64,000 bases of DNA, from positions 2,362,501-2,426,500 of the forward strand of contig NC_007776.1 of NCBI RefSeq assembly GCF_000013225.1. Reading direction: 5' to 3'. The notes under the pieces were generated by a model. It was not told the origin of the DNA and ran no database searches. It saw nothing but the letters and a program-made list of their open reading frames with translations. Source of the DNA: Synechococcus sp. JA-2-3B'a(2-13) (lineage in GTDB: Bacteria > Cyanobacteriota > Cyanobacteriia > Thermostichales > Thermostichaceae). Positions within the stretch are counted from its first letter, which is position 1. Every line of letters starts with the position of its first letter. A program made the position numbers and the translations under genes. Below are positions 1 through 64,000 of the stretch, piece by piece.

Positions 1-1257
1 GGATCCCTGGATATGAAGCCTCTTTTCGAGGCCATTCTCAAGCATGTCCCACCTCCCATTGGGGATCCCGGCAAGCCCCTGCAGCTGCAGGTCACCACGC
101 TGGAGTATTCGGAATACCTGGGCCGGATTGTGATCGGCAAGATCCACAACGGCACCATCCGTCTGGGGGATCCATTGGCAGTGGTGAAAGAGGATGGATC
201 CATTGCCAAGGGCAAAGTAACCAAGCTGTTCGGCTTTCAGGGCCTGCAGCGCATCGAGCTGACGGAAGCCACCGCCGGCCACATTGTTGCTGTGGCGGGG
301 TTTGCCGAGGCCAACATTGGCCACACCCTCACCTCTCCCGAGAATCCCCAGGCTTTGCCGCTCATCAAAGTGGACGAGCCCACATTGCAGGTGATGATCT
401 GCGTCAACGACTCCCCCTTCGCCGGGCAAGAGGGTACTTTTGTAACTTCGCGGCAACTGCGGGAGCGCCTGATGCGGGAGTTGGAAACCAACGTGGCGCT
501 GCGGGTGGAAGAAACCGACTCGCCGGATCGCTTTTTGGTGTCGGGGCGAGGCGAGCTGCACCTGGGCATCCTGCTAGAAACCATGCGGCGGGAAGGCTAT
601 GAGTTTCAGGTGGGGCAACCGAAGGTAATTTTCCGCGAGGTCAACGGCCAGCCCTATGAGCCCTATGAGTGTTTGGTGCTGGATGTGCCGGAAGCGACGG
701 TGGGGGCCTGCATCGAGCGGCTGGGGCAACGGCGGGGAGAAATGCAGAACATGATGGTGGGATCCGATGGTCGGGCTCAGCTGGAGTTTGTCATTCCGGC
801 GCGAGGGCTGATCGGCTTTCGAGGGGAGTTTATCCGCATCACCCGCGGCGAGGGGATCATGAGCCACAGCTTTCTGGAATACCGTCCCCTGACTTCTGAG
901 ATGGAAATGCGCCGCAACGGGGTGCTGATTGCTTTTGAAGAAGGGGTGGCCACCACCTACGCCCTGAAAAACGCCGAGGATCGGGGTGTGTTTTTCATTA
1001 CCCCAGGTACCCGTGTTTACAAAGGGATGATCGTGGGCGAGCACAACCGTCCCCAGGACTTGGAGTTGAACGTCTGCAAAACCAAGCAACTGACCAACCA
1101 CCGAGCTGCGGGCGGGGAGGAGCTGGTGCACTTGCAAGCGCCGGTGGAGATGACCCTGGAGCGGGCTTTGGAATACATCGGCGAGGATGAGCTGGTGGAG
1201 ATCACGCCCCAGTCGGTGCGCCTGCGCAAGGCACAGTTAACGCCCTCTCGCCGCTAG
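1..1257 (+). CDS. typA: TypA/BipA ribosome-associated GTPase, C-terminal part (5' end outside window)
   Basis: The frame is open from the first base, so this is the 3' portion of a longer gene. The visible 414+ residues cover the translation-factor beta-barrel domain II (RIVIGKIHNG, SIAKGKVTKL), the EF-G-like domains III and V (SGRGELHLGILLETMRREGYEF) and the BipA-specific C-terminal domain (RGLIGFRGEFIRITRGEGIM, NCKTK-like KTKQLTN, ALEYIGEDELVEITP). The nucleotide-binding G domain is upstream of the window. TypA binds the ribosome under stress and supports assembly and translation at non-optimal conditions (family knowledge). The gene converges with the M48-like gene after 30 bases. Identification is firm; the true start cannot be seen. 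Confidence 0.96.
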   Translation, partial: GSLDMKPLFEAILKHVPPPIGDPGKPLQLQVTTLEYSEYLGRIVIGKIHNGTIRLGDPLAVVKEDGSIAKGKVTKLFGFQGLQRIELTEATAGHIVAVAGFAEANIGHTLTSPENPQALPLIKVDEPTLQVMICVNDSPFAGQEGTFVTSRQLRERLMRELETNVALRVEETDSPDRFLVSGRGELHLGILLETMRREGYEFQVGQPKVIFREVNGQPYEPYECLVLDVPEATVGACIERLGQRRGEMQNMMVGSDGRAQLEFVIPARGLIGFRGEFIRITRGEGIMSHSFLEYRPLTSEMEMRRNGVLIAFEEGVATTYALKNAEDRGVFFITPGTRVYKGMIVGEHNRPQDLELNVCKTKQLTNHRAAGGEELVHLQAPVEMTLERALEYIGEDELVEITPQSVRLRKAQLTPSRR

Positions 1258-1287
1258 TTTTCTCAGCCAACTGGAAGAGAGCCTGGC

Positions 1288-3441
1288 TCACCACCGCCGC
1301 AGGTAAGAGGCCAAGTTGGGGAAATAGAACGCCCCCCAAATCCCCAGCAGGATGACTCCCAAGCCGAACACAACCAGCCAAAGGCGCGGTCGGCTGTGCA
1401 GCTTATTGGATCCCACCTGGACGTAGGCCAGATCCACCCAAGCAGTATTGCCGCGGCGGAACCAGCCCACCACTTTGACGCGCCGGCCCACCAGGGCGCG
1501 GATCCGCTTCAGGCCGGAAAAGACATTGCCCACCGGCCCCAAAGGGGAAGTAAAGCGCACCGGGATCAGCCCTGTGGCCTCTTGCAGCTTCAGCTCTGCC
1601 CCCAGTTGATAGCCGGAGGGGCCCAGTCCCACCAACTCCCCCTCCAGCTCCACCCATTGTCCGCGGCGGGGATCCGCGTCGGGATCCGCCAGCAAGCTGA
1701 GCACATCCGTCGGCCTTGCCGGCAGGGATCCCCCGTACATCAATCCCGCTTTGGCCCACAAGCCCACCCCGTAGCCCACCACCGCTGCTGCCGCGATCAC
1801 CTTGGGATCGAGACGGTTTTGCAGCAGCAGGTAGAGGATCAGCCCCACCAGCCAGCCAATGAGGATCCCGACCACTTCGGCTGCGTAGATGGCCAGATCC
1901 AGCCAAAACCGGCTTTGCAGGCGGGCCACATCCAATTTGGACCCGGATCCCAGGCTCAGCTCCGGCAGGAGGCGCAGCCGCTCTCCATATCCCGCCAAGA
2001 CCTTGAAGCGGTGCCCCGGCAGCGGATGGCTGGAATTGACCTGCATCCAGCGGGCCCAAGGGTTGATTTGATCCCAAAGAAAGACTTGGCCAGCTTGGGA
2101 GGGATCCTGGAGGCGGGCGGCAGCACTGGCAGCGGCGATGGTTTTGAAGTCCAAAAAGCTGAACAGGCGGGTGCAGTGCAACAGCGAGGAAGGTCGGCGG
2201 TCGTTTTTGTGGGCCTCTTGCAGGCCAGCAGCCGATTTGAGCAGAGCAGCAATCAGCCCGTTCGGGTTGCCAGTCGCCTCTACAGCAAAATGGTCGGCAT
2301 GGTAGGTGCCCAGGCGGGAGAGGAAAAACAGCGGGTAGGAGAGCACCGTGTAGATGAGGTAGAGCAGCGGGGCCACATGCCCGATGAGATCCCGCCGTTT
2401 GCTTCCCAGTTGGCTCACCTGCTCTAGGGCCAGGTAAACCAGTTGAATCGGGGATCCCAGCAGGGTCATGACCAGGATATCTCCATTAACAATTCGCCCC
2501 AGGGCCTGGGCGTAGACGGCGGCAATCTCATCCTCAGAAAGCTGCTGCAACAGGGCTTGGGTGACCACAATGCGGCAGCCATCAGAAAAAGTGCCGTAAA
2601 CAAAGGCCAGCGGCCCAGCATCCGGGATCACCCCCAGTCGGGGCTGTTTTAGCTGGTTTTGGGCACAGATGCGCTGCAGCAGGCGCGCCGTTTCGGGGCT
2701 GTAGCGTTCGATTTCGCCAAGCCTGGCCCAACGCAACTTGTGCAGCCGTTGGTGGAGCTGATCCATCAGCCAGGGGGCAAAAAAGAGAAGGCCTACTCCA
2801 AAGTTGACCGCCAGGCTGCCGGCCACCAACCACCGCAGGCCATTGCGCAGCCAGGGCAGCAACCCCTGCAAAAACCAAAGCTGCCGCGGAAAACTCAGCC
2901 GGCCAAAATCCAGATGGCTGCCTACCAACACAAAGCTCAGCCACCAAAGGAAGACAATGCCCACCCCCAGGGATCCCCACTTGGCCCAATGCAGGGGGCC
3001 GGCCCGCTCCGGCAGGGGGATCTTCATACCCAGTTGGGCGGCCCGTTGACGGGTGGACAGGGATCCCGCTCCAGGAGACGGCTCCTCTGGGGGAGCAGAA
3101 CGCGGTTCGACAGGTTTGGCGGACGGAGCAGCCAGGGACTCTGTTGCAGTGGGCAGGCGAAGCAAGATCTTCTTGGCCCAGCCTTGCGCCTGGGGGTTGG
3201 GGTGTTGCAGCAGCTCTAGGCAGAGGGACCGTGCCTTCTCCGTCTGGCCCAACTGGTGGTAGGCCCGCACCAGGTTCATTTGGGCTTCCAGGGCTTCGCC
3301 GTCAGATGAGTCTGCCGGGATCCCTAATGCTTTGTCCTGCTGACGGGATTGGGCCAGGTAGCCTTCAAAAAGTTGGATGGCCTCTTGAAGGCGGCCCTGC
3401 CGCAGGGCTTCCTTGCCCGCCTGGACGGCATCGGGGATCAT
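1288..3441 (-). CDS. M48 (HtpX-like) family membrane protein lacking the HExxH zinc site, with N-terminal TPR region
   Basis: 717 residues. Residues 5-90 look like TPR helices (EALRQGRLQEAIQLFEGYL, NLVRAYHQLGQTEKARSL). A Pro/Ala-rich linker and paired membrane segments (about 158-175, 205-225) follow, then the M48 fold. Where M48 proteases carry HExxH this protein has QALGR (residues 312-316), so both zinc histidines and the catalytic glutamate are absent. The downstream glutamate region reads GTYHADHFAVEATGNPNG, against REYFADHFAAETTGNPNG in the intact paralogue at 27374-29755. A C-terminal membrane region and a small beta-rich domain (ELVGLGPSGYQLGAELKLQ) are shared with that paralogue. It lies 69 bases downstream of cinA on the same strand. 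I infer a pseudoprotease, perhaps regulating or pairing with the active paralogue. Confidence 0.85.
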   Translation of the reverse strand: MIPDAVQAGKEALRQGRLQEAIQLFEGYLAQSRQQDKALGIPADSSDGEALEAQMNLVRAYHQLGQTEKARSLCLELLQHPNPQAQGWAKKILLRLPTATESLAAPSAKPVEPRSAPPEEPSPGAGSLSTRQRAAQLGMKIPLPERAGPLHWAKWGSLGVGIVFLWWLSFVLVGSHLDFGRLSFPRQLWFLQGLLPWLRNGLRWLVAGSLAVNFGVGLLFFAPWLMDQLHQRLHKLRWARLGEIERYSPETARLLQRICAQNQLKQPRLGVIPDAGPLAFVYGTFSDGCRIVVTQALLQQLSEDEIAAVYAQALGRIVNGDILVMTLLGSPIQLVYLALEQVSQLGSKRRDLIGHVAPLLYLIYTVLSYPLFFLSRLGTYHADHFAVEATGNPNGLIAALLKSAAGLQEAHKNDRRPSSLLHCTRLFSFLDFKTIAAASAAARLQDPSQAGQVFLWDQINPWARWMQVNSSHPLPGHRFKVLAGYGERLRLLPELSLGSGSKLDVARLQSRFWLDLAIYAAEVVGILIGWLVGLILYLLLQNRLDPKVIAAAAVVGYGVGLWAKAGLMYGGSLPARPTDVLSLLADPDADPRRGQWVELEGELVGLGPSGYQLGAELKLQEATGLIPVRFTSPLGPVGNVFSGLKRIRALVGRRVKVVGWFRRGNTAWVDLAYVQVGSNKLHSRPRLWLVVFGLGVILLGIWGAFYFPNLASYLRRW

Positions 3442-3510
3442 CGGCTTGCTCCTTGCCTGGTAGGGTCTGCTTCTGGAGATCGGTTGGATCCATCTGCTCC
3501 CCCAGCTTAC

Positions 3511-4827
3511 TCAGGGATCCAACCCTGAGAGACCGGATCCCCCCTGAAGGGGGTGGTGGAGCAAGCGCCGCCGCAAGCGATCCAGAGCCGTTTGGGCGCT
3601 CCACCAACGCACCCCCTCTCTGCCGCGCAGGCTGCCAAACCGGTACTCGTGTACTTCCACCTTCCCTTGCGGATCCGCCAAACCCAGATACACAAGACCG
3701 ACTGGCTTGGTGGCGGTGCCTCCCTCTGGCCCGGCAATGCCGGTGATGCTCAAGGCCCAGTTGGAGCCCAGGACTTGCTTGGCCCCCAGCGCCATTTGGG
3801 CGGCCACCGCCTCGCTCACGGCCCCGTGCTGTCGCAGGGTTTCCGGATTCACCTGTAAAAGCTGCTCCTTGATGCGGTTGTCGTAGGCCACGATCCCCCC
3901 CACAAAATAGCGGGAGCTGCCCGGGATCCCGGTCACCAACTGCCCCAGCAGCCCGCCGGTGCAGGATTCTGCCACCGCCAGAGTTTGACCCCGTTGCAGC
4001 AACAGCTCCCCCACCACACCGGCCAAGGTGGCGTCATCGCTGCCGAAGTAGTCTTCTCCAGAAATCTGTAAAATCTGCTCCACCACCGGGGCGATCAAGG
4101 CTTGGGCCTCTTCACGACTGGGAGCACGTCCGGTAACCCGCAGGCGTACCTCCCCCTGGCTGGCGTAGGGAGCCACCGTAGGGTTTTCCCCCGCCAACAG
4201 GGATCCCAGCCGTTCGGCCAGCGTCGATTCGGGAATGCCCCAATAGCGCAGTACCCGGCTGTAGAACACCTCTTTTCCCCAGCCGATGGAGCGCAGATAA
4301 GGCACGGCGGTCTCCCGCCACATGTGTTGCATCTCCCGCGGCACCCCAGGGAAGGTGAGAATGTGCAGGTCGGGCCGGGGCTGCCAGATGAGGCCACAGG
4401 CGCTGCCCAGCGGGTTGGGCAACACCCTCGCTCCCCGGGGCAGAAAAGCCTGCTTGCGATTGCTCGGCGAGGGCACAAGGCCCCGCTGCCCGTACTTTTG
4501 CAGGATCTCTTCCCACACTTGGGGGTGCTCCACCATCTCCGCCCCAAAAAAGGAAGCCAGCGCCTCATGGGTGAGATCGTCCGGCGTCGGCCCCAAACCC
4601 CCGGTGATCAGAATCAAGCTGGAACGACCACAGGCCACCTCCAGCGCGTGGTGAATGCGGGCCTCGTTATCCCCCACCACCGTTTGGTAATAGTGGGGGA
4701 TCCCCAGTTGCGCCAACTCGGCTGCCAAGTACTGGGCATTGGTATTGGTGATCTCTCCCAAAAGCAATTCTGTGCCGATGCAGAGGATCTCAGCCCCTTG
4801 GGGAATAGCAGTTTGCGGTGGGATCAT
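3511..4827 (-). CDS. cinA: CinA family protein (competence/damage-inducible; nicotinamide-nucleotide amidase type)
   Basis: 438 residues from the chosen ATG (MIPPQTAIPQGAEILCIGTELLLGE). An upstream in-frame start would add 42 unrelated residues, so I reject it. The N-terminal half is a MoCF/COG1058 domain (EILCIGTELLLGEITNTNAQYLA; ITGGLGPTPDDLTHEALA). The C-terminal half is the CinA amidase domain (TLAVAESCTGGLLGQLVTGIPGSSRYFVGGIVAYDN; ALSITGIAGPEGGTATKPVGLVYLGLA). Known CinA proteins hydrolyse NMN to NaMN and/or ADP-ribose in pyridine-nucleotide recycling. The length is close to the usual 410-430. The M48-like gene follows on the same strand after 69 bases, so the two may be co-transcribed. 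Confidence 0.95.
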   Translation of the reverse strand: MIPPQTAIPQGAEILCIGTELLLGEITNTNAQYLAAELAQLGIPHYYQTVVGDNEARIHHALEVACGRSSLILITGGLGPTPDDLTHEALASFFGAEMVEHPQVWEEILQKYGQRGLVPSPSNRKQAFLPRGARVLPNPLGSACGLIWQPRPDLHILTFPGVPREMQHMWRETAVPYLRSIGWGKEVFYSRVLRYWGIPESTLAERLGSLLAGENPTVAPYASQGEVRLRVTGRAPSREEAQALIAPVVEQILQISGEDYFGSDDATLAGVVGELLLQRGQTLAVAESCTGGLLGQLVTGIPGSSRYFVGGIVAYDNRIKEQLLQVNPETLRQHGAVSEAVAAQMALGAKQVLGSNWALSITGIAGPEGGTATKPVGLVYLGLADPQGKVEVHEYRFGSLRGREGVRWWSAQTALDRLRRRLLHHPLQGGSGLSGLDP

Positions 4828-4990
4828 GCTTGGTCTCGAGCTCAGCTCAGCCGCAAGAGAAGTATACAAGCAGGGAGGTCTCGGCCTCCCTGCGCGCCCC
4901 CAGATTTTGGGCTTGCAGTTGGCCATTCCAAATGGCGGTGAGACAACCGGCAAGTTTCCATCTCCGGCGCCGGCAAAAAGATTGGGGGAC

Positions 4991-5228
4991 GAGATGTATC
5001 CGACAGCACAACAGCGACAGACGCTGCAGCAGTGGTTGGGAACAGCTCGGTTTGTTTATAACCGCACCCTAGATTTTCTGAAGTCTTTAGAAGGCGAGCG
5101 TCCACCTGGATGCAAGTAGCTACTCACCACATCTTGCCTTCTCTACCAGATCGGGCGAAGGCAGTCCCGTACCAAACCAGAAAGTGGCAGTCATTGTTTG
5201 CGTTGGCCCATTCAAGACTTGCGGGATG
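4991..5228 (+). pseudogene. tnpB (IS200/IS605 OrfB) N-terminal remnant, frameshifted
   Basis: In one frame 4991-5119 reads EMYPTAQQRQTLQQWLGTARFVYNRTLDFLKSLEGE. This matches the YPTxEQ...FVYNxxL start of TnpB proteins. The frame then hits a stop at 5117-5119. A second frame continues the family pattern (WMQVATHHILPSLPDRAKAVPYQTRKWQSLF) to a stop near 5228, so a frameshift lies near 5105-5115. The RuvC and zinc-finger regions are missing. This is a truncated, dead copy on the strand opposite to the neighbouring intact tnpB. Confidence 0.75.
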
Positions 5229-5261
5229 AGCGCCAAGGCGGCCAGGTTCTGGGTGGACAAC

Positions 5262-5318
5262 TTTGACATTTATTCTTTGACATTTTCTTTGACATTTTCT
5301 TTGACATTATTTGACATT
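5262..5318. repeat. Five direct TTTGACATT repeats
   Basis: The nonamer TTTGACATT begins at 5262, 5276, 5288, 5300 and 5310, a spacing of 14, 12, 12 and 10 bases. The sequence is AT-rich in an otherwise GC-rich window. Each copy contains TTGACA, the consensus -35 hexamer, but no matching -10 array was seen, so a promoter function is not supported. Confidence 0.8.
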
Positions 5319-5484
5319 GTTTATTGTCTTGGTTTATTGTCTTGCTGCTCAAGTTTCAGACCTCCAAGATAGCGGTCAGAAAGCAGCGCCAGCTACATGC
5401 CAAGACGGTGCGCTTGCTACTGGTGGGCGCGTAGTGCGTTCCAGGAACGGCCAGAGGCTGTGGCTGAGCAGTACGGGAAACAAG

Positions 5485-5726
5485 CATTGACATCCTCCCC
5501 GGCCTTTAGGCCGGAGATTCCTACCACGCTACGCATGGATGGCTCCTTGCGCAGTCGTCTCGGCGGGTTCCTGCTTCCGACCGCCCGTGCAGTTCGATCC
5601 ACAGGCCATCCGGGCTGACACGGGTGGTTCACCCACCCGCATCCCGACCGCAGCGTCGGCCGTGTCCTGCCCTTCGTCTCGCAACAGCTATATCCCGCGA
5701 GCAAGGATGTTGATGGCACCGACCAG
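5485..5726 (-). ncRNA. Candidate omega RNA (TnpB guide RNA) region at the 3' end of tnpB
   Basis: IS605-type TnpB nucleases use an RNA that starts inside the 3' end of tnpB and runs to the element's right end, with the guide read from the flank (established for the family). The candidate segment runs from the tnpB tail through the 5499-5514 hairpin to about 5482. The position rests on the family layout; no covariance search was made. The guide would come from below 5482. Confidence 0.35.
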
Positions 5727-6962
5727 AAAGGCCTCCGGCCCGCTGCCGCGAAAGGCCTCCGGCCCGCTGCCGCGAAAGGCCTCCGGCCCGCTGCCGCGAA
5801 AGGCCTCCGGCCCGCTGCCGCGAAAGGCCTCCGGCCCGCTGCCGCGAAAGGCCTCCGGCCCGCTGCCGCGATCGGCGTTATTCTCATAGCCGCACGCCAC
5901 GCACTCGAACCAGGCTTGGGTCTGGCGGTTGTCTGATAAAACATGGCCGCAACATGGACAGGTGCGGCTCGGGTTCTGCGGCGGCACGACAATGAGCCTG
6001 CCGCCTTTCCAGGCCAGCTTGTACTCCAGCTGGCGACGGAACTCGTACCACCCCTGGTCGAGAATGGCTTTGTTTAACGCTGACTTGGCGCGGACGTTCT
6101 TCCCAGGAGCATCTGCCGTCCCTGCCGCCAACTTGGACATATTCCGCACCCGCAAGTCCTCGATACACACGATTGCCTGGCTTTTGCTAATCGCGGTCGA
6201 GACCTTGTGCAGGAAGTCGCGGCGGGCGTTGGCCATCTGAGAATGAATACGCTGGAGGCGGGCTTTTGCCTTCTTCCAGTTGTTGCTGAACTTGACTTTG
6301 CGGGAGAGCGCTTGCTGTGCCTTGCGCAAGCGCGCCTCGTGCCGCTTGAAGCTGTTGAGGGGCGCGTAGAACGTGCCGTCCGAGAGGGTAGCCAAGCGGG
6401 CAATACCGACGTCGATGCCGACTACGCCGCCCTTCGGCTTGGGTTGCTCCACCTCGCGCTCGGTCTGGATCGACACGAACCACCTGCCAGCGTGCTTGGA
6501 TACGGTGACGCTCTTGACCTTGCCCACCACGTCGCGGCTGTTGCGATAACGCAGCCAGCCAAGTTTGGGCAGGCAGATGCGGCTGTTGGCCTGGTCCAGC
6601 TGGATTTGCTTGGGCGCGGGATAACGGAAGCTGTCGGACCGGCCTTTTTTCTTGAAGCGAGGGAAGCCGGCGCGCTGGGCGAAGAAGTGGCTGTAGGCTC
6701 GCTCCAAATCCTGGAGCGCCTGTTGCAGCGGATGCACCGGCGCATCCGCCAGCCACGCCGTATCTGCGCTGTGGCGCCACGCGGTGAGCAGCTGGCACAG
6801 GCCCGCATAGCCTAGCTTTTTCTGGCCTTGCTCGTGACGCTCCTTCTGCAACGCCAGTGCTTTGTTGTAGACGAACCGGCAGGAGCCAGCAAAGCGGCGC
6901 ATCTGCCGTTCCTGCTGGCCGTTGGGCAGCAATTCGTACTTGAAGGCTTGAAGTCGTTGCAC
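5688..6962 (-). CDS. tnpB: TnpB RNA-guided nuclease / OrfB with six in-frame octapeptide repeats
   Basis: 424 residues from a GTG start. The N-terminus is MQRLQAFKYELLPNGQQ with SCRFVYNKAL. The RuvC residues are visible: D184 in VGIDVGIARLATLSDG, E268 in IVCIEDLRVRNM, and D364 in CGYENNAD. The zinc finger is CPCC (335-338) and CVAC (354-357). Directly after D364 come six copies of RGSGPEAF, encoded by exact 24-bp tandem repeats. The usual tail LVGAINILARGI then resumes. Removing 144 bases would give the ordinary NAD-LVGAINIL motif. Without the insert the protein is of normal length, about 376 residues. All catalytic residues remain, but the insert lies beside the active site, so activity is uncertain. 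Confidence 0.93.
   Translation of the reverse strand: MQRLQAFKYELLPNGQQERQMRRFAGSCRFVYNKALALQKERHEQGQKKLGYAGLCQLLTAWRHSADTAWLADAPVHPLQQALQDLERAYSHFFAQRAGFPRFKKKGRSDSFRYPAPKQIQLDQANSRICLPKLGWLRYRNSRDVVGKVKSVTVSKHAGRWFVSIQTEREVEQPKPKGGVVGIDVGIARLATLSDGTFYAPLNSFKRHEARLRKAQQALSRKVKFSNNWKKAKARLQRIHSQMANARRDFLHKVSTAISKSQAIVCIEDLRVRNMSKLAAGTADAPGKNVRAKSALNKAILDQGWYEFRRQLEYKLAWKGGRLIVVPPQNPSRTCPCCGHVLSDNRQTQAWFECVACGYENNADRGSGPEAFRGSGPEAFRGSGPEAFRGSGPEAFRGSGPEAFRGSGPEAFLVGAINILARGI
5727..5870. repeat. 24-bp tandem repeat, six perfect units, inside tnpB
   Basis: Six identical 24-base units run from 5727 to 5870 without interruption. On the minus strand each encodes RGSGPEAF. The unit core (CTCCGGCCCGCTGCCGCGA) is a close relative of the dispersed repeat ACTCCGTCCCGCTAACGCGA found elsewhere in the window. 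There are no spacers, so this is not a CRISPR array. Confidence 0.97.
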
Positions 6963-7115
6963 CGCTCAATCGTATTCTTGGCCTATGCGTGATGACAACG
7001 ATATTCACATGGCCGGCACTGCGTTTTTAAAGGGCGTCGGCTACGGTCGGCGCTATCCTTCCCCGCCCTGAAGGACGGGGCTTGCCGCGCCTTTTGGTCA
7101 ATGGGATCCCTCTCC

Positions 7116-7520
7116 TCAGGGCACGACCAACACCGGGCAGGGGGAGAGATCGATCACGCGGTGGCTCACGGAGTTGTTCTGCCCCTCTCCAGATAGGGTG
7201 AGGCCGCGGCAGCCCATCACAATCAGGCTGATCTCCAGCTCGTCTGCCACATCACAGATGACAAAAGGTACCTTCCCCTCTCGATACTCACTCTTGACGT
7301 TGCTAAGGCCGATTTGATGCAGGCCAGACTCCGTTTGCTTAAGCAGGTTGTGGATGTTCTGCCGGGCTTGCTCGGCTCGCTCCGGGTCAAGCTCCGTATC
7401 ATCCAGCACAGAAAGCAAATACACTTGGCTCTTGTAGCGCTGTGCTATGTCCGCCACCAAGGGCAAGGCGTGGCTGGTTTCACGCGAGTTATCGATGGGA
7501 AAGAGCAGTTTGTCGAACAT
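7116..7520 (-). CDS. Universal stress protein (UspA) family
   Basis: 134 residues from the ATG giving MFDKLLFPIDNSRETSHALPLVADIA, the usual Usp opening. An upstream ATG at 7547 would add nine residues and has a GGATAGGG sequence before it, so it cannot be excluded. The single Usp fold is visible, with the Asp of the FPIDNS strand and the C-terminal strand CPVLVVP. The nucleotide-binding glycine pattern (GxxGx9G[S/T]) is only partly kept (GCRGLTLSGEGQNNSVSHRV), so ATP binding is uncertain. It lies downstream of the alpha/beta hydrolase on the same strand. Confidence 0.88.
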   Translation of the reverse strand: MFDKLLFPIDNSRETSHALPLVADIAQRYKSQVYLLSVLDDTELDPERAEQARQNIHNLLKQTESGLHQIGLSNVKSEYREGKVPFVICDVADELEISLIVMGCRGLTLSGEGQNNSVSHRVIDLSPCPVLVVP

Positions 7521-7735
7521 AGCCGAGGATTCCGCGGTCAAGCCCATTCCCTATCCAAGTTGGGGGCTTGCCCTATTCTATCAATTTTACCGGGAGCTCA
7601 ATGGCCTCATTCCACCCCTGCCCGTTTTCCTGTTGTCAGGGGCTCCACCTGGGCTGCTTCGCCCTAGCTGCAAACGGAGCTCCTCTGCTGTTTGGATGAG
7701 TAGCCATTCTATCATCCCGCGAAAGTCCAGCCGCC

Positions 7736-8479
7736 CTAAGCCATGCTGGGCTGAAGTTTACGCAATTCCTGCCAAAAATCCATTATTTTCAGATTGACCA
7801 AACTTGGAAAAGAATGATGAAAAAAGTGTCGCCCCCCAGGGCAAAACCACATTTGATCCCCTGGCTTTAGGTGGTTTCTCCACTTCTCGAGCGAAGCAGG
7901 ATCCACAATGGGGTCATCCTTGCTGGCGCAAACCAACATCGGCACCGACACTTTCTGGGCTGGAATCGCTATCACCTGAAATAGGGAGTGAGGTATGGGA
8001 GAAGTATCCAAATCTTTAGCCAGAGCATAGGAGAGTGAGCGTGCTCGCCACTGTTCTGAAGTAGGTAGAAGGCTCTGGGCTATACGCACCAAGAGTTGTT
8101 CCCGACTCCAGCAAAAGATTTTTCGCTGCACATAGAAATGGGCATGCCAAGTGGTAGCAGGCCAACCTCCCACGGCCAGCAAGGTCAGAGACTGTACCCG
8201 CTGTGGGTAACGGCAGGCAAAAAGATAAGCGGCCACCCCGCTCAAGCCGTGGCCGATAAGATGAACGGGTCGATCCCAAGCTTTGAGATATTCGTATAGC
8301 AGCGTGATTACAGTCTCCAGGCTACAAGGCTCATCCTGGGTTTGGTGGTACTCCCAGTAGGCTATCCGAAAGCATTTCCCCAGGGATCCTAATAAAGGCT
8401 GATCAAAGAGCTTGAGACTGGGAGAAATGCCCAGATACAGGGCCTCAAAAGCGAGCGCAGAAGCGGAGCTTAAACTCAT
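7736..8479 (-). CDS. Alpha/beta hydrolase, isiC-like position
   Basis: 247 residues from MSLSSASALAFEALYLGIS; an upstream ATG at 8527 would add 16 weak residues. The fold is supported by the nucleophile elbow GHGLSG, the acid strand VCASKDDPIVDP and a C-terminal histidine in PGGRHFFHH. Substrate is unknown. It lies downstream of the isi cluster on the same strand, separated by about 237 bases that include a hairpin. In several cyanobacteria an isiA-isiB operon ends with isiC, an alpha/beta hydrolase, so this is plausibly the isiC equivalent. That link rests on position and fold only. Confidence 0.8.
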   Translation of the reverse strand: MSLSSASALAFEALYLGISPSLKLFDQPLLGSLGKCFRIAYWEYHQTQDEPCSLETVITLLYEYLKAWDRPVHLIGHGLSGVAAYLFACRYPQRVQSLTLLAVGGWPATTWHAHFYVQRKIFCWSREQLLVRIAQSLLPTSEQWRARSLSYALAKDLDTSPIPHSLFQVIAIPAQKVSVPMLVCASKDDPIVDPASLEKWRNHLKPGDQMWFCPGGRHFFHHSFPSLVNLKIMDFWQELRKLQPSMA

Positions 8480-8653
8480 ATTCGCTATTCCATCTCGACT
8501 GTTAAAACCATCAAGGCTGCTAGCCAAACAAAAGATCTACAAAGTCCAGTAGCCAGAAACCAACCGGCAAAGTGCGGTTGAACCATGCAATTGTGAACAG
8601 TGCAATTGCCATTGGAAAATGCGGCCCAAAGGATCCGAGCCGATCTGGATAGA

Positions 8654-8677
8654 GGAGAGGGGACAATACCCCTCTCC
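8654..8677 (-). terminator. Hairpin after the IsiA-PsaL gene
   Basis: GGAGAGGGG and CCCCTCTCC form a perfect nine-base stem around a six-base loop, 40 bases past the stop of the IsiA-PsaL gene. No long T-run follows on the minus strand. It may be a weak terminator or an RNA-stability hairpin inside the isi transcript. Confidence 0.5.
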
Positions 8678-8716
8678 TTTCTGCAGATCCCCGAACCAGG
8701 GAGCCTCAAACCTCAT

Positions 8717-10297
8717 TCACAGCCCAGGCAAAATCTGGGCCAACACGTCCGCACTGTTCAGGAGCATGTAGGCAAACAGGGCACCGCCAACGCCGCCCAC
8801 CAGAAACCCTCCCGCCAACTGGCTCCAGCCGGCACGGGTGCGCAAGTTTTCGGGCAAGTCCTCCGATCCTGCCGGTACTCGCACCGGCTGAGGGGATCCC
8901 TGCGATTCGGCCATCAGTTGCACGCCCGGCGTCGGATAGGCCACCTCGCCGTAGGGGGTATTGACCACTGCCACCAGCCGCGAGCGAGGAAAGGACACCC
9001 GTCCGTAAATGGAGAGACAAACCGTCAGGATCAGCACCAGGCCGATGGTCGCCAGCGTCCCTGCCGTCAGGGCCTGCTCCGAATTCCGCAGCGGACTCAA
9101 CTTGTAAAACGGCCCCACCAGGAAGTACCCATGAGCCATGCCGATCTCCAAGCCGCGCAAAAAAGGAGAGAGGCCCTCCCGGTAGATGGGCAGGTTTTGC
9201 AGCAGCAGCAGGGTGAGATCGCCCCGGTTTACCGGCGTGTCCAAGTTGCCCACCTGCGGATCTGTGGCTCGCACCCAGCCCCCGTGCTGGAAGTCAAAGC
9301 CGCTGGCCGCCGCCCGCGCCCGGATGGCATGCCAGATGTGCCCCGCCAAAAACAGGATCCCCAAGACAAAGTGGGCTGTAGCCAACCAGGTACGGCTGCT
9401 CACCACACCCATCTCGTCGGCAGCCAGCCCCAGCGGCCCGTAGAAAGCCACCGGATAGGCGATCTCGTTGACGCTGACAAAATAGGCCGCCAAGATGCCC
9501 ATGTAGGCCAGGGCCCCCAGGCTGTAGGAGAGGTAGGCTTCGCCCGAGTAGATCAGCACCTGCTTGGCCCAGGCAAAGGGCCGTGTGGCTATGTGCCACC
9601 ATCCCCCCAGCACACAGAGCAGGCCGACATAGATGTGCCCTCCCACCAGATCTTCCAGATTGTTCACGGCGGCCATGCCCTGCTGACCCATGAGCGGCGT
9701 CAGGTAGGCAAAGATCCGCAGCGGATTGAGGGTGGGATCCGCAACGATCCGCACGCGGCCCAGGTTGGCATCGTACAGCCCTCCCCAAAAGAGAGCCTTG
9801 GCCACCAGCAGCCATGCACCCAGCCCCAGCAGCAGCAGGTGGATGCCGAGGATGGTGGTCATCTTGTCGTCATCTTCCCAGTCGTAGCCGAAAAACTCGG
9901 CAAAGGTTTTCCCCTTGCTCAGCACCTCTGGTCCCAAAAGGGCATGGAAGATCCCTCCTGCCCCCAGCACTGCCGAGGCAATTAGGTGCAGAACGCCCAC
10001 GACAAAAAAGGGATAGGGATCCGTAACCACCCCTTCTGCGTTGACGCCGATGCCCAAGCTGGCCAGATGGGGCAACAAAATCAGCCCCTGGCTGTACATA
10101 GGTTGATTTGGATCCCAGTGGGCCACCTCGAACAAGGTCATGCCGCCGGCCCACAGCATGATCAGCCCCGCATGGGCCACGTGGGCCCCCAGCAGCTTTC
10201 CGGATAGGTTGAGCAAACGAGCATTCCCTGCCAACCAACTGACCTGAGGGGATCCCTCAGCAGAAGTAGGCGATGAAGATAGAACTGCGCCGGTCAT
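8717..10297 (-). CDS. IsiA/CP43-type chlorophyll-binding protein fused to a PsaL-like domain
   Basis: 526 residues from an ATG preceded by GGGAG. Residues 1-345 are a six-helix CP43'/IsiA antenna, parallel to the isiA product along its length ([59 protein letters not shown]). It lacks the large lumenal loop of true CP43. From about residue 355 it continues as a PsaL-like domain ([20 protein letters not shown] then [17 protein letters not shown], with two further helices), ending near residue 526. PsaL is the photosystem I subunit at the trimer interface, so the fusion could dock a light-harvesting antenna at that site. It lies 47 bases after isiB, in the isi cluster, and iron-stress control is likely. 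Confidence 0.95.
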
Positions 10298-10344
10298 GAC
10301 AAACTCCCACAGTATCAATGACAAGTTAAGAAGCCGGGTTTGAA

Positions 10345-10854
10345 TTACAGATTGAAGAGCGTTTTTAGTTTAGCCGTCCACTCTTTAATTCGTTTTTCCG
10401 TCAGCTCTGGTTGGTTATCTTCGTCCAGAGCAAGGCCGACAAACTCACCGTCAACCACTCCCTTAGACTCGTTGAACTCGTAGCCTTCTGTAGGCCAGGA
10501 GCCGACATTTTTGCCGGCACGCTCGGCAATTTTTTTGGCCAGGATCCCCATGGCATCTTGAAAGTTGTCGGGATAGCCCAACTGATCCCCAACTCCAAAG
10601 TAGGCTACCGTCTTACCGGAAAAATCGATCTCATCCAAATTTGGGAAAAAACCATCCCAATCAGCCTGAAGCTCCCCAATATTCCAAGTTGGACAGCCGA
10701 TGATTAAGTAGTCGTACTTCTCAAAGTCCTCAATGCTGGCCTCGGCAATGTCAATTAAATCTACATTGTCTTCGCCCAGCTCTTTTTGAATCATCTCGGC
10801 AGCTCTTTCGGTATTTCCGGTTTGAGTGCCGAAAAATAGACCTATTTTTGCCAT
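10345..10854 (-). CDS. isiB: Flavodoxin IsiB
   Basis: 169 residues, the usual long-chain flavodoxin length. The FMN phosphate loop is GTQTGNTE (residues 9-16), and the flavin-contacting loops are [14 protein letters not shown] and [14 protein letters not shown]. Flavodoxin replaces ferredoxin as electron carrier when iron is short. It lies 73 bases after isiA and 47 bases before the IsiA-PsaL gene, all on the minus strand, as in the classic isiAB operon. Confidence 0.97.
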
Positions 10855-10927
10855 TGCTCCTACCTCGAAACTGCAAGTGCGAAGCTCAAAATCAGATGGC
10901 TAGATAGTCAATGCCTTCAGCGTGCCG

Positions 10928-11962
10928 TTAGGCCTGCTGTGCAGCGAGCTCTACTCTGCCGGTACGGAAATTGAATCCTCGGGCTTTCAGGGCATGGAAA
11001 AGGTGGCCCTGAAGGAAGAAAAAGGCCAGCCAAAAGTGGGCATTGGCCAGCCAAACCCTAGACGTGAGAGCCTCTCCTTGCTCAAAAAAGGGATAGCGAT
11101 CCAAGCCCACCTGCAGCAGCGGCCCATAGAAAACTTCGGGATAGACCACTGGGTTAACGGCAACGAAATAGGCGGCAATAAATCCCATCAAGGCCAAAGC
11201 TCCCAAGCTGTAGGAAAGATAAGCTTCCCCAGACCAGATAAAAATCCGTTCTGCCCAGGCAAAAGGCTTGGTCGCGATATGCCAAACCCCACCTGACACC
11301 AGGAGCAAGCCCAGCCAGAGGTGGCCGCCCACCACGTCTTCTAAAGTGTCCACCCCGGCGATCCAGTGGCGCCCTTCTATGCCCAACAGGTGGCCAAAGG
11401 GGTTCCAGTTGGGAGACACCAGGCGCACCTCTCCTGCCACCGGGTCGAACAAGCCGCCAAACACCACTGCCTTGAGCACCAAAAGCCAGGCTCCCAATCC
11501 CAGCAGCACCAGGTGGATCCCTAGGATGGTGGTCATCTTGTTTTTGTCTTGCCAGTCGTAGCTAAACAGGGGAAAGGCTTTGGGATCCAGCACCGCCGGC
11601 CCGCGCAGGGCATGAAAAATGCCGCCAAACCCCAAAAAGGCAGAGCTGATGAGGTGGATCGCTCCCACCGCAAAGTAGATATCCGTATCCAGGACTTCCC
11701 CGCCGGATCCCACCCCCAGCCCCAAGCTGGCCAGGTGGGGCAAGAGAATCAGCCCCTGCTCATACATCGGTCGGCTGGGGTCAAACTTGGCCAACTCGAT
11801 CAGGGTCATCGCCCCTGCCCAGAGAACGATCAGCCCGGCATGGGCCACATGCGCCCCCAGCAGCCGGCCAGAAAGATCGGTCAAACGGGCGTTGCCCGCC
11901 CACCACGGGATCTGTTGTTGCGAGCTAGATCCCCCTTCTTGCTTGAGTGTCGTCGCTGTCAT
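10928..11962 (-). CDS. isiA: IsiA (CP43'), iron-stress chlorophyll-binding protein
   Basis: 344 residues from the ATG preceded by AGAGGAGCGGAG; an ATG nine codons upstream has no such site. Six membrane helices with conserved histidines for chlorophyll are visible ([64 protein letters not shown]). The protein is of standard IsiA size, without the CP43 lumenal loop. IsiA forms antenna rings around photosystem I and quenches energy under iron starvation. It is the first gene of the cluster, with its own promoter and inverted repeat upstream (12073-12136). Confidence 0.97.
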
Positions 11963-12072
11963 CTCCGCTCCTCTTGCGTTTCTAAACAAGCTTTTCTAGG
12001 AAAAGGCCAGAGACCTTGCCCCAGGCCCGCCTCTGGCCGCACGGACACATCCTTTCGAGACACGTAACCAAC

Positions 12073-12093
12073 TGTTGAGAGTAAATCTCAACA
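12073..12093. promoter_or_regulatory. Inverted-repeat operator candidate (Fur-type) of the isi operon
   Basis: A perfect inverted repeat, TGTTGAGA, five bases, TCTCAACA. It lies just downstream of the predicted isi start site, where a bound repressor would block transcription. isiA is a well-known Fur target in cyanobacteria, and a Fur gene is in the window. A near-identical repeat with a four-base spacer is at 37957-37976. Assignment to Fur is an inference. Confidence 0.6.
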
Positions 12094-12107
12094 GCGAGCT
12101 GTGACCT

Positions 12108-12136
12108 ACTCTAGGCTTCTTGCAAACAAATATCAA
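12108..12136 (-). promoter_or_regulatory. isi operon promoter
   Basis: On the minus strand TTGATA (-35, 12131-12136), a 17-base spacer and TAGAGT (-10, 12108-12113) match sigma70-type spacing. The predicted start site is near 12101, about eight bases before the inverted repeat. Confidence 0.6.
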
Positions 12137-12352
12137 TGTCTTTAGAGTTAAGTTTTGTTAAGAGTCGGACTTGTATCCGCCCATAGCCCCACCTGGGGAA
12201 GCTGCAGATGGAAGCTGGCCCGCAGAGGGACGAGCCGGGCGATCCGGTGGCAGCCGGTGATAAAAATCTCTCCCTTCTTAAGATTGAGTCGCAATAGCTG
12301 GATTACAATCAAGCCAAAGTTGGCCAAGTCGAGGGCAAAGGAGTCGGAGGAG

Positions 12353-13585
12353 ATGTCGAGGTATCTGAAGCTGTGGACGGGGATAGGGCTTTATGTTCTG
12401 GTCAGCGGGGCCGCTTGCGGGGAAACCCAAAAGGATCCCTCGGCTGCGGGCGGCGGGGATCCACCGGCCCTGAGCCAGGCTTCGCCTCAGCAGGCAGCTC
12501 AAATGAACCCGGAGTGTCGGCCTATCCCGGTGGATGGCGGCGGCGAGGGTGGGGAAGAAGGGGCAGGCTCTCGCCGGCCAGCCGTTGTGCTCTCTCCTGA
12601 GCAGCGGTTTCAGGATCGGCAGATTTTGCTCGACTTTGCCGATCAGGTGGTGATCCCTGCCTATGAGCAGTTGGTCGCCGATACCCAGGCCCTGTCTCAG
12701 GCCATCCAGGCCTTCGTGCAAGATCCCAATGCCCAGACTTTGCAAGCGGCTCGCCAGGCTTGGTCTGTTGCCCGCATCACTTGGGAGGAGAGCGAGGCTT
12801 TTGCCTTTGGGCCGGCGGCTTATTTGGGGCTGGATGCGGATTTGGACGAATGGCCCCTGAACGAGGTGGAGGTGCTGGAAGTTCTCAACAGCGGCGATCC
12901 CCTCACTCCAGAGACCGTGGCCGAGTTGGAAAGCGGGCAAAAGGGATTTCATGCCGTGGCCTTCTTGCTCTTTGGCGTGGATAACAACAAGTCTTTGCAA
13001 GACTTTACCGAGCGGGATCGGGAGTACTTGGCTGCCCTTGGCCCAGTTTTGGCGGATACGGCGGCAAAGCTGCTCAAAAGCTGGACAGAGGGAGTGCAAG
13101 GGCTGCCTGCTTTTCGCGAAGAATGGGTAAAAGCCGGCGAGGGCAGCAAGAGTTATCTCACGCTGCAAGCTGCTGCTGAAGAAATAGCCCAAGGTATTCT
13201 CGGCATGTTGGACGAGCTGGGCAAGGTCAAAATTGGCGAAGCCTTCGCCCAGCAAAATCCTTTTCTGCTGGAAAGTCGCTTTGCCCACCATTCGCTGCCG
13301 GAGTTCCAGGCCAATGTGCGCAGCGTTCAGTATGCTTACTTGGGCGGATTTAGAGATAGAAAAGGTCGTGGCCTGAGCCAATTTGTCCGGGACATCAATC
13401 CCAATTTGGATAGTCAAATTCAGTCGGAGTTACAAGCAGCGGCGGCGGCTCTCCAGGGGATCCCTGCCCCTATCGAAAAAAGCCTTTGCGATGCCAATGC
13501 CCGTGGATCTATTACTGCCGCTATGGAAAAAATTGAAGACGCTTTCGACAGCTTTGCTCAGGAAGTTGTGCCGCTCCTGCAGTAG
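12353..13585 (+). CDS. Imelysin-like (IrpA/M75-type) iron-related lipoprotein
   Basis: 410 residues from the ATG directly after a strong GGAGGAG site; the longer open frame upstream is non-coding. A signal peptide ends in a lipobox-like VSGAAC (Cys near residue 20), then a low-complexity linker, then a two-part imelysin fold (FADQVVIPAYEQLVADTQAL; ARITWEESEAFAFGPAAYLG). The family's GxHxxE motif reads GFHAVAFLLFG here, so the Glu is replaced by Ala. Imelysins are periplasmic or surface proteins tied to iron uptake. It stands divergent from the isi operon and 45 bases before the di-heme gene, so the two plus-strand genes probably form an iron-regulated operon. Confidence 0.85.
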   Translation: MSRYLKLWTGIGLYVLVSGAACGETQKDPSAAGGGDPPALSQASPQQAAQMNPECRPIPVDGGGEGGEEGAGSRRPAVVLSPEQRFQDRQILLDFADQVVIPAYEQLVADTQALSQAIQAFVQDPNAQTLQAARQAWSVARITWEESEAFAFGPAAYLGLDADLDEWPLNEVEVLEVLNSGDPLTPETVAELESGQKGFHAVAFLLFGVDNNKSLQDFTERDREYLAALGPVLADTAAKLLKSWTEGVQGLPAFREEWVKAGEGSKSYLTLQAAAEEIAQGILGMLDELGKVKIGEAFAQQNPFLLESRFAHHSLPEFQANVRSVQYAYLGGFRDRKGRGLSQFVRDINPNLDSQIQSELQAAAAALQGIPAPIEKSLCDANARGSITAAMEKIEDAFDSFAQEVVPLLQ

Positions 13586-13630
13586 TAAGAAAGTCCCAAA
13601 AGAGCTGAGTTGCCGATATTTTGATAGCCG

Positions 13631-15004
13631 ATGCGTCGTCTTCTCCAGATTTTCATGCTGGGATTGGCCTCTCTTTGGGCGGCGAGCTTTCTGGCTTTCC
13701 CCGCTGCCCCAGAGGGATCCCAGCCATTGCCCCCTCGAGCGGGTGGCGAAACAACCCTTTGGAACCGCACCTCAACAGCCTACGAGCAGCCGGCTCCCAA
13801 CTTGGATCCCCGCTGGGCCAGGTTGCATGCCCTGGGGGACATCGCCTTTGAGGCTCGCTTCGTCACCGCTCCGGCGCCTGTTAACCCCGGCCTTGGGCCT
13901 CTGTTCAACAACAACTCCTGCGCCGGTTGTCATGTTAAAAACGGCCGAGGTTTTCCTGACAAGGGGCAGCGGGTCGTCAGAGTCAGCCAGGTTGGATCCC
14001 TGGATAGAAGCGGGGATCCCCAGCCTTTTGGATGGGAGGCCATTGCTCCTCATAGCAACACTCCCCCTGTGGCCGGCATCGGCACGCAGGTTCAAGAAAA
14101 GGCCGTTCGGGGCTATCGGCCAGAGGCCAAGGTGGAGTTGCACTGGGTAGAGCAGACCAGAGAGTACGCCGACGGAACTCCCTACAGGCTGCGTTCTCCT
14201 GTTGTAAAGCTGTTAACTCTGGAGGGATCGCCCATCGATCCTGTCCTCATCTCCCTGCGGATCCCCCAGCCGGTGTTTGGAGCGGGCCTACTGGAGGCCG
14301 TTCCCGCTTCTAGGATCCTGGCAGCAGCCGATCCTGACGACGCCGATGGGGATGGCATCTCTGGCCGCCCCAACTTGGTTTGGGATCAAGAGCAGCAGCG
14401 TCTGGTGCTGGGACGGTTTGGTTGGAAAGCCAATACCCCCAACCTCAGGCAACAAACTGCGGCCGCCTACGCCAACGACATGGGTGTCACGAATCCTCTT
14501 TTTCCGGCCGCGGATGGCAGCCAAGATATCGACGAGGCCACTCTCCAAGCGACAACCGTTTACGTGCAAACCCTGGCCGTGCCTGGCCGCGCCCTTTGGC
14601 AGGATCCCCAAGTTCAGCGAGGGGAAAAGCTCTTCGTCCAAGCCCAATGCGCCAAGTGTCACCGACCAGAGCTACAAACCGGCATTCATGAGATCCCTGC
14701 CCTGGCCAACCAAGTCATCCACCCCTACACCGATTTGCTGTTGCATGACATGGGCGAAGGACTAGCAGATGGCCGCGCTGACTTCGAGGCCACGGGCCGA
14801 GAATGGCGCACCCCCCCTTTGTGGGGCATCGGCTTGTCGCAGACAGTTCTGCCCTCCTCCGGCTATTTGCACGATGGCCGCGCCCGCAGCCTCGAGGAGG
14901 CCATTCTCTGGCATGGGGGAGAAGCTGAACGCTCCCGCGAGATCTTTAAAAATATGGCTGCTGAAGACAGAGAAGCCCTGCTCTATTTTCTTCGATCCCT
15001 CTAG
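13631..15004 (+). CDS. Di-heme c-type oxidoreductase (DUF1111 family)
   Basis: 457 residues. An N-terminal signal sequence (LLQIFMLGLASLWAASFLAF) leads to a periplasmic protein with two c-heme motifs: CAGCH (97-101) and CAKCH (340-344). The family signatures LGPLFNNNSCAGCHVKNGRG, ADPDDADGDGISGRPN and DLLLHDMGEGLADGR are present. The family is often annotated as thiol oxidoreductase, but the true substrate is unsettled. Pairing with imelysin-type proteins is common, which suggests electron transfer during metal oxidation or uptake. Its stop overlaps the end of the convergent hydroxylase gene by four bases. Confidence 0.9.
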   Translation: MRRLLQIFMLGLASLWAASFLAFPAAPEGSQPLPPRAGGETTLWNRTSTAYEQPAPNLDPRWARLHALGDIAFEARFVTAPAPVNPGLGPLFNNNSCAGCHVKNGRGFPDKGQRVVRVSQVGSLDRSGDPQPFGWEAIAPHSNTPPVAGIGTQVQEKAVRGYRPEAKVELHWVEQTREYADGTPYRLRSPVVKLLTLEGSPIDPVLISLRIPQPVFGAGLLEAVPASRILAAADPDDADGDGISGRPNLVWDQEQQRLVLGRFGWKANTPNLRQQTAAAYANDMGVTNPLFPAADGSQDIDEATLQATTVYVQTLAVPGRALWQDPQVQRGEKLFVQAQCAKCHRPELQTGIHEIPALANQVIHPYTDLLLHDMGEGLADGRADFEATGREWRTPPLWGIGLSQTVLPSSGYLHDGRARSLEEAILWHGGEAERSREIFKNMAAEDREALLYFLRSL

Positions 15005-15681
15005 AGCTCTGCCCATTTCCGCAGCAGGTTCGCGTAAACTTTGGAGATCAAATCAAAGTGGCGTGTCTTGCCCGATTCCTGAAACATCTGCTGCCGCACA
15101 GTCTGTAAATCAAAGAGGATCTCGCGTTCTTGCGGATCCCTAATTAGGCTTTGAACCCAACTGACGGCAGCATAGCGGATCCCACGGGTTACAGGCTCAA
15201 CTCGGTGCAAGGTGGAAGCAGGATAGAGGATCAAAGCACCCGCCGGCAGCTTGTAGGCTTGCTCCCCCTCGCTACTCTCGATCTTCAGCTCACCGCCATC
15301 ATAGTCTTCAGGGGCACTTAGAAATAGCGTAAAGGAAATATCCGTGCGCATCAGCTGATGCCGATCGAGCATCAGCGCATCGTCGGTATGAGTGCCATAG
15401 GACATTCCCGCTTCGTAGCAGCTAATTAAAATGGAATGAATGAGCTTGGGCCGGGCAGCCATCTGGAACAACAAATTACGCTCTAGAGCTGCCAAGATAA
15501 TCTCCTCTATCTTCCGTTGCTGAAGGGATCCCTTTGGCATTTGCCTATTGTTTTTGACAAGCCTGGCATTCCAGCCTGCCGTCAGAGCACCATCCACAAA
15601 TTCAGCATCGGCTATGAGGGACAGAATCTGTTGCAATTCTGCTAAACTAAGAACATCGCCAATACACAAGATCATTATCAA
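15001..15681 (-). CDS. PKHD-type Fe(II)/2-oxoglutarate hydroxylase (PiuC/YbiX family)
   Basis: 226 residues, the normal length. The iron-binding facial triad is visible as H98 and D100 (YGTHTDDA) and H159 (STLHRV), with R169 for 2-oxoglutarate. Further family features are ISFTLFLSAPEDYDGGEL and LILYPASTLHRVEPVTRG. PiuC-type proteins are commonly found with siderophore receptors and are iron-regulated; their substrate is not settled. It converges on the di-heme gene with a four-base overlap. Confidence 0.93.
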   Translation of the reverse strand: MIMILCIGDVLSLAELQQILSLIADAEFVDGALTAGWNARLVKNNRQMPKGSLQQRKIEEIILAALERNLLFQMAARPKLIHSILISCYEAGMSYGTHTDDALMLDRHQLMRTDISFTLFLSAPEDYDGGELKIESSEGEQAYKLPAGALILYPASTLHRVEPVTRGIRYAAVSWVQSLIRDPQEREILFDLQTVRQQMFQESGKTRHFDLISKVYANLLRKWAEL

Positions 15682-15808
15682 CCTCTAAAAAGCAAAATAC
15701 ATGACACCTTCTACACTAGCAAAACAAGCCTTATGAAAATCATGCCTACTTCGAGCATCCCTCGGAAACCTTAAGCATCTAGCAGAGAAAGTAGAGATCT
15801 TTTGCCCT

Positions 15809-16696
15809 ATGCAGCCACCTTCTGGTATTCGACAAAAAGAGCTCTGCGAGCTATTGGGCTTAGACTACAAGGCTGTTGCCACCGAGGCAAAGCGTCTGGG
15901 CTTGAGCACACATGCCTATCTGCAACAGAAAACAGGTTGGATCCTGAAGGATGAACTCTATTATCCGCCCGGCACTACCTTTGACAAGTCAGCAGATGGC
16001 GAGTCAGTAGGATCGTCCCCTACCCCCTCAGAGGATTTGTCCTCTAGCAGCAAAATCAATTCCAGAAAAAGGAAAGACATCCTCTCACTGCTGTTGTTGC
16101 TTGTTGTCCTGTTAGCTGCCATCTTGCTGGCCCGTCGCTTAGATCCAGAGGCAACTCGAGAATTTATAGCAAAACTAGGCCCCTGGGCACCCCTTGCCCT
16201 GATTGGATTACGCTCCCTGAGTATTATTATTCCTGCCATACCCAGCACCCTTTACTCCATCTTGGCAGGAGCCCTCTTTGGATTTGGATCGGGAATCCTT
16301 TACATTGCAATTGCTGATTTTATCTCTTGTACACTTAACTTCTACCTAGCCAGAAAGTTTGGTAGAGACCTAGTACAGCGAGTAGTTGGGCGACAATGGA
16401 TGTACAAAGTCGATGCCCTTTCAGCTAACTATCTGGAAAACAATATTTTTCTTACAGCTGGTTTTTTAATGACGGGCCTATTCGACTTTGTCGCCTACGC
16501 CGCCGGCCTAACCCAAATAAAATGGCAGAACTTTCTTCTCGCCCTAGCTTTGGGCATTGCCGTCTCTACACCCCCAGTAGTGGCTCTGGGGGCAGGGATC
16601 CTAGAGCAGGGAAGGTGGCTGCTGGGCTTTGCTTTGCTGGGAATGTTTGCTTTGGCGATGTTAAGCGGCTGGCTGAGTAAAAGGCGGCGTTCTTAA
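15809..16696 (+). CDS. VTT-domain (TVP38/TMEM64, DedA-like) membrane protein
   Basis: 295 residues. Residues 1-55 form a small soluble region with a helix-turn-helix look (IRQKELCELLGLDYKAVATE). A charged Ser-rich linker follows, then a helix (about 91-107). The VTT domain has IPAIPSTLYSILAGALFGFG and NFYLARKFGRDLVQRVVGRQ, with further helices to the C-terminus. VTT proteins are linked to lipid scrambling or transport; the role here is unknown. Its stop overlaps the end of the convergent cupin gene by four bases. Confidence 0.85.
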   Translation: MQPPSGIRQKELCELLGLDYKAVATEAKRLGLSTHAYLQQKTGWILKDELYYPPGTTFDKSADGESVGSSPTPSEDLSSSSKINSRKRKDILSLLLLLVVLLAAILLARRLDPEATREFIAKLGPWAPLALIGLRSLSIIIPAIPSTLYSILAGALFGFGSGILYIAIADFISCTLNFYLARKFGRDLVQRVVGRQWMYKVDALSANYLENNIFLTAGFLMTGLFDFVAYAAGLTQIKWQNFLLALALGIAVSTPPVVALGAGILEQGRWLLGFALLGMFALAMLSGWLSKRRRS

Positions 16697-17025
16697 CTTG
16701 CCTTTGATAAAGTCAGAACAAAAGCAAGGTCAGCAGTGGCTTCTAACTCATGGGGAACATTTGCCGAAATTAAGACAAATATGCCCGGAGATAGAGAGAT
16801 CTTCTCACCTGCAAGGGTTAAGACTCCAGTTCCTTCAATGACGTGGAGAGTAGCGTCCCTTGTGGAGGTATGCTCGGAAATACTTGTGCCTCCCGCCATA
16901 CAGAAAAGAGTATGTTGGCAGACTTCACTTTTCCAAATGATCTTGCTGAGAACTCCTTCCACAGAATAAGCAATGTGATCTTTGAGCTGCAAAAAAGGTG
17001 ACTCAGGGGAGACAAGAGACATCAT
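16693..17025 (-). CDS. Small cupin-domain protein
   Basis: 110 residues forming one cupin barrel (TSISEHTSTRDATLHVIEGT, GVLTLAGEKISLSPGIFVLI, then SANVPHELEA). The metal-site histidines (H52, H60 region, and H96 in VPHE) are partly present. Its ATG overlaps the stop of the upstream methyltransferase gene (TAATG), so the two are translationally coupled. No substrate can be named. Confidence 0.8.
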   Translation of the reverse strand: MMSLVSPESPFLQLKDHIAYSVEGVLSKIIWKSEVCQHTLFCMAGGTSISEHTSTRDATLHVIEGTGVLTLAGEKISLSPGIFVLISANVPHELEATADLAFVLTLSKAS

Positions 17026-17801
17026 TAAGCCTCCTTCTTGGCAATCAGTATGATGTAGCCTAGGTTATTTCGATATCGGCTAAAGATTTGCTTCATAGAT
17101 AAGATCCGCTGCCGGATTACAGGACGTGTAAGCACATTCCACACCATAGTTAAGAGCGTCGGCAATCCTTCCTCTGTAGCAATAGCAACGGGATTGAGCA
17201 AAGTTAAGGGGCCGGTGGCATACTGGACAACCGTAAGATTTGCTTGCTGAACAGTTGCAAGCCAGCTGTCAGTAGATAAAGGATTGGCATTGACATGGAT
17301 TACGGAGGATAACTCCTTGCGGATAGCGTCGCTGTTGGATCCCTCAACTCGCAGCTCATGGCTGAGGAACTTACCCCCTGGCTTGAGGCAATTGTAAATC
17401 CCTGACAAAATCTTAGATTTTCCTGCATCGGACTGCATTGTTAAAATAGCTTCCGCCAAGACATAGTCAAATTTCTGATCGATTTGATCTAGGTGAAAGA
17501 TATCGCCCTCGAGGATCTCAACTTGGCCGGCTAGCCCTGCTGCAGAAACATTAGCGCGAGTGCGAGCAATGTTATCTGGATTTTTCTCAATGCCGGTAAC
17601 ATGTATGCCATAGCGCTTTGCCAATCGAATAGCCGTGTAGCCAAGGCCTGAGGCAAGTTCCAGCACAGTTTCTCCTCGACGGAACTCGGCAAACTTGAAG
17701 AGCCGTTCGGTAGCGCCAAAGCCCCCCGGTCGAAGTGCCTTTTTACCTGCCGCAGCCAGTACCTGGTGTCCAGGTGCATTTTTTAAGTCCAGCTTAGACA
17801 T
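17025..17801 (-). CDS. SAM-dependent methyltransferase
   Basis: 258 residues from an ATG with GGAG upstream; an in-frame TTG adds four residues. The class I methyltransferase core is clear: ETVLELASGLGYTAIRLAKR (motif I), VTGIEKNPDNIARTRANVSA (motif II acidic residue), then VEILEGDIF and FDYVLAEAILT. The C-terminal part is hydrophobic (VAIATEEGLPTLLTMVWNVL) and may touch membranes or bind a lipid-like substrate. It is coupled to the cupin gene by a one-base overlap. The substrate is not recognisable. Confidence 0.88.
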   Translation of the reverse strand: MSKLDLKNAPGHQVLAAAGKKALRPGGFGATERLFKFAEFRRGETVLELASGLGYTAIRLAKRYGIHVTGIEKNPDNIARTRANVSAAGLAGQVEILEGDIFHLDQIDQKFDYVLAEAILTMQSDAGKSKILSGIYNCLKPGGKFLSHELRVEGSNSDAIRKELSSVIHVNANPLSTDSWLATVQQANLTVVQYATGPLTLLNPVAIATEEGLPTLLTMVWNVLTRPVIRQRILSMKQIFSRYRNNLGYIILIAKKEA

Positions 17802-18043
17802 AGGTAACTCCAAAGCTTTGCAGAATTGGGAAATATAGCATGGAGCAGATAGTGAAGACTTCTTTACTACTGATCAATCCATCCTCCTTCCGAAGTTGGT
17901 TTGCTAAGTGCTGCTATTGTACCCCTTGAGTCCTTGACAGGCTGTACCCTGTGGCCATCTGTTTTGAGCTTGGCTGTGAGCAACTCATCACCTTCTATAA
18001 TGAGAGATGCCCACAGCCGCAAAGAAAAACTTATTTTTCTCAG

Positions 18044-18706
18044 CTATTCGAAAAATCGAATATTAGAGAAGAGGAAAAGTTGAGGGGATGAACTTTTTTG
18101 GCCATCCTGCTCTTCCCAAATTCTTCTCTCAACCAGAATCCAATACCGACCTATTTTTTGATAACGATCTTCGTAGATCATCTTTGCTTGAGTTTTTTCT
18201 CCAGTTCCTGGGCTACAATACTCAGCAGTGTAGTGAGTGGGTAGGTAGCCCTCACCTGTATCGTAAAACTCTTGAACTGAGACTGTAATTGTCCGATTGG
18301 CAAGATGGCGATGTACCATTTGAATGTGCTTGCCCTGAACCCAGTACCTATCGGTAGAAGATAAGCCCGAAACAAGAACTTCAGTGATGTCTGAATTTTG
18401 TGGCTCTCCATAGGCAAAGGTGTGGCCACCGTGTTCCTCGTCGAAGGAATGACGAACGCGATGCACCATGACTTCCCACATCTGTTCCCGTATTTTCTGG
18501 CGGATCTCCTCGTCCTCGACGCCGGCAACATCGATCTTCATGTTGCGGTCAATACTCACAACTCCTGAGAAGGAGAGGCTGCTGTCACCTTCTTTGGGAA
18601 AGTAGGTTATCTCAGCTCGGTAGCCAGGAAAGTCTTTGTCCCAGGTGTAGCGATTCTCAAAAGCCTCCTTGAATAGCTCTCGGGCCGGAGCTTGCTGTGC
18701 TGCCAT
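18044..18706 (-). CDS. DUF3386-type cyanobacterial protein
   Basis: 220 residues, soluble. Characteristic pieces are FKEAFENRYTWDKDFPGYRA, GVVSIDRNMKIDV, VHRVRHSFDEEHGGHTFAYG and YLPTHYTAEYCSPGTGE. I recognise the pattern as the conserved cyanobacterial/plastid DUF3386 family, whose function is unknown to me. The start has TAAGGAGGAGAT directly upstream of the ATG. It stands alone on the minus strand, with an AT-rich upstream region near 18720-18750. Confidence 0.8.
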   Translation of the reverse strand: MAAQQAPARELFKEAFENRYTWDKDFPGYRAEITYFPKEGDSSLSFSGVVSIDRNMKIDVAGVEDEEIRQKIREQMWEVMVHRVRHSFDEEHGGHTFAYGEPQNSDITEVLVSGLSSTDRYWVQGKHIQMVHRHLANRTITVSVQEFYDTGEGYLPTHYTAEYCSPGTGEKTQAKMIYEDRYQKIGRYWILVERRIWEEQDGQKSSSPQLFLFSNIRFFE

Positions 18707-19032
18707 AATCTCCTCCTTAATGAGAAATTTTACTATTTAAATCCTAGTAGAGGCTGATGGCTGGCCTTGGGATTTTAAGGTTTCCTTATGACTGGCCACC
18801 CGCTCAGCTCTCTTGTTCTCGAAATTTCTCGAAGTTCTTGGCGGTTACCGATGGGCAGGAAGGCGGAACCTCAATCCTTCACTTGGCCTGAGGGGAGCCT
18901 TGAAGTTAATGAAAACCATTGGCAAGGCGCTGTCCACTGGCAACAGAGGGAGAGAGCTAAGCTAAAGCTCGGCGCTGTTGGCCTTTTGGCGACAAGCTGG
19001 CAGGAAGAGAGTCTGCTTTCTCAACTCACTCC
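18707..19032. other. Intergenic interval between DUF3386 gene and mutL
   Basis: About 326 bases lying between divergent genes. An AT-rich patch near 18720-18780 probably carries the DUF3386 promoter. A plus-strand open frame from 18788 has no ribosome site or recognisable protein and runs into mutL in another frame, so I do not call it. Nothing else is evident. Confidence 0.5.
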
Positions 19033-20781
19033 ATGTCCAAAATCCAACCCCTGAACCCAGAGCGGATCGCCCAGATGGCCGCGGGAGAGGTGATCGACTC
19101 GCTGGGGGCTGCTCTGCGAGAATTGCTGGAAAATGCCCTCGATGCTCAGGCCACCCGCATTCAGGTGGAGATCTGGCCCAGCCGCTGGCAGGTGCGGGTG
19201 GCCGATAACGGCCAAGGGATCCCCGCTTCGGAGCTGGAGCAGGTGGCCCGTCGCCACACCACCAGCAAGTTGGACGGTTGCAGCCTGGGGTTTCGGGGCG
19301 AAGCCTTGCACAGCCTGGCCCGGCTGGGATCCCTGGCTATCCAAACCCGCCACGTTTCTGATGCTCACGGCTGGCTGGCCGCCTACGACCGACAGGGGGA
19401 GCTGATCCACAAGCAGCCGGCAGCCACTGCCTTGGGAACGGTGGTCACGGTTGCGGATTTGTTTGCCGACTGGCCTCTGCGCCGTCGGGCCTTGCCCCAA
19501 ACTCGCCCGCTCCTGACCCTGGTGCAGAATGCAGCCCTAGCCCATCCCTGGGTCAGTTGGCAGGTGCATCAGGAAGGGCAATTGCTGCTCAGCCTCTGGC
19601 CGGGAAAATCTCTGCAAGATCTGCTGCTGCAGGTGTTGCCGCAGGTGGATCCCACGGATCTGCGCTATCGGCGGATCCAGGATGGGGATAGCGATTGGGA
19701 AGTGGTGCTGGGCCTGCCGGATCGCCTGCATCGCCCCCACCCCGATTGGATCCGTGTGGCCGTAAACGGACGGTTTGTGCAGATGCCCGACTGGCAACGG
19801 CTGATCCAGTCGGTTTTTCACCACGCGTTGCCTCGCCACCGTCATCCACTGGTGGTTGTTCACCTGCGCCTGCCCCCAGAGCAGGTGGATTGGAACCGTC
19901 ATCCTGCCAAAAGCGAGCTCTACCTGGAGAATCTGACGGCCCGCCAGGAGCAGTTGCGCCAACACCTGCACTCCCTTCTGCAATTGGGATCCGGGCAAGC
20001 CAGCCGCCGCTCTGTGCATCTGATCCGGGCCAGCGAGGCCAAGGTGGTCTATCGAGTCTCGCCCGATTTTCAGAGCCATCTTCCTCCCTCTGACCGCCCA
20101 ACTTCTCCCTTGCCTCCCCTCAGGGCGCTGGCCCAACTGCATCGGATCTACATCTTGGCGGAGCATCCCCAGGGGCTATGGCTGGTGGAGCAGCACCTGG
20201 CCCACGAGCGAGTTCGCTACGAGTACATCCGGCAGCATTGGCAACTGGTAGCACCGGAGACGCCCATAACGCTGCAAGGACTATCGCCCCAAGCCCTGGA
20301 GCGGTTGGAGCAGTTGGGGCTGGAGCCAGAACCCTTTGGCCCCAATACCCATCTCATTCGACGCATCCCTCTGGCTTTAGGGTCGGAAGATCCGGAAGAG
20401 GTACAGGGATCCCTGCTGGAGCTCAGTGGTTGTCAAGATTTGCAGGCAGCCCAGGTAACAGTGGCCTGTCGTGGCGCCCTGCGCAACGGGATCCCGCTGA
20501 CCCTGGAGCAGATGCAAAAGCTGTTGGAAGCTTGGCAGCGCACCGCCAATCCCCACACTTGTCCCCATGGCCGACCGGTGTACCTGGCCCTGGCAGAAAG
20601 AGATCTAGCCCGCTACTTCCGCCGCCGTTGGGGTCTCTGCGACCGGCCTATCTCCGACTCCAAACTGGGATCCCTGGGGGAGCTGGATCCGCTGGGAGAT
20701 AGGTTTGCCGCCCAGGTGCGGCGCTCAAGCGGCTCTTCTGCGTCGGAGCCCACGGACGAGGCCAGTTCTGCCCCACTATAA
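19033..20781 (+). CDS. mutL: DNA mismatch repair protein MutL
   Basis: 582 residues. GHKL ATPase motifs are intact: ELLENALDAQA, VADNGQGIP, HTTSKL and LGFRGEALHSLARLG. The second ATPase subdomain follows (VNGRFVQMPDW, NRHPAKSELYLEN). The C-terminal dimerisation/endonuclease domain carries EQHLAHERVRYE, where most nicking MutLs have DQHAxHERxxYE, and CPHGRPVYLAL. The Asp-to-Glu change at the first metal position is conservative. MutL couples MutS mismatch recognition to strand removal. The next gene starts 36 bases downstream. Confidence 0.96.
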   Translation: MSKIQPLNPERIAQMAAGEVIDSLGAALRELLENALDAQATRIQVEIWPSRWQVRVADNGQGIPASELEQVARRHTTSKLDGCSLGFRGEALHSLARLGSLAIQTRHVSDAHGWLAAYDRQGELIHKQPAATALGTVVTVADLFADWPLRRRALPQTRPLLTLVQNAALAHPWVSWQVHQEGQLLLSLWPGKSLQDLLLQVLPQVDPTDLRYRRIQDGDSDWEVVLGLPDRLHRPHPDWIRVAVNGRFVQMPDWQRLIQSVFHHALPRHRHPLVVVHLRLPPEQVDWNRHPAKSELYLENLTARQEQLRQHLHSLLQLGSGQASRRSVHLIRASEAKVVYRVSPDFQSHLPPSDRPTSPLPPLRALAQLHRIYILAEHPQGLWLVEQHLAHERVRYEYIRQHWQLVAPETPITLQGLSPQALERLEQLGLEPEPFGPNTHLIRRIPLALGSEDPEEVQGSLLELSGCQDLQAAQVTVACRGALRNGIPLTLEQMQKLLEAWQRTANPHTCPHGRPVYLALAERDLARYFRRRWGLCDRPISDSKLGSLGELDPLGDRFAAQVRRSSGSSASEPTDEASSAPL

Positions 20782-20782
20782 T
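20777..20782 (+). promoter_or_regulatory. Consensus -10 box upstream of the VKOR gene
   Basis: TATAAT overlaps the mutL stop codon and lies 36 bases before the VKOR-fusion ATG, so that gene may have its own promoter. No clear -35 is seen within the coding sequence upstream. Confidence 0.4.
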
Positions 20783-20817
20783 CGGGGGTGTCCAACTGCT
20801 GAAACCCCTGAAACGCC

Positions 20818-21669
20818 ATGGCTTCTTATCTCAAACTCAAAGCCCAAGAAGAGACCTGGCTGCAGCGCCATTCCCGTCTGATCTTGGCGATCCTGGCCGG
20901 CCTGGGATCCCTGTTGACGGCCTATCTCACCTACACCAAGCTGACGGAGCAGCCCGCCGCCTTCTGCACTGGGGATGGAGGGTGTGACCTGGTGCTCTCC
21001 AGCCGTTGGGCAGAGTTTTTGGGGATCCCGACAGCGGCTGTTGGCCTGCTGGGGTTTCTGGGAGTCTTGGCGCTGGCGGTGCTGCCGGATGGGCTCCCAT
21101 TGGTGAAGCGGTGGCGCTGGCCGGCCCTGTTTGGCTTGGTTTCCGCCATGACCGCCTTTGAGATGTACATGCTTTACCTGATGGTGGCAGTGCTACGGCA
21201 ATTCTGCATGTACTGCACCACCGCGATCATCTTGGTGGCGGGGCTGGGGCTGGTGACCGTGCTGGGCCACCGCTGGCTGGATGGGGGCAAGCTGGCCTTC
21301 AGCTACATTCTGGTGGCCTTTCTCACATTGGTGACCACGATTGGGGTGTACGCCAACCAAGTTCCCCCGCCTAGCCCCCTGGCGGTAGGGTTAGCAGCCC
21401 ACCTGCGGCAGATCGGCGGCACCATGTACGGGGCCTATTGGTGCCCCCATTGTCAAGATCAGAAAGAGCTGTTCGGGGCAGCTTTCGACCAAGTGCCCTA
21501 CGTGGAGTGCTCCCCCAACGGCCCCGGCACTCCCCAAGCTCAAGAATGCACAGAAGCGGGGATCACCAGCTATCCCACCTGGATCATCAATGGCCGCACC
21601 TACACAGGCGTTCGCTCTCTGGAAGCCTTGGCGGTGGCCTCTGGCTATCCGCTGGAAGAGGGCAGATAA
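20818..21669 (+). CDS. VKOR-thioredoxin fusion (disulfide-bond formation)
   Basis: 283 residues. The VKOR membrane domain has four or five helices with the loop cysteine pair (CTGDGGCDLVLSSRWAEFLG) and the CxxC that contacts quinone (QFCMYCTTA). A C-terminal thioredoxin-like domain has the active site YWCPHCQDQ and a cis-Pro loop (SYPTWIING). This matches the Synechococcus-type VKOR homologue, which oxidises periplasmic/lumenal thiols and passes electrons to quinone. The last 25 bases overlap the end of the convergent GGDEF gene. Confidence 0.95.
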   Translation: MASYLKLKAQEETWLQRHSRLILAILAGLGSLLTAYLTYTKLTEQPAAFCTGDGGCDLVLSSRWAEFLGIPTAAVGLLGFLGVLALAVLPDGLPLVKRWRWPALFGLVSAMTAFEMYMLYLMVAVLRQFCMYCTTAIILVAGLGLVTVLGHRWLDGGKLAFSYILVAFLTLVTTIGVYANQVPPPSPLAVGLAAHLRQIGGTMYGAYWCPHCQDQKELFGAAFDQVPYVECSPNGPGTPQAQECTEAGITSYPTWIINGRTYTGVRSLEALAVASGYPLEEGR

Positions 21670-22739
21670 ACCCCTGGAGTCGGGATGAGGATGTGAACTC
21701 GGTTGCGCCCTGCCTGCTTGGCCTGGTAGAGCGCGCTATCCGCCTGCTGCAAGGCGGTTTCCGGTTCTGGGCAGTAGTCTTCGCTGAGCACGATCCCACC
21801 GATGCTGATGGTAACAGGCAGGCTGCGCTTGGGGGAGATGTCAATGGGCCGTTTGGCGATAGCCTGCCGCAGAGACTCTGCGTAGCGACCGCAGCGGGGG
21901 GGGCTAAGCCCGGGCGTAACGCAAACAAATTCTTCCCCACCATAGCGGTAGAGCAGGCTGGAGGGCCGCAGTTGATTTTGCAGCCGCCCGACGATGGCCT
22001 GCAGCACACAGTCGCCAATGTAGTGGCCGTAGCTGTCGTTGACCTGCTTGAAATGATCCACATCCATCATCAGCAGGCAGAGATAGCGGTAGCGAGCCTC
22101 CCCGCGGGGCCCCACCTGCTTGAGCAAATGGGGCAGCGCCTGATCCAGAGCTCGCCGGTTCAACGCCCCGGTCAAGGGATCCGTCAAAGACAAAGACTCC
22201 AACAACTCATTGCGGGCTCGCAATTGCCGGTTGGCCTGGGCCAAAGCTTGGGTGAGCCGCTGGAGACGTAACCCTGCCCGCACCCGCGCCCGCAGCTCCT
22301 CGGGATCGACCGGCTTGGTGATGAATTCATCCGCCCCCGCATCCAGCCCCTCTACCCGAGCCTCAACTTCAGAACGGGACGTGAGCAAAATGAAATAGAC
22401 GAACTGCCCTGCTGCGGATCCCTTGAGACGGCAACAGAACTCTACCCCCGACATCTCAGGCATGACCCAGTCGCAGATCACCATGTCGGGCCACTCGCTC
22501 TCTTCCAAGCTTTGCAAGGGATCCCAAGCTGCTCGGGCGCTTTCCCAGCTTTCCACGTAGTACTGAGAGCCTTTGAGAACATTGATAATGTAGCAACGAA
22601 CCACTGGGTCATCATCAACAACCCAAATGCGGGGGGTGCGAGCCGGAACAGAGCTCCAAAAGGCTTCTTCTGCAGGCCCAAGAGCCGAACCAGAAGGGTG
22701 GTATACAGAATCCAAGCCCTCCAGATCAAGGGACGACAT
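21645..22739 (-). CDS. Response regulator with GGDEF diguanylate cyclase domain
   Basis: 364 residues from MSSLDLEGLDSVYH; an upstream start adds 21 residues. A receiver domain (RIWVVDDDPVVRCYIINVLK, phospho-acceptor Asp in MVICDWVMPEMSG, Lys in FITKPVDPEEL) is followed by a coiled helix and a GGDEF domain (LTDPLTGALNRRALDQ, DVDHFKQVNDSYGHYIGD, YRYGGEEFV). GGEEF is the active form, so c-di-GMP synthesis is likely. The inhibitory I-site RxxD reads RPSS, so product inhibition may be lost. The 3' end overlaps the VKOR gene by 25 bases on the opposite strand. Confidence 0.94.
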   Translation of the reverse strand: MSSLDLEGLDSVYHPSGSALGPAEEAFWSSVPARTPRIWVVDDDPVVRCYIINVLKGSQYYVESWESARAAWDPLQSLEESEWPDMVICDWVMPEMSGVEFCCRLKGSAAGQFVYFILLTSRSEVEARVEGLDAGADEFITKPVDPEELRARVRAGLRLQRLTQALAQANRQLRARNELLESLSLTDPLTGALNRRALDQALPHLLKQVGPRGEARYRYLCLLMMDVDHFKQVNDSYGHYIGDCVLQAIVGRLQNQLRPSSLLYRYGGEEFVCVTPGLSPPRCGRYAESLRQAIAKRPIDISPKRSLPVTISIGGIVLSEDYCPEPETALQQADSALYQAKQAGRNRVHILIPTPGVYLPSSSG

Positions 22740-22805
22740 AGTCTGATGACATAGTCTAAAGAGGAGCGCTCCATTGCAGCCAGATCCCAATCCTAGCGCC
22801 AACGG

Positions 22806-23699
22806 CTAGTTGGAACCAGAGCCGGGAGCGGCCAGACAAGCATGGTTGGAGGCCCGCTCACGGAGCGCAAGGTGCAGTGCTTCCACAAACTGCCGCACCC
22901 GAATCGGGTCGATCATGGGAAAGGGATCCGAATAGCCTGCCGGCATGCCTGCGGAACGGGAAGACCGCTTCAGAGAACTGGCCACAATTACTCCATCTGC
23001 CCGCCGGATCAGGCTGCCGATGTTTTCAGCAGTAGCCCCCGAGCCGATGAGCAGCGGCACCTGAGGAGCAACTTTGCGGGCCAGCTCCAGCTCCTCCAGA
23101 AGGGGTGGCTTGCCGGTGGCCCAACCGGAAAGGATGATGGCATCGGCCAGGCCGCGCTCCACCGTGTCGGTAATAGCCGCATCCAGGCTGATGGGACTTA
23201 GGGGTTGAGCGTGTTTCACCAGCACATCGGCGAAAATCTTGATATTAGCCCCCAGCTCCCGGCGATAGCGCAGCAGGCGGTAGGCATTCCCCTCGATAAT
23301 GCCTTGGTCGGTCACCATCGCCCCGCAGAGCACATTCACCCGGATGAACTGCGCCCCCACGCAGGCGGCAATTGCCAGAGCACTGCAGCCATCGTTGCGC
23401 AAGACATTGATCCCAACCGGCAGCGAGACCAGGGTTTTCAGCCGCTGGACGATGACGGTCATGGCGCTGACCACCGCTGCGTCCACCCGATCCTTGGCAA
23501 AGGGGGCATCGTAAAAGTTCTCGACAAGGATCCCGTCTACCCCTCCTGCAGCCAGGGCAGTAGCTGCCTGTTCTGCCTGAGCGATCACCCATTCCAAGTC
23601 CCCCCCCCAACGGGGTGAGGTGGGCAGCGGCAACAAATGAACCACCCCAATGACCGGATGGGGGGTTTTGAAGAGGTGTTGCAGCAGGTTCACCGGCAA
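22806..23699 (-). CDS. btpA: BtpA family photosystem I biogenesis protein
   Basis: 297 residues from a GTG start. A TIM-barrel-like BtpA pattern is present: VIGVVHLLPLPTSPRWGGDL, GVDGILVENFYDAPF, LPVGINVLRNDGCSALAIAA, FIRVNVLCGAMVTDQGIIEG and PLLIGSGATAENIGSLIRRA. In Synechocystis, BtpA stabilises photosystem I reaction-centre proteins at the thylakoid surface. The start lies 25 bases after the convergent-side pyrD stop, on the same strand. Confidence 0.95.
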   Translation of the reverse strand: MPVNLLQHLFKTPHPVIGVVHLLPLPTSPRWGGDLEWVIAQAEQAATALAAGGVDGILVENFYDAPFAKDRVDAAVVSAMTVIVQRLKTLVSLPVGINVLRNDGCSALAIAACVGAQFIRVNVLCGAMVTDQGIIEGNAYRLLRYRRELGANIKIFADVLVKHAQPLSPISLDAAITDTVERGLADAIILSGWATGKPPLLEELELARKVAPQVPLLIGSGATAENIGSLIRRADGVIVASSLKRSSRSAGMPAGYSDPFPMIDPIRVRQFVEALHLALRERASNHACLAAPGSGSN

Positions 23700-23724
23700 G
23701 CTTCCTCAGGGATCCCTAACGATC

Positions 23725-24873
23725 TTACGCCTGGATCTGACCCACAGGGGTATTCTCTGGGGGAAGTGTAACATCAGGGCTGGGGGGAGAAGAGCGGGCT
23801 AGGCCTCGGAGCAATTGCGGCACCATACCCGGCCCTTCGTAAACCCAGCCGGTGTAGACCTGCAGCAGGCTGGCTCCCGCTTCCAGTTTCTCCAAGGCGT
23901 CGGCCAAGGTGAAGATGCCCCCCACTCCGATGATGGGCAATTTTCCTTGGGTGGAGCGGTGGATGTAGCGGATGACTTGGGTGGAACGCTCCCGCAAGGG
24001 GGCACCGCTGATCCCGCCGGCTTCTGCAAGGATTGGCCTAGACTCCGCTGGTGCGAAGGGGATCCCGCGGCCAGGCAGGAAACGGGTTTTCAGGTTATCG
24101 CGGCGGAGGGTGGTGTTGGTGGCCACGATCCCGGCCAGTTGATGGTCTTGGGCCAGCTCCAGGATGCTGTCGATGTCGGGCCAGTCCAGATCGGGGGCGA
24201 TCTTCACCAGGAGGGGTTTTCGCTTCTGATTTTCCCGCTGTAAGGCAGATAGGATGGGCTCCAGTTGCTCAGCAGCCTGCAGGGATCGCAGCCCCGGCGT
24301 GTTGGGGGAGCTGACGTTGACCACAAAGTAGTCCCCCAGATCCTGGAGCAGCCGGAAGCTGGCCAGGTAATCGGCAGCCGCTTCTTCCAGAGGGGTGATT
24401 TTGGCTTTGCCCAGGTTAATTCCAATGGGGATGGGACGTTGCTGTAGCCGGCGCAACCGTTCCGCCAGAGCCGCCGCCCCTTGGTTGTTAAAGCCCATGC
24501 GGTTGAGGGCGGCGCGATCTTGGGGCAGTTGAAACAGGCGAGGTTTGGGGTTGCCCGGTTGGGGCTGAGGAGTGATGGTGCCCACCTCTACAAAACCAAA
24601 TCCTAGGCTGGGCCAGACGCCCAGAGCCAGGCCATCTTTGTCGAAGCCCGCAGCCAATCCAAGGGGATTGGGAAAGGTAAGGCCCCACAGCGACACCGCT
24701 AGCCGGGGATCCCGGTAGCAAAACAGTCGCTCCAGAGCCGATAGGATCCCGGTGGCCTGGGTGGCATCGATCCAATGCAAGGCGCGCAGCAGGCCCATCT
24801 TGACCGCTTCCGGGTCGGCTCTCAGCCCAGAAAAAAGCAGAGGCCACAACACATCTCGGTACAGGTTCACCAC
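23725..24873 (-). CDS. pyrD: Dihydroorotate dehydrogenase (class 2, quinone-linked)
   Basis: 382 residues. The class 2 pattern is clear: [43 protein letters not shown] (catalytic Ser), [12 protein letters not shown], and the FMN-phosphate loop [20 protein letters not shown]. The N-terminal helices ([20 protein letters not shown]) would bind the membrane and quinone. It performs the fourth step of pyrimidine synthesis; pyrH lies elsewhere in this window. BtpA follows 25 bases downstream. Confidence 0.97.
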
Positions 24874-24997
24874 AAGGATTTCCTACGGGTGGGAACCCAT
24901 GGATTTTGGATTTACTGCTAGGTCAAGAGTCATTCCCTATTGCCAGGCAGCGCCGACGCCCATGGTGGGGCATTCAACCGTGACCCCCTTGGGAAAG

Positions 24998-26302
24998 CTA
25001 TCCCAGATCTTGGTTGCATTGGCCCTTTGTCGAGCGCTGCTCGAGGCTGGCTCCCCAAACTGCCCCCAACAGCAAGGTTACCAACAGGTGGATGCGGCCA
25101 TCCAACATCACCACATCCAAAAGCCCTGAGGCAAAAAACGCCGTCAAGGCCAGCAGCATCCCCAGCAGGACACTTTCTTGAGAGCGCCGCCAAGCATGCC
25201 ATCCCCGCGCCAAAATCCAGCCCCACAGGATCAGATGGCCCAGCAACAGCGGGATCCCACCCTCGGCTGCCAGGTGTAGGTACAGATTGTGGCAATGGCC
25301 CAGCAGCTCCGGCGGCTCCTGAGCATTATAAAGGGCGGCAAAGCTCTGCCAGCCCCAGCCCGTCAAAGGCCGCTCTCGCGCCATCTGCAGGGCAAAGTGC
25401 CAGGCATCCAGACGGTTAGCGGTGGAACTAAAATGGAGCGCCTGGGGATCGAAGGTGTCTGCCAGACGGCTCCAAATCAATCGGGGCACTACGGCCCGCC
25501 AGCCCGGCCAATCCCAAGCAGCAGCCAAACCAGCCAACCCTATGCCGACCAAGATCCCGATCCCCCACCAACAGCGCCGCAGGGCCAGCCCCATCATCAG
25601 CGCCAGCCCCCCCACTCCCCAGCCGTTGCGAGAGGCTGTCAGCAGCAACAAGAGGGATCCCAGCCCCAGCACAGCTCCCAGCCCTACTGCCTGTGGCCAG
25701 TCTCTATCGGCTCGATCCAGCCACAGCCCTGCCGCCAAACACAGGTGGATCACCAGGTAGATGGCCAGGATATTGGGGGAAGTAAAAGCTGCCGCCGGTC
25801 GCTCTCCCCCGGCAACCCCCGTGATCCAAACCGGCCCCAAGAAGAAGTGCCCCTGCCATTCCCACAGCACTTCTCCCCAACCCAAAAGCAGCATCAGCCC
25901 GCTGCCCAACACCAACATCTGGGCCAAACGCCGACGGCCTACAGGATGGAACTCCGTCCCGCTACCGCGAGAGGCCAGCGCATCGGCAAAGGCCGGCAGC
26001 ATCAACAAAAAAGGCCAGTAGTTGAACATCCCCGGCAGGCTCAGTCGCCAATCCTCCCCCCAAAAGGCCACTCCCACCGCAGCCAGGCTCAGGAGAGCCG
26101 CCAGTCCAAATAGAGGATCCCGCAGGATCCGGCCACCGCAGCGGGTATAACCCTGAATCGTTCCCACCAAAGCCAACAGCAAGCTGGGGGCTAGATTCAC
26201 CGGGATCAGCGCCGCTGCTGCCAGCAGCCAGCCCCGCGGTTGAGAGGGCAAGGGATCCGGCGACAGTTGTTGAGATGAAACCGGTGCCGAAGAAGACATC
26301 AC
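24998..26302 (-). CDS. O-antigen ligase-like (Wzy/IctB-type) polytopic membrane protein
   Basis: 434 residues with about ten or more hydrophobic segments. The family signature is visible: LLLLTASRNGWGVGG, the large loop with STANRLDAWHFALQMARERP followed by LTGWGW, and HCHNLYLHLAAEGGIPLLLG. Such proteins ligate or polymerise glycans; cyanobacterial relatives include IctB, so the substrate cannot be fixed. Residues RGSGTEF in the loop near 112 are encoded by a copy of the dispersed 20-bp repeat. The start overlaps the ferredoxin stop by four bases, so the two are translationally coupled. Confidence 0.85.
   Translation of the reverse strand: MMSSSAPVSSQQLSPDPLPSQPRGWLLAAAALIPVNLAPSLLLALVGTIQGYTRCGGRILRDPLFGLAALLSLAAVGVAFWGEDWRLSLPGMFNYWPFLLMLPAFADALASRGSGTEFHPVGRRRLAQMLVLGSGLMLLLGWGEVLWEWQGHFFLGPVWITGVAGGERPAAAFTSPNILAIYLVIHLCLAAGLWLDRADRDWPQAVGLGAVLGLGSLLLLLTASRNGWGVGGLALMMGLALRRCWWGIGILVGIGLAGLAAAWDWPGWRAVVPRLIWSRLADTFDPQALHFSSTANRLDAWHFALQMARERPLTGWGWQSFAALYNAQEPPELLGHCHNLYLHLAAEGGIPLLLGHLILWGWILARGWHAWRRSQESVLLGMLLALTAFFASGLLDVVMLDGRIHLLVTLLLGAVWGASLEQRSTKGQCNQDLG
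25951..25970. repeat. Dispersed 20-bp repeat inside the O-antigen ligase-like gene
   Basis: ACTCCGTCCCGCTACCGCGA, one base different from the commonest form. Read in frame on the minus strand it gives RGSGTEF, within a hydrophilic loop. Confidence 0.85.
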
Positions 26303-26721
26303 TCATCCTCGATGGGGATCCCTGGCCTGACCTGCCCCTGGCCGAAGTAGCGCCCAAATTGCAGCTCGTACACCTCATCCTCATCCTGGGTTTCTACCCA
26401 CAGCTCCGAGCGGGCATAGCCCACGCACAGCAGCCCATACCCCTGCTCCTTCAGCTCCCGCGAGATGCCCATTGCCTCCGGCTGATACAGGGATCCCCGC
26501 CGTACCCGCACCGCACAGGTGGTACAGGCGCCGTTGCGACAGGCAAAGGGCAGTTGGATCCCTTGGGCCTCGGCGCTGGCCAAAATGTATTGATCCGCCG
26601 GCACCTGGATTAGATAGTGAGTGTCCCGTTGGCGGTCATGGATGTGAACCGGGTAAGAAGGGACAGAAGAGGAAGAACGCATGGGGAAGTGGCCTTTTTG
26701 CAGAGCAGAAATCTTTTTCAT
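26299..26721 (-). CDS. Plant-type 2Fe-2S ferredoxin-like protein
   Basis: 140 residues; a second in-frame ATG (26682) would give 127 residues and may be the true start. Cluster ligands are CRNGACTTC plus the distal Cys in LLCVGYARSELWVETQDEDE. The N-terminal strand VPADQYILASAEAQGIQLPF is typical. The C-terminus is longer than photosynthetic PetF (VYELQFGRYFGQGQVRPGIP), as in FdC-type or specialised ferredoxins. It shares a four-base overlap with the next gene, an unusual partner for a ferredoxin. Confidence 0.9.
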   Translation of the reverse strand: MKKISALQKGHFPMRSSSSVPSYPVHIHDRQRDTHYLIQVPADQYILASAEAQGIQLPFACRNGACTTCAVRVRRGSLYQPEAMGISRELKEQGYGLLCVGYARSELWVETQDEDEVYELQFGRYFGQGQVRPGIPIEDE

Positions 26722-26879
26722 GATTCCACAGGATTTTAACCACTACCCCACCAAACCTGAACCGGCTGGGGATCCCCAGGAGCTGAAGCCGATCTGTTGG
26801 TGGTTCTAAAGATAAACAAACAGACTTCGAGTTGGTTGTTGAGATAAGCTACAGGTAGGCCTCCCAAGGAGAGCATCCC

Positions 26880-27323
26880 ATGCTGGAAACCCCCAATGCC
26901 AATCTGGCCTCACCGGAAAAACCTTCGCCTTCCCTCTCTGCCGAAACCCTCAACAAGCTGATCGAGAGCAATGCTGAAAGTCGGCCTTGGGGGAGCTTTA
27001 CAGTGCTGGAAGAGGGCCCTGGCTACAAAATCAAGCGGATCGTGGTTTTGCCCAAGCATCGCCTCAGCCTGCAGTTGCACTACCATCGCAGCGAACACTG
27101 GATCGTCGTTGCCGGCACCGCCAAGGTCACCTGCGGAGATGAAGAAAAGCTCATCACGGCCAACCAATCCACCTACGTGCCCCCTTGCACCAAGCATCGC
27201 CTGGAGAACCCTGGCGTCATCCCTCTGGTGATTATCGAGGTGCAAAACGGCCAGTACTTGGGCGAAGACGACATTGTCCGCTTCAGCGACGACTACGCCC
27301 GGGTTAACGGTGGGCAAAAGTAG
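26880..27323 (+). CDS. Mannose-6-phosphate isomerase type II-like cupin
   Basis: 147 residues. Apart from a short N-terminal tail it is one cupin domain of the ManC/PMI-II C-terminal type: RPWGSFTVLEEGPGYKIKRI, PKHRLSLQLHYHRSEHWIVV, then AGTAKVTCGDEE and STYVPPCTKHRLENPG. It is stand-alone, without the GDP-mannose pyrophosphorylase half. The likely role is isomerisation of fructose-6-P and mannose-6-P for sugar nucleotides. An AGGAG lies nine bases before the ATG and a GATAAGCTACA motif 27 bases before it. Confidence 0.9.
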   Translation: MLETPNANLASPEKPSPSLSAETLNKLIESNAESRPWGSFTVLEEGPGYKIKRIVVLPKHRLSLQLHYHRSEHWIVVAGTAKVTCGDEEKLITANQSTYVPPCTKHRLENPGVIPLVIIEVQNGQYLGEDDIVRFSDDYARVNGGQK

Positions 27324-27358
27324 CCAATCCCAATGGCCTAGGCGAGCTCTTCGCTGCT

Positions 27359-27374
27359 GAGGATCGCGATCCTC
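27359..27374. other. 16-base perfect palindrome between convergent genes
   Basis: GAGGATCGCGATCCTC is self-complementary and lies between the stops of the cupin and the M48 protease, touching the latter's stop codon. It could form a short hairpin on either strand and contains GATC sites. No T-run accompanies it. Confidence 0.5.
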
Positions 27375-29755
27375 TAGAACAGCATCACCAGCAGGGCAAC
27401 CACTAACAACAGCACAGCCCACATAGCCTGCCAGAAGGGATGGTAGCTGGTGATGAGCTGGCCATGGCGGCTTTGAAAGCGGGCCAGATCCAGGTAAGGG
27501 GCCACCCCCCGTCGGAACCACCCCACCGCGGATCCCTCTTGGCCGATTACCCCCCCTGCCTGGCGCGCTCCAAACAGGAAGTTGCCCAGCGGCCCAAAGC
27601 GGGAAGCATAGCGCAGGAAGATCATCCCTGTCTCATCCTGGAACTTGAGATCGGAGCCGAAGCGATAGCCCGGATCCCCCCGCCCGATCACCCGCCCCTC
27701 CAACTGCATCGGCAACCCGCGCAAGGGGCTGGCGTAGGGATTGCTCATCGCCTTCAGCACGGTCAACGCCGGCGGGTTTTCCAGACTGGGGTACATCACC
27801 GTCATCTTCAGCAGCAGGCCCAAGCCCACCCCCATCAGGGTCAGCCCGGCAAACATTTCATAGAAGCCCACCTGCAAGGCTGGGATCCCGAGCAGCGCCC
27901 CCACAATCGCCCCCAGCCACTCGGCGTTCAACAGCAGTATATCCAGCAGAAAGTTCCCGTAGAGCTGTTGCCGGTTGAGCTGCTTGCCCTGGGCAACCAC
28001 GCTGGCCATATCGAACTCCACCGGCAGATCCAGTTGCTCCGCATAGGTGCTCAGCGCCCGTACCCGTTTGCCCGTGAGGGGATGGGTGGAGTTCAGCTCC
28101 ATCCACCAGGCCCAAGGGTTAAACAGATCCCACAAAAATACCCTGCCCACCTGGCCGGGATCCGAGGCAACCCGGTAGGCCGTCCCTGCCATCACCGCCG
28201 CCTTGGCATCGTAGATCCCCAAAGCCCGCGTTCCTTCCAGCAGGCGAGCACTGCGCTGTCGGGTTTCCTCATCCTGTTCCCGCTCTCCCTCTTGCACAAT
28301 GCCGTAGGCAATTTTCACCAAAGCCCGCGAGAGCCCATTGGGGTTGCCGGTGGTTTCGGCAGCAAAGTGGTCGGCAAAGTACTCCCGCACCCGCGACAGA
28401 TACAGCAACAAGTAGGAGCCGGCCACATAGAAAAAGTAGGCGACCAAGGCCAGGGAGCGGAGGCTGCCTCTTTTGCCGTTGTCGCGCGCATCCCGCATGT
28501 AGACGTAAAGAAGGTAGAGAATCTGCACCAACGTGGAAGCCAGGGTCATGACGGCGAAATCCCAGTGGATCACATGCCCCAGCTCGTGGGCGTAAACTGT
28601 AGCCACCTCCTCATCTTCCAAGTAGGTGAACAACCCTTCGCTGACGACGATGCGGGCCGTGTCCGGCAGGCTGCCGTAGGTAAAAGCAGTGGGGTTTTGG
28701 TCGCGGATCAGCCCCAGCTTCGGCTGCTTCAGCTTGTACTGGCGGCAAACCCGTTGAATCACCTCTGCACTCTCTGGGCTGCGACGCCCAATTTCCGCCA
28801 AGCTTACCCACTCGGTGCCATAGAGGCTGTGCTGGATCCAGTCCATCAGCCAAGGGGACAAAAAGAAGATCAGGGCATTGAAGGCGAGGGTGAGCAGAAT
28901 GGCGAAGATGAAAGAGCCCAGAGAGAATCCCCCCTCTAAGCTGCCCAAGACGGTCAGGAAAAGCACAAACACCATACCGAACAGCAGGCTCAGGGTCACA
29001 CCTGAGGCCGCCGTCAGGTTGCCGGCAAAGCTGGCCAACATTAGCGAAACCCCCACCTGAGGGGCGCGGTAGCTGCGCTTGGTTTGTCCGGTTTTGAGAC
29101 CTGAGGTGGCGGGATCCAATTCCGCTAGGGTGCGGCTGGGGTTGAAGCAATAGCGGCTCAGCCAAACGCTCAATAGACGCAGCTCGTGAGGATTCAGGCT
29201 TTTCAGAGGCTCCAGCCACAGGGCTGCCTCCACCGACAGCATCACCGTCGAGACGGTGCTGGGATTGCGAAACAAGGTGGGCAGGAGGGGCAGAACCTCC
29301 TGCTTTTGCCCAGAAGTGAGGCTGTGAAAACCCAAAACCGCCTGGCGGAGCAAACCAGGCGGCTGAGGAAGGTCGGCAGTAAGCAACTGGCGATTGCTGA
29401 CAAAGCAGTAGCGGCTTAGATCCGGACTCTCTGAGAACTCCATCCCGGGATCCCATCTGGTCGTTGTCGGCTCCGGATCCAGCCTCACCTGAGTTTTCCA
29501 GTCGGCAGCCTGCTGGCCCATGGGGCGGCTGTAGAGGGCCAACCGTTTGACTTGGGGGTAACGAGTGGGGATTGCCTTTTGGAACCAGGCCGTCAACTCC
29601 TCATAGTTGAGAGCAAGGCCGGCAGGACGGTTGATCATAATGACAAGGGCATAAGCCTTGGGGCTGTCCCGGAGCGGTTGGGCTTTGGCCTGTAATCTAA
29701 GGTGGGGATTGGCCAGCGCCTGCTCCAGCCACTGCACCACTTCCTGTTCGTTCAT
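27374..29755 (-). CDS. M48 family (HtpX-like) zinc metalloprotease, membrane-bound
   Basis: 793 residues. Residues 1-230 are a soluble N-terminal region not recognised. Membrane helices follow (about 235-300). The protease domain has the intact zinc motif HELGH (390-394, VYAHELGHVIHWD) and the third-ligand region REYFADHFAAETTGNPNG. Further helices and a C-terminal beta-rich domain (GDPGYRFGSDLKFQDETGMI) close the protein. M48 membrane proteases cut misfolded membrane proteins. The last two-thirds parallels the 1288-3441 protein, which has lost the zinc site. It converges with the cupin gene after 50 bases. Confidence 0.93.
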   Translation of the reverse strand: MNEQEVVQWLEQALANPHLRLQAKAQPLRDSPKAYALVIMINRPAGLALNYEELTAWFQKAIPTRYPQVKRLALYSRPMGQQAADWKTQVRLDPEPTTTRWDPGMEFSESPDLSRYCFVSNRQLLTADLPQPPGLLRQAVLGFHSLTSGQKQEVLPLLPTLFRNPSTVSTVMLSVEAALWLEPLKSLNPHELRLLSVWLSRYCFNPSRTLAELDPATSGLKTGQTKRSYRAPQVGVSLMLASFAGNLTAASGVTLSLLFGMVFVLFLTVLGSLEGGFSLGSFIFAILLTLAFNALIFFLSPWLMDWIQHSLYGTEWVSLAEIGRRSPESAEVIQRVCRQYKLKQPKLGLIRDQNPTAFTYGSLPDTARIVVSEGLFTYLEDEEVATVYAHELGHVIHWDFAVMTLASTLVQILYLLYVYMRDARDNGKRGSLRSLALVAYFFYVAGSYLLLYLSRVREYFADHFAAETTGNPNGLSRALVKIAYGIVQEGEREQDEETRQRSARLLEGTRALGIYDAKAAVMAGTAYRVASDPGQVGRVFLWDLFNPWAWWMELNSTHPLTGKRVRALSTYAEQLDLPVEFDMASVVAQGKQLNRQQLYGNFLLDILLLNAEWLGAIVGALLGIPALQVGFYEMFAGLTLMGVGLGLLLKMTVMYPSLENPPALTVLKAMSNPYASPLRGLPMQLEGRVIGRGDPGYRFGSDLKFQDETGMIFLRYASRFGPLGNFLFGARQAGGVIGQEGSAVGWFRRGVAPYLDLARFQSRHGQLITSYHPFWQAMWAVLLLVVALLVMLF

Positions 29756-29957
29756 GGCCCTCTCCCGGATCTAGTGGGGTGAAGAAGATCAACTATTCAT
29801 CAACCATTCAACTGTTGCCTCGGTTGCCGACTGCCGATTGGCCTCACGGGAGCTATTCTGGCATTTCCTCCCGTTGACGGGATCCCCATCCTCCTACCAG
29901 CCCAGTACAGTTCCCCTTCTGGGAAAGCATGAGAACCTGAGCTTTGGGAATTTTTGG

Positions 29958-30404
29958 CTACAAAATCGAGCGCTGCCCTTCTGGGCTGATACCAATAATG
30001 GTGAGCTGGCAATCCAACACTTTGAAACCGTACTTTTCTGCCACCTTCTGGGTGATGTTAAGAATGGCGTTGTTTTTGAACTCGATCACCTTATTGGTCT
30101 TGACGCACACCAGATGGTGGTGGTGGTGGGGGGCCGGCTGGTTGATCTCGTAATGTTTGTGCCCTTCGGTCAGTTCCAGTTCTCGCAAAATGCCCATGCG
30201 GGACATCAGCTTGACGGTGCGGTAAATGGTGGAAAGGCTAATGTTGTGGCCTTCTTCCCGCAACTTTTTGTGCAACTCCTCCGCGCTCAGATGCGTGCCC
30301 TCAGGCAAGTTTTGAAACGTTTGCAGGATGATCTCCCGCTGCCGAGTGGCTCGCCAGCCTTTGGCATTGAGCTCTGCCTTGAACGCCTCTTCGGTGTAGA
30401 CCAT
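29958..30404 (-). CDS. fur: Fur-family ferric uptake regulator
   Basis: 148 residues from MVYTEEAFKAELNAKGWRAT; the longer frame adds 24 atypical residues. The winged-helix domain has RATRQREIILQTFQNLPEGT and LSTIYRTVKLMSRMGILREL. The metal-binding dimer domain has HKHYEINQPAPHHHHHLVCV and KTNKVIEF. It lacks the C-terminal CxxC pairs seen in some Fur proteins. It probably represses iron-starvation genes such as the isi operon in this window; a TTGATAATAACTT sequence just upstream (30460-30475) might be its own binding site. Assignment as Fur rather than Zur or PerR is likely but not proven. Confidence 0.88.
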   Translation of the reverse strand: MVYTEEAFKAELNAKGWRATRQREIILQTFQNLPEGTHLSAEELHKKLREEGHNISLSTIYRTVKLMSRMGILRELELTEGHKHYEINQPAPHHHHHLVCVKTNKVIEFKNNAILNITQKVAEKYGFKVLDCQLTIIGISPEGQRSIL

Positions 30405-30760
30405 GATGCCGCCCCTCCGCTGTTGGGCAACGTCGCCGTAACAGTCAATAAGTTCTGTAATTGATAATAACTTCATTTATGACGACACCACCCGACTTGG
30501 TTGCTGAAGACATCGTTCAGGCTCAGTTCAGGCCCAATAGAACAGGGACGCAACTGAGGCGCATGGGCTGCCGGGAGAGCCTCGGGAAGGGTGCGGGAAA
30601 CCCAATCCCTCATCCATCCGGGATGAGCTAGCCTACAGAGCAGAGCCATGTGGCGGACTGTTTCTGGTGTTCGGGCGCGCCTAGGCTAACATACTCAAGA
30701 AAAGGCCCGCGGCATCCTGACGGCGTTAGCGAGCGTAGTGATCGGGGAAGGAAAACGAAA

Positions 30761-31141
30761 ATGCGGTTTGAGCAGCCCAAAACCTATTCCATTTCTCTGG
30801 GTGGCTGGGGGTTCTGGCTGGGATCCCTGGCGTTGGCAGCTTTGCTGACCAGTGTCGGGCTGGGGTGGCTGGTCACTGGATTGGTGGCTCTGTTGCTGTT
30901 TTTGCTGTCCTTGCCGGTGTTGGTGCTCCTGGCCTTTCGCTGGTGGGCGCGCCGCTGGATTACCACCGATCGCTGCCCGGTGTGTGGGTCAGAATCGCAA
31001 GCCATTGAGGGCAGCCATTTCTTTTGCCCCAATTGTGGAGAGCCGCTGTTTGTTGCAGACGGACGTTTTTATCGGCAAACACCCCCCGGCACCATCGATG
31101 TAGAGCCTGTGGAAGAGGGTGGCTGGGAATTGACGAGCTGA
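30761..31141 (+). CDS. Small membrane protein with zinc ribbon
   Basis: 126 residues from the ATG after GGGGAAGGAAAACGAAA. Two hydrophobic helices (about 18-58) are followed by a zinc ribbon: CPVCGS (residues near 72-77) and CPNCGE (near 90-95). The tail is acidic. I do not recognise a named family. The longer frame begins in a repeat-containing stretch and is rejected. Confidence 0.75.
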   Translation: MRFEQPKTYSISLGGWGFWLGSLALAALLTSVGLGWLVTGLVALLLFLLSLPVLVLLAFRWWARRWITTDRCPVCGSESQAIEGSHFFCPNCGEPLFVADGRFYRQTPPGTIDVEPVEEGGWELTS

Positions 31142-31171
31142 TGCCCCCTCGGTTGCCGGGATGTTTAGAGG

Positions 31172-32545
31172 GTGTTTTCCGTGAAAAGTGCTATGCCTGC
31201 GGCACCCCATGGTGCTACACAACACTGTTGCTCCGCAACGCTGACGCCACGGCACGAACGACATCTGTGGGGCTGGCCCGGTAGGCGGCTGGTTTCGAGC
31301 TGGGTTGGACTGTTCTCGGCGGCAATTCTGTTGCTGGGTTTGTCTCCCCATTCCCAGGCGACGGAGCAGGGATCCCTGCAACCTCAGGTGGAAACTTATC
31401 TGGCTCAGTTGGCCGGTCGGGGGTTTTCGCCCACAGCTCAGGGGGTTTGGCTGCAGATGGAGGATCCTTCGCCTCAGCGGGACAGAATCCTTGTTTTGGG
31501 ACAGCATCAGGGATCCACACCCTTGCCGGCAGCTTCTTTGACCAAGGTGGCAACGACACTGGCCGCTTTGCAGCACTTTGGCCCACAACATCGCTTTGTA
31601 ACCCCTTGGCTGACCACCGGCTCGCCAACAGCCGACGGGGTGCTGCAGGGGGATCTCTGGGTGGTGGGGGGGGAGGATCCCTTGTTTGTCTGGGAGGAAG
31701 CCTTCTCCGTCGGCAACCTGCTCAATGCTCATGGGATCCGCCAGGTGCGCGGGGATCTGGTGGTGGTGGGCCGCTTTTACATGAACTTTTCCCGGGATGT
31801 GGCGCAATCGGGATCCCTGTTGCGGCAGGGGCTGGATGCGCGGCGCTGGCCGCCAGAGGCGGAGGCCCAATTTCAAACCTTACCCCCCGGCACACCCAGA
31901 CCGCAGGTGGAGATCTTGGGTTCGGTGCGGGTTGCCCAGCAGATCCCGCCCGGCGCTCAGGTTTTGCTCAGACATGAGTCCCCCCCCCTCATTCACCTGG
32001 TCAAGCTGATGAACCTCTACAGCAACAACTCCATGGCCGAGATGTTGGCCGATGCGGTGGGGGGTGCTGACCAGGTGGCCCAAATCGCCCGGGCCATCGC
32101 CGGGATCCCGCCCGAAGAGCTACACCTGATCAATGGTTCCGGGTTGGGGGTGGAAAACCGCATTTCTCCGCGGGCCAATGTAGCTTTGCTTCGAGCCATC
32201 CAGTCTCTTCTGGAGGAGCAGGGGCTCTCTCTTGCCGATGCTTTTGCCGTCGTTGGCCAAGATGTGGGAGTGTTGGAGCGGCGTCTGTTGCCAGGGATCC
32301 TAATTGCCAAGTCGGGCACCTTGAGGAGCGTCAGCACCTTGGCGGGTGTATTGCCAACCGAGCAGGGGGACATCTGGTTTGCCCTGATGAATGGCGGATC
32401 CGATCTGGTCGGCTTTCGCACCCAGCAGGGACAATTCCTCAGCCAGCTCCAGTCCCAATGGGGATCCCCTGCCACCTTGCCTGAGCGTTGGATCCCTCGC
32501 TCTGGGGATACGGGATCCCGCACGGAGCTGAACCCCCGTCTTTGA
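31172..32545 (+). CDS. dacB: D-alanyl-D-alanine carboxypeptidase, S13 (DacB/PBP4) family
   Basis: 457 residues as an open frame. Active-site motifs are SLTK (AASLTKVATTLAAL), SNN (NLYSNNSMAEMLADAVGG) and KSGT (LIAKSGTLRSVSTLAGV). A signal sequence lies at about 40-64 (LVSSWVGLFSAAILLLGLSP). The first 35-40 residues are encoded partly by a dispersed repeat (31203-31260), so the true start may be internal. The enzyme trims peptidoglycan side chains in the periplasm. It starts 30 bases after the zinc-ribbon gene. Confidence 0.9.
   Translation: MFSVKSAMPAAPHGATQHCCSATLTPRHERHLWGWPGRRLVSSWVGLFSAAILLLGLSPHSQATEQGSLQPQVETYLAQLAGRGFSPTAQGVWLQMEDPSPQRDRILVLGQHQGSTPLPAASLTKVATTLAALQHFGPQHRFVTPWLTTGSPTADGVLQGDLWVVGGEDPLFVWEEAFSVGNLLNAHGIRQVRGDLVVVGRFYMNFSRDVAQSGSLLRQGLDARRWPPEAEAQFQTLPPGTPRPQVEILGSVRVAQQIPPGAQVLLRHESPPLIHLVKLMNLYSNNSMAEMLADAVGGADQVAQIARAIAGIPPEELHLINGSGLGVENRISPRANVALLRAIQSLLEEQGLSLADAFAVVGQDVGVLERRLLPGILIAKSGTLRSVSTLAGVLPTEQGDIWFALMNGGSDLVGFRTQQGQFLSQLQSQWGSPATLPERWIPRSGDTGSRTELNPRL
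31203..31260. repeat. Second dispersed repeat type (GTTGCTxCGCAACGC) at the 5' end of dacB
   Basis: Contains ACCCCATGGTGCTACACAAC and TTGCTCCGCAACGCTGACGC, with a short self-complementary GTTGC/GCAAC stem. A related copy is at 35232-35266. It overlaps the first 30 codons of the carboxypeptidase frame. Confidence 0.65.
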
Positions 32546-32601
32546 AACTGGGCGTCAACAGCCCTCAACCCAGAAACCTCGTCCGGCAGGGATCCTCCCC
32601 A

Positions 32602-32674
32602 TGGGGCGTACAGGGATCGAACCTGTGTAAGGCAAATTATGAGTTTGCTGCCTAAACCGCTCGGCCAACGCCCC
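32602..32674 (-). tRNA. trnI: tRNA-Ile (CAU anticodon; lysidine type) or elongator tRNA-Met
   Basis: A 73-base cloverleaf: acceptor GGGGCGT pairs with ACGCCCC plus discriminator A, D arm GGCCGAGCGGTTTAGGCA, anticodon stem GCAAA/TTTGC with loop CTCATAA (anticodon CAT), T arm ACAGG-TTCGATC-CCTGT. The CCA end is not encoded. The AACTCATAATT anticodon arm is like trnI-CAU of plastids rather than elongator Met, so I favour Ile2, read after lysidine modification. Confidence 0.9.
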
Positions 32675-32772
32675 TGATTCTTTTACTCTAGCGTTTACTC
32701 TAGCGCCCTTGTCTCCTCCAGAAGCGGCTGAAAACAGGATAAGCTGCATGTCGGTGGTTAGGATCTGACGCC

Positions 32773-33312
32773 ATGGCTGCGCCGCGTTCTTGGCAGGGGC
32801 AAATGGCCCTGGGCTTGGGGTTGATTGCCTTGTCCTCGGCTCTCTGTTTTGGCTTCTTGGCCGTTGGGCAGCACTATCTCTACGGGGATGGATCCGCTGT
32901 GGATTTCCAGCCTGCCGGGGAGAGTTTGGCCTTGTCTTCCGCCCCCGAGATTGGACTTCCGACGACACCGCCCCTCCCTAACCCCCCCTCTTCCGACGGC
33001 AATCTCCCAGAGGGATCCCCGCTGCAGCTCTGGCTTGTTACTTTTTTAACCGTGTTTGTGGCGGAAATGGGCGACAAAACCCAGTTGGCAACCTTGCTCA
33101 TGAGTGCCCAATCCCAATCTCCTTGGGCGATCTTTTTCGGTTCCGCCGGTGCCTTGGTGACCGCCAGTTTTTTCAGCGTGGTGCTGGGAGAAGGTCTGGG
33201 GCAAGTCATTCCCCCAGGCTGGCTACAATGGTTGGCGGGTGCAGGGTTCCTGGTGATCGGGGGCTATGTATTATGGCAGGAGTGGCGGGGGAACAAGCTC
33301 CCAGAGGGCTAG
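32773..33312 (+). CDS. GDT1/TMEM165 (UPF0016) family transporter, half-size
   Basis: 179 residues. A leading helix (QMALGLGLIALSSALCFGFL) and a Pro-rich lumenal segment precede one UPF0016 unit with the signature FVAEMGDKTQLATLLMSAQS, then helices to residue 172. Family members transport Mn2+/Ca2+ in exchange for H+; the cyanobacterial member Mnx exports manganese to the thylakoid lumen or periplasm. Full-size proteins have two such units; here the second is a separate gene 57 bases downstream. A GATAAGCTGCA motif lies 25 bases before the ATG. Confidence 0.9.
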   Translation: MAAPRSWQGQMALGLGLIALSSALCFGFLAVGQHYLYGDGSAVDFQPAGESLALSSAPEIGLPTTPPLPNPPSSDGNLPEGSPLQLWLVTFLTVFVAEMGDKTQLATLLMSAQSQSPWAIFFGSAGALVTASFFSVVLGEGLGQVIPPGWLQWLAGAGFLVIGGYVLWQEWRGNKLPEG

Positions 33313-33369
33313 CCTCCCTGAGCAGCCGATGCCAACCCGGCAGGACAGAGTGGAGAACAACCGAGGAAC

Positions 33370-33705
33370 GTGTTGATCCAAGACAACGACAGCCGAACCC
33401 CGTCTTTTTTGCTGCGGCAAATGGCCGGACGGGCCGCCCTAGTGAGCTTTGGCTCGATTCTGCTGGCCGAAATGGGCGATAAAACCCAATTGGCGACCCT
33501 GCTCCTCAGTGCCCGCTCGCAAAACGCTGGGGTAATCTTTTTGGGCGCTGCTGCTGCTTTGATCAGCACCAGCCTAATTGGGGTGTGGGCAGGAGCTTGG
33601 GTGGCCCGCCTGATCCCACCTCGCTGGATCAAAACCCTGGCAGGCGTGGGGTTTGTTGTGATGGGCCTAGTCTTGTTGTGGGGATCCCTGCCCATAGCCG
33701 GCTGA
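33370..33705 (+). CDS. GDT1/TMEM165 (UPF0016) family transporter, second half-size subunit
   Basis: 111 residues from a GTG start. One UPF0016 unit with SILLAEMGDKTQLATLLLSA and two further helices (GVIFLGAAAALISTSLIGVW; LAGVGFVVMGLVLLWGSLP). It shares the EMGDKTQLATLL motif with its neighbour, and the two together would rebuild the six- or seven-helix full transporter, probably as a heterodimer. No leading helix or signal sequence is present. Confidence 0.9.
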   Translation: MLIQDNDSRTPSFLLRQMAGRAALVSFGSILLAEMGDKTQLATLLLSARSQNAGVIFLGAAAALISTSLIGVWAGAWVARLIPPRWIKTLAGVGFVVMGLVLLWGSLPIAG

Positions 33706-33820
33706 GCAGAGGGCTTCAGGATGGCCTCGGCAAAGCGTGATAGGATTAAGAGCGCCTCACTTTGACACTTCAAACTGAGGACCTTCACTTGAGTCCGGAC
33801 AACCGGTCAGGAAAACCAGC

Positions 33821-33970
33821 ATGGCCAAAAAACGCAATCTGAAGCGGGAAAAAGCCGAGCGCAACCGCGAATATGCCAAACAGTTCCAAAAAAGTCGTGC
33901 TCGCAATGGCCGCCGCTTCCGTTCTGCCCCCCGCGACAATGAGGCCAGCGCTGGCGAAGAACAGCAGTAA
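33821..33970 (+). CDS. Small highly basic protein (49 aa)
   Basis: Forty-nine residues, starting MAKKRNLKREKAERNREYAK and ending in an acidic EASAGEEQQ tail. About a third are Lys or Arg, with an obvious helical heptad spacing. It could bind nucleic acid or the ribosome, but I do not recognise a family. It lies about 115 bases downstream of the second GDT1 gene and about 100 bases before pyrH. Confidence 0.6.
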   Translation: MAKKRNLKREKAERNREYAKQFQKSRARNGRRFRSAPRDNEASAGEEQQ

Positions 33971-34020
33971 GGTTGTTTTTGTCGAGATGCTCTGTCGGTC
34001 AATCCTGTGAGCGGAGCTAG

Positions 34021-34830
<810 letters not shown>

Positions 34831-35029
34831 GGGGGAAATCGGCCTTGAGAGTCCGGCGACGCCCTAGCCAGGATTGAGTCCGAAGGATAGCCTGGCTCAA
34901 GGGTGTGCTCAGGCCGTTTGGAGGGAAAGGCAATGACAGATCAGCTAGAAATTGCAGGAGCCCCGCACTGTACCCGTAGGGTCGGTGTCGGGAGGAATGC
35001 TATAACAATACTGCGGACACCAGAAACGG
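34831..35029 (+). other. Intergenic leader upstream of mltG, structured, with possible 34-codon ORF
   Basis: The segment after pyrH contains an inverted repeat (AGCCAGG near 34865 with CCTGGCT near 34890). It also has a GGGAA...CCCCGCACTGT pattern (34922-34972) faintly like a cobalamin-riboswitch core, but the spacing is long and the rest is not matched. A 34-codon frame (34933-35037, MTDQLEIAGAPHCTRRVGVG) has GGAGGG in front of its ATG. Neither call is firm. Confidence 0.3.
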
Positions 35030-36334
35030 TTGTTTAAGGCACTGGTAACGGTCGATTGGGGGTGCTGTAAACCACCCCAGAGGCTCGTGGTTGGCTTGCT
35101 AACTGCAGGGCTACTAAAAGCCCGCTCCGTACCGCCTAGCGGTTGGTGTCGGGTAGTTTACGTTCAGCATTCGGCCCAAAAGGATCCCGTCTTGCCCAAA
35201 TGCTCTGCTGCCCAAGGCGCTATACCCAGGTCACCCCATGTTGCTACGCAACGCTTACGCGAACGCTGGGGTCGGCGTCTTTTGCAGAGCTTGATTTTCC
35301 TGTTGGTTCTGGTCGGGGGATTGGGCTACTGGCAGTGGCAGACCTGGCTACAGCCGGTGGGCGGCCCAGAACCGATCCAAGTAACAATCCAGCCGGGCAG
35401 CAGCAGCCGTCTGATCGGGCAAAAACTGCGCCAAGCAGGGGTGATTCGCTCAGCTCTGGCTTGGGAGCTGTGGAGCCGCACCTTCGGACGGGATTGGGTG
35501 TTTCAGGCGGGCACCTACGCTTTGGATCCCAACCAGGACATGCTGGCCGTGGCCCAGCAACTGCGGCAGGGAAGGATCCTGCAAAGACGTCTGACCATCC
35601 CGGAGGGTTGGCGCATCGAGCAAATGGCAGAGGCTCTGGCCCAGCGCAACTGGCTGGCAGCCGATGCCTTCATTGCCGTGACCCGGGTGATTCCCCCCCT
35701 CGACTGGCTGCCCCCCAACTTGAGCTCACTAGAAGGCTACCTGTTCCCAGACACCTATCTTTTCCCCATCGAACAGGTGGAGGGATCCCTGCCGGATCGG
35801 GAAAAGGCCCAGATGGTGGTCGACGCCATGCTGCAGCGATTTGTCGCGGTGGCCCTGCCCCTGTTTCGCCAGCACACCACTTCCCTGTCTCTGCACGAGT
35901 GGGTTACCCTGGCCAGCATTGTGGAGCGGGAGGCCGTGGTGCCGGAAGAACGCGCTTTGATTGCAGGTGTCTTTCTGAACCGGCTTAAGAAAGGGATCCC
36001 CCTGGGAGCCGATCCGACGCTGGAGTATGCCTTGAATATCCGGCAAACCCCAGATCGCCGCCTCACCCTTACGGAGGTGCGCACCCCCTCTCCCTACAAC
36101 ACCTACCTCAACCCGGGCTTGCCCCCCGGCCCCATCGCCAGTCCGGGCTTGGCCAGCCTAAAAGCCGTTTTGCAGCCTGAGCAAACCGACTATCTCTACT
36201 TTGTGGCCCGCTACGATGGCACCCACGTTTTCAGCAAAACCCTAGCAGAGCACGAGGCAGCCCAATTGCAAATTATTCAAGAGCGTCGGCAAGCTGCCCA
36301 GGGATCCCACCATAGTCCTCAACCCAGTCCTTAG
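35030..36334 (+). CDS. mltG: Endolytic murein transglycosylase MltG (YceG family)
   Basis: 434 residues from a TTG; the family part begins with the membrane helix LLQSLIFLLVLVGGLGYWQW (about 85-104). Then LysM-like and catalytic regions follow: PGSSSRLIGQKLRQAGVIRS, LEGYLFPDTYLFP, ASIVEREAVVPEERALIAGV (catalytic Glu in IVERE), FLNRLKKGIPLGADPTLEYA, PSPYNTYLNPGLPPGPIASP and YLYFVARYDGTHVFSKTLAE. MltG ends glycan strands during growth. The first 80 residues are unlike the family and include repeat sequence (35232-35266); the start may have been displaced. Confidence 0.92.
   Translation: MFKALVTVDWGCCKPPQRLVVGLLTAGLLKARSVPPSGWCRVVYVQHSAQKDPVLPKCSAAQGAIPRSPHVATQRLRERWGRRLLQSLIFLLVLVGGLGYWQWQTWLQPVGGPEPIQVTIQPGSSSRLIGQKLRQAGVIRSALAWELWSRTFGRDWVFQAGTYALDPNQDMLAVAQQLRQGRILQRRLTIPEGWRIEQMAEALAQRNWLAADAFIAVTRVIPPLDWLPPNLSSLEGYLFPDTYLFPIEQVEGSLPDREKAQMVVDAMLQRFVAVALPLFRQHTTSLSLHEWVTLASIVEREAVVPEERALIAGVFLNRLKKGIPLGADPTLEYALNIRQTPDRRLTLTEVRTPSPYNTYLNPGLPPGPIASPGLASLKAVLQPEQTDYLYFVARYDGTHVFSKTLAEHEAAQLQIIQERRQAAQGSHHSPQPSP
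35232..35266. repeat. Second dispersed repeat type at the 5' end of mltG
   Basis: CACCCCATGTTGCTACGCAA followed by CGCTTACGCGAACGC. The CCCATGTTGCTxCGCAACGC core is shared with 31203-31260. It is translated within the non-conserved N-terminal stretch of mltG. Confidence 0.65.
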
Positions 36335-36345
36335 CCGAGGAGCGG

Positions 36346-36819
36346 ATGGTACACAAACCTTGGTTCAAGCTCCTGCAACCGGATCTGGTGGTGGCCGGCA
36401 CTGTCTTAAAGTTGCGGGCAGAAGACCTGTGGGCCTGGCAGGTAAAAGGCATCATCTTTGACGTAGACGGTACACTGGTGCCGAGCCGACAGGTTGAGGT
36501 GGATCCCGCTGTGGCTGCTTGGCTGGAGCAGTTGCGTCCGCACTTTCAAATTTGGCTGGTGAGCAACAACCTCAATCGCAACCGGATTCAACAAATCGGA
36601 GAAAGCCTGGATCTGCCTTACATTCACCGCGCTGGGAAACCCTCACGGCGGGCCTTGCGGCGGGCCGTAGCCCAGATGGGCTTGCCGGTAGAAGCAGTGG
36701 CTATGGTGGGAGACCGCCTGTTGACGGATATTTTGGCGGGCAATCGACTGGGGTTGGTAACCGTGCTGGTCAACTCCCTCTTGTCCGAAGCAGTCGAAAA
36801 GAACCCTGCTACCCTCTAG
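36346..36819 (+). CDS. YqeG family HAD-IIIA phosphatase
   Basis: 157 residues. HAD motif I is FDVDGTLVP, motif II VSNN, motif III with AGKPSRRALRRAV (Lys), motif IV VGDRLLTDILAGNRLG. An N-terminal LLQPDLVVAGTVLKL is typical of YqeG. The mitochondrial relative is the PGP phosphatase Gep4/PTPMT, so phosphatidylglycerophosphate dephosphorylation is plausible. It starts 11 bases after mltG and is probably co-transcribed. Confidence 0.9.
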   Translation: MVHKPWFKLLQPDLVVAGTVLKLRAEDLWAWQVKGIIFDVDGTLVPSRQVEVDPAVAAWLEQLRPHFQIWLVSNNLNRNRIQQIGESLDLPYIHRAGKPSRRALRRAVAQMGLPVEAVAMVGDRLLTDILAGNRLGLVTVLVNSLLSEAVEKNPATL

Positions 36820-37269
36820 GGGCTGCGCTTTTGAGAGATTTGAGAGTTGGACAACTGTAATTGTTTCAAACTGAATTGAAAAGGTTTCCAAGCACTCCCC
36901 CTTTCCTTCGCAAAGAGAGAAGACCAAAAGACAATCCTGCTGCTCGGAAGGACTTAGTCACTTCAGTTTAGGGTGAGACGCCTGGGCAGCTGAGAAAAGC
37001 CCTGTGGCCCCATGCATGTTTCATGCATGTTTTAGGTGTGGGTACAGTGTCCCAGTTTGAATCGAAATGACCAACCACAGGTTGTCAGCGCTGACAACTG
37101 CTGACCGGATGGGTAGCACATCTAAAAATCAAGACAAAAATCGAGAGAGATTTTCCAGACCTGACCCATCTGCCCCAATTTTTTGTAGAGTGACGGCAGG
37201 TGAGCCGGATCCCGCGTTGAAGCCCAGTAGGCGGCGGTGTGAGGGCGGTGTGAGATCCAAAGGTCAAGC
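36820..37269. other. Intergenic interval with an 18-bp palindrome
   Basis: About 450 bases with no convincing gene. It holds repeated CATGCATGTTT words (37013-37034) and a perfect 18-base palindrome (37081-37098). Short frames here do not resemble proteins. It probably contains the promoter for the next gene. Confidence 0.6.
37081..37098. promoter_or_regulatory. Perfect 18-bp palindrome, possible operator
   Basis: GTTGTCAGCGCTGACAAC is fully self-complementary, 172 bases upstream of the nuclease-like gene. Neither LexA nor NtcA consensus fits. No protein can be named. Confidence 0.5.
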
Positions 37270-37917
37270 ATGCGAACCATCCCTATTGTCAAGTCCGCCA
37301 TGCAACGGCTAAAGTCCATGCTGCAAAAATCCCTGCGTTCTGCTCCGACTTCCCCCGGCTCCAGATCCTCGCTTGTATCCAATGGACGGAGCCTGATCAA
37401 GCTGGGCAGCTTTCTGGCCTTGCCTTTGATATTCTCGACATTGCCCGCTTGGGCTTTAACAGTGATGGCGCGTCCAGATCTGCGCGACCTCAAACGTGCA
37501 ACCGTGTTTCGGGTGGTCAACTACAACACCCTGGTTGTTCAGCTTGAAGGGGATTTGGATTTGCGGCTGGTGCAACTGATTGGGATCGATCCCTTGCCTG
37601 ACCCGATCAACCCCAACTGGACGGAGTTGCGCGGACAAACCCCTCTGGCAGTTTACAATGCCGGCCAATATCTGCAGACTGCTCTGCTGGGACGTGAGGT
37701 GTTTTTGGAGTTGGATCCTGCCCTAGCCCCTGCTCCCACCTTGCCTGCCTACGTTTGGCAAGCCAACACCCTCATCAACCAGGAAATGCTGTTTTTGGGG
37801 CACGGCCTGTTGTCGCCACAAACCGATGGCTTGAAGTACGGCCCCATTCTTACTGAAGCTGCCGATGCAGCCAAAAGACAAGGACGCGGCTATTGGACAA
37901 CCTACGGCCCTCGCTAG
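37270..37917 (+). CDS. Secreted thermonuclease (SNase)-fold protein without the catalytic residues
   Basis: 215 residues. A signal or anchor sequence lies at about 41-63 (LIKLGSFLALPLIFSTLPAW, then AL). The rest matches the staphylococcal-nuclease fold in order: VFRVVNYNTLVVQLEGDL, DLRLVQLIGIDPLPDP, LLGREVFLELDP, LPAYVWQANTLINQEMLFLG. In active enzymes an Arg precedes the LIGIDTPE strand, Glu ends it and a second Arg lies in RxLAYV. Here these read Q, L and P. It is probably a binding or structural protein. Assignment to the fold is moderately sure. Confidence 0.7.
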   Translation: MRTIPIVKSAMQRLKSMLQKSLRSAPTSPGSRSSLVSNGRSLIKLGSFLALPLIFSTLPAWALTVMARPDLRDLKRATVFRVVNYNTLVVQLEGDLDLRLVQLIGIDPLPDPINPNWTELRGQTPLAVYNAGQYLQTALLGREVFLELDPALAPAPTLPAYVWQANTLINQEMLFLGHGLLSPQTDGLKYGPILTEAADAAKRQGRGYWTTYGPR

Positions 37918-37956
37918 AGACCAAGCCAAACCCAGAGCTGGAATTGCCAGCCTGTT

Positions 37957-37976
37957 TGTTGAGAATAATCTCAACA
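37957..37976. promoter_or_regulatory. Second isi-type inverted repeat (candidate Fur site)
   Basis: TGTTGAGA-ATAA-TCTCAACA, a perfect inverted repeat with the same arms as the one downstream of the isi promoter. It lies 40 bases after the nuclease-like gene and upstream of no obvious gene. Confidence 0.55.
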
Positions 37977-38210
37977 GCCATCTTCCGCCGGTCGGTGAGA
38001 GCATGACTCTAGTCAATAATAAGCTCAACTATACTGAAAATAATGTATAATATGTTCAGTACGGATTACTACCAGTTGATCTTTCTGTTTACTTTCGAGT
38101 CTGCCAACATGGTAGCCAAAGCAAAGCAGAAAATTGGTAGTAAGACGACACGGAAACTGCGCTTTGGGTATTCTACTCAAAGCTTTGCGGGATACCGCCA
38201 TTCTGTTTGG

Positions 38211-38230
38211 ACTCCGTCCCGCTAACGCGA
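38211..38230. repeat. Dispersed 20-bp repeat, intergenic
   Basis: ACTCCGTCCCGCTAACGCGA, the commonest form in this window, downstream of a short open frame and upstream of rbcR. Confidence 0.9.
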
Positions 38231-38538
38231 ATGGAAACAAACAGAATGCTATCGCTGCATAGTTGAACAGTGATGTTCAGCAGTGTTCAGCGTAAATGTA
38301 TCAGGTAGGTATTGTGGGCATAGCTGCTCCGAATGGCAGAGAAACAGCCCGAAGATTCTGAGCTCTCCTCTCCACTCTTGGCTGGTCACCCCCCAGAGCC
38401 GAGCTGCCGGGAAAGGGTTGAGCTGCTCTCTTGGGATTTCTCGCTTGTTTATGATGATCTCGTGTGGGTTTCCAAACGCGGGCTGCCCAGCTTTTCAGGG
38501 AAACGTAAGGGATCCCACTGTGGGGTTTGGAGTTCCCT

Positions 38539-39489
38539 ATGGCGGATGAGTTGCCATTTACCTTAGATCAGCTCCTCATTGTGCGGGCAATTGCCCAGCA
38601 GGGTAGCTTTCGCCGTGCTGCCGATAGCCTGTTTGTCTCCCAGCCTGCCGTCAGCTTGCAAGTACAGAACCTGGAGCGACAGTTGGGGGTGGTGCTGTTC
38701 GACCGCAGTGGGCGCAAGGTGGAGCTGACGGATGCCGGGAAAGTGGTGCTGCAGTACAGCGAGCGCATCCTCAAGCTGTGCCGTGAGGCCGTCGAGGCCC
38801 TAGCGGATTTGCAGAAAATGGAGGGGGGGCATCTGGTTCTGGGGGCCAGCCAAACGGTGGGCACCTATGTCATGCCTTCTTTGATCGCCCAATATCACCG
38901 CCGCTATCCACAAATTTCCGTACAGCTCTTGGTGCAATCCACGCGGCGAATTGCCCAGAAATTGGTGGACGGCCAGTTGGACGTGGCCATTGTTGGCGGG
39001 GAGATCCCCTTTGAGCTGCAGCGGCACTTGAAGGTGATGGCTCTGGCGGAAGATGAATATGTGTTGGTCGGTGCTCCCGGGTGTGCCATCGACTCTCCGG
39101 CTCTTGTGGATCTGCTGGCTTTGCCCTTCATCACCTTGGATCCCCAGTCTTCCACTCGGCAAACCATCGATCGGGTGCTGAACCGCCACGGCATTAACCC
39201 GGCCCAATTGAACGTGCGGCTGGAACTCAGCTCGATTGAAGCAATCAAAAATGCTGTCCAGGCGGGTTTGGGGGTGGCCTTTTTGTCTACGGTGGCAGTG
39301 GGATCCGATGTGGAACAGGGGCGGTTCCGGAAGCTGGCGGTGGAAGGGCTACAGATACGGCGTACCCTCTGGCTGGCTTTTAACCCGGAGCGCTATCAAT
39401 CGCAGGCAGCCACCCGCTTCCTCCAAGGGCTGCTGACCCGCCAAGACTGGCTGAAAACTCCCCCGCCCCATTTGCAGTTGATCGGCTAA
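38539..39489 (+). CDS. rbcR: LysR-family regulator RbcR-type
   Basis: 316 residues from the ATG giving MADELPFTLDQLLIVRAIAQ; an upstream TTG adds four residues. The HTH is FRRAADSLFVSQPAVSLQVQNLERQLGVVLFDR. The effector domain opens with LVLGASQTVGTYVMPSLIAQ and DVAIVGGEIP, which is the pattern of RbcR/CmpR/NdhR in cyanobacteria. These regulate Calvin-cycle or inorganic-carbon genes with metabolites as co-regulators. The neighbours give no clue to the target. I favour RbcR; NdhR or CmpR cannot be excluded. Confidence 0.85.
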   Translation: MADELPFTLDQLLIVRAIAQQGSFRRAADSLFVSQPAVSLQVQNLERQLGVVLFDRSGRKVELTDAGKVVLQYSERILKLCREAVEALADLQKMEGGHLVLGASQTVGTYVMPSLIAQYHRRYPQISVQLLVQSTRRIAQKLVDGQLDVAIVGGEIPFELQRHLKVMALAEDEYVLVGAPGCAIDSPALVDLLALPFITLDPQSSTRQTIDRVLNRHGINPAQLNVRLELSSIEAIKNAVQAGLGVAFLSTVAVGSDVEQGRFRKLAVEGLQIRRTLWLAFNPERYQSQAATRFLQGLLTRQDWLKTPPPHLQLIG

Positions 39490-39673
39490 GTTGCGATGCG
39501 TTACGGCCTTTTCCGAGTTGATGGGATCCCAGGTAGATTCCGGTGGATTGAGCAGGATCCCTGTTCAAAGAGATACGAGAGATATTTCCGTATAGGTGCA
39601 TTCGCTGTAGCCAATGCTGCTCCGGAAGAAACTGCATCTGCTGAATCTGTCTGTGTCTACTGACCCCAAGCCG

Positions 39674-40588
39674 ATGACCAGGCAAACGCTGTTGGAACGA
39701 CTCCCCCTGGCCAAGCGCTTGGCGGAGTTACAGGCCCGCGTTCAAGAGATCCCGCTGCACAGGGTGAAATTGGAAGGGTTGAACATCGCAGGGGCAGAGT
39801 CCTGCTGGGCTGCCTATCGAGACTGGGGAAAAGGGATCCCACTGCTGTTTCTGCATGGCTTTATGGCCACTCACGCCAACTGGTGGCCGCTGATGCAAGG
39901 GTTGGGAGACGAATATCGCTGCATTGCCTTAGATTTGCTGGGGTTCGGGCAGTCTGGCCAACCGGCCTTGCGCTACGACATCGCTGCAGAAGTGGAGTTT
40001 GTGCGCGGATTTGTCCAAACGCTGGGCCTACCTGCTCCGGTTTTGGTGGGCCATTCCTTTGGGGGATGGGTGGCAGCGGCCTATGCAGTACGGTATCCGC
40101 TGAGGGGATTGGTCTTGTTGGCTCCTGCCGGGATCCGCGACGACGGCTTTGTGAGACGCTACAACCATTTGCGGCCCTTGCTTTGGGAAAGCGCTTGGGT
40201 AGATTGGTTGCTGCGGGCGATCACCCCCTTGGCCCGCTGGTGGCATTGGGAAGACCAACTGGCCCAGCTCTTGTGGTTGCGCGGATCCCTGCGCCAACAG
40301 CCAGTCGCTCGGCAATTTCTTCGACAACGTCTGCGCCCGCAAGCTGCCGTCGATACGGTTGAACGTTATCTCCAACACATTCAGGCCCCCACACTGGTGA
40401 TCGCCGCCGAACAGGACGACACCATTCCCCTCTGGCACTGCCAAACCTATGCCGAAGGGATCCCTGGGGCTCAGCTCAAGATCCTGGCCGGGGCCGGCCA
40501 CGCCATCCCTGCCTTGCATGGGGAACAGGTGCTGCCCCTAATTCGGGAATTTCTCGACACAGCCCTTTCCGCACAATGCGGGCTTTGA
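39674..40588 (+). CDS. Alpha/beta hydrolase
   Basis: 304 residues from MTRQTLLERLPLAKRLAELQ; an ATG 60 bases upstream adds a dubious tail. Key positions are the oxyanion region FLHGFMATHANWW, nucleophile GHSFGG, acid in AAEQDDTIP and His in GAGHAIPALHGE. A cap region with PLARWWHWEDQLAQLLWL is hydrophobic. Related cyanobacterial proteins include haloperoxidase or esterase-like enzymes, but the substrate is unknown. Confidence 0.85.
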   Translation: MTRQTLLERLPLAKRLAELQARVQEIPLHRVKLEGLNIAGAESCWAAYRDWGKGIPLLFLHGFMATHANWWPLMQGLGDEYRCIALDLLGFGQSGQPALRYDIAAEVEFVRGFVQTLGLPAPVLVGHSFGGWVAAAYAVRYPLRGLVLLAPAGIRDDGFVRRYNHLRPLLWESAWVDWLLRAITPLARWWHWEDQLAQLLWLRGSLRQQPVARQFLRQRLRPQAAVDTVERYLQHIQAPTLVIAAEQDDTIPLWHCQTYAEGIPGAQLKILAGAGHAIPALHGEQVLPLIREFLDTALSAQCGL

Positions 40589-40705
40589 GCTGGGGCTGTA
40601 GCGTATGGCCGAGAGAGGAATGCCGCTTGCCAGATGGCGATGCCCGATAGGCGACGGAGCGCCGCCCAAGGGGAACGCCTGACCCTAACCAGCGGGCGGT
40701 TTCTG

Positions 40706-41818
40706 CTAGAAACCCATCAGACGAGCAACAGCGGACAGCTCAGGGACAACGCCGGTGTGGATAGGAGCGGATCCCTGGTGGCTGGCCGTGTCCGGATCCT
40801 TAAGGCCATTGCCCGTCAGCACGCACACCACCTGTGCTCCAGCAGGCACCTGCTCTCGCCATTTCAGCAATCCTGCCACCGAGGCCGCGCTGGCCGGCTC
40901 GCAAAAGATCCCTTCTTCGGATGCCAGGAGACGATAGGCTGCCAGAATCTCCTCGTCGGTGACGCTATCCACCTGACCGCCGCTCACCTGCACTGCCGCC
41001 TTGGCCTTCACCCAACTGGCAGGATTGCCGATGCGAATGGCCGTGGCCACCGTCTCTGGGTGTTCCACCACCCGGTTCAACACCATGGGGGCAGCACCGG
41101 CAGCCTCGAAGCCGTAGAGACGAGGGCGACGGGTAGCCTTGCCCTGCTGGCGGTACTGGCAAAACCCCATCCAATAAGCCGTGATGTTGCCCGCGTTGCC
41201 CACCGGAATACAGAGCCAATCGGGGGCATCCCCCAAAGCATCCACCACCTCGAAGGCGGCGGTTTTCTGCCCTTCCAAGCGGAAGCGGTTGACCGAGTTC
41301 ACCAGGGCCACTGGGTAGGTTTCCGCCAGCTGCCGCACCATAGCCAGCGCTTGGTCGAAGTTGCCTTGAACGGCGATGATCTCCGCCCCGTACATCAGGG
41401 TTTGGGCCAGTTTGCCTTTGGCCACGTAGCCATCGGGGATCAGCACATAGGCCCGCAGACCTCCTTTGGCCGCAAAGGCAGCAGCCGCCGCCGAGGTGTT
41501 GCCGGTGCTGGCGCAGATGATCGCCTCTGCCCCTGCCTCTTTGGCCTTGGACACGGCCATCGTCATACCCCGATCCTTGAAACTACCGGTGGGGTTGAGG
41601 CCCTCCAACTTCAGGTAAACTTGACAGTCTCGCCCCAGCCGTTGGCTCAAAGCCGGGGAAGGCACCAGAGGCGTGTTGCCCTCATGTAGCGTGACCACAG
41701 GTGTGCTGGCGCTGACGGGGAGCCATTCCCGATAGTGCTGGATCAGGCCGGGCCAAAGCCCCACTTGCGCGCGGGATCCGGCTATACGAGGGGGATGGGT
41801 GGGATTCAGGGTCGCCAT
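40706..41818 (-). CDS. thrC: Threonine synthase
   Basis: 370 residues from [20 protein letters not shown]; an ATG nine codons upstream is unlikely. PLP-fold motifs: [30 protein letters not shown] (Lys Schiff base), [37 protein letters not shown] and [14 protein letters not shown]. The last step of threonine synthesis from phosphohomoserine. It is the short bacterial/archaeal type. It lies alone on the minus strand, 116 bases downstream of the menF stop. Confidence 0.95.
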
Positions 41819-41934
41819 GCCGCAGAGGACACCGAGGCTAATCAAAGACCAGCTTTCTCACTGTAGCTGTTCGTGGAGGGGTTCGTATCCACCTCCCGCA
41901 GCGGCGGCAGAAACATCTTCCTGATCCCCTCTCT

Positions 41935-43581
41935 TCAGAAGCTGGGGAGCAGAGGAGCTGCAGGTCGCAAGGCCAGAGCCTGCACCAGAGAGCGCAACTT
42001 CAGACGAATCTCGGCCAGCTCTTGCTCTGGGTTGGAGTCAGCCACAATCCCGGCACCGGCATACAAGCGGGCCCAATTCCCCCGAATTAGGGCGGAGCGG
42101 ATCCCCACCACAAACTCGCCATTGCCCTGTAAGTCTACCCAGCCCAAGGGAGCGGCATAGCTGGAGCGATCAAAGGGTTCCAACCGCTCTAGCCACTGCA
42201 GCGCCGCCTGTTGGGGATACCCTCCCACCGCTGCCGTCGGGTGGAGCTGGGCCAGCAGATCGAACAGATGTACATCGGCGGGGAGCTCCGCCTCGATCAA
42301 GGTTTGCAGATGCTGGATGTTGGCTAGACGGAGCAGCCGCGGTTGCGGGGAAATGCAGGGATCCATCCCCAACCGACCCAGAGCCTCCTGGATCGAGCGC
42401 ACCACCCACTGGTGTTCGCGGCGGTCTTTGGGGCTGCGGAGCAGCTCCTCGGCCAACTGGCGATCCTGGACAGGGGTGGCGCCGCGGGCGGCGGAGCCGG
42501 CTAAGGCATCGATCTGCACCCGGCCTTGCCACACGGAAAGCAAGCGCTCCGGGGTGGCCCCCAAGAAAACCTGGGGAAAGGCCCCCTCTTGGACCAGGGG
42601 GAGAGGCCTGGCCGGCAAATTCCCCCGAGCATCTGCCTCCAAGGACTTCGGCCCGCTGACGCCAGCGGCAAAGGCAAAGATGCTGCAATCGGGATGATCT
42701 TTTTCCAGGTAGGCCAGCAGGGACGGGATTGACGGCGGGACAGGCAAGTGCAGATCCACGGCTTCGGCCAGCACCACTTTCTCCAGGGATCCCGCCTGAA
42801 TCACCTGCAGGGCTTTTTGGATGCGCGCCAAGAGGGGGGCTTCCTCCAAGTTCACTGGCACAGGAGCTTGCAATTCCCACGAGGGCAAGGGGGATCGAGA
42901 AAGGCGCTCCATTTGGGCAAAAAAGGCGGTGATCTGCCCGGCCAAAGCCGCTAGGTCGCTCTCGGGGTCGATTTCCAGATTGAGCCGCGCCACCGCCAGA
43001 GATCTCCAGGAGCCTGGTACCTGCAACAGTTGCCAGCGCGGCAGCACCAGCGCCGCCCCCCCATCACTCCTGGGGCTGAAACTGAGGCGACAGAAACACA
43101 GAGGGCGTTCCTGCCGGCTGTCTGGGAATCTTCCCACTTCCGAGGGCTCCGTTCTGCCAATGCAAGCGGCATGGACGTGGGGCTGCAGCTCTTCTACAAA
43201 GCTCCGTGCCGCCCGCAAGCCCCCTTCTCCCGCGAGATCAACCTGCCGCAGGGATCCCCATCCCAACACCCGCACCCTTTCCCCGTGGGCCTTGTGGGAG
43301 AAATAACAGTAGCTCGGGAATCGGTTCGTGGGGAGCGAACCCAGCCTCTGGGCCAGCACCGCCAGCGGATCCAGCTCTGGGATGGGCTGCGACAAGCTGA
43401 GGATTTGGGGCACGCCCCGCGCCCGCGCCATCTGTTGGCAGGCGGCTAGGAAGGGATCCCAGTGGCGCCGATCCCTCGCCTCGTCCGTCCAGGTAGAAGT
43501 GCGAGTCGGCGGCCATGCTCTCGGCCACTCCAGGCACTCAAGCGTACCGTGGGCATTCCAAGGGGAAAGAGAAGAGGTCAT
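41935..43581 (-). CDS. menF: Isochorismate synthase (MenF)
   Basis: 548 residues from MTSSLSPWNAHGTLE. The chorismate-binding domain is clear: SLEKVVLAEAVDLHLPVPPS, FLGATPERLLS, IDALAGSAARGA, SPKDRREHQWVVRSIQEALG, LLAQLHPTAAVGGYPQQAAL, EPFDRSSYAAPLGWVDLQGN and ARLYAGAGIVADSNPEQELA. It commits chorismate to phylloquinone (vitamin K1), the A1 cofactor of photosystem I. It is divergent from menA, 271 bases away, the usual cyanobacterial arrangement. Confidence 0.95.
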   Translation of the reverse strand: MTSSLSPWNAHGTLECLEWPRAWPPTRTSTWTDEARDRRHWDPFLAACQQMARARGVPQILSLSQPIPELDPLAVLAQRLGSLPTNRFPSYCYFSHKAHGERVRVLGWGSLRQVDLAGEGGLRAARSFVEELQPHVHAACIGRTEPSEVGRFPDSRQERPLCFCRLSFSPRSDGGAALVLPRWQLLQVPGSWRSLAVARLNLEIDPESDLAALAGQITAFFAQMERLSRSPLPSWELQAPVPVNLEEAPLLARIQKALQVIQAGSLEKVVLAEAVDLHLPVPPSIPSLLAYLEKDHPDCSIFAFAAGVSGPKSLEADARGNLPARPLPLVQEGAFPQVFLGATPERLLSVWQGRVQIDALAGSAARGATPVQDRQLAEELLRSPKDRREHQWVVRSIQEALGRLGMDPCISPQPRLLRLANIQHLQTLIEAELPADVHLFDLLAQLHPTAAVGGYPQQAALQWLERLEPFDRSSYAAPLGWVDLQGNGEFVVGIRSALIRGNWARLYAGAGIVADSNPEQELAEIRLKLRSLVQALALRPAAPLLPSF

Positions 43582-43852
43582 GCGCAAGAAAAAGAAGACG
43601 ATCCCACCTTGGCCGAAAACAGGACACCCGTCGATGGAGACCGGCAGAAGATGACTTTAGGATAAGAGATTAGGAGAAGGGCCGGCAGCCTGAGCTTCTG
43701 GGGGCCAGATCTGAGGAGCTTCTTCACGGACTGCAAAGTTTCTTAGCATCCTGGGGGATGCTTTCTCAGGCGCTCTACCCTACAGAGCAGATGGTTGTAG
43801 ACAGATCCAGAGACAGGCCCCAGAGCAGGCTTGCTCCCCAAGGAGAATTCGC

Positions 43853-44794
43853 ATGCATCCAGATGTCAGCCAAGTGCAGCCAGCAGCAGAGGCCGCATGG
43901 AGCAACCGCTCTCGCCGGCAATTGTGGATGGCTGCCCTCAAGCCCCCCATGTACAGTGTGGCGATCATGCCCATCTGGGTGGGATCCGCCATTGCCTACG
44001 CCCAGTCAGGGGTGCTGGACTTGGGGGTTTTGGGGGTGTTTTGGGGAGCTGCCATCTGCATCTTGGCCTGGGTCAACCTCAGCAACGACGTGTTCGATGC
44101 CCAGACAGGGGTGGACAAAAACAAACTCCACTCGCTGGTCAACCTGACGGGCAAGCCGGGGCAGGTGTTTTGGGTGGGGAATGCCTTTTTGGCCCTGGGT
44201 CTGCTGGGGATCCTGTGGCTGAGCTGGCGGCAATGGGATCCGACGGTGCTGCTGTTGGTGCTGGTGGCCTGTGGGCTGGGCTATGCCTACCAAGGGCCGC
44301 CCCTGCGCCTGGGCTACCAGGGCCTGGGGGAGATCCTCTGCTTTTTCAGCTTTGGGCCGCTGGCGGTCTCGGCTGCCCACTACAGCCAAAGCCAGACTTG
44401 GTCGCTGCCGGGGTTAGCGGCCTCACTGGTGGTGGGAATGGCGACCAGCTTGATTTTGTTTTGTTCCCATTTCCATCAAGTGCAGGATGACTTAGCCTGT
44501 GGCAAGCGCTCGCCGGTGGCCCGCCTGGGAACCTTGCGCTCGGCCCGCCTCATCCCCTGGCTCTGCGGCAGCCTTTTTGGCCTGATGCTGCTGTTTGTGG
44601 GGCTGGGGATCTTTCCGGCTTGGACACTGCTGAGTTTGGCGGGGATCCCGTTTGCAGTGCGGCTTTCCCGCCTGCTGGGTACCTATCACGATCAGCCGCA
44701 GCGGATTAGCCACTCCAAGTTCATCGCCGTCAGTCTCCATTTTTGGCTGGGGCTGTTTCTGGGGCTAGGGTTCATCCTCAGCCGCTATGGCTGA
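43853..44794 (+). CDS. menA: 1,4-dihydroxy-2-naphthoate phytyltransferase (MenA)
   Basis: 313 residues with AAGGAGAATTCGC before the ATG. A UbiA-family prenyltransferase with eight or nine helices. The first Asp-rich motif is NDVFDAQTGVDKNK and the second region is HFHQVQDDLACGKRSPVARL. It attaches a phytyl chain to DHNA in the thylakoid membrane. It stands divergent from menF. Confidence 0.93.
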   Translation: MHPDVSQVQPAAEAAWSNRSRRQLWMAALKPPMYSVAIMPIWVGSAIAYAQSGVLDLGVLGVFWGAAICILAWVNLSNDVFDAQTGVDKNKLHSLVNLTGKPGQVFWVGNAFLALGLLGILWLSWRQWDPTVLLLVLVACGLGYAYQGPPLRLGYQGLGEILCFFSFGPLAVSAAHYSQSQTWSLPGLAASLVVGMATSLILFCSHFHQVQDDLACGKRSPVARLGTLRSARLIPWLCGSLFGLMLLFVGLGIFPAWTLLSLAGIPFAVRLSRLLGTYHDQPQRISHSKFIAVSLHFWLGLFLGLGFILSRYG

Positions 44795-44948
44795 AGGCTG
44801 AAAAGTCGGCTTAAGGCTAGGTGTGCGCGGGATCCCCCCGGTGCAGCCGGCAAAATGGGATAAGCTACAGCCTAGAGTGCTAGCTCAGAGCGTTGGCTCC
44901 AAGGGGAGTGGTCAGTTCGGGTCGAGGTGAGGCGGCAGCAAGAATAGG

Positions 44949-46742
44949 ATGGGGCGATTCTTCAATTCCAACCTGGGAGTGGCGCTGTTGGGGAGCAGCA
45001 TCTTGGCTGCTTTGGTGGGCTGGGCCTTGTCGATCGACATCGAGGAAGTGAAGGTGGAGTCTCCTTCCCCCGATCAGCCCCTCTCGGTCAGCCGCAGGGT
45101 AGACATCTTGGGTCGTCGGGGAGGCCATCAGCGTTGGCGGTTGATTGCCGAGCAGGTGGATCTGGCAGCTGGGCAACAGGTATTTGAACAGGGGGCACAC
45201 GGCTACTTCTACGGAGAAGGTGCTGACCGGCAAAAAGGGGTGCCGGATCCCTTTTTTGATAGCAGCGAGCAGATGACTTGGCGGGCCAAGCGAGCCCGCT
45301 ACAATGCCACCGCCGACGAGCTGTATTTGGATGGCGAGGTGGAGGTGAGGAGCGACGACGGCAGCCTGCTCTTGACCAGCGCCCTGAGAGTCACCCCCGA
45401 AGAACGCATCGAGGTGGCCGCGGAGTTCACCCTCAAAGGCCGGGAAATGGTGTTGCAGGGCCGCTCTGGCTCGTTTAACTTTCAATTTGCCCTTCTCAGG
45501 GCCGAGCAGGGCAAGCTGATAGTGTTGCCCCCAAACGGCTCGGCACCCACCTCCACCACCATCACCGCCGACCAGATCACCTACGACCGCACCAACCAGG
45601 TGGCCGAGGGGAAAGGGAACCTGCGCATTCGCGAACGCGGCATCGAGATTCGCGCTCCCCAAGGCACCTACCTGCGCCAGCAGGCCCAAAGCATTCTCTC
45701 CGGCGGTGTGGTGTTACAGGAGGTGGCCGGCGACAGCAGCCGGGATCCCTTGTTGGCGGATCTGCGCTTGGCCCAGGCCTCTCCCGGCCCGGAGGCGACC
45801 CCAGACCAACAGGATCAAGAAGTCACCATCATTGCCGACCGCCTCACGTACGACCGCAACACGCAAATTGCCCAAGGGGAAGGCAACCTGGAGATCCAGC
45901 AGGGGGAAACCATCATCCGGTCGGCCCAGGGCACCTACCGCCGCCGCGAATCCCAAAGTTTGTTGACCGGAGGGGTCACCCTGGAAGAGCCCGGACGGGT
46001 GCTCACCTCCGCCCGCCTGGAGGGCAACCACCGCGACAAGATCTTCCTCTTTGAAGACAACGTCCTCTACCGGCAGATGGCTACCTCCACTCCGGCGCCC
46101 AGCGAGGGATCCCTGACAGAGGAGCTGCGCCAAGCCGAAACCGAGGTGCGGGCTGCCCGCCTGGTTTACAACTCCCGCACCGGCACTTCCGAGTTTAGCG
46201 ATGCCGTCGAGTTCATCCAGCGGGGGCGCAGGGCCAAGGCCAACCAGGCCACCATCACCCCTGAGAAAGTGGAGCTGCGGGGAGAGGTGGTGATCGAGCA
46301 GATCGAGGGGGAGTGGCTGGCGCGGCGGCTACAAAACCCGGAGACCCAGGCCGATGTGGATCAGCCGACGGTGATCTACGCCGACCGGGTGGAGATCGAC
46401 CAAGCCAGCAGCGATGCCCGCTTCTTTGGCAATGTGGTTATTGTGCAGGCCAACCGCGCCATCGAAGGGGATCGCGCCGATTACTTTGACCGAGAACAAA
46501 TTTTCAAAATCAGCGCCGAACAGGCTCCTGTGGTGCTCTGCGATCGGGGAGAGGTCGGCCGCCTTCCCGGGGAGAGCACCCAAGCTCTGCCGGGCCGCAA
46601 CGCGCTGGATCAGATGTGCCGGGGCGCCAATCGCCTCAGTGGCAAGCTGGTTACCCTGAACATAAAACAAGATGAATACACCGTCGAAGGGGACAGGCAA
46701 CAGCAGGGCATGTTTCAGTTTCGCATCACCGACGCCCTCTGA
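44949..46742 (+). CDS. LptC-LptA fusion: LPS transport bridge protein
   Basis: 597 residues. Residues 8-27 are a membrane anchor (NLGVALLGSSILAALVGWAL). Residues to about 195 form an LptC-like jelly roll (WRLIAEQVDLAAGQQVFEQG; MTWRAKRARYNATADELYLD). From about 200 there are tandem OstA/LptA repeats (TITADQITYDRTNQVAEGKG, then NLRI; IIADRLTYDRNTQIAQGEGN; VIYADRVEIDQASSDARFFG). The bridge carries LPS across the periplasm to LptD. Its TGA overlaps the ATG of the next gene, which points to a coupled operon. Confidence 0.88.
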   Translation: MGRFFNSNLGVALLGSSILAALVGWALSIDIEEVKVESPSPDQPLSVSRRVDILGRRGGHQRWRLIAEQVDLAAGQQVFEQGAHGYFYGEGADRQKGVPDPFFDSSEQMTWRAKRARYNATADELYLDGEVEVRSDDGSLLLTSALRVTPEERIEVAAEFTLKGREMVLQGRSGSFNFQFALLRAEQGKLIVLPPNGSAPTSTTITADQITYDRTNQVAEGKGNLRIRERGIEIRAPQGTYLRQQAQSILSGGVVLQEVAGDSSRDPLLADLRLAQASPGPEATPDQQDQEVTIIADRLTYDRNTQIAQGEGNLEIQQGETIIRSAQGTYRRRESQSLLTGGVTLEEPGRVLTSARLEGNHRDKIFLFEDNVLYRQMATSTPAPSEGSLTEELRQAETEVRAARLVYNSRTGTSEFSDAVEFIQRGRRAKANQATITPEKVELRGEVVIEQIEGEWLARRLQNPETQADVDQPTVIYADRVEIDQASSDARFFGNVVIVQANRAIEGDRADYFDREQIFKISAEQAPVVLCDRGEVGRLPGESTQALPGRNALDQMCRGANRLSGKLVTLNIKQDEYTVEGDRQQQGMFQFRITDAL

Positions 46743-47998
46743 TGGGATCCCCCCTCGGGGAGCCATCTGTGGTTTTTGATCGTCCAGGTTTGGCTGAGGT
46801 TGTGATCCGAGGTGATGTCATGACGGCTCCACTCGCCGAGGGCAAACTGCGCAGAACCCCTGCTCAAGCGGGCAGCTTTTGGGGATCCCTGAGATTGGGA
46901 GCTGCCTTTTTGGAGTTTTATCTCTTCAAAGAGATGATCCGCCCCTTCTTTCTGGGGGTGGCCGGGGGGACGGTGATGATGCTGGGCAACCAGCTGTTTA
47001 TCTACACCGATCTGCTGGTGAAAAAGGGCGCCCCTCCCCTGACCATTTTGCACATTCTCCTCCTCAATTTGCCCGCCATTTTGGTGGTCACCTTTCCCAT
47101 TGCCGGCCTCTTTACCACCTTGCTCACCCTGGGCAAAATGGGAGCCGACAGCGAGATCACCGCCCTGCGTGCTGCTGGGATCCCCTATCGCAAAGTGTTT
47201 ATCCCCGTGCTCTGTATTGGCCTGCTGATCAGCGGCTTGGCGCTGTTGACCAATGAAGTGATTGTGCCGGAAACCAACCAAAAGGTGAAAATCCTGAACA
47301 AGAACCTCATCTTGGCTCAAGATGCTCTTTTGTTTAATCCAGAAGAGATCGTGCGGGTGGATGATGATCTCTGGTTTCATGTCGGATCGATTGACCCGAA
47401 GACCGGCTTGATGCAGGATTTGTTGATCCTGGATCGCAAAGCTGAGACCGGCCACCTGCGCTATCCGCAGGTGATCTCCGCTCAAACCGCGCAGCAGGTG
47501 GGCCAATCGTGGCAACTGCGAGATGTGGTGATCCGCCGTTATGACGAGCAGGGGCGCACCTACTATGAAGGCCAGGTGGAAGAAATGCAGCTCAACATCG
47601 TCAACAAACTGGTGGGCCTGGTGTACGCGGAAAAGGTGCCCCAAGAGCAACGGGCGGGGGAGCTGTGGGAGCAGTGCCAGCGATATCGAGCGGAGCAACG
47701 TCCTTCTGCCGATGTGGCTCGCTGCCTGACGGAATACCACCTCAAGTTCGCCATTCCTTTGGCCAGCTTTTTCGCCATCTTGGTGGCTGCCCCCTTGGGC
47801 CTGCAAACGGTGCGGCAAACGGGGCGCTACGGCGGCGTGGCGCTAGCGATTGTTCTGGTGTTTATTTACTATGTACTGATGAGCCTGGGACGAGCGATGG
47901 GTCGAGTTGAGCACATCGATCCCTGGCTGGCTGCCTGGTTGCCGAATATGATTTTCGGTGGGGTGGGCTTCTCTTTACTGTGGCGGTTTTTACGGTGA
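46742..47998 (+). CDS. LPS export permease, LptF/LptG family (YjgP/YjgQ)
   Basis: 418 residues from the ATG that overlaps the previous stop; a second ATG at 46820 is possible and starts closer to the conserved region. Typical features are the first helix FLEFYLFKEMIRPFFLGVAG, the cytoplasmic coupling segment LRAAGIPYRKVF, a periplasmic beta region (LNKNLILAQDALLFNPEEIV) and three C-terminal helices. Only one LptF/G gene is present, as is common in cyanobacteria. The ATPase LptB is not in the window. It shares a four-base GTGA overlap with lptD. Confidence 0.92.
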   Translation: MGSPLGEPSVVFDRPGLAEVVIRGDVMTAPLAEGKLRRTPAQAGSFWGSLRLGAAFLEFYLFKEMIRPFFLGVAGGTVMMLGNQLFIYTDLLVKKGAPPLTILHILLLNLPAILVVTFPIAGLFTTLLTLGKMGADSEITALRAAGIPYRKVFIPVLCIGLLISGLALLTNEVIVPETNQKVKILNKNLILAQDALLFNPEEIVRVDDDLWFHVGSIDPKTGLMQDLLILDRKAETGHLRYPQVISAQTAQQVGQSWQLRDVVIRRYDEQGRTYYEGQVEEMQLNIVNKLVGLVYAEKVPQEQRAGELWEQCQRYRAEQRPSADVARCLTEYHLKFAIPLASFFAILVAAPLGLQTVRQTGRYGGVALAIVLVFIYYVLMSLGRAMGRVEHIDPWLAAWLPNMIFGGVGFSLLWRFLR

Positions 47999-50900
47999 AA
48001 TCCTGCAACTTCCCCCCTGACTTCAGCCCTTGGGCAAAGTGGTTGGCTCTTTGCTGGGGCGGCTCCCTGTGGTTGGGGACGGGGGAGGCCGTCTTCGCCC
48101 AGTTGGACCCCCTGCCCACTGTTGGCGTCGGCGGGACGGAGTTCTCTCTGGAGGGCTACCAGCGCTTTCGGTCAGCGCAAACACTTGCTCAGCGCCTGCA
48201 ACTGGCCCGCCGGGCTTCCAGCCCAGAACCGATGGCTGCCGCCGATGAGGAGCCCATCACCTTGGCCGAGGCGCAATCTTCTCTGCCTGCTACAGCCTTG
48301 ACTGCGGCAACCCCACCCCCTACGGCCCCGGTTTCAGACTTTGGATCCCCTCCCCTTGCCAACTCTCCTGAAAAGCCCCTCACGCCAGAAGAACTGAACC
48401 GACAGCGGCTACAACGGCTGTTGGCCGAAGGGGCAGCAGCCCATGCTCGGCGACAGGCGCAGCAGGCCCAGGCAACACCTTCTCCCCAACCCCCTTCACC
48501 GGCGACGCCCACTGCAGCAGTTCCCACCCTGGACTCCCTTCGGCTTTCCCAGCCCATGACTTCTCAGGCTGAGGCCCTGCGAGTGGAAGAGCAACCCTGG
48601 CTGCGCCCCACCAAGGACTCCGTCCCGCTAACGCGATCGGAATCCAATGGCGAAAACCGGGCTACGGCCCAACTGCAAGGTGGAGCTGGTTCAGAGGCAA
48701 GGTTGCACCGGATCCCAGCTTCGACGGTTCCTCCCTTGATCTCCCAAGCCGGTGGGAGCTTGGATTTGGGCGGTGTCCTGTTGGCAGAGGCCACCCCTGG
48801 GTCGGGGCTGACGGGATCCCCTCCAAGGGGAACGGAAGCCTTTATCCCCACCGCTGGCTCACCCCTGGCTCCTCAACTGCTGGAGCAGTTCCCCCTTTTG
48901 CGGGATCTGGGCACCGGGGCAGATGCCGTCTCGGCGACAGGGAACGTTAGCCAGGGATCCCAAATCCGCCAGCAGCTCTCGGCCACCGCGCAGCGGCAAA
49001 TTCCCCTTGACCCGGATCAAATCAACGTGAGTGGGGATGTGCTCAGCTACATCGCCGAACAAGACCTGGGCATTGCCGAGGGGAACGCCTTGATCCAACT
49101 GGCCGACGGCACCCGCATCACCGGCGACCGGCTGCTGTTTTATCGGCGGGAGCGACGCCTGCGCAGCGAGGGCCCTTTTCGCATGGAGCAGCCCCCTGGC
49201 CCCCAAGGGCGCGGGATCCGGCAAATCGAAGGGCGAAATTTGGATCTGGATATCCCCGGTCGCACCGCCCAATTTGAGAGCTCGCTGGTCATTCTGCCGG
49301 GGGAGGAGCCGGGCACCAAGGTCTTTGTGCGCAGCCAAGAGACCACTGCCATTTTGGGGGATCAGATCTTTTTCGAGAAAGCCACCGTCACCACCTCGCC
49401 AGAGCCACCCATCACCCACTACGTGCAAGGGGATCGGGTGGAGGTGTTTCCCGATGACCGGGTGATCGTCTACGACGCCCGCGTGTTTGCCGGCGGCGAG
49501 CTGACAGAAGCAGGGGATCTGCGGGCGGGCCTTCAGATCGCCTATTTCCCCCTGTTCATCTACAGCCTGCGAGATCACCAATGGGTGCTGCCGGGGCGCA
49601 GCGAGACAGAGGGGGTGTTTGTCAAATCCAGTTGGGCCTACCGCTTCGACGAATACAACTTCGGCGGCCTGCGGCTGGATGCCATCCAGAAAAAAGGGGT
49701 GGGCATTGGTTTCTTGCATGACTACATCCTGCCCATCCCGGACAGTGTCAACTACGGGCGAGCCCAGTTTTACTTGGTTACCGAAGCCGACCAACAGCGC
49801 TTCTCCAGCCGTTTCCGCATCGACCACAACTTCGACTTTTACGCTGCCAACCTCTTTGGGCAGGAAGGCCAACTGCGGGGGCAGCTCAACCTCAACCTGG
49901 ACAACACCTACCGTCCTGCCGGCGGGCGCAACGACAACGCCGATCTCCGCCTCAACGCCACCTTTCAGGGGGATCTCTCCACTACCACCCTCAACATCAG
50001 CCGCACCGGATCCCAGGAGCGGGGCATCTACAGCTTCCCCCTCACCCTCAGCCACACTCAGCGCTACGGGGGCGTGCATTGGCTGCAATCGGATCTGCGC
50101 TTGGACTACAACCAGCGGGTGAGCGTCAAAGATGGCCCCGACTTTGCCGATGCGCGGTTGACGCTGGGCACTCAACTGACCCCACCCGGTTGGGGAGGTA
50201 CCTATCGCCTAGCCTACCGTGCCTACAGCAGTTCCAATGGCGACAACGAGCCGCGTCGCAACTTCGAGCTGGCCTTTAACCCCGACCTCATTCGCATCAC
50301 GCCCGATATTGCCCTCAGCAGCGCCCTCACCCTGACTCAAGAGCAACAGCCGGATCAAGAGGTGGGGGCAGGTCTCCACTTTTTCAATCGCTACGAGCTG
50401 CGCTCCAGCCTCCAGTTCAACGATATTCAACCGGCTCCCTGGATCACCTTCATGCCGGGTTCTATCGATTACACCCAAGTCCTCTACTCCACTCCTGACC
50501 AGGAGTCTACCGTCAGCCTCAACCCTCGCCTCAGTCTCAGACCTGCCGACTGGAATACCATCGACCTGCGCTACAGCCGCACCTTCTACGGCAACAATTC
50601 TGTGCCCTTCCAAACCCTCTCCACCAGCCCTAAAGATGTGGATCGCATCAATGCCAACATCAGCTTCTTTACGCCCCGCGATCCCCTACCCGATGTGCCC
50701 CCAGGCTACATTGCCTTTGAAGATGACCTGCCCGGCGAGCTGCCGATAGCCCTGACCTTCCCCGACGATACCCCGGAGGATTTGGCAGCGATTGCCTCCC
50801 GCAACTTGCAGGAGCTGCAGGCAGAGGTGAAAAACCTGGTGCGCCTGGACACCAGCCTTGGCTACGACTTCATCACCCAGAAGTGGGATACCCTCAACGC

Positions 50901-51435
50901 CAACTTCACCTGGAGCACCGCCCCTGATCTGTTCAACATTCAGTTGCAGACGGCCTACGACCTGAACCAGGGACAGCTCCAACCCGTTCGTCTGGAGTAT
51001 CGGGGGCGCAGCAGCACCACATTTAACCGGGATCAACGCTCCGGCCTGGATGTGTATGAGCCGGGGATCAGCTATGCGCTGCAGGCGGTTTACGATCCCC
51101 GGTTGGGCCAGATCTCTACCTATGGCCTGGAGCTGGATGCCACCCTCGGCACGCGATGGCAAAATCACTGGCGGCTGCGCTTGGGCCTGACGGAAGCAGG
51201 GATCCGCCGGGTGGAAGTTCGCCGCGACCTGCGGGATTTTGAGCTGCGCCTGGCCTACGATCCGGTAGCCGAGTCGCTGCGCCTGGAAGGGATCCTGGTG
51301 GCTTTCCCCAGTCGCCCGGTGGGCCTCACCCAAGAGCGGGGAGATTTTCAACTGACCTCTCCCATCACCTCCCCTATCGGCACCTTTCTGCTCCGCGACG
51401 CCGACGCGACCGGCTGGGATGGCCTCAGGCCCTGA
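47995..51435 (+). CDS. lptD: LptD/OstA-like outer membrane LPS-assembly protein
   Basis: 1146 residues from the GTG in the GTGA overlap with the permease; a GTG at 47980 is an alternative. A signal-like segment is followed by a long Pro/Ala/Gln-rich low-complexity region (to about 335). An OstA/LptA-like domain (INVSGDVLSYIAEQDLGIAE then GNALIQLADGTRITGDRLL) and a C-terminal beta-barrel with alternating strands follow (for example LTLSHTQRYGGVHWLQSDLR). The linker includes DSVPLTRSE, encoded by a dispersed repeat copy (48617-48636). LptD inserts LPS into the outer leaflet. Its operon partners are lptC/A and lptF. Confidence 0.9.
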   Translation: MKSCNFPPDFSPWAKWLALCWGGSLWLGTGEAVFAQLDPLPTVGVGGTEFSLEGYQRFRSAQTLAQRLQLARRASSPEPMAAADEEPITLAEAQSSLPATALTAATPPPTAPVSDFGSPPLANSPEKPLTPEELNRQRLQRLLAEGAAAHARRQAQQAQATPSPQPPSPATPTAAVPTLDSLRLSQPMTSQAEALRVEEQPWLRPTKDSVPLTRSESNGENRATAQLQGGAGSEARLHRIPASTVPPLISQAGGSLDLGGVLLAEATPGSGLTGSPPRGTEAFIPTAGSPLAPQLLEQFPLLRDLGTGADAVSATGNVSQGSQIRQQLSATAQRQIPLDPDQINVSGDVLSYIAEQDLGIAEGNALIQLADGTRITGDRLLFYRRERRLRSEGPFRMEQPPGPQGRGIRQIEGRNLDLDIPGRTAQFESSLVILPGEEPGTKVFVRSQETTAILGDQIFFEKATVTTSPEPPITHYVQGDRVEVFPDDRVIVYDARVFAGGELTEAGDLRAGLQIAYFPLFIYSLRDHQWVLPGRSETEGVFVKSSWAYRFDEYNFGGLRLDAIQKKGVGIGFLHDYILPIPDSVNYGRAQFYLVTEADQQRFSSRFRIDHNFDFYAANLFGQEGQLRGQLNLNLDNTYRPAGGRNDNADLRLNATFQGDLSTTTLNISRTGSQERGIYSFPLTLSHTQRYGGVHWLQSDLRLDYNQRVSVKDGPDFADARLTLGTQLTPPGWGGTYRLAYRAYSSSNGDNEPRRNFELAFNPDLIRITPDIALSSALTLTQEQQPDQEVGAGLHFFNRYELRSSLQFNDIQPAPWITFMPGSIDYTQVLYSTPDQESTVSLNPRLSLRPADWNTIDLRYSRTFYGNNSVPFQTLSTSPKDVDRINANISFFTPRDPLPDVPPGYIAFEDDLPGELPIALTFPDDTPEDLAAIASRNLQELQAEVKNLVRLDTSLGYDFITQKWDTLNANFTWSTAPDLFNIQLQTAYDLNQGQLQPVRLEYRGRSSTTFNRDQRSGLDVYEPGISYALQAVYDPRLGQISTYGLELDATLGTRWQNHWRLRLGLTEAGIRRVEVRRDLRDFELRLAYDPVAESLRLEGILVAFPSRPVGLTQERGDFQLTSPITSPIGTFLLRDADATGWDGLRP
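48617..48636. repeat. Dispersed 20-bp repeat inside lptD
   Basis: ACTCCGTCCCGCTAACGCGA, identical to the copy at 38211. In frame it encodes part of DSVPLTRSE in the low-complexity linker. Confidence 0.9.
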
Positions 51436-51479
51436 TCCCCGCTTCCCTGGGAAGGCTCCCTGTCCACTGTTGCGACGGG

Positions 51480-53138
<1,659 letters not shown>

Positions 53139-53250
53139 CTACTATCTCATCGTTGGGCCTCTCGTTTGTGCTGAGCAGAGTTCTTTCCCCTCCACCCATT
53201 TGTGGATGGGTTGAATGGATGCATCGATCTCCGCTGGTAGCCCTCCATCT

Positions 53251-54537
53251 TCAATCCCCTGGCTTAACCACCCACTCCACCGGGGTTTTGCTGGGATCCG
53301 GCAATTTCAACGAGAACAGCCCCGCCGCCAAGATCAAGAGGGTGGAAAACCAAAGACAGCCCTCCAATCCGTAGAACTGGAAGAGGATCCCAGAAGTTAC
53401 CGTCCCCAACAGCCGCCCGCCGGAATTAGCCATGTAATAAAAGCCCACATTGAGGGCTACGTCGTCGTCTTCCGTGTAGGCCAGCACCAGGTAGGAATGC
53501 ACTGCCGAATTGAAGGCAAAGACGATCCCGAACAGGATCAAGCCGCCGGTGATCACCAGCTCCGGTGCCAGCCCGGCCATGAAGGCTGTGGCAATGATCG
53601 CCGGCACCGCCGTCAGCACGAAGGTCCAAATCTGGATGGTGCGGGCCTTGGGAGCACGGCCAGGGCGACCCCCACCCAGCAGTTGCGGCGCTACAAACTG
53701 AATGAACCCATAGCCAATCACCCAGATGGCCATGTAACTGCCCACCTGCATAAAAGTCCAGCCCAGCTCGTCGTAGAGAAACACCGGCAGGGCCACCACA
53801 AACCACACATCCCGCGACCCAAACAGGAAAAAGCGAGCTGCCGAGAGGATGTTGATCTCTCTGCTCTTGGAAAACAGCCGCTTGAAGGGGATCTTGGCCT
53901 TGATTTTGCCCATGTCTGCCGGCAGCAGCGCCCCCGAACAGAAGATCAAAGCCAACGCCCCCGCCTGGACAAAGTTGGCCATGCGGAAGCCCATGGGATC
54001 CCCGTAGATTTCGGTGAAGATCTGCAGCAGGGCCGCTCCCACAAAGAACCCCACCCCCTTGAGGGCGTTTTTGGATCCGGTGAGCATAGCCACCCAACGA
54101 AACAGGCGGGATTCCGCTTCTTTGGGCACCACCAGGCGGATGGCGCTTTTGGAGCTCATCTTGGTGAGATCTTTGGCGATCCCGGCCAGAGCTTGGGCGG
54201 TCATCACGTAGGCCACCTGACTCCAGACCGGCCACTGCAGGTTGATCACCCCCAGCATCACCAAACCGAAGATCTGGATGGCAATGCCCCCATACAGGGT
54301 CAGCCGCAGGCCAAACAGGGATCCAATCCAGCCGCCCAGGAAGTTGGTGATCACCCCGAAGATCTCGTAGAAGAGAAACAGCATGGCAATTTGGATCGGG
54401 GTAAAGCCCAACTTGTGGAAGTGCAGCAGCACCAACATGCGGATGGCGCCATCGGTGATGGTGAACCCCCAATAGGCCGCTGTAACCAGGGCGTAGTTGC
54501 GAACCGCAGAGGCTTGAGCTGTCGAAACAGAAGTCAT
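53251..54537 (-). CDS. arsJ: ArsJ, organoarsenical (1-arseno-3-phosphoglycerate) MFS exporter
   Basis: 428 residues from MTSVSTAQASAVRNYALVTA with GGAG upstream; the longer frame overlaps the GAPDH gene and is rejected. About 11-12 membrane helices. The recognisable ArsJ pattern is NYALVTAAYWGFTITDGAIR, MLFLFYEIFGVITNFLGGWI, GIAKDLTKMSSKSAIRLVVP and NVGFYYMANSGGRLLGTVTS. It exports the unstable arsenical made by the partner GAPDH, giving arsenate resistance. It starts 25 bases after that GAPDH gene, which is the known arsJ/gapdh pairing. Arsenic-rich hot springs would fit. Confidence 0.93.
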   Translation of the reverse strand: MTSVSTAQASAVRNYALVTAAYWGFTITDGAIRMLVLLHFHKLGFTPIQIAMLFLFYEIFGVITNFLGGWIGSLFGLRLTLYGGIAIQIFGLVMLGVINLQWPVWSQVAYVMTAQALAGIAKDLTKMSSKSAIRLVVPKEAESRLFRWVAMLTGSKNALKGVGFFVGAALLQIFTEIYGDPMGFRMANFVQAGALALIFCSGALLPADMGKIKAKIPFKRLFSKSREINILSAARFFLFGSRDVWFVVALPVFLYDELGWTFMQVGSYMAIWVIGYGFIQFVAPQLLGGGRPGRAPKARTIQIWTFVLTAVPAIIATAFMAGLAPELVITGGLILFGIVFAFNSAVHSYLVLAYTEDDDVALNVGFYYMANSGGRLLGTVTSGILFQFYGLEGCLWFSTLLILAAGLFSLKLPDPSKTPVEWVVKPGD

Positions 54538-54562
54538 GGGCAGGTCTCCAAGGGAGATGTTT

Positions 54563-55573
54563 CTATAGACTGCGGGCCACTTTGCGGGCCAGTTCCGCCA
54601 TGCGGTTGGCATAGCCCCATTCGTTGTCGTACCAGGCCAGGATCTTCACCTGGGCGCCATCCACCACCATCGTCGAGGGCGCATCCACAATGCTGGAACG
54701 GGGATCCCCTTTGAAATCCACCGAGACCAGGGGCAGCTCCTCGTAGCCGAGGATCCCCTTGAGTTCGCCCTCGGCTGCCGTTTTTAAGAGGTGATTGACT
54801 TCTTCCACGGTGGTGGGCCGCCTGACTTCGAACACCGCATCGGTCAGGGAAGCGTTCAAGAGAGGAACACGCACCGCAATGCCGTTTAATTTGCCGTTGA
54901 GTTCGGGGTAAATCAGACCAATGGCCGTAGCCGAGCCGGTGGTGGTGGGCACCAGAGACAGCAGAGCGGAGCGGGCCCGCCGCAGGTCTTTGTGGGGGGC
55001 ATCCACCATGGTTTGGGTATTGGTAACGTCATGGATGGTGGTGATCACCCCGTGAACAATGCCGATCCCCTCGTGGATGACCTTCACCAAAGGAGCCAGG
55101 CAGTTGGTGGTGCAGGAAGCCGCCGTCAGCAAATGGTGCCGGGCCGGGTCGTACAGGTGATCGTTGACGCCCATAACAATGTTGAGGGCCTCTTCGTCCT
55201 TGACAGGGGCAGCCACAATCACCTTGCGCACCCCCGCTTTGAAGTAGGCATCCAGCTCCGCTGCCTTGACAAATTTGCCCGAGCATTCCAGCACTAGCTC
55301 GATCCCCAACTCTGCCCAGGGCACTTCACCAGGAGACTTGTGTTCGCTAAAGGTGAGGGTTTTGTCCTGAATGCGCAGCCGGTTATCGGATCCCTCAATG
55401 TCGATAGCCCAGCGGCCCTGCACCGAGTCAAACTTCAACAGGTGGGCCGCCGTCGCAGCTCCCCCTTTGATCTCGTTGATGTGGGCGAATTCCAGCTCTT
55501 CCCAGCCCCAAGCAGCCCGCAACACCAGCCGTCCGATGCGGCCAAAACCGTTGATGCCCACCCGCACTGCCAT
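54563..55573 (-). CDS. gapdh: ArsJ-associated glyceraldehyde-3-phosphate dehydrogenase
   Basis: 336 residues. Full GAPDH: NAD-binding [18 protein letters not shown], catalytic Cys in [20 protein letters not shown], His in the [20 protein letters not shown] region, and C-terminal [15 protein letters not shown]. It matches the arsenate-linked GAPDH branch ([29 protein letters not shown]-like [18 protein letters not shown]). It can use arsenate in place of phosphate to form 1-arseno-3-phosphoglycerate, which ArsJ exports. It lies directly upstream of arsJ on the same strand. Confidence 0.9.
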
Positions 55574-55799
55574 AGCATTGACCCTAGACTTGTCCAGAAG
55601 GGATCCCGCTCTCTCAGGGCAAATCCCGCCTCAACTTTATCAGAACGCCCTAGTCGTTTCAAGACAAGTTGATGGGTAGGGTCAGGAGAGACTGGCCGAT
55701 GGGGGTCGGTTTGCAGTCCAAATCCACACCTCCAAGCAACAATTGCGCCCAGCCCGGCAACCGGTGGCCTAAGCTGGGAAAAGTTGTGCTTTTCTGGAT

Positions 55800-56483
55800 G
55801 TGCCCCCGCCGCCTCAGCCTTCTGTGCAGGATGACTTTCCTCCCTTACCCCCCCCACCTCCCCGTTCTCCGGCTTTGAGGGTGGTGGAAACGGCTTTTTT
55901 GGCCAGTACCGCGGCCTTGATCTGGATCCTGAGCTACACGCCGCTGGCCCCCTTTATACGTCTGTTTTTCCCCATTCCGGTGGCGCTGGCGGTGATGCGC
56001 TGGGATCCCCGCACAGGGGCAATGGCCCTGGTGGTCTCCGGCCTGTTGCTGACGGTGCTGATAGGGCCCACGCGCAGCATTCTCTATGTCATTCCCTATG
56101 GTCTGCTGGGCTATTGGTGTGCCCGCCTGTGGCAGCAGCGTCTTTCCTGGTACGTCTCGGTGGTGAGCGGGGCTGTGCTCAGCGCCCTGGGCTTGATCTT
56201 TCAGTTGGTGCTTTCCTCCCTACTGGTGGGGGAAAACCTCTGGATCTACGTAACCATTCAACTTACCGGCCTAACCAACTGGCTCCTGGATGTGTCCCTC
56301 AGCCGATGGGGCGTCTACTGGGTGGCAGAACCCTGGATGGTTCAGGTGGTGGTGGTGGGATTTATTGCCTTCAATTCCCTCATCTACGTATTCACGGTGC
56401 ATTTGGTGGCCGCCCTGGTGATGGAGCACTTTCGTTGCCCGCTGCCACCCCCGCCGAAGTGGGTACAGTTTTTGCTGGATTAG
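55800..56483 (+). CDS. DUF2232-type polytopic membrane protein
   Basis: 227 residues from a GTG. A Pro-rich N-terminus (PPPPQPSVQDDFPPLPPPPP) is followed by about six hydrophobic segments (FFPIPVALAVMRWDPRTGAM; LYVIPYGLLGYWCARLWQQR; WYVSVVSGAVLSALGLIFQL). The pattern fits the DUF2232 family of small membrane proteins of unknown function. It is divergent from the GAPDH gene, with about 230 bases between. Confidence 0.75.
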   Translation: MPPPPQPSVQDDFPPLPPPPPRSPALRVVETAFLASTAALIWILSYTPLAPFIRLFFPIPVALAVMRWDPRTGAMALVVSGLLLTVLIGPTRSILYVIPYGLLGYWCARLWQQRLSWYVSVVSGAVLSALGLIFQLVLSSLLVGENLWIYVTIQLTGLTNWLLDVSLSRWGVYWVAEPWMVQVVVVGFIAFNSLIYVFTVHLVAALVMEHFRCPLPPPPKWVQFLLD

Positions 56484-56631
56484 CAGCCCCTGTGAGTTGT
56501 ACAAGAGCAGAGCAAGCTGCTCTACAAATGAGTTCTTGACAAATCTTGACAAATGAGTTCTTGGCAAAAGTCCCACCCTATTGCCATGCAACGCTACAGG
56601 AATGCAAGAACTGGAAGGTTCTCTGCTAGGA

Positions 56632-56675
56632 TCGCGGTAGCGGGACGGAGTCCTTTCGCGTTAGCGGGACGGAGT
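56632..56675. repeat. Tandem pair of dispersed 20-bp repeats before rpoZ
   Basis: Two minus-oriented copies of the dispersed repeat occupy 56632-56651 and 56656-56675, separated by four bases and ending about 38 bases before the rpoZ ATG. The pair may form part of the rpoZ leader. Confidence 0.85.
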
Positions 56676-56712
56676 CTCGTTGGGATCCTGGTGGCGATTT
56701 AAGACTGCGATT

Positions 56713-56952
56713 ATGGCTTCCCGCAAGAATCAACTGGCTATTGACAATGACGAGCTGATGCGTCGGGTAGAGGCTCTGATCAACGCTTCCAAAAATCGCT
56801 ATCGCATCACGGTACAGGTGGCCAACCGCGCCAAGCGCCGCCGCTACGAGGATCCGGATGATATAGAAGATGGCTGGATGAAGCCGATCCGCCGCGCCGT
56901 CATCGAAATGTCGGATGAACTGACTGAGCCGGAAATCATCGGCGATGAGTAG
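56713..56952 (+). CDS. rpoZ: RNA polymerase omega subunit
   Basis: 79 residues from [20 protein letters not shown]; the frame upstream is repeat sequence. The omega core is [20 protein letters not shown] with NRAKRRR, and a cyanobacterial acidic tail ([20 protein letters not shown]). It stabilises the beta' subunit. It stands next to a repeat pair. Confidence 0.95.
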
Positions 56953-57048
56953 TCACTAGACTTGCGGCCTGCTGGCGCGACCGCCCTGTTGAAACTGCTA
57001 GCCGGCTGAGCGGCTAAGGGTAGAAGCTTTCGGCAGCCGCCTATTTTG

Positions 57049-58923
57049 TCAATTTGTCAAGTCGTTTGCAACGGGATCCCTTTCCCGCAGGCGAGCCTCG
57101 AGCCGCGATTCCATCAGGTGCAGCAGGCGGTGGGTCTCCTCTGGGCTGAGACCCTGGATGCGCATCTCCAAGGGGCTGTGGAACCAGAGGGTCTGCTGTG
57201 GGAAAGGAATCTGGATCCCTGCTTGATCGAAGGCGTGCTTGAGGCGACGGCGGTATTCCCGCGCCACCCTCCACTGCTGCAGGGGCTGCACCTTGATCCA
57301 AATGCGCAACGTGATCCCCCGCTCCCCCAGATCATCGACACCGTGCATTTCGGGGGGCTCGAGGATTTTTTCCCGCCAAGCTGGCTCCCGGTACATCTGC
57401 AGAGCCACCTGCTCGGTGATGCGTATTGCCTGTTCCAGATCGTTTTCATAGGCGATCACAATCCCCAGATCCACCCGTGACCAGCCGTTGGAGAGGTTCT
57501 CCACCACCCGGATGGCACTGTTGGGAATGGAGATCAAGCTGCCTTCGGTGTTGCGCAACTGGGTTAGCCGCAGATCCATGTGTTCCACGAGGCCGCCCCG
57601 CCCGTCCACCACGATCACATCCCCTTCGGCAAATTGATCTTCGATCAAAATCAACAGCCCATTGATCACGTCCTTAATCAGATCCTGAGCAGCCAGGGAA
57701 ATCCCCAGCCCAATAAAGCCTAGGCTGGCCACTAAGGGGCCAATATTGACCCCCACCGAGGCCAGGCCAGCCAGGGATCCGAGCAAGACCAAGGTAGTGG
57801 CTGCAACTCCTTTAGAGACGCTGGCAAAGGTGCTGAGACGTTTGCTGAGGCGATAGGTGGGGGCATTTTGCTCTTGGCGCAGGGCAGCAAAGAGGTTATC
57901 CAGCACCAGTCCACTCAGCCAGACACTGCCATAGGTGGCCAGACCCACCCCTACCAACCGCAACAGAGGGCCGCGCAGGGAAACCAGGAAAAACCTTTGC
58001 AGGGGTCGCGTTTGCGGGAAAAGGCCCAAGCTCACCCCGACTCCGCCCACCCACAGGCTAATTTGCACCAGGCGTAGCAGGCGAATTTGCAGCTCCAAGT
58101 AGGATTCCTGCCGTTTGCGTCCGGCCTGTTGTTCGACCAAGACGGGATCCACACCCGACTGCTCTTCCCCCGCTAGGTGCTCCTGTACCTCTGCTTGGAT
58201 GGCCTGGTATTCCGTCTGCAGGGCATCGCGTTTTTGCTGCAGCCGTCGCCGTTTTCGCTGGCAGAGCTGGCTCAGGCTCCCTACCACAGCCAGGATGCCG
58301 AGGGCAATCACCGCTTGGCGGCGCAAAAATTGAGGCTGCCGCTCCCGTTGCGAAGTGCGCAGCGCTTCCTCAACAATGCCGGCTACCTGCTCAGCCCAGT
58401 CCATGGGTTGGGCGCCCTGGAATTGAGCATCGAGGGAGGTGATGGTCAGCAAATGTCGCCCATTCACCCGGATAACAGGCTGGTTGGTCTGGCCGTCCAG
58501 GGTGACTTCAACCTGCAGCGCCTCTGGATCGAATCCGGCGCTGGCCAACTGGTGCAGGGTTTGTTCAATGGAGCGCACCCGCTGCAACACCGGAGGCAGG
58601 CTGCCGGGATCCCCCTGCGGTGCGGTAACCACGAACAAACGCCGCCCATCCAGCGTCACGGCCTCCGCCTGGACAGAGGAGGTGGGGAGGCTAAGCGCTT
58701 GCCGCAGCTCTTCTAGGGCATCCAAACGGTTGAGCAAAGGCAGGTTGGGGGCGGTGCCGTTGTTTTCAGCAGTTTCCTGCCCCCATGCGGGCCCGCCTAT
58801 GGGGGATAGGGCAAAAGATGCACCGAAAAGGAGAGGCCACAACAGGGATCCCGTTTTCCTCGGCTTCGGCCTGCCTACCGTTCCCGTCAGCGGTGCGGGG
58901 CACCATTCGCAGCTTCGCAGCAT
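57049..58923 (-). CDS. Mechanosensitive ion channel (MscS family), large N-terminal domain
   Basis: 624 residues. A signal-type N-terminus and a periplasmic region (to about 170) are followed by helices (near 205, 285-350, 365-395). The MscS pore/beta region is GLGISLAAQDLIKDVINGLL then ILIEDQFAEGDVIVVDGRGG. The beta-alpha vestibule follows (LRNTEGSLISIPNSAIRVVE). The pore helix is Gly/Ala-rich (ASVGVNIGPLVASLGFIGLG). It releases solutes on hypo-osmotic shock. It is on the same strand as the exchanger gene, 38 bases downstream of it. Confidence 0.92.
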   Translation of the reverse strand: MLRSCEWCPAPLTGTVGRPKPRKTGSLLWPLLFGASFALSPIGGPAWGQETAENNGTAPNLPLLNRLDALEELRQALSLPTSSVQAEAVTLDGRRLFVVTAPQGDPGSLPPVLQRVRSIEQTLHQLASAGFDPEALQVEVTLDGQTNQPVIRVNGRHLLTITSLDAQFQGAQPMDWAEQVAGIVEEALRTSQRERQPQFLRRQAVIALGILAVVGSLSQLCQRKRRRLQQKRDALQTEYQAIQAEVQEHLAGEEQSGVDPVLVEQQAGRKRQESYLELQIRLLRLVQISLWVGGVGVSLGLFPQTRPLQRFFLVSLRGPLLRLVGVGLATYGSVWLSGLVLDNLFAALRQEQNAPTYRLSKRLSTFASVSKGVAATTLVLLGSLAGLASVGVNIGPLVASLGFIGLGISLAAQDLIKDVINGLLILIEDQFAEGDVIVVDGRGGLVEHMDLRLTQLRNTEGSLISIPNSAIRVVENLSNGWSRVDLGIVIAYENDLEQAIRITEQVALQMYREPAWREKILEPPEMHGVDDLGERGITLRIWIKVQPLQQWRVAREYRRRLKHAFDQAGIQIPFPQQTLWFHSPLEMRIQGLSPEETHRLLHLMESRLEARLRERDPVANDLTN

Positions 58924-58961
58924 GAGCCGTTTGCGTCAGCGGTGCAGAACACTTTAACGCC

Positions 58962-60158
58962 TCACTCCAGAAAGAAGAAAGCAATCCCGAGGATGGCATA
59001 GGTGGCCAAGAGCAGTAGCCCTTCCAGCCAGTTGGAGCGCCCATCGCTGCTAACGGAATTGATCAGCAGCACCGAGACGGCAATGGCCACCAACTCCACC
59101 ATGCCGAAGTTGAAGTTCATGGGCTGATGCAGCACATCCCCGGCCAGCACCAGCAGAGGTGCCACAAACAGGGCAATCTGCATCGTCGAGCCCAGCGCCA
59201 CCGAGAAGGAGAGATCCATCTTGTCTTTCATGGCCACCGTGATCGCCGTCGCATGCTCTGCCGCGTTGCCGATGATCGGCAACAAAACCACCCCCATAAA
59301 CAGCGGCGTCATGTGAAAGTGTTCCAGCGTGTCCTCTAGAGTGCTCACCAACAGTTCCGACTCCAGCGCCACCAACACCGTCAACCCCAAGAGGGCCAGC
59401 ACCCAAAACCCCAAACCGGCTCCCTCGGGCGGAGCCGTCAGCACTTGGGGAATGGATCCTTCCGCCTGCAAAACCGGATTGGGGGCCAGGCGATTGGCCG
59501 CCTCATCTTCTGCGGCTTCTGCTTCGTGAAGGGCGTAGAGGTAACTGTGGGTTTTGAGGGAAAACAGCAAAGTGAGACCGTAAACCCCAATCAGCACCAG
59601 GGCTACTGCCGTGGATAGCTCTTGGATGGAGATCTCCCCCAAGTTGGCATCGGCATAGGTGACCACGCTGGGCAAGATCAAGGCCACCACCGCCAGGTTC
59701 ATCACCGAGGCATTCATGCGGGCCACCTCGGGTCGAAAGCTCTGCTCTCGAAACTTGATCCCGCCCAAAAACATGGCCAAGCCGGCCACCAGGAGCAGGT
59801 TACTGATGATCGCGCCGGTGACGGAGGCTTTTACCACATCCACCAGCCCCGCCCGCAGTGCCACCAAGCCGATGATTAACTCCGCCGCATTGCCAAAGGT
59901 GGCGTTGATCAGCCCCCCGACTGTCGGCCCTGTCAAGGCTGCAATCTCTTCCGTGGCCTGACCCATAAACTTTGCCAAGGCCACCACCGCCAAAGCCGCA
60001 CAGAGGAAGACCAGGTTGGGATCCCAGCCCCGGAAGTGCCCCACCCAAGATAGGGGAACCCCCAACAGCAGCAGGAACATTATGCTGTTCAGACCTCTCT
60101 GCCAACCTGATGCAGAGCGATCCGGCGAAACCAAAGGATTTGCGTTAGCCAGGGTCAT
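58962..60158 (-). CDS. cax: Calcium/cation:proton antiporter (CAX family)
   Basis: 398 residues with about 11 helices. The two alpha-repeat signatures are GGLINATFGNAAELIIGLVA and GVVLLPIIGNAAEHATAITV, separated by an acidic cytoplasmic loop (EAEAAEDEAANR). CAX proteins move Ca2+ out of the cytoplasm in exchange for H+. It is followed on the same strand by MscS after 38 bases, which may make a stress-related pair. Confidence 0.96.
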   Translation of the reverse strand: MTLANANPLVSPDRSASGWQRGLNSIMFLLLLGVPLSWVGHFRGWDPNLVFLCAALAVVALAKFMGQATEEIAALTGPTVGGLINATFGNAAELIIGLVALRAGLVDVVKASVTGAIISNLLLVAGLAMFLGGIKFREQSFRPEVARMNASVMNLAVVALILPSVVTYADANLGEISIQELSTAVALVLIGVYGLTLLFSLKTHSYLYALHEAEAAEDEAANRLAPNPVLQAEGSIPQVLTAPPEGAGLGFWVLALLGLTVLVALESELLVSTLEDTLEHFHMTPLFMGVVLLPIIGNAAEHATAITVAMKDKMDLSFSVALGSTMQIALFVAPLLVLAGDVLHQPMNFNFGMVELVAIAVSVLLINSVSSDGRSNWLEGLLLLATYAILGIAFFFLE

Positions 60159-60295
60159 GGTTCACAAGGGGAAAATAAGGTAGCGAGGCTGTTTGGGTTT
60201 CGGGGATCCGCGCCCCCTATGGCCAGAGGCGGCCACCATGAGGCCATCTCCAAGAGTCTAGCGGCTGCGAGGGGAGGTTGGATAGGTGCTGCTGG

Positions 60296-61066
60296 CTAGA
60301 GGGAGATAACCCGGTTGCGCTGCAACTGCCGGGCGATCTCGGCTCCCAATTGATCGGACAGATGCTGGGGATCGGCGATTTTCAAAAAACTGCTGCCCTC
60401 TACCTCAAAGGGAAAGGATCCCTCGATGCCGTCGCGGGGGAGTTGTACCAGCAGCAATTGTTCGGGGCGCTTCGATTGCAGGGCATAGCCCAACTCCAGA
60501 CAGACCTGAGGGCTGGGTAGGGGACGCCCCCGGCCATTCACCTGCACAGGGGTTACATCGGCCACCACCAGCAGCGCGTGCTTGAGCTTGCGAATCAAGG
60601 CCGCATCGATGAGCGGGGTCTCAGCCTCAGCGGGAAGGGATCCCTGAAGCTGTAGGGGCACAACCGGCCCGTGGTTGCGATTGAGGGTCTCTACCACGGC
60701 TTGCAATGCCCGGTGCAGAGTGGCGCTGGAGTCGGGGTAATCCGATTGGCCGCAGAAGTAGATGACCGGCTCGGTCATGTTCAGAGTGGCCCGCTTATTA
60801 AAGTAGATCTCGCGGCTAATTAAATCGAGGTTGGAGATGCTGTAGGCACCGCTGCCCTCGATGTAAAACTCCACCAGCTCTCCTTCCAGGTAGCGCTGCC
60901 ACCACAGGGAAGCCTTCACCTGCTCCACATCGTCGAGAAAGTCGGCCCGCATCGCCGTTTTCAAGAGGCCGGTACGGCTCAGGCGCAGGTCGGGGGCCCT
61001 CTGTTGGACTTGGGAAGCAGACAACACCGAATCCAAATACCAGGCTTTCAGGACGATGATCGCCAT
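60296..61066 (-). CDS. Unknown protein with TIR/deoxyribosyltransferase-like C-terminal signature
   Basis: 256 residues; family not recognised. Residues 1-110 are soluble (ADFLDDVEQVKASLWWQRYL). The C-terminal half has a Rossmann-like pattern: VIYFCGQSDYPDSSATLHRA (101-120), ALLVVADVTP (164-173) and SPQVCLELGYALQSKRPEQL (185-204), then LLLVQLPRD. An acid in an ELGYA motif after an ADVTP strand is typical of nucleoside deoxyribosyltransferase/TIR-like domains, which cut or transfer N-glycosidic bonds. This is a pattern guess. It stands beside a broken tnpB. Confidence 0.55.
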   Translation of the reverse strand: MAIIVLKAWYLDSVLSASQVQQRAPDLRLSRTGLLKTAMRADFLDDVEQVKASLWWQRYLEGELVEFYIEGSGAYSISNLDLISREIYFNKRATLNMTEPVIYFCGQSDYPDSSATLHRALQAVVETLNRNHGPVVPLQLQGSLPAEAETPLIDAALIRKLKHALLVVADVTPVQVNGRGRPLPSPQVCLELGYALQSKRPEQLLLVQLPRDGIEGSFPFEVEGSSFLKIADPQHLSDQLGAEIARQLQRNRVISL

Positions 61067-61175
61067 GGGATCCCTCTGCGCTCAGCCTTAAAGGTACGTG
61101 ACATACTCCCACACTCATGCTGACGCAAAGCGCTCCGCGCCGCTAGCGCGAAAAGGACGTTTCCTGCGCTTGAGG

Positions 61176-61195
61176 ACTACGTCCCGCTGACGCGA
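61176..61195. repeat. Dispersed 20-bp repeat in the tail of the broken tnpB
   Basis: ACTACGTCCCGCTGACGCGA, two changes from the commonest form. A more degenerate copy lies nearby at about 61133-61152. Both are in the 3' region of tnpB, where the guide RNA would be encoded. Confidence 0.8.
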
Positions 61196-61553
61196 AAAGA
61201 ACGGGATGCCCCACCGCCCTGTGCTTGATGTTGATGGCCGCATGGTGGTCGCGTCCTAGTTCTAGCCCACAATGGGAACAAGAATGCCATCTGTCTTGAA
61301 TCGCTTTCGGTACTCTTTGACCGCACCGAGAGCAGTTTTGACTGCTGCCGTTGGGATTCACTGCAATCGCCCTCAGCCCAGCTCTTTCAGCCTTGACTGC
61401 CAGCATTTGCAGAAATTGTCCCCACCCAGCATCATAGGTAGATTTTGCTAGTCGGGTTCTAGCAACACCTTTGATATTCAGGGCTTCGTACCCAATATGT
61501 TTGCCCTTGCTTACCAGCCAGTTCGCTGTTTTGTCATGAAAATCTTTGCGCTG

Positions 61554-61617
61554 AGATAGTGGTTAGTGGATAGTCACTATTCACTATCCACTGGTCACTA
61601 TCCACTAGTCACTAGCC
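61554..61617. repeat. Heptameric short tandem repeat (STRR-like) block in tnpB
   Basis: Read on the minus strand the block runs as seven-base units such as TGGATAG, TGACCAG, TGGATAG, TGAATAG, TGACTAT, then inverted CCACTAA and CCACTAT. Related units recur at 62499-62530. Such STRR heptads are known from cyanobacterial genomes. Confidence 0.8.
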
Positions 61618-62724
61618 ATAGGCGGTTTGACCCTTTCTTCTTGCGAGACACTGCCCGCTGCAGTCTCTTTAACCGCTTTTGGGCTCTGCGGTAATACTGG
61701 GGAACTGGAACAGACTCCCCCGCGTCGGTCACCAAAAAGGAGTCCAGTCCCACGTCGATCCCCATCGTGTTCTCCAGTGTTGGCGGGTCAGGGGTAAATA
61801 CGGGGACAGATGAATCTTGCAGGCTCAAGGTCACATACCACCCGTCTGCCTTGCGGGTGATGGTAGCAGTCTTGATGACAAAACCGTCAGGCAAAGGACG
61901 GTGCTGAATTATCCGAACAGCACCGATTTTGGGCAGATGGATAAACTGCCCGCAAATGCAGTCTTGTTTCATCTGGGGGAAACTGAAGGAGCGATACCGC
62001 CCAGCTCCCTTAAATCTGGGTTTCCCTGCCCGCTTGCCGTTACAGTCCCCCTTCAGCCAGCGGTCGAATGCTTTGTGCACTCGCTCTATGCAGTTTTGCA
62101 GGACTTGCGAATGGACTGCTCTGTACTCCGGAAACAGGGCTTTCGTGCTCACCAAGTCCCGTTTCTGGGAGTAGAAATCGGGCTTGTCTTTCAGCTGGGG
62201 CAAATGACAGACTAGGGGACAAGCATTGATGTCACAGCGATTGTGTTCCCACCACGCAAAGCGCTCTGCCAAGCGGTAGTTGTACTGCTTCCGTAACAAG
62301 TCTAGCCACTCGCTCATCAAAGCAATCTGGCTGGGCGTAGGTCGCAAACGGTACTGGTAAGCAGTTCTCATTGAGGCAAGGGTAATCTACTGGAATGAAT
62401 CCTACCTTATTGCTTCATGCGGTGGGGTTACCGTCTCGGTTTTAGGCCAGTCCATTGAAAACCAAAGTGTCCCCGCCTTTCATCCCGACCCTCACCCTGG
62501 ATAGTGGTGAGTGGATAGTGACTAGCCACTATATAGAGGGCGGGGCTTCCCAGCGGTGTAGCTAACGGGGTGCAGGGGCAATCAGTCCCGCGCCCTGCCC
62601 GCAGGGTGAGCACCGGGATACATGGATCCCCGCCATACCCCTGAGCAAAATCTGTAGTAAAACGTACCTGTGCTGGCGTACCCTACAAGCACCGGATTGA
62701 TCCAGATGCCTCCCAGCAAGCCGC

Positions 62725-62744
62725 TCGCGTTAGCGGGACAGAGT
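62725..62744. repeat. Dispersed 20-bp repeat, minus orientation
   Basis: TCGCGTTAGCGGGACAGAGT, the reverse complement of the common form with one change, in the gene-poor kilobase. Confidence 0.85.
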
Positions 62745-63471
62745 CCTCGCTGTTGACGTGGCTGGAGATTGGCCGGCGCGTATACAACTACGCTTTGCCA
62801 GAAATCTAAGGAGTGGGTAGAATCTTGCTCTTGGCCACTGGACAGGGGTTCCTTGCTGCAGGAGTCCATCCTGCCTGCCGATGCACCCTTCCCTTCTGAT
62901 TACCGTCAGCAGAACCCCTTGCCAGACAGCGTCTGCCGGGAACGGCCCAAGGGTTTCAAAGCCCTGCAAGGCCAGCTGAGAAGGCTGCAACCCAGGGGGG
63001 CGAGAAAACAGCAGGGGTCTTGCCACTGGAAGAGAGCACCACTGCAGGTTGCCAGGATGCAGCAGGGCATTGCCAATGGTTGCCAAAAGTTCCATTTCCA
63101 GAGGGCCCATTGGCGTTAGGACCGAGGGCAGACCCTCTTTATCTTTATCTTTATCTTTTCTTTGTGGAAGACCTCAAGGCCAAGGGCTGGGCAAGGGGGA
63201 TGTTGCCCAAGGAGTGCGTCGAGTCGGTTGCAAGTGCTGAGGGACGGTTAGCAACAGCTGGGCTGTCGGGGGGCCTCAGTGCCCTGAATGCCGGTACCGG
63301 GTGCATCGGGACTCAGCCTTGGGAACTGTGCTGGGTGGATTAGAGGTTGTTTTGCGAGCTGGCAGTAGCCAGGGAGGCTGGGGAAGGAGAACCGCCTGTC
63401 CAGTTGTTTTGTCGGGGGTTGTAGACCCAGGCAAGTGGCGTGGGGCAGGAATGCCCAACTGCGAGGTAAGG

Positions 63472-63491
63472 ACTCCGTCCCGCTGACAGGA
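63472..63491. repeat. Dispersed 20-bp repeat near the cysteine synthase stop
   Basis: ACTCCGTCCCGCTGACAGGA-type copy, differing at a few 3' bases, about 45 bases beyond the end of the cysteine synthase gene. Confidence 0.75.
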
Positions 63492-63535
63492 AGAGTAGCC
63501 CGCGCTCTGTCCACAGGACGAGCGCCGGGAGGATG

Positions 63536-64000
63536 TCACTCCTCTGTCCAGAAACGCTCGGAAAGATATTTGTCAGCCCCGTCGCAAAAGATGGTCACCA
63601 CCACTCCAGAGGAGAGCTGACGGGCCACCTCTAGGGCTGCCACCACATTGGCGCCGGCAGAGATGCCCACCAGCAGGCCTTCTTCCAACGCCAAGCGCTT
63701 GACCATTTTCTGGGCTGCTTCTGTGGAGATCTCAATGTGCTGGTCAGGCAGGGTGGGATCGTAAATCTCGGGTTTTAGAGCTGTGGCCATGTGCTTGAGC
63801 CCTTCCAGGCCATGGAAGGGAGAGTCGGGCTGCATGGCAATGATTTGGATATCCGGGCGATACTCTCGCAGGCGCCGCCCCACCCCCATACAGGTGCCGC
63901 TGGTGCCTAGCCCGGTAACAAAATGGGTGACCTGCCCCTGGGTTTGCTCCCAAATCTCCACCCCAGTGGTTTCGTAGTGGGCTTGCCAGTTGGCGGGGTT
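63536..64000 (-). CDS. Cysteine synthase family PLP enzyme, C-terminal part (5' end beyond window)
   Basis: The frame is open to the window edge; 154 residues are visible. Recognisable parts are NPANWQAHYETTGVEIWEQT, VTGLGTSGTCMGVGRRLREY (phosphate-loop Gly-rich), MQPDSPFHGLEGLKHMATAL and EGLLVGISAGANVVAALEVA, followed by IFCDGADKYLSERFW. The pattern matches O-acetylserine sulfhydrylase/CysM-type proteins making cysteine. The Lys-bearing N-terminal half is outside, so CysK, CysM or cystathionine beta-synthase-like cannot be told apart. Confidence 0.9.
   Translation of the reverse strand, partial: NPANWQAHYETTGVEIWEQTQGQVTHFVTGLGTSGTCMGVGRRLREYRPDIQIIAMQPDSPFHGLEGLKHMATALKPEIYDPTLPDQHIEISTEAAQKMVKRLALEEGLLVGISAGANVVAALEVARQLSSGVVVTIFCDGADKYLSERFWTEE

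Follow-up and report, generated by a model that had tools for sequence, protein, structure and literature searches.

An IsiA-PsaL fusion in the isi cluster of Synechococcus sp. JA-2-3B'a(2-13), very probably an iron-stress antenna that takes the place of PsaL in photosystem I

Introduction

Cyanobacterial proteins in which a chlorophyll antenna of the IsiA/CP43 family is joined to a PsaL domain have been described under several names, and the light and iron cues attributed to them vary by organism. Shih et al. 2013 reportedly characterised CBPV proteins as such fusions. The same domain combination is found in psbC-lk2 (Nsp37500) of Nodularia, in Chro_2988 of Chroococcidiopsis (PMC8827656) and, as cited in PMC9938196, in IsiA4 of Leptolyngbya JSC-1. 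The structural reference is IsiA2 of Anabaena sp. PCC 7120 (7Y3F, 9ZJT). In 7Y3F, a 2.6 Angstrom cryo-EM structure from iron-starved Anabaena, a photosystem I (PSI) monomer carries six IsiA, PsaL is absent and its seat is filled by the C-terminal domain of IsiA2, whose linker (L325-T343) was traced as a single chain (PMC9938196). Because this domain occupies the PsaL seat, PSI is kept monomeric. Energy passes from IsiA to PSI in 55 ps in the monomer, and competition between PsaL and IsiA2 was proposed to decide whether a tetramer or a monomer is formed; three of the six IsiA positions are left unassigned in an organism with four isiA genes (PMC9938196).

Two further relatives lie close to these fusions. 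Classic IsiA of Synechocystis and T. elongatus has the same antenna domain and an iron-stress cluster with isiB, but lacks a PsaL domain and forms rings of 18 or more subunits around PSI trimers that retain PsaL. IsiX of Synechococcus A4 and A14, from closely related hot-spring strains, is likewise an IsiA with a C-terminal extension; it differs in that the extension is described as one extra helix, and in its gene cluster and light cue. Here we report on an IsiA-PsaL fusion encoded in a 64,000-nucleotide stretch of the Synechococcus sp. JA-2-3B'a(2-13) genome (the window; Table 1).

Results and Discussion

The fusion gene and its product

The original prediction of a six-helix IsiA-type protein running without a break into a PsaL-like domain is borne out. 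From an ATG start at 10297 the frame is uninterrupted through all 526 residues, and each half matches its own family profile: PF00421 (CP43/IsiA family; Pfam) at residues 20-292 and TIGR03041 (NCBIfam) at residues 21-337 with 421 bits against a cut-off of 335, followed by PF02605 (Pfam), which covers positions 6-149 of 150 and is therefore nearly complete (E=2e-58, 196.7 bits against a cut-off of 25). The last match is one on which the prediction had been staked, and only the placement of the domain needs correcting, since PF02605 begins at residue 344 and the boundary first given, about residue 355, was some ten residues late. The large lumenal loop of CP43 is missing from the antenna domain (in the alignment, residue 295 abuts CP43 residues 298 and 403), and chlorophyll-ligand positions are kept. 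Two PsaL-domain residues, Glu384 and His389, are invariant across all 67 distinct fusions compared. The same fused frame is not due to chance: five further genomes from the genus or family carry it, as do members of scores of other genera. Together these observations confirm a real, well-formed IsiA-PsaL protein of the CBPV/IsiA2 type, a kind already described.

An AlphaFold2 model, built from 61 aligned fusions, contains nine long helices, six in the antenna and three in the PsaL domain, at a mean pLDDT of 81.7 (a version with 25 sequences reached only 60). Confidence is low only at the N-terminus, in the linker (340-359) and over part of the stromal loop (451-466). Each domain is modelled confidently but their mutual placement is not, the rmsd to 7y3f_1 being 11.6 Angstrom; as the model does not fix the domain arrangement, placement of the protein on PSI rests on homology. 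That homology is with Anabaena IsiA2, which is both the best PDB match by sequence (7y3f_1, E=5e-199, residues 16-438 and 479-516) and the best fold match in a Foldseek search of the PDB (7Y3F chain 1, E=4.3e-41, 61% identity). Domain order and an isiA-type cluster are shared, and the linker, at 19 residues, is equal in length to L325-T343 of IsiA2. Distinctive IsiA2 residues are partly replaced (W426 by Ser and W454 by Phe in the phmmer alignment), and the stromal loop is much shorter in Anabaena.

Table 1. Positions of the fusion, its parts and other features; window numbering unless stated otherwise
Feature	Position	Strand	Remarks
Window	2362501-2426500 of contig		Single contig, 3,046,682 bases
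Alpha/beta hydrolase gene	7736..8479	(-)	3' of fusion; start uncertain, may be 8527; PF00561/PF12146
IsiA-PsaL fusion gene	8717..10297	(-)	Single open frame, 526 residues; PF00421 + PF02605
PsaL domain	8747..9268	(-)	Residues 344-517, three transmembrane helices; PF02605
Stromal loop between last two helices	8828..9004	(-)	Residues 432-490, 59 residues (between Tyr431 and Trp491)
Linker	9242..9298	(-)	Residues 334-352; phmmer alignment to 7y3f_1
IsiA (CP43-type) antenna domain	9284..10297	(-)	Residues about 1-338, six transmembrane helices; TIGR03041, AlphaFold2 model
Antenna-domain helices	residues 33-59, 95-121, 143-170, 214-237, 252-276, 301-331		AlphaFold2 model
PsaL-domain helices	residues 378-400, 409-435, 488-514		AlphaFold2 model
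isiB, flavodoxin	10345..10854	(-)	NF006736 FldA, 258.8 bits, cut-off 202
Classic isiA, 344 residues	10928..11962	(-)	TIGR03041, 434 bits, cut-off 335
Dyad CTGTTGAGA-n5-TCTCAACAG (9-5-9)	12072..12094	(-)	Just after promoter-like site; candidate operator
Promoter-like site	12108-12136		Upstream of isiA
Free psaL, common type	1574016-1574438 (genome)		Near psbE/F/L, before psaI (psb/psaI names by eye); trimer-type C-terminus
Second free psaL	2927761-2928165 (genome)		After psaF; without trimer C-terminus

The isi cluster

The original prediction put the fusion third in an isi cluster, and the order isiA-isiB-fusion holds; a hydrolase gene follows, all four lie on the minus strand, and the gaps between isiA and isiB and between isiB and the fusion are 73 and 47 bases. 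Gene neighbourhoods at 80 named fusion loci, counted among the matches listed, show an isiA-type gene ending no more than 500 bases upstream of the fusion in 69. On the fusion's strand, isiB is present at 52 of the loci and a hydrolase homologue at 43. The commonest order is isiA-fusion-isiB (41 of these 80 loci), and the order seen here is a minority one, found in two of them (L128 and L134) and in the present genus. The survey thus indicates that the cluster is old and that the position of isiB has shifted. A whole-genome search with IsiA identified only two IsiA-type genes, classic isiA and the fusion, compared with four in Anabaena 7120, where PSI is otherwise a tetramer. The search also matched a CP43-length frame at 887063, taken as psbC because of its similarity and its length of 510 residues, and, weakly, one site at 295711 that is probably CP47.

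Distribution and origin of the fusions

Fusions of this kind were at first supposed to be known in a few cyanobacteria, which understates their spread. An even draw across the phylum (386 genomes, 190 with PsaL) contained the fused frame in 34 of the PsaL-bearing genomes, 33 of them detected directly and one (G309) on inspection, and named genomes add up to at least 80 fusion loci across many orders. Three of the listed named loci lie in bins labelled Chloroflexaceae (L119), Saccharibacteria (L115) and Gracilibacteria (L092), and these contigs are most likely mis-binned cyanobacterial DNA. All 34 fusion genomes have at least two PsaL matches, indicating that free psaL persists beside the fusion; three are present both in the genome studied here and in its closest relative within the draw.

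A tree of 114 PsaL domains, 67 from fusions and 47 from free PsaLs, parts the two groups by a single label change, with a support of 86/90 and presence in 91% of bootstrap trees, in an analysis whose bootstrap had not fully settled and which includes long rows. The PsaL domain of the present fusion falls inside the fusion clade, apart from free PsaL. Free PsaL is, to our knowledge, universal in oxygenic phototrophs, so that the root most likely lies among the free PsaLs. The fusions then make up one clade, which on these sequences points to one ancient fusion event. A quicker tree of IsiA domains also placed all 34 fusion rows in one clade (support 0.895), together with six unfused rows. At least one of these six, a fusion-clade IsiA in G165 (L185, 4066-5139), has a frame that stops just past the IsiA domain and is directly followed by isiB, a case of loss of the PsaL part. 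A phage origin of the fusion was dropped, since no match to it was found in the phage records searched.

Trimer marks and the two free PsaLs

Three PsaL forms are encoded in this one genome, the fusion and two free psaL genes that are unlike each other. In Synechocystis, PsaL residues D149, R153 and N157 are tied to trimers (PMC8827656). By spacing, their equivalents in the fusion are Ala, Pro and no residue, and by its C-terminal residues the fusion would not be a trimer-forming type of PsaL. The free psaL of the common type ends in ENFAGIDAIFRGLVN and keeps D, R and N. Against this rule, five of the 67 distinct fusions (L024, L027, L032 and relatives) retain a trimer-type C-terminus (NFAGIDAIFRGVVN-like). 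The calcium-site Asp of trimeric PsaL was also considered as a mark of non-trimer fusions and dropped, since Asn and Asp each occur commonly at that position in fusions and free PsaLs alike. The second free PsaL groups in a clade of its own with sequences from its genus, family and order plus one long-branched row (support 100/95), and its type is the only PsaL found in G392, which represents the single additional family searched within the order. On this pattern the genus seems to combine its own old PsaL with another of the common type.

Proposed function

By analogy with Anabaena IsiA2, the fusion is very probably an iron-stress antenna that docks into PSI by replacing PsaL. Its C-terminal domain would occupy the PsaL seat on a PSI monomer, with the IsiA domain, held by the linker, resting against PsaA, where it would block the surface for PSI-PSI joining and begin a row of ordinary IsiA subunits. 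At low iron, part of the PSI pool would be turned into single units, each with a chlorophyll antenna, and free PsaL would still build other complexes. For the present organism we infer a stoichiometry of one fusion and about five IsiA; monomer behaviour and iron control would be carried over from the homologue. Displacement of PsaL at an oligomer contact, raised as one possibility in the original prediction, has been seen by cryo-EM in the Anabaena protein (PMC9938196) and would extend to this one. The role of these fusions had also been called poorly defined; with a homologue structure and energy-transfer data available, it is better defined than supposed. The Chroococcidiopsis fusion is made in white light and lost in far-red light (PMC8827656), so iron is not the sole possible cue. 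Proteins of this class determine whether PSI is single or joined, and so shape light harvesting under iron shortage. One classic IsiA and one fusion make a very simple setting, and a two-gene organism would remove the doubt over IsiA positions that affects the Anabaena structure.

Three other readings were weighed against PsaL replacement. The fusion could bind a PSI that retains its own PsaL, capping the trimer interface by PsaL-PsaL pairing with no exchange of subunits, an arrangement proposed for Chro_2988 (PMC8827656) and in keeping with the natural trimer interface, which is itself a PsaL-PsaL contact. We regard this as improbable, because PsaL is seen to be replaced, with a traceable linker, in the homologue's 2.6 Angstrom structure (PMC9938196), and every fusion retains the Glu and His that are conserved in a seated PsaL. 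It is more doubtful again that the PsaL domain is a mere membrane anchor or remnant on a protein acting as free IsiA in chlorophyll storage or quenching. IsiA is described as photoprotective in other cyanobacteria (PMC8635728), and the unfused G165 protein indicates that the domain can be dispensable, yet the domain is complete in nearly all members and is under purifying selection: its pN/pS is 0.08 against a 92% identical relative (residues 356-437; also the last helix) and 0.13-0.22 against G388 and G389.

Least likely of all, and hardly to be expected, is that the fusion is a light-quality antenna instead of an iron-stress protein. The comparison comes from IsiX, an IsiA relative of low-light hot-spring Synechococcus whose C-terminal extension invites it and which co-purifies with far-red allophycocyanin (PMC4477158, PMC10038336). 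The IsiX extension is, however, about 100-127 residues long, probably with one extra helix, and its gene is clustered with apcD4/apcB3, whereas the present protein has a full three-helix PsaL domain and adjoins isiA and isiB. Identity with IsiX itself was ruled out on the same features, the three extra helices forming PsaL and the neighbours being isiA, isiB and the hydrolase gene, not apcD4/apcB3.

A lengthened stromal loop

The PsaL-replacing antenna proposed here differs from other fusions in the loop between its last two helices, which lies on the stromal side because an even number of helices precedes it. The loop measures 59 residues in the present genus and is rich in proline; other fusions have 17-39 residues there, free PsaLs 15-29. 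In three comparisons within the genus its pN/pS was 0.12, 0.21 and 0.24, near that of the rest of the protein, and the differences between genus members are mainly at silent sites; the lengthened loop is under purifying selection. It looks genus-specific on the sequences compared, and the first part of it is present in a broken frame from the same family (L069). A longer PsaL loop has been noted in a review for dimeric and tetrameric PSI, and a multi-proline motif accompanies non-trimeric PSI in some species (PMC8827656); from proline-rich free PsaL sequences we infer that both probably concern the same loop. A long loop much unlike that of Anabaena could alter contacts, and it offers a concrete, testable difference. 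Rather speculatively, and with the odds against it, the proline-rich loop might be a working part that adds a contact (for example to PsaD, the next IsiA or a soluble partner) unique among known IsiA-PsaL proteins; with two IsiA-type genes this would give a uniform two-component antenna on the PSI monomer, and the two unlike free PsaLs would serve further PSI assembly states.

Upstream region and candidate regulation

Promoter-like sites in the stretch searched are no more numerous than expected by chance, and one of them lies upstream of isiA with an inverted repeat just after it. An imperfect version of this dyad recurs in three further genomes of the genus. It might represent a Fur site, and it is not a close match to the usual A/T-rich box. 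Within the isiA leader, downstream of the promoter-like site, a hairpin (GGCCAGAG...CTCTGGCC) precedes a run of four U (12001-12038). Its stem is for the most part conserved in three other genomes of the genus, and the structure could be an attenuator. Rfam model RF01419 (IsrR, the antisense RNA to isiA) matches both isiA and the fusion. An antisense RNA at these genes was dismissed, as the model tracks conserved coding sequence: it scores the genome's own psbC higher (164 bits) and matches every IsiA-type gene examined. RF01419 therefore matches IsiA/CP43-family genes generally, psbC included, and is insufficient alone for annotating an antisense RNA.

A mosaic locus and other features of the window

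Comparison with another genome of the genus, from a sister lineage (G386, 2,932,766 bases), revealed near 100% identity at 11088-13000 and 8880-9685, and about 91% between these two tracts. The second tract takes in the last part of the IsiA domain together with most of the PsaL domain, so that the mosaic cuts through the fusion gene. The pattern looks like a recent exchange between two hot-spring lineages, in line with the wide hybridisation reported among such lineages (PMC12755884). Elsewhere in the window, a TnpB-like, transposon-associated frame (5688-6962) contains six perfect copies of a 24-base unit at 5726-5871, which add a GSGPEAFR repeat near the zinc-finger end of its product.
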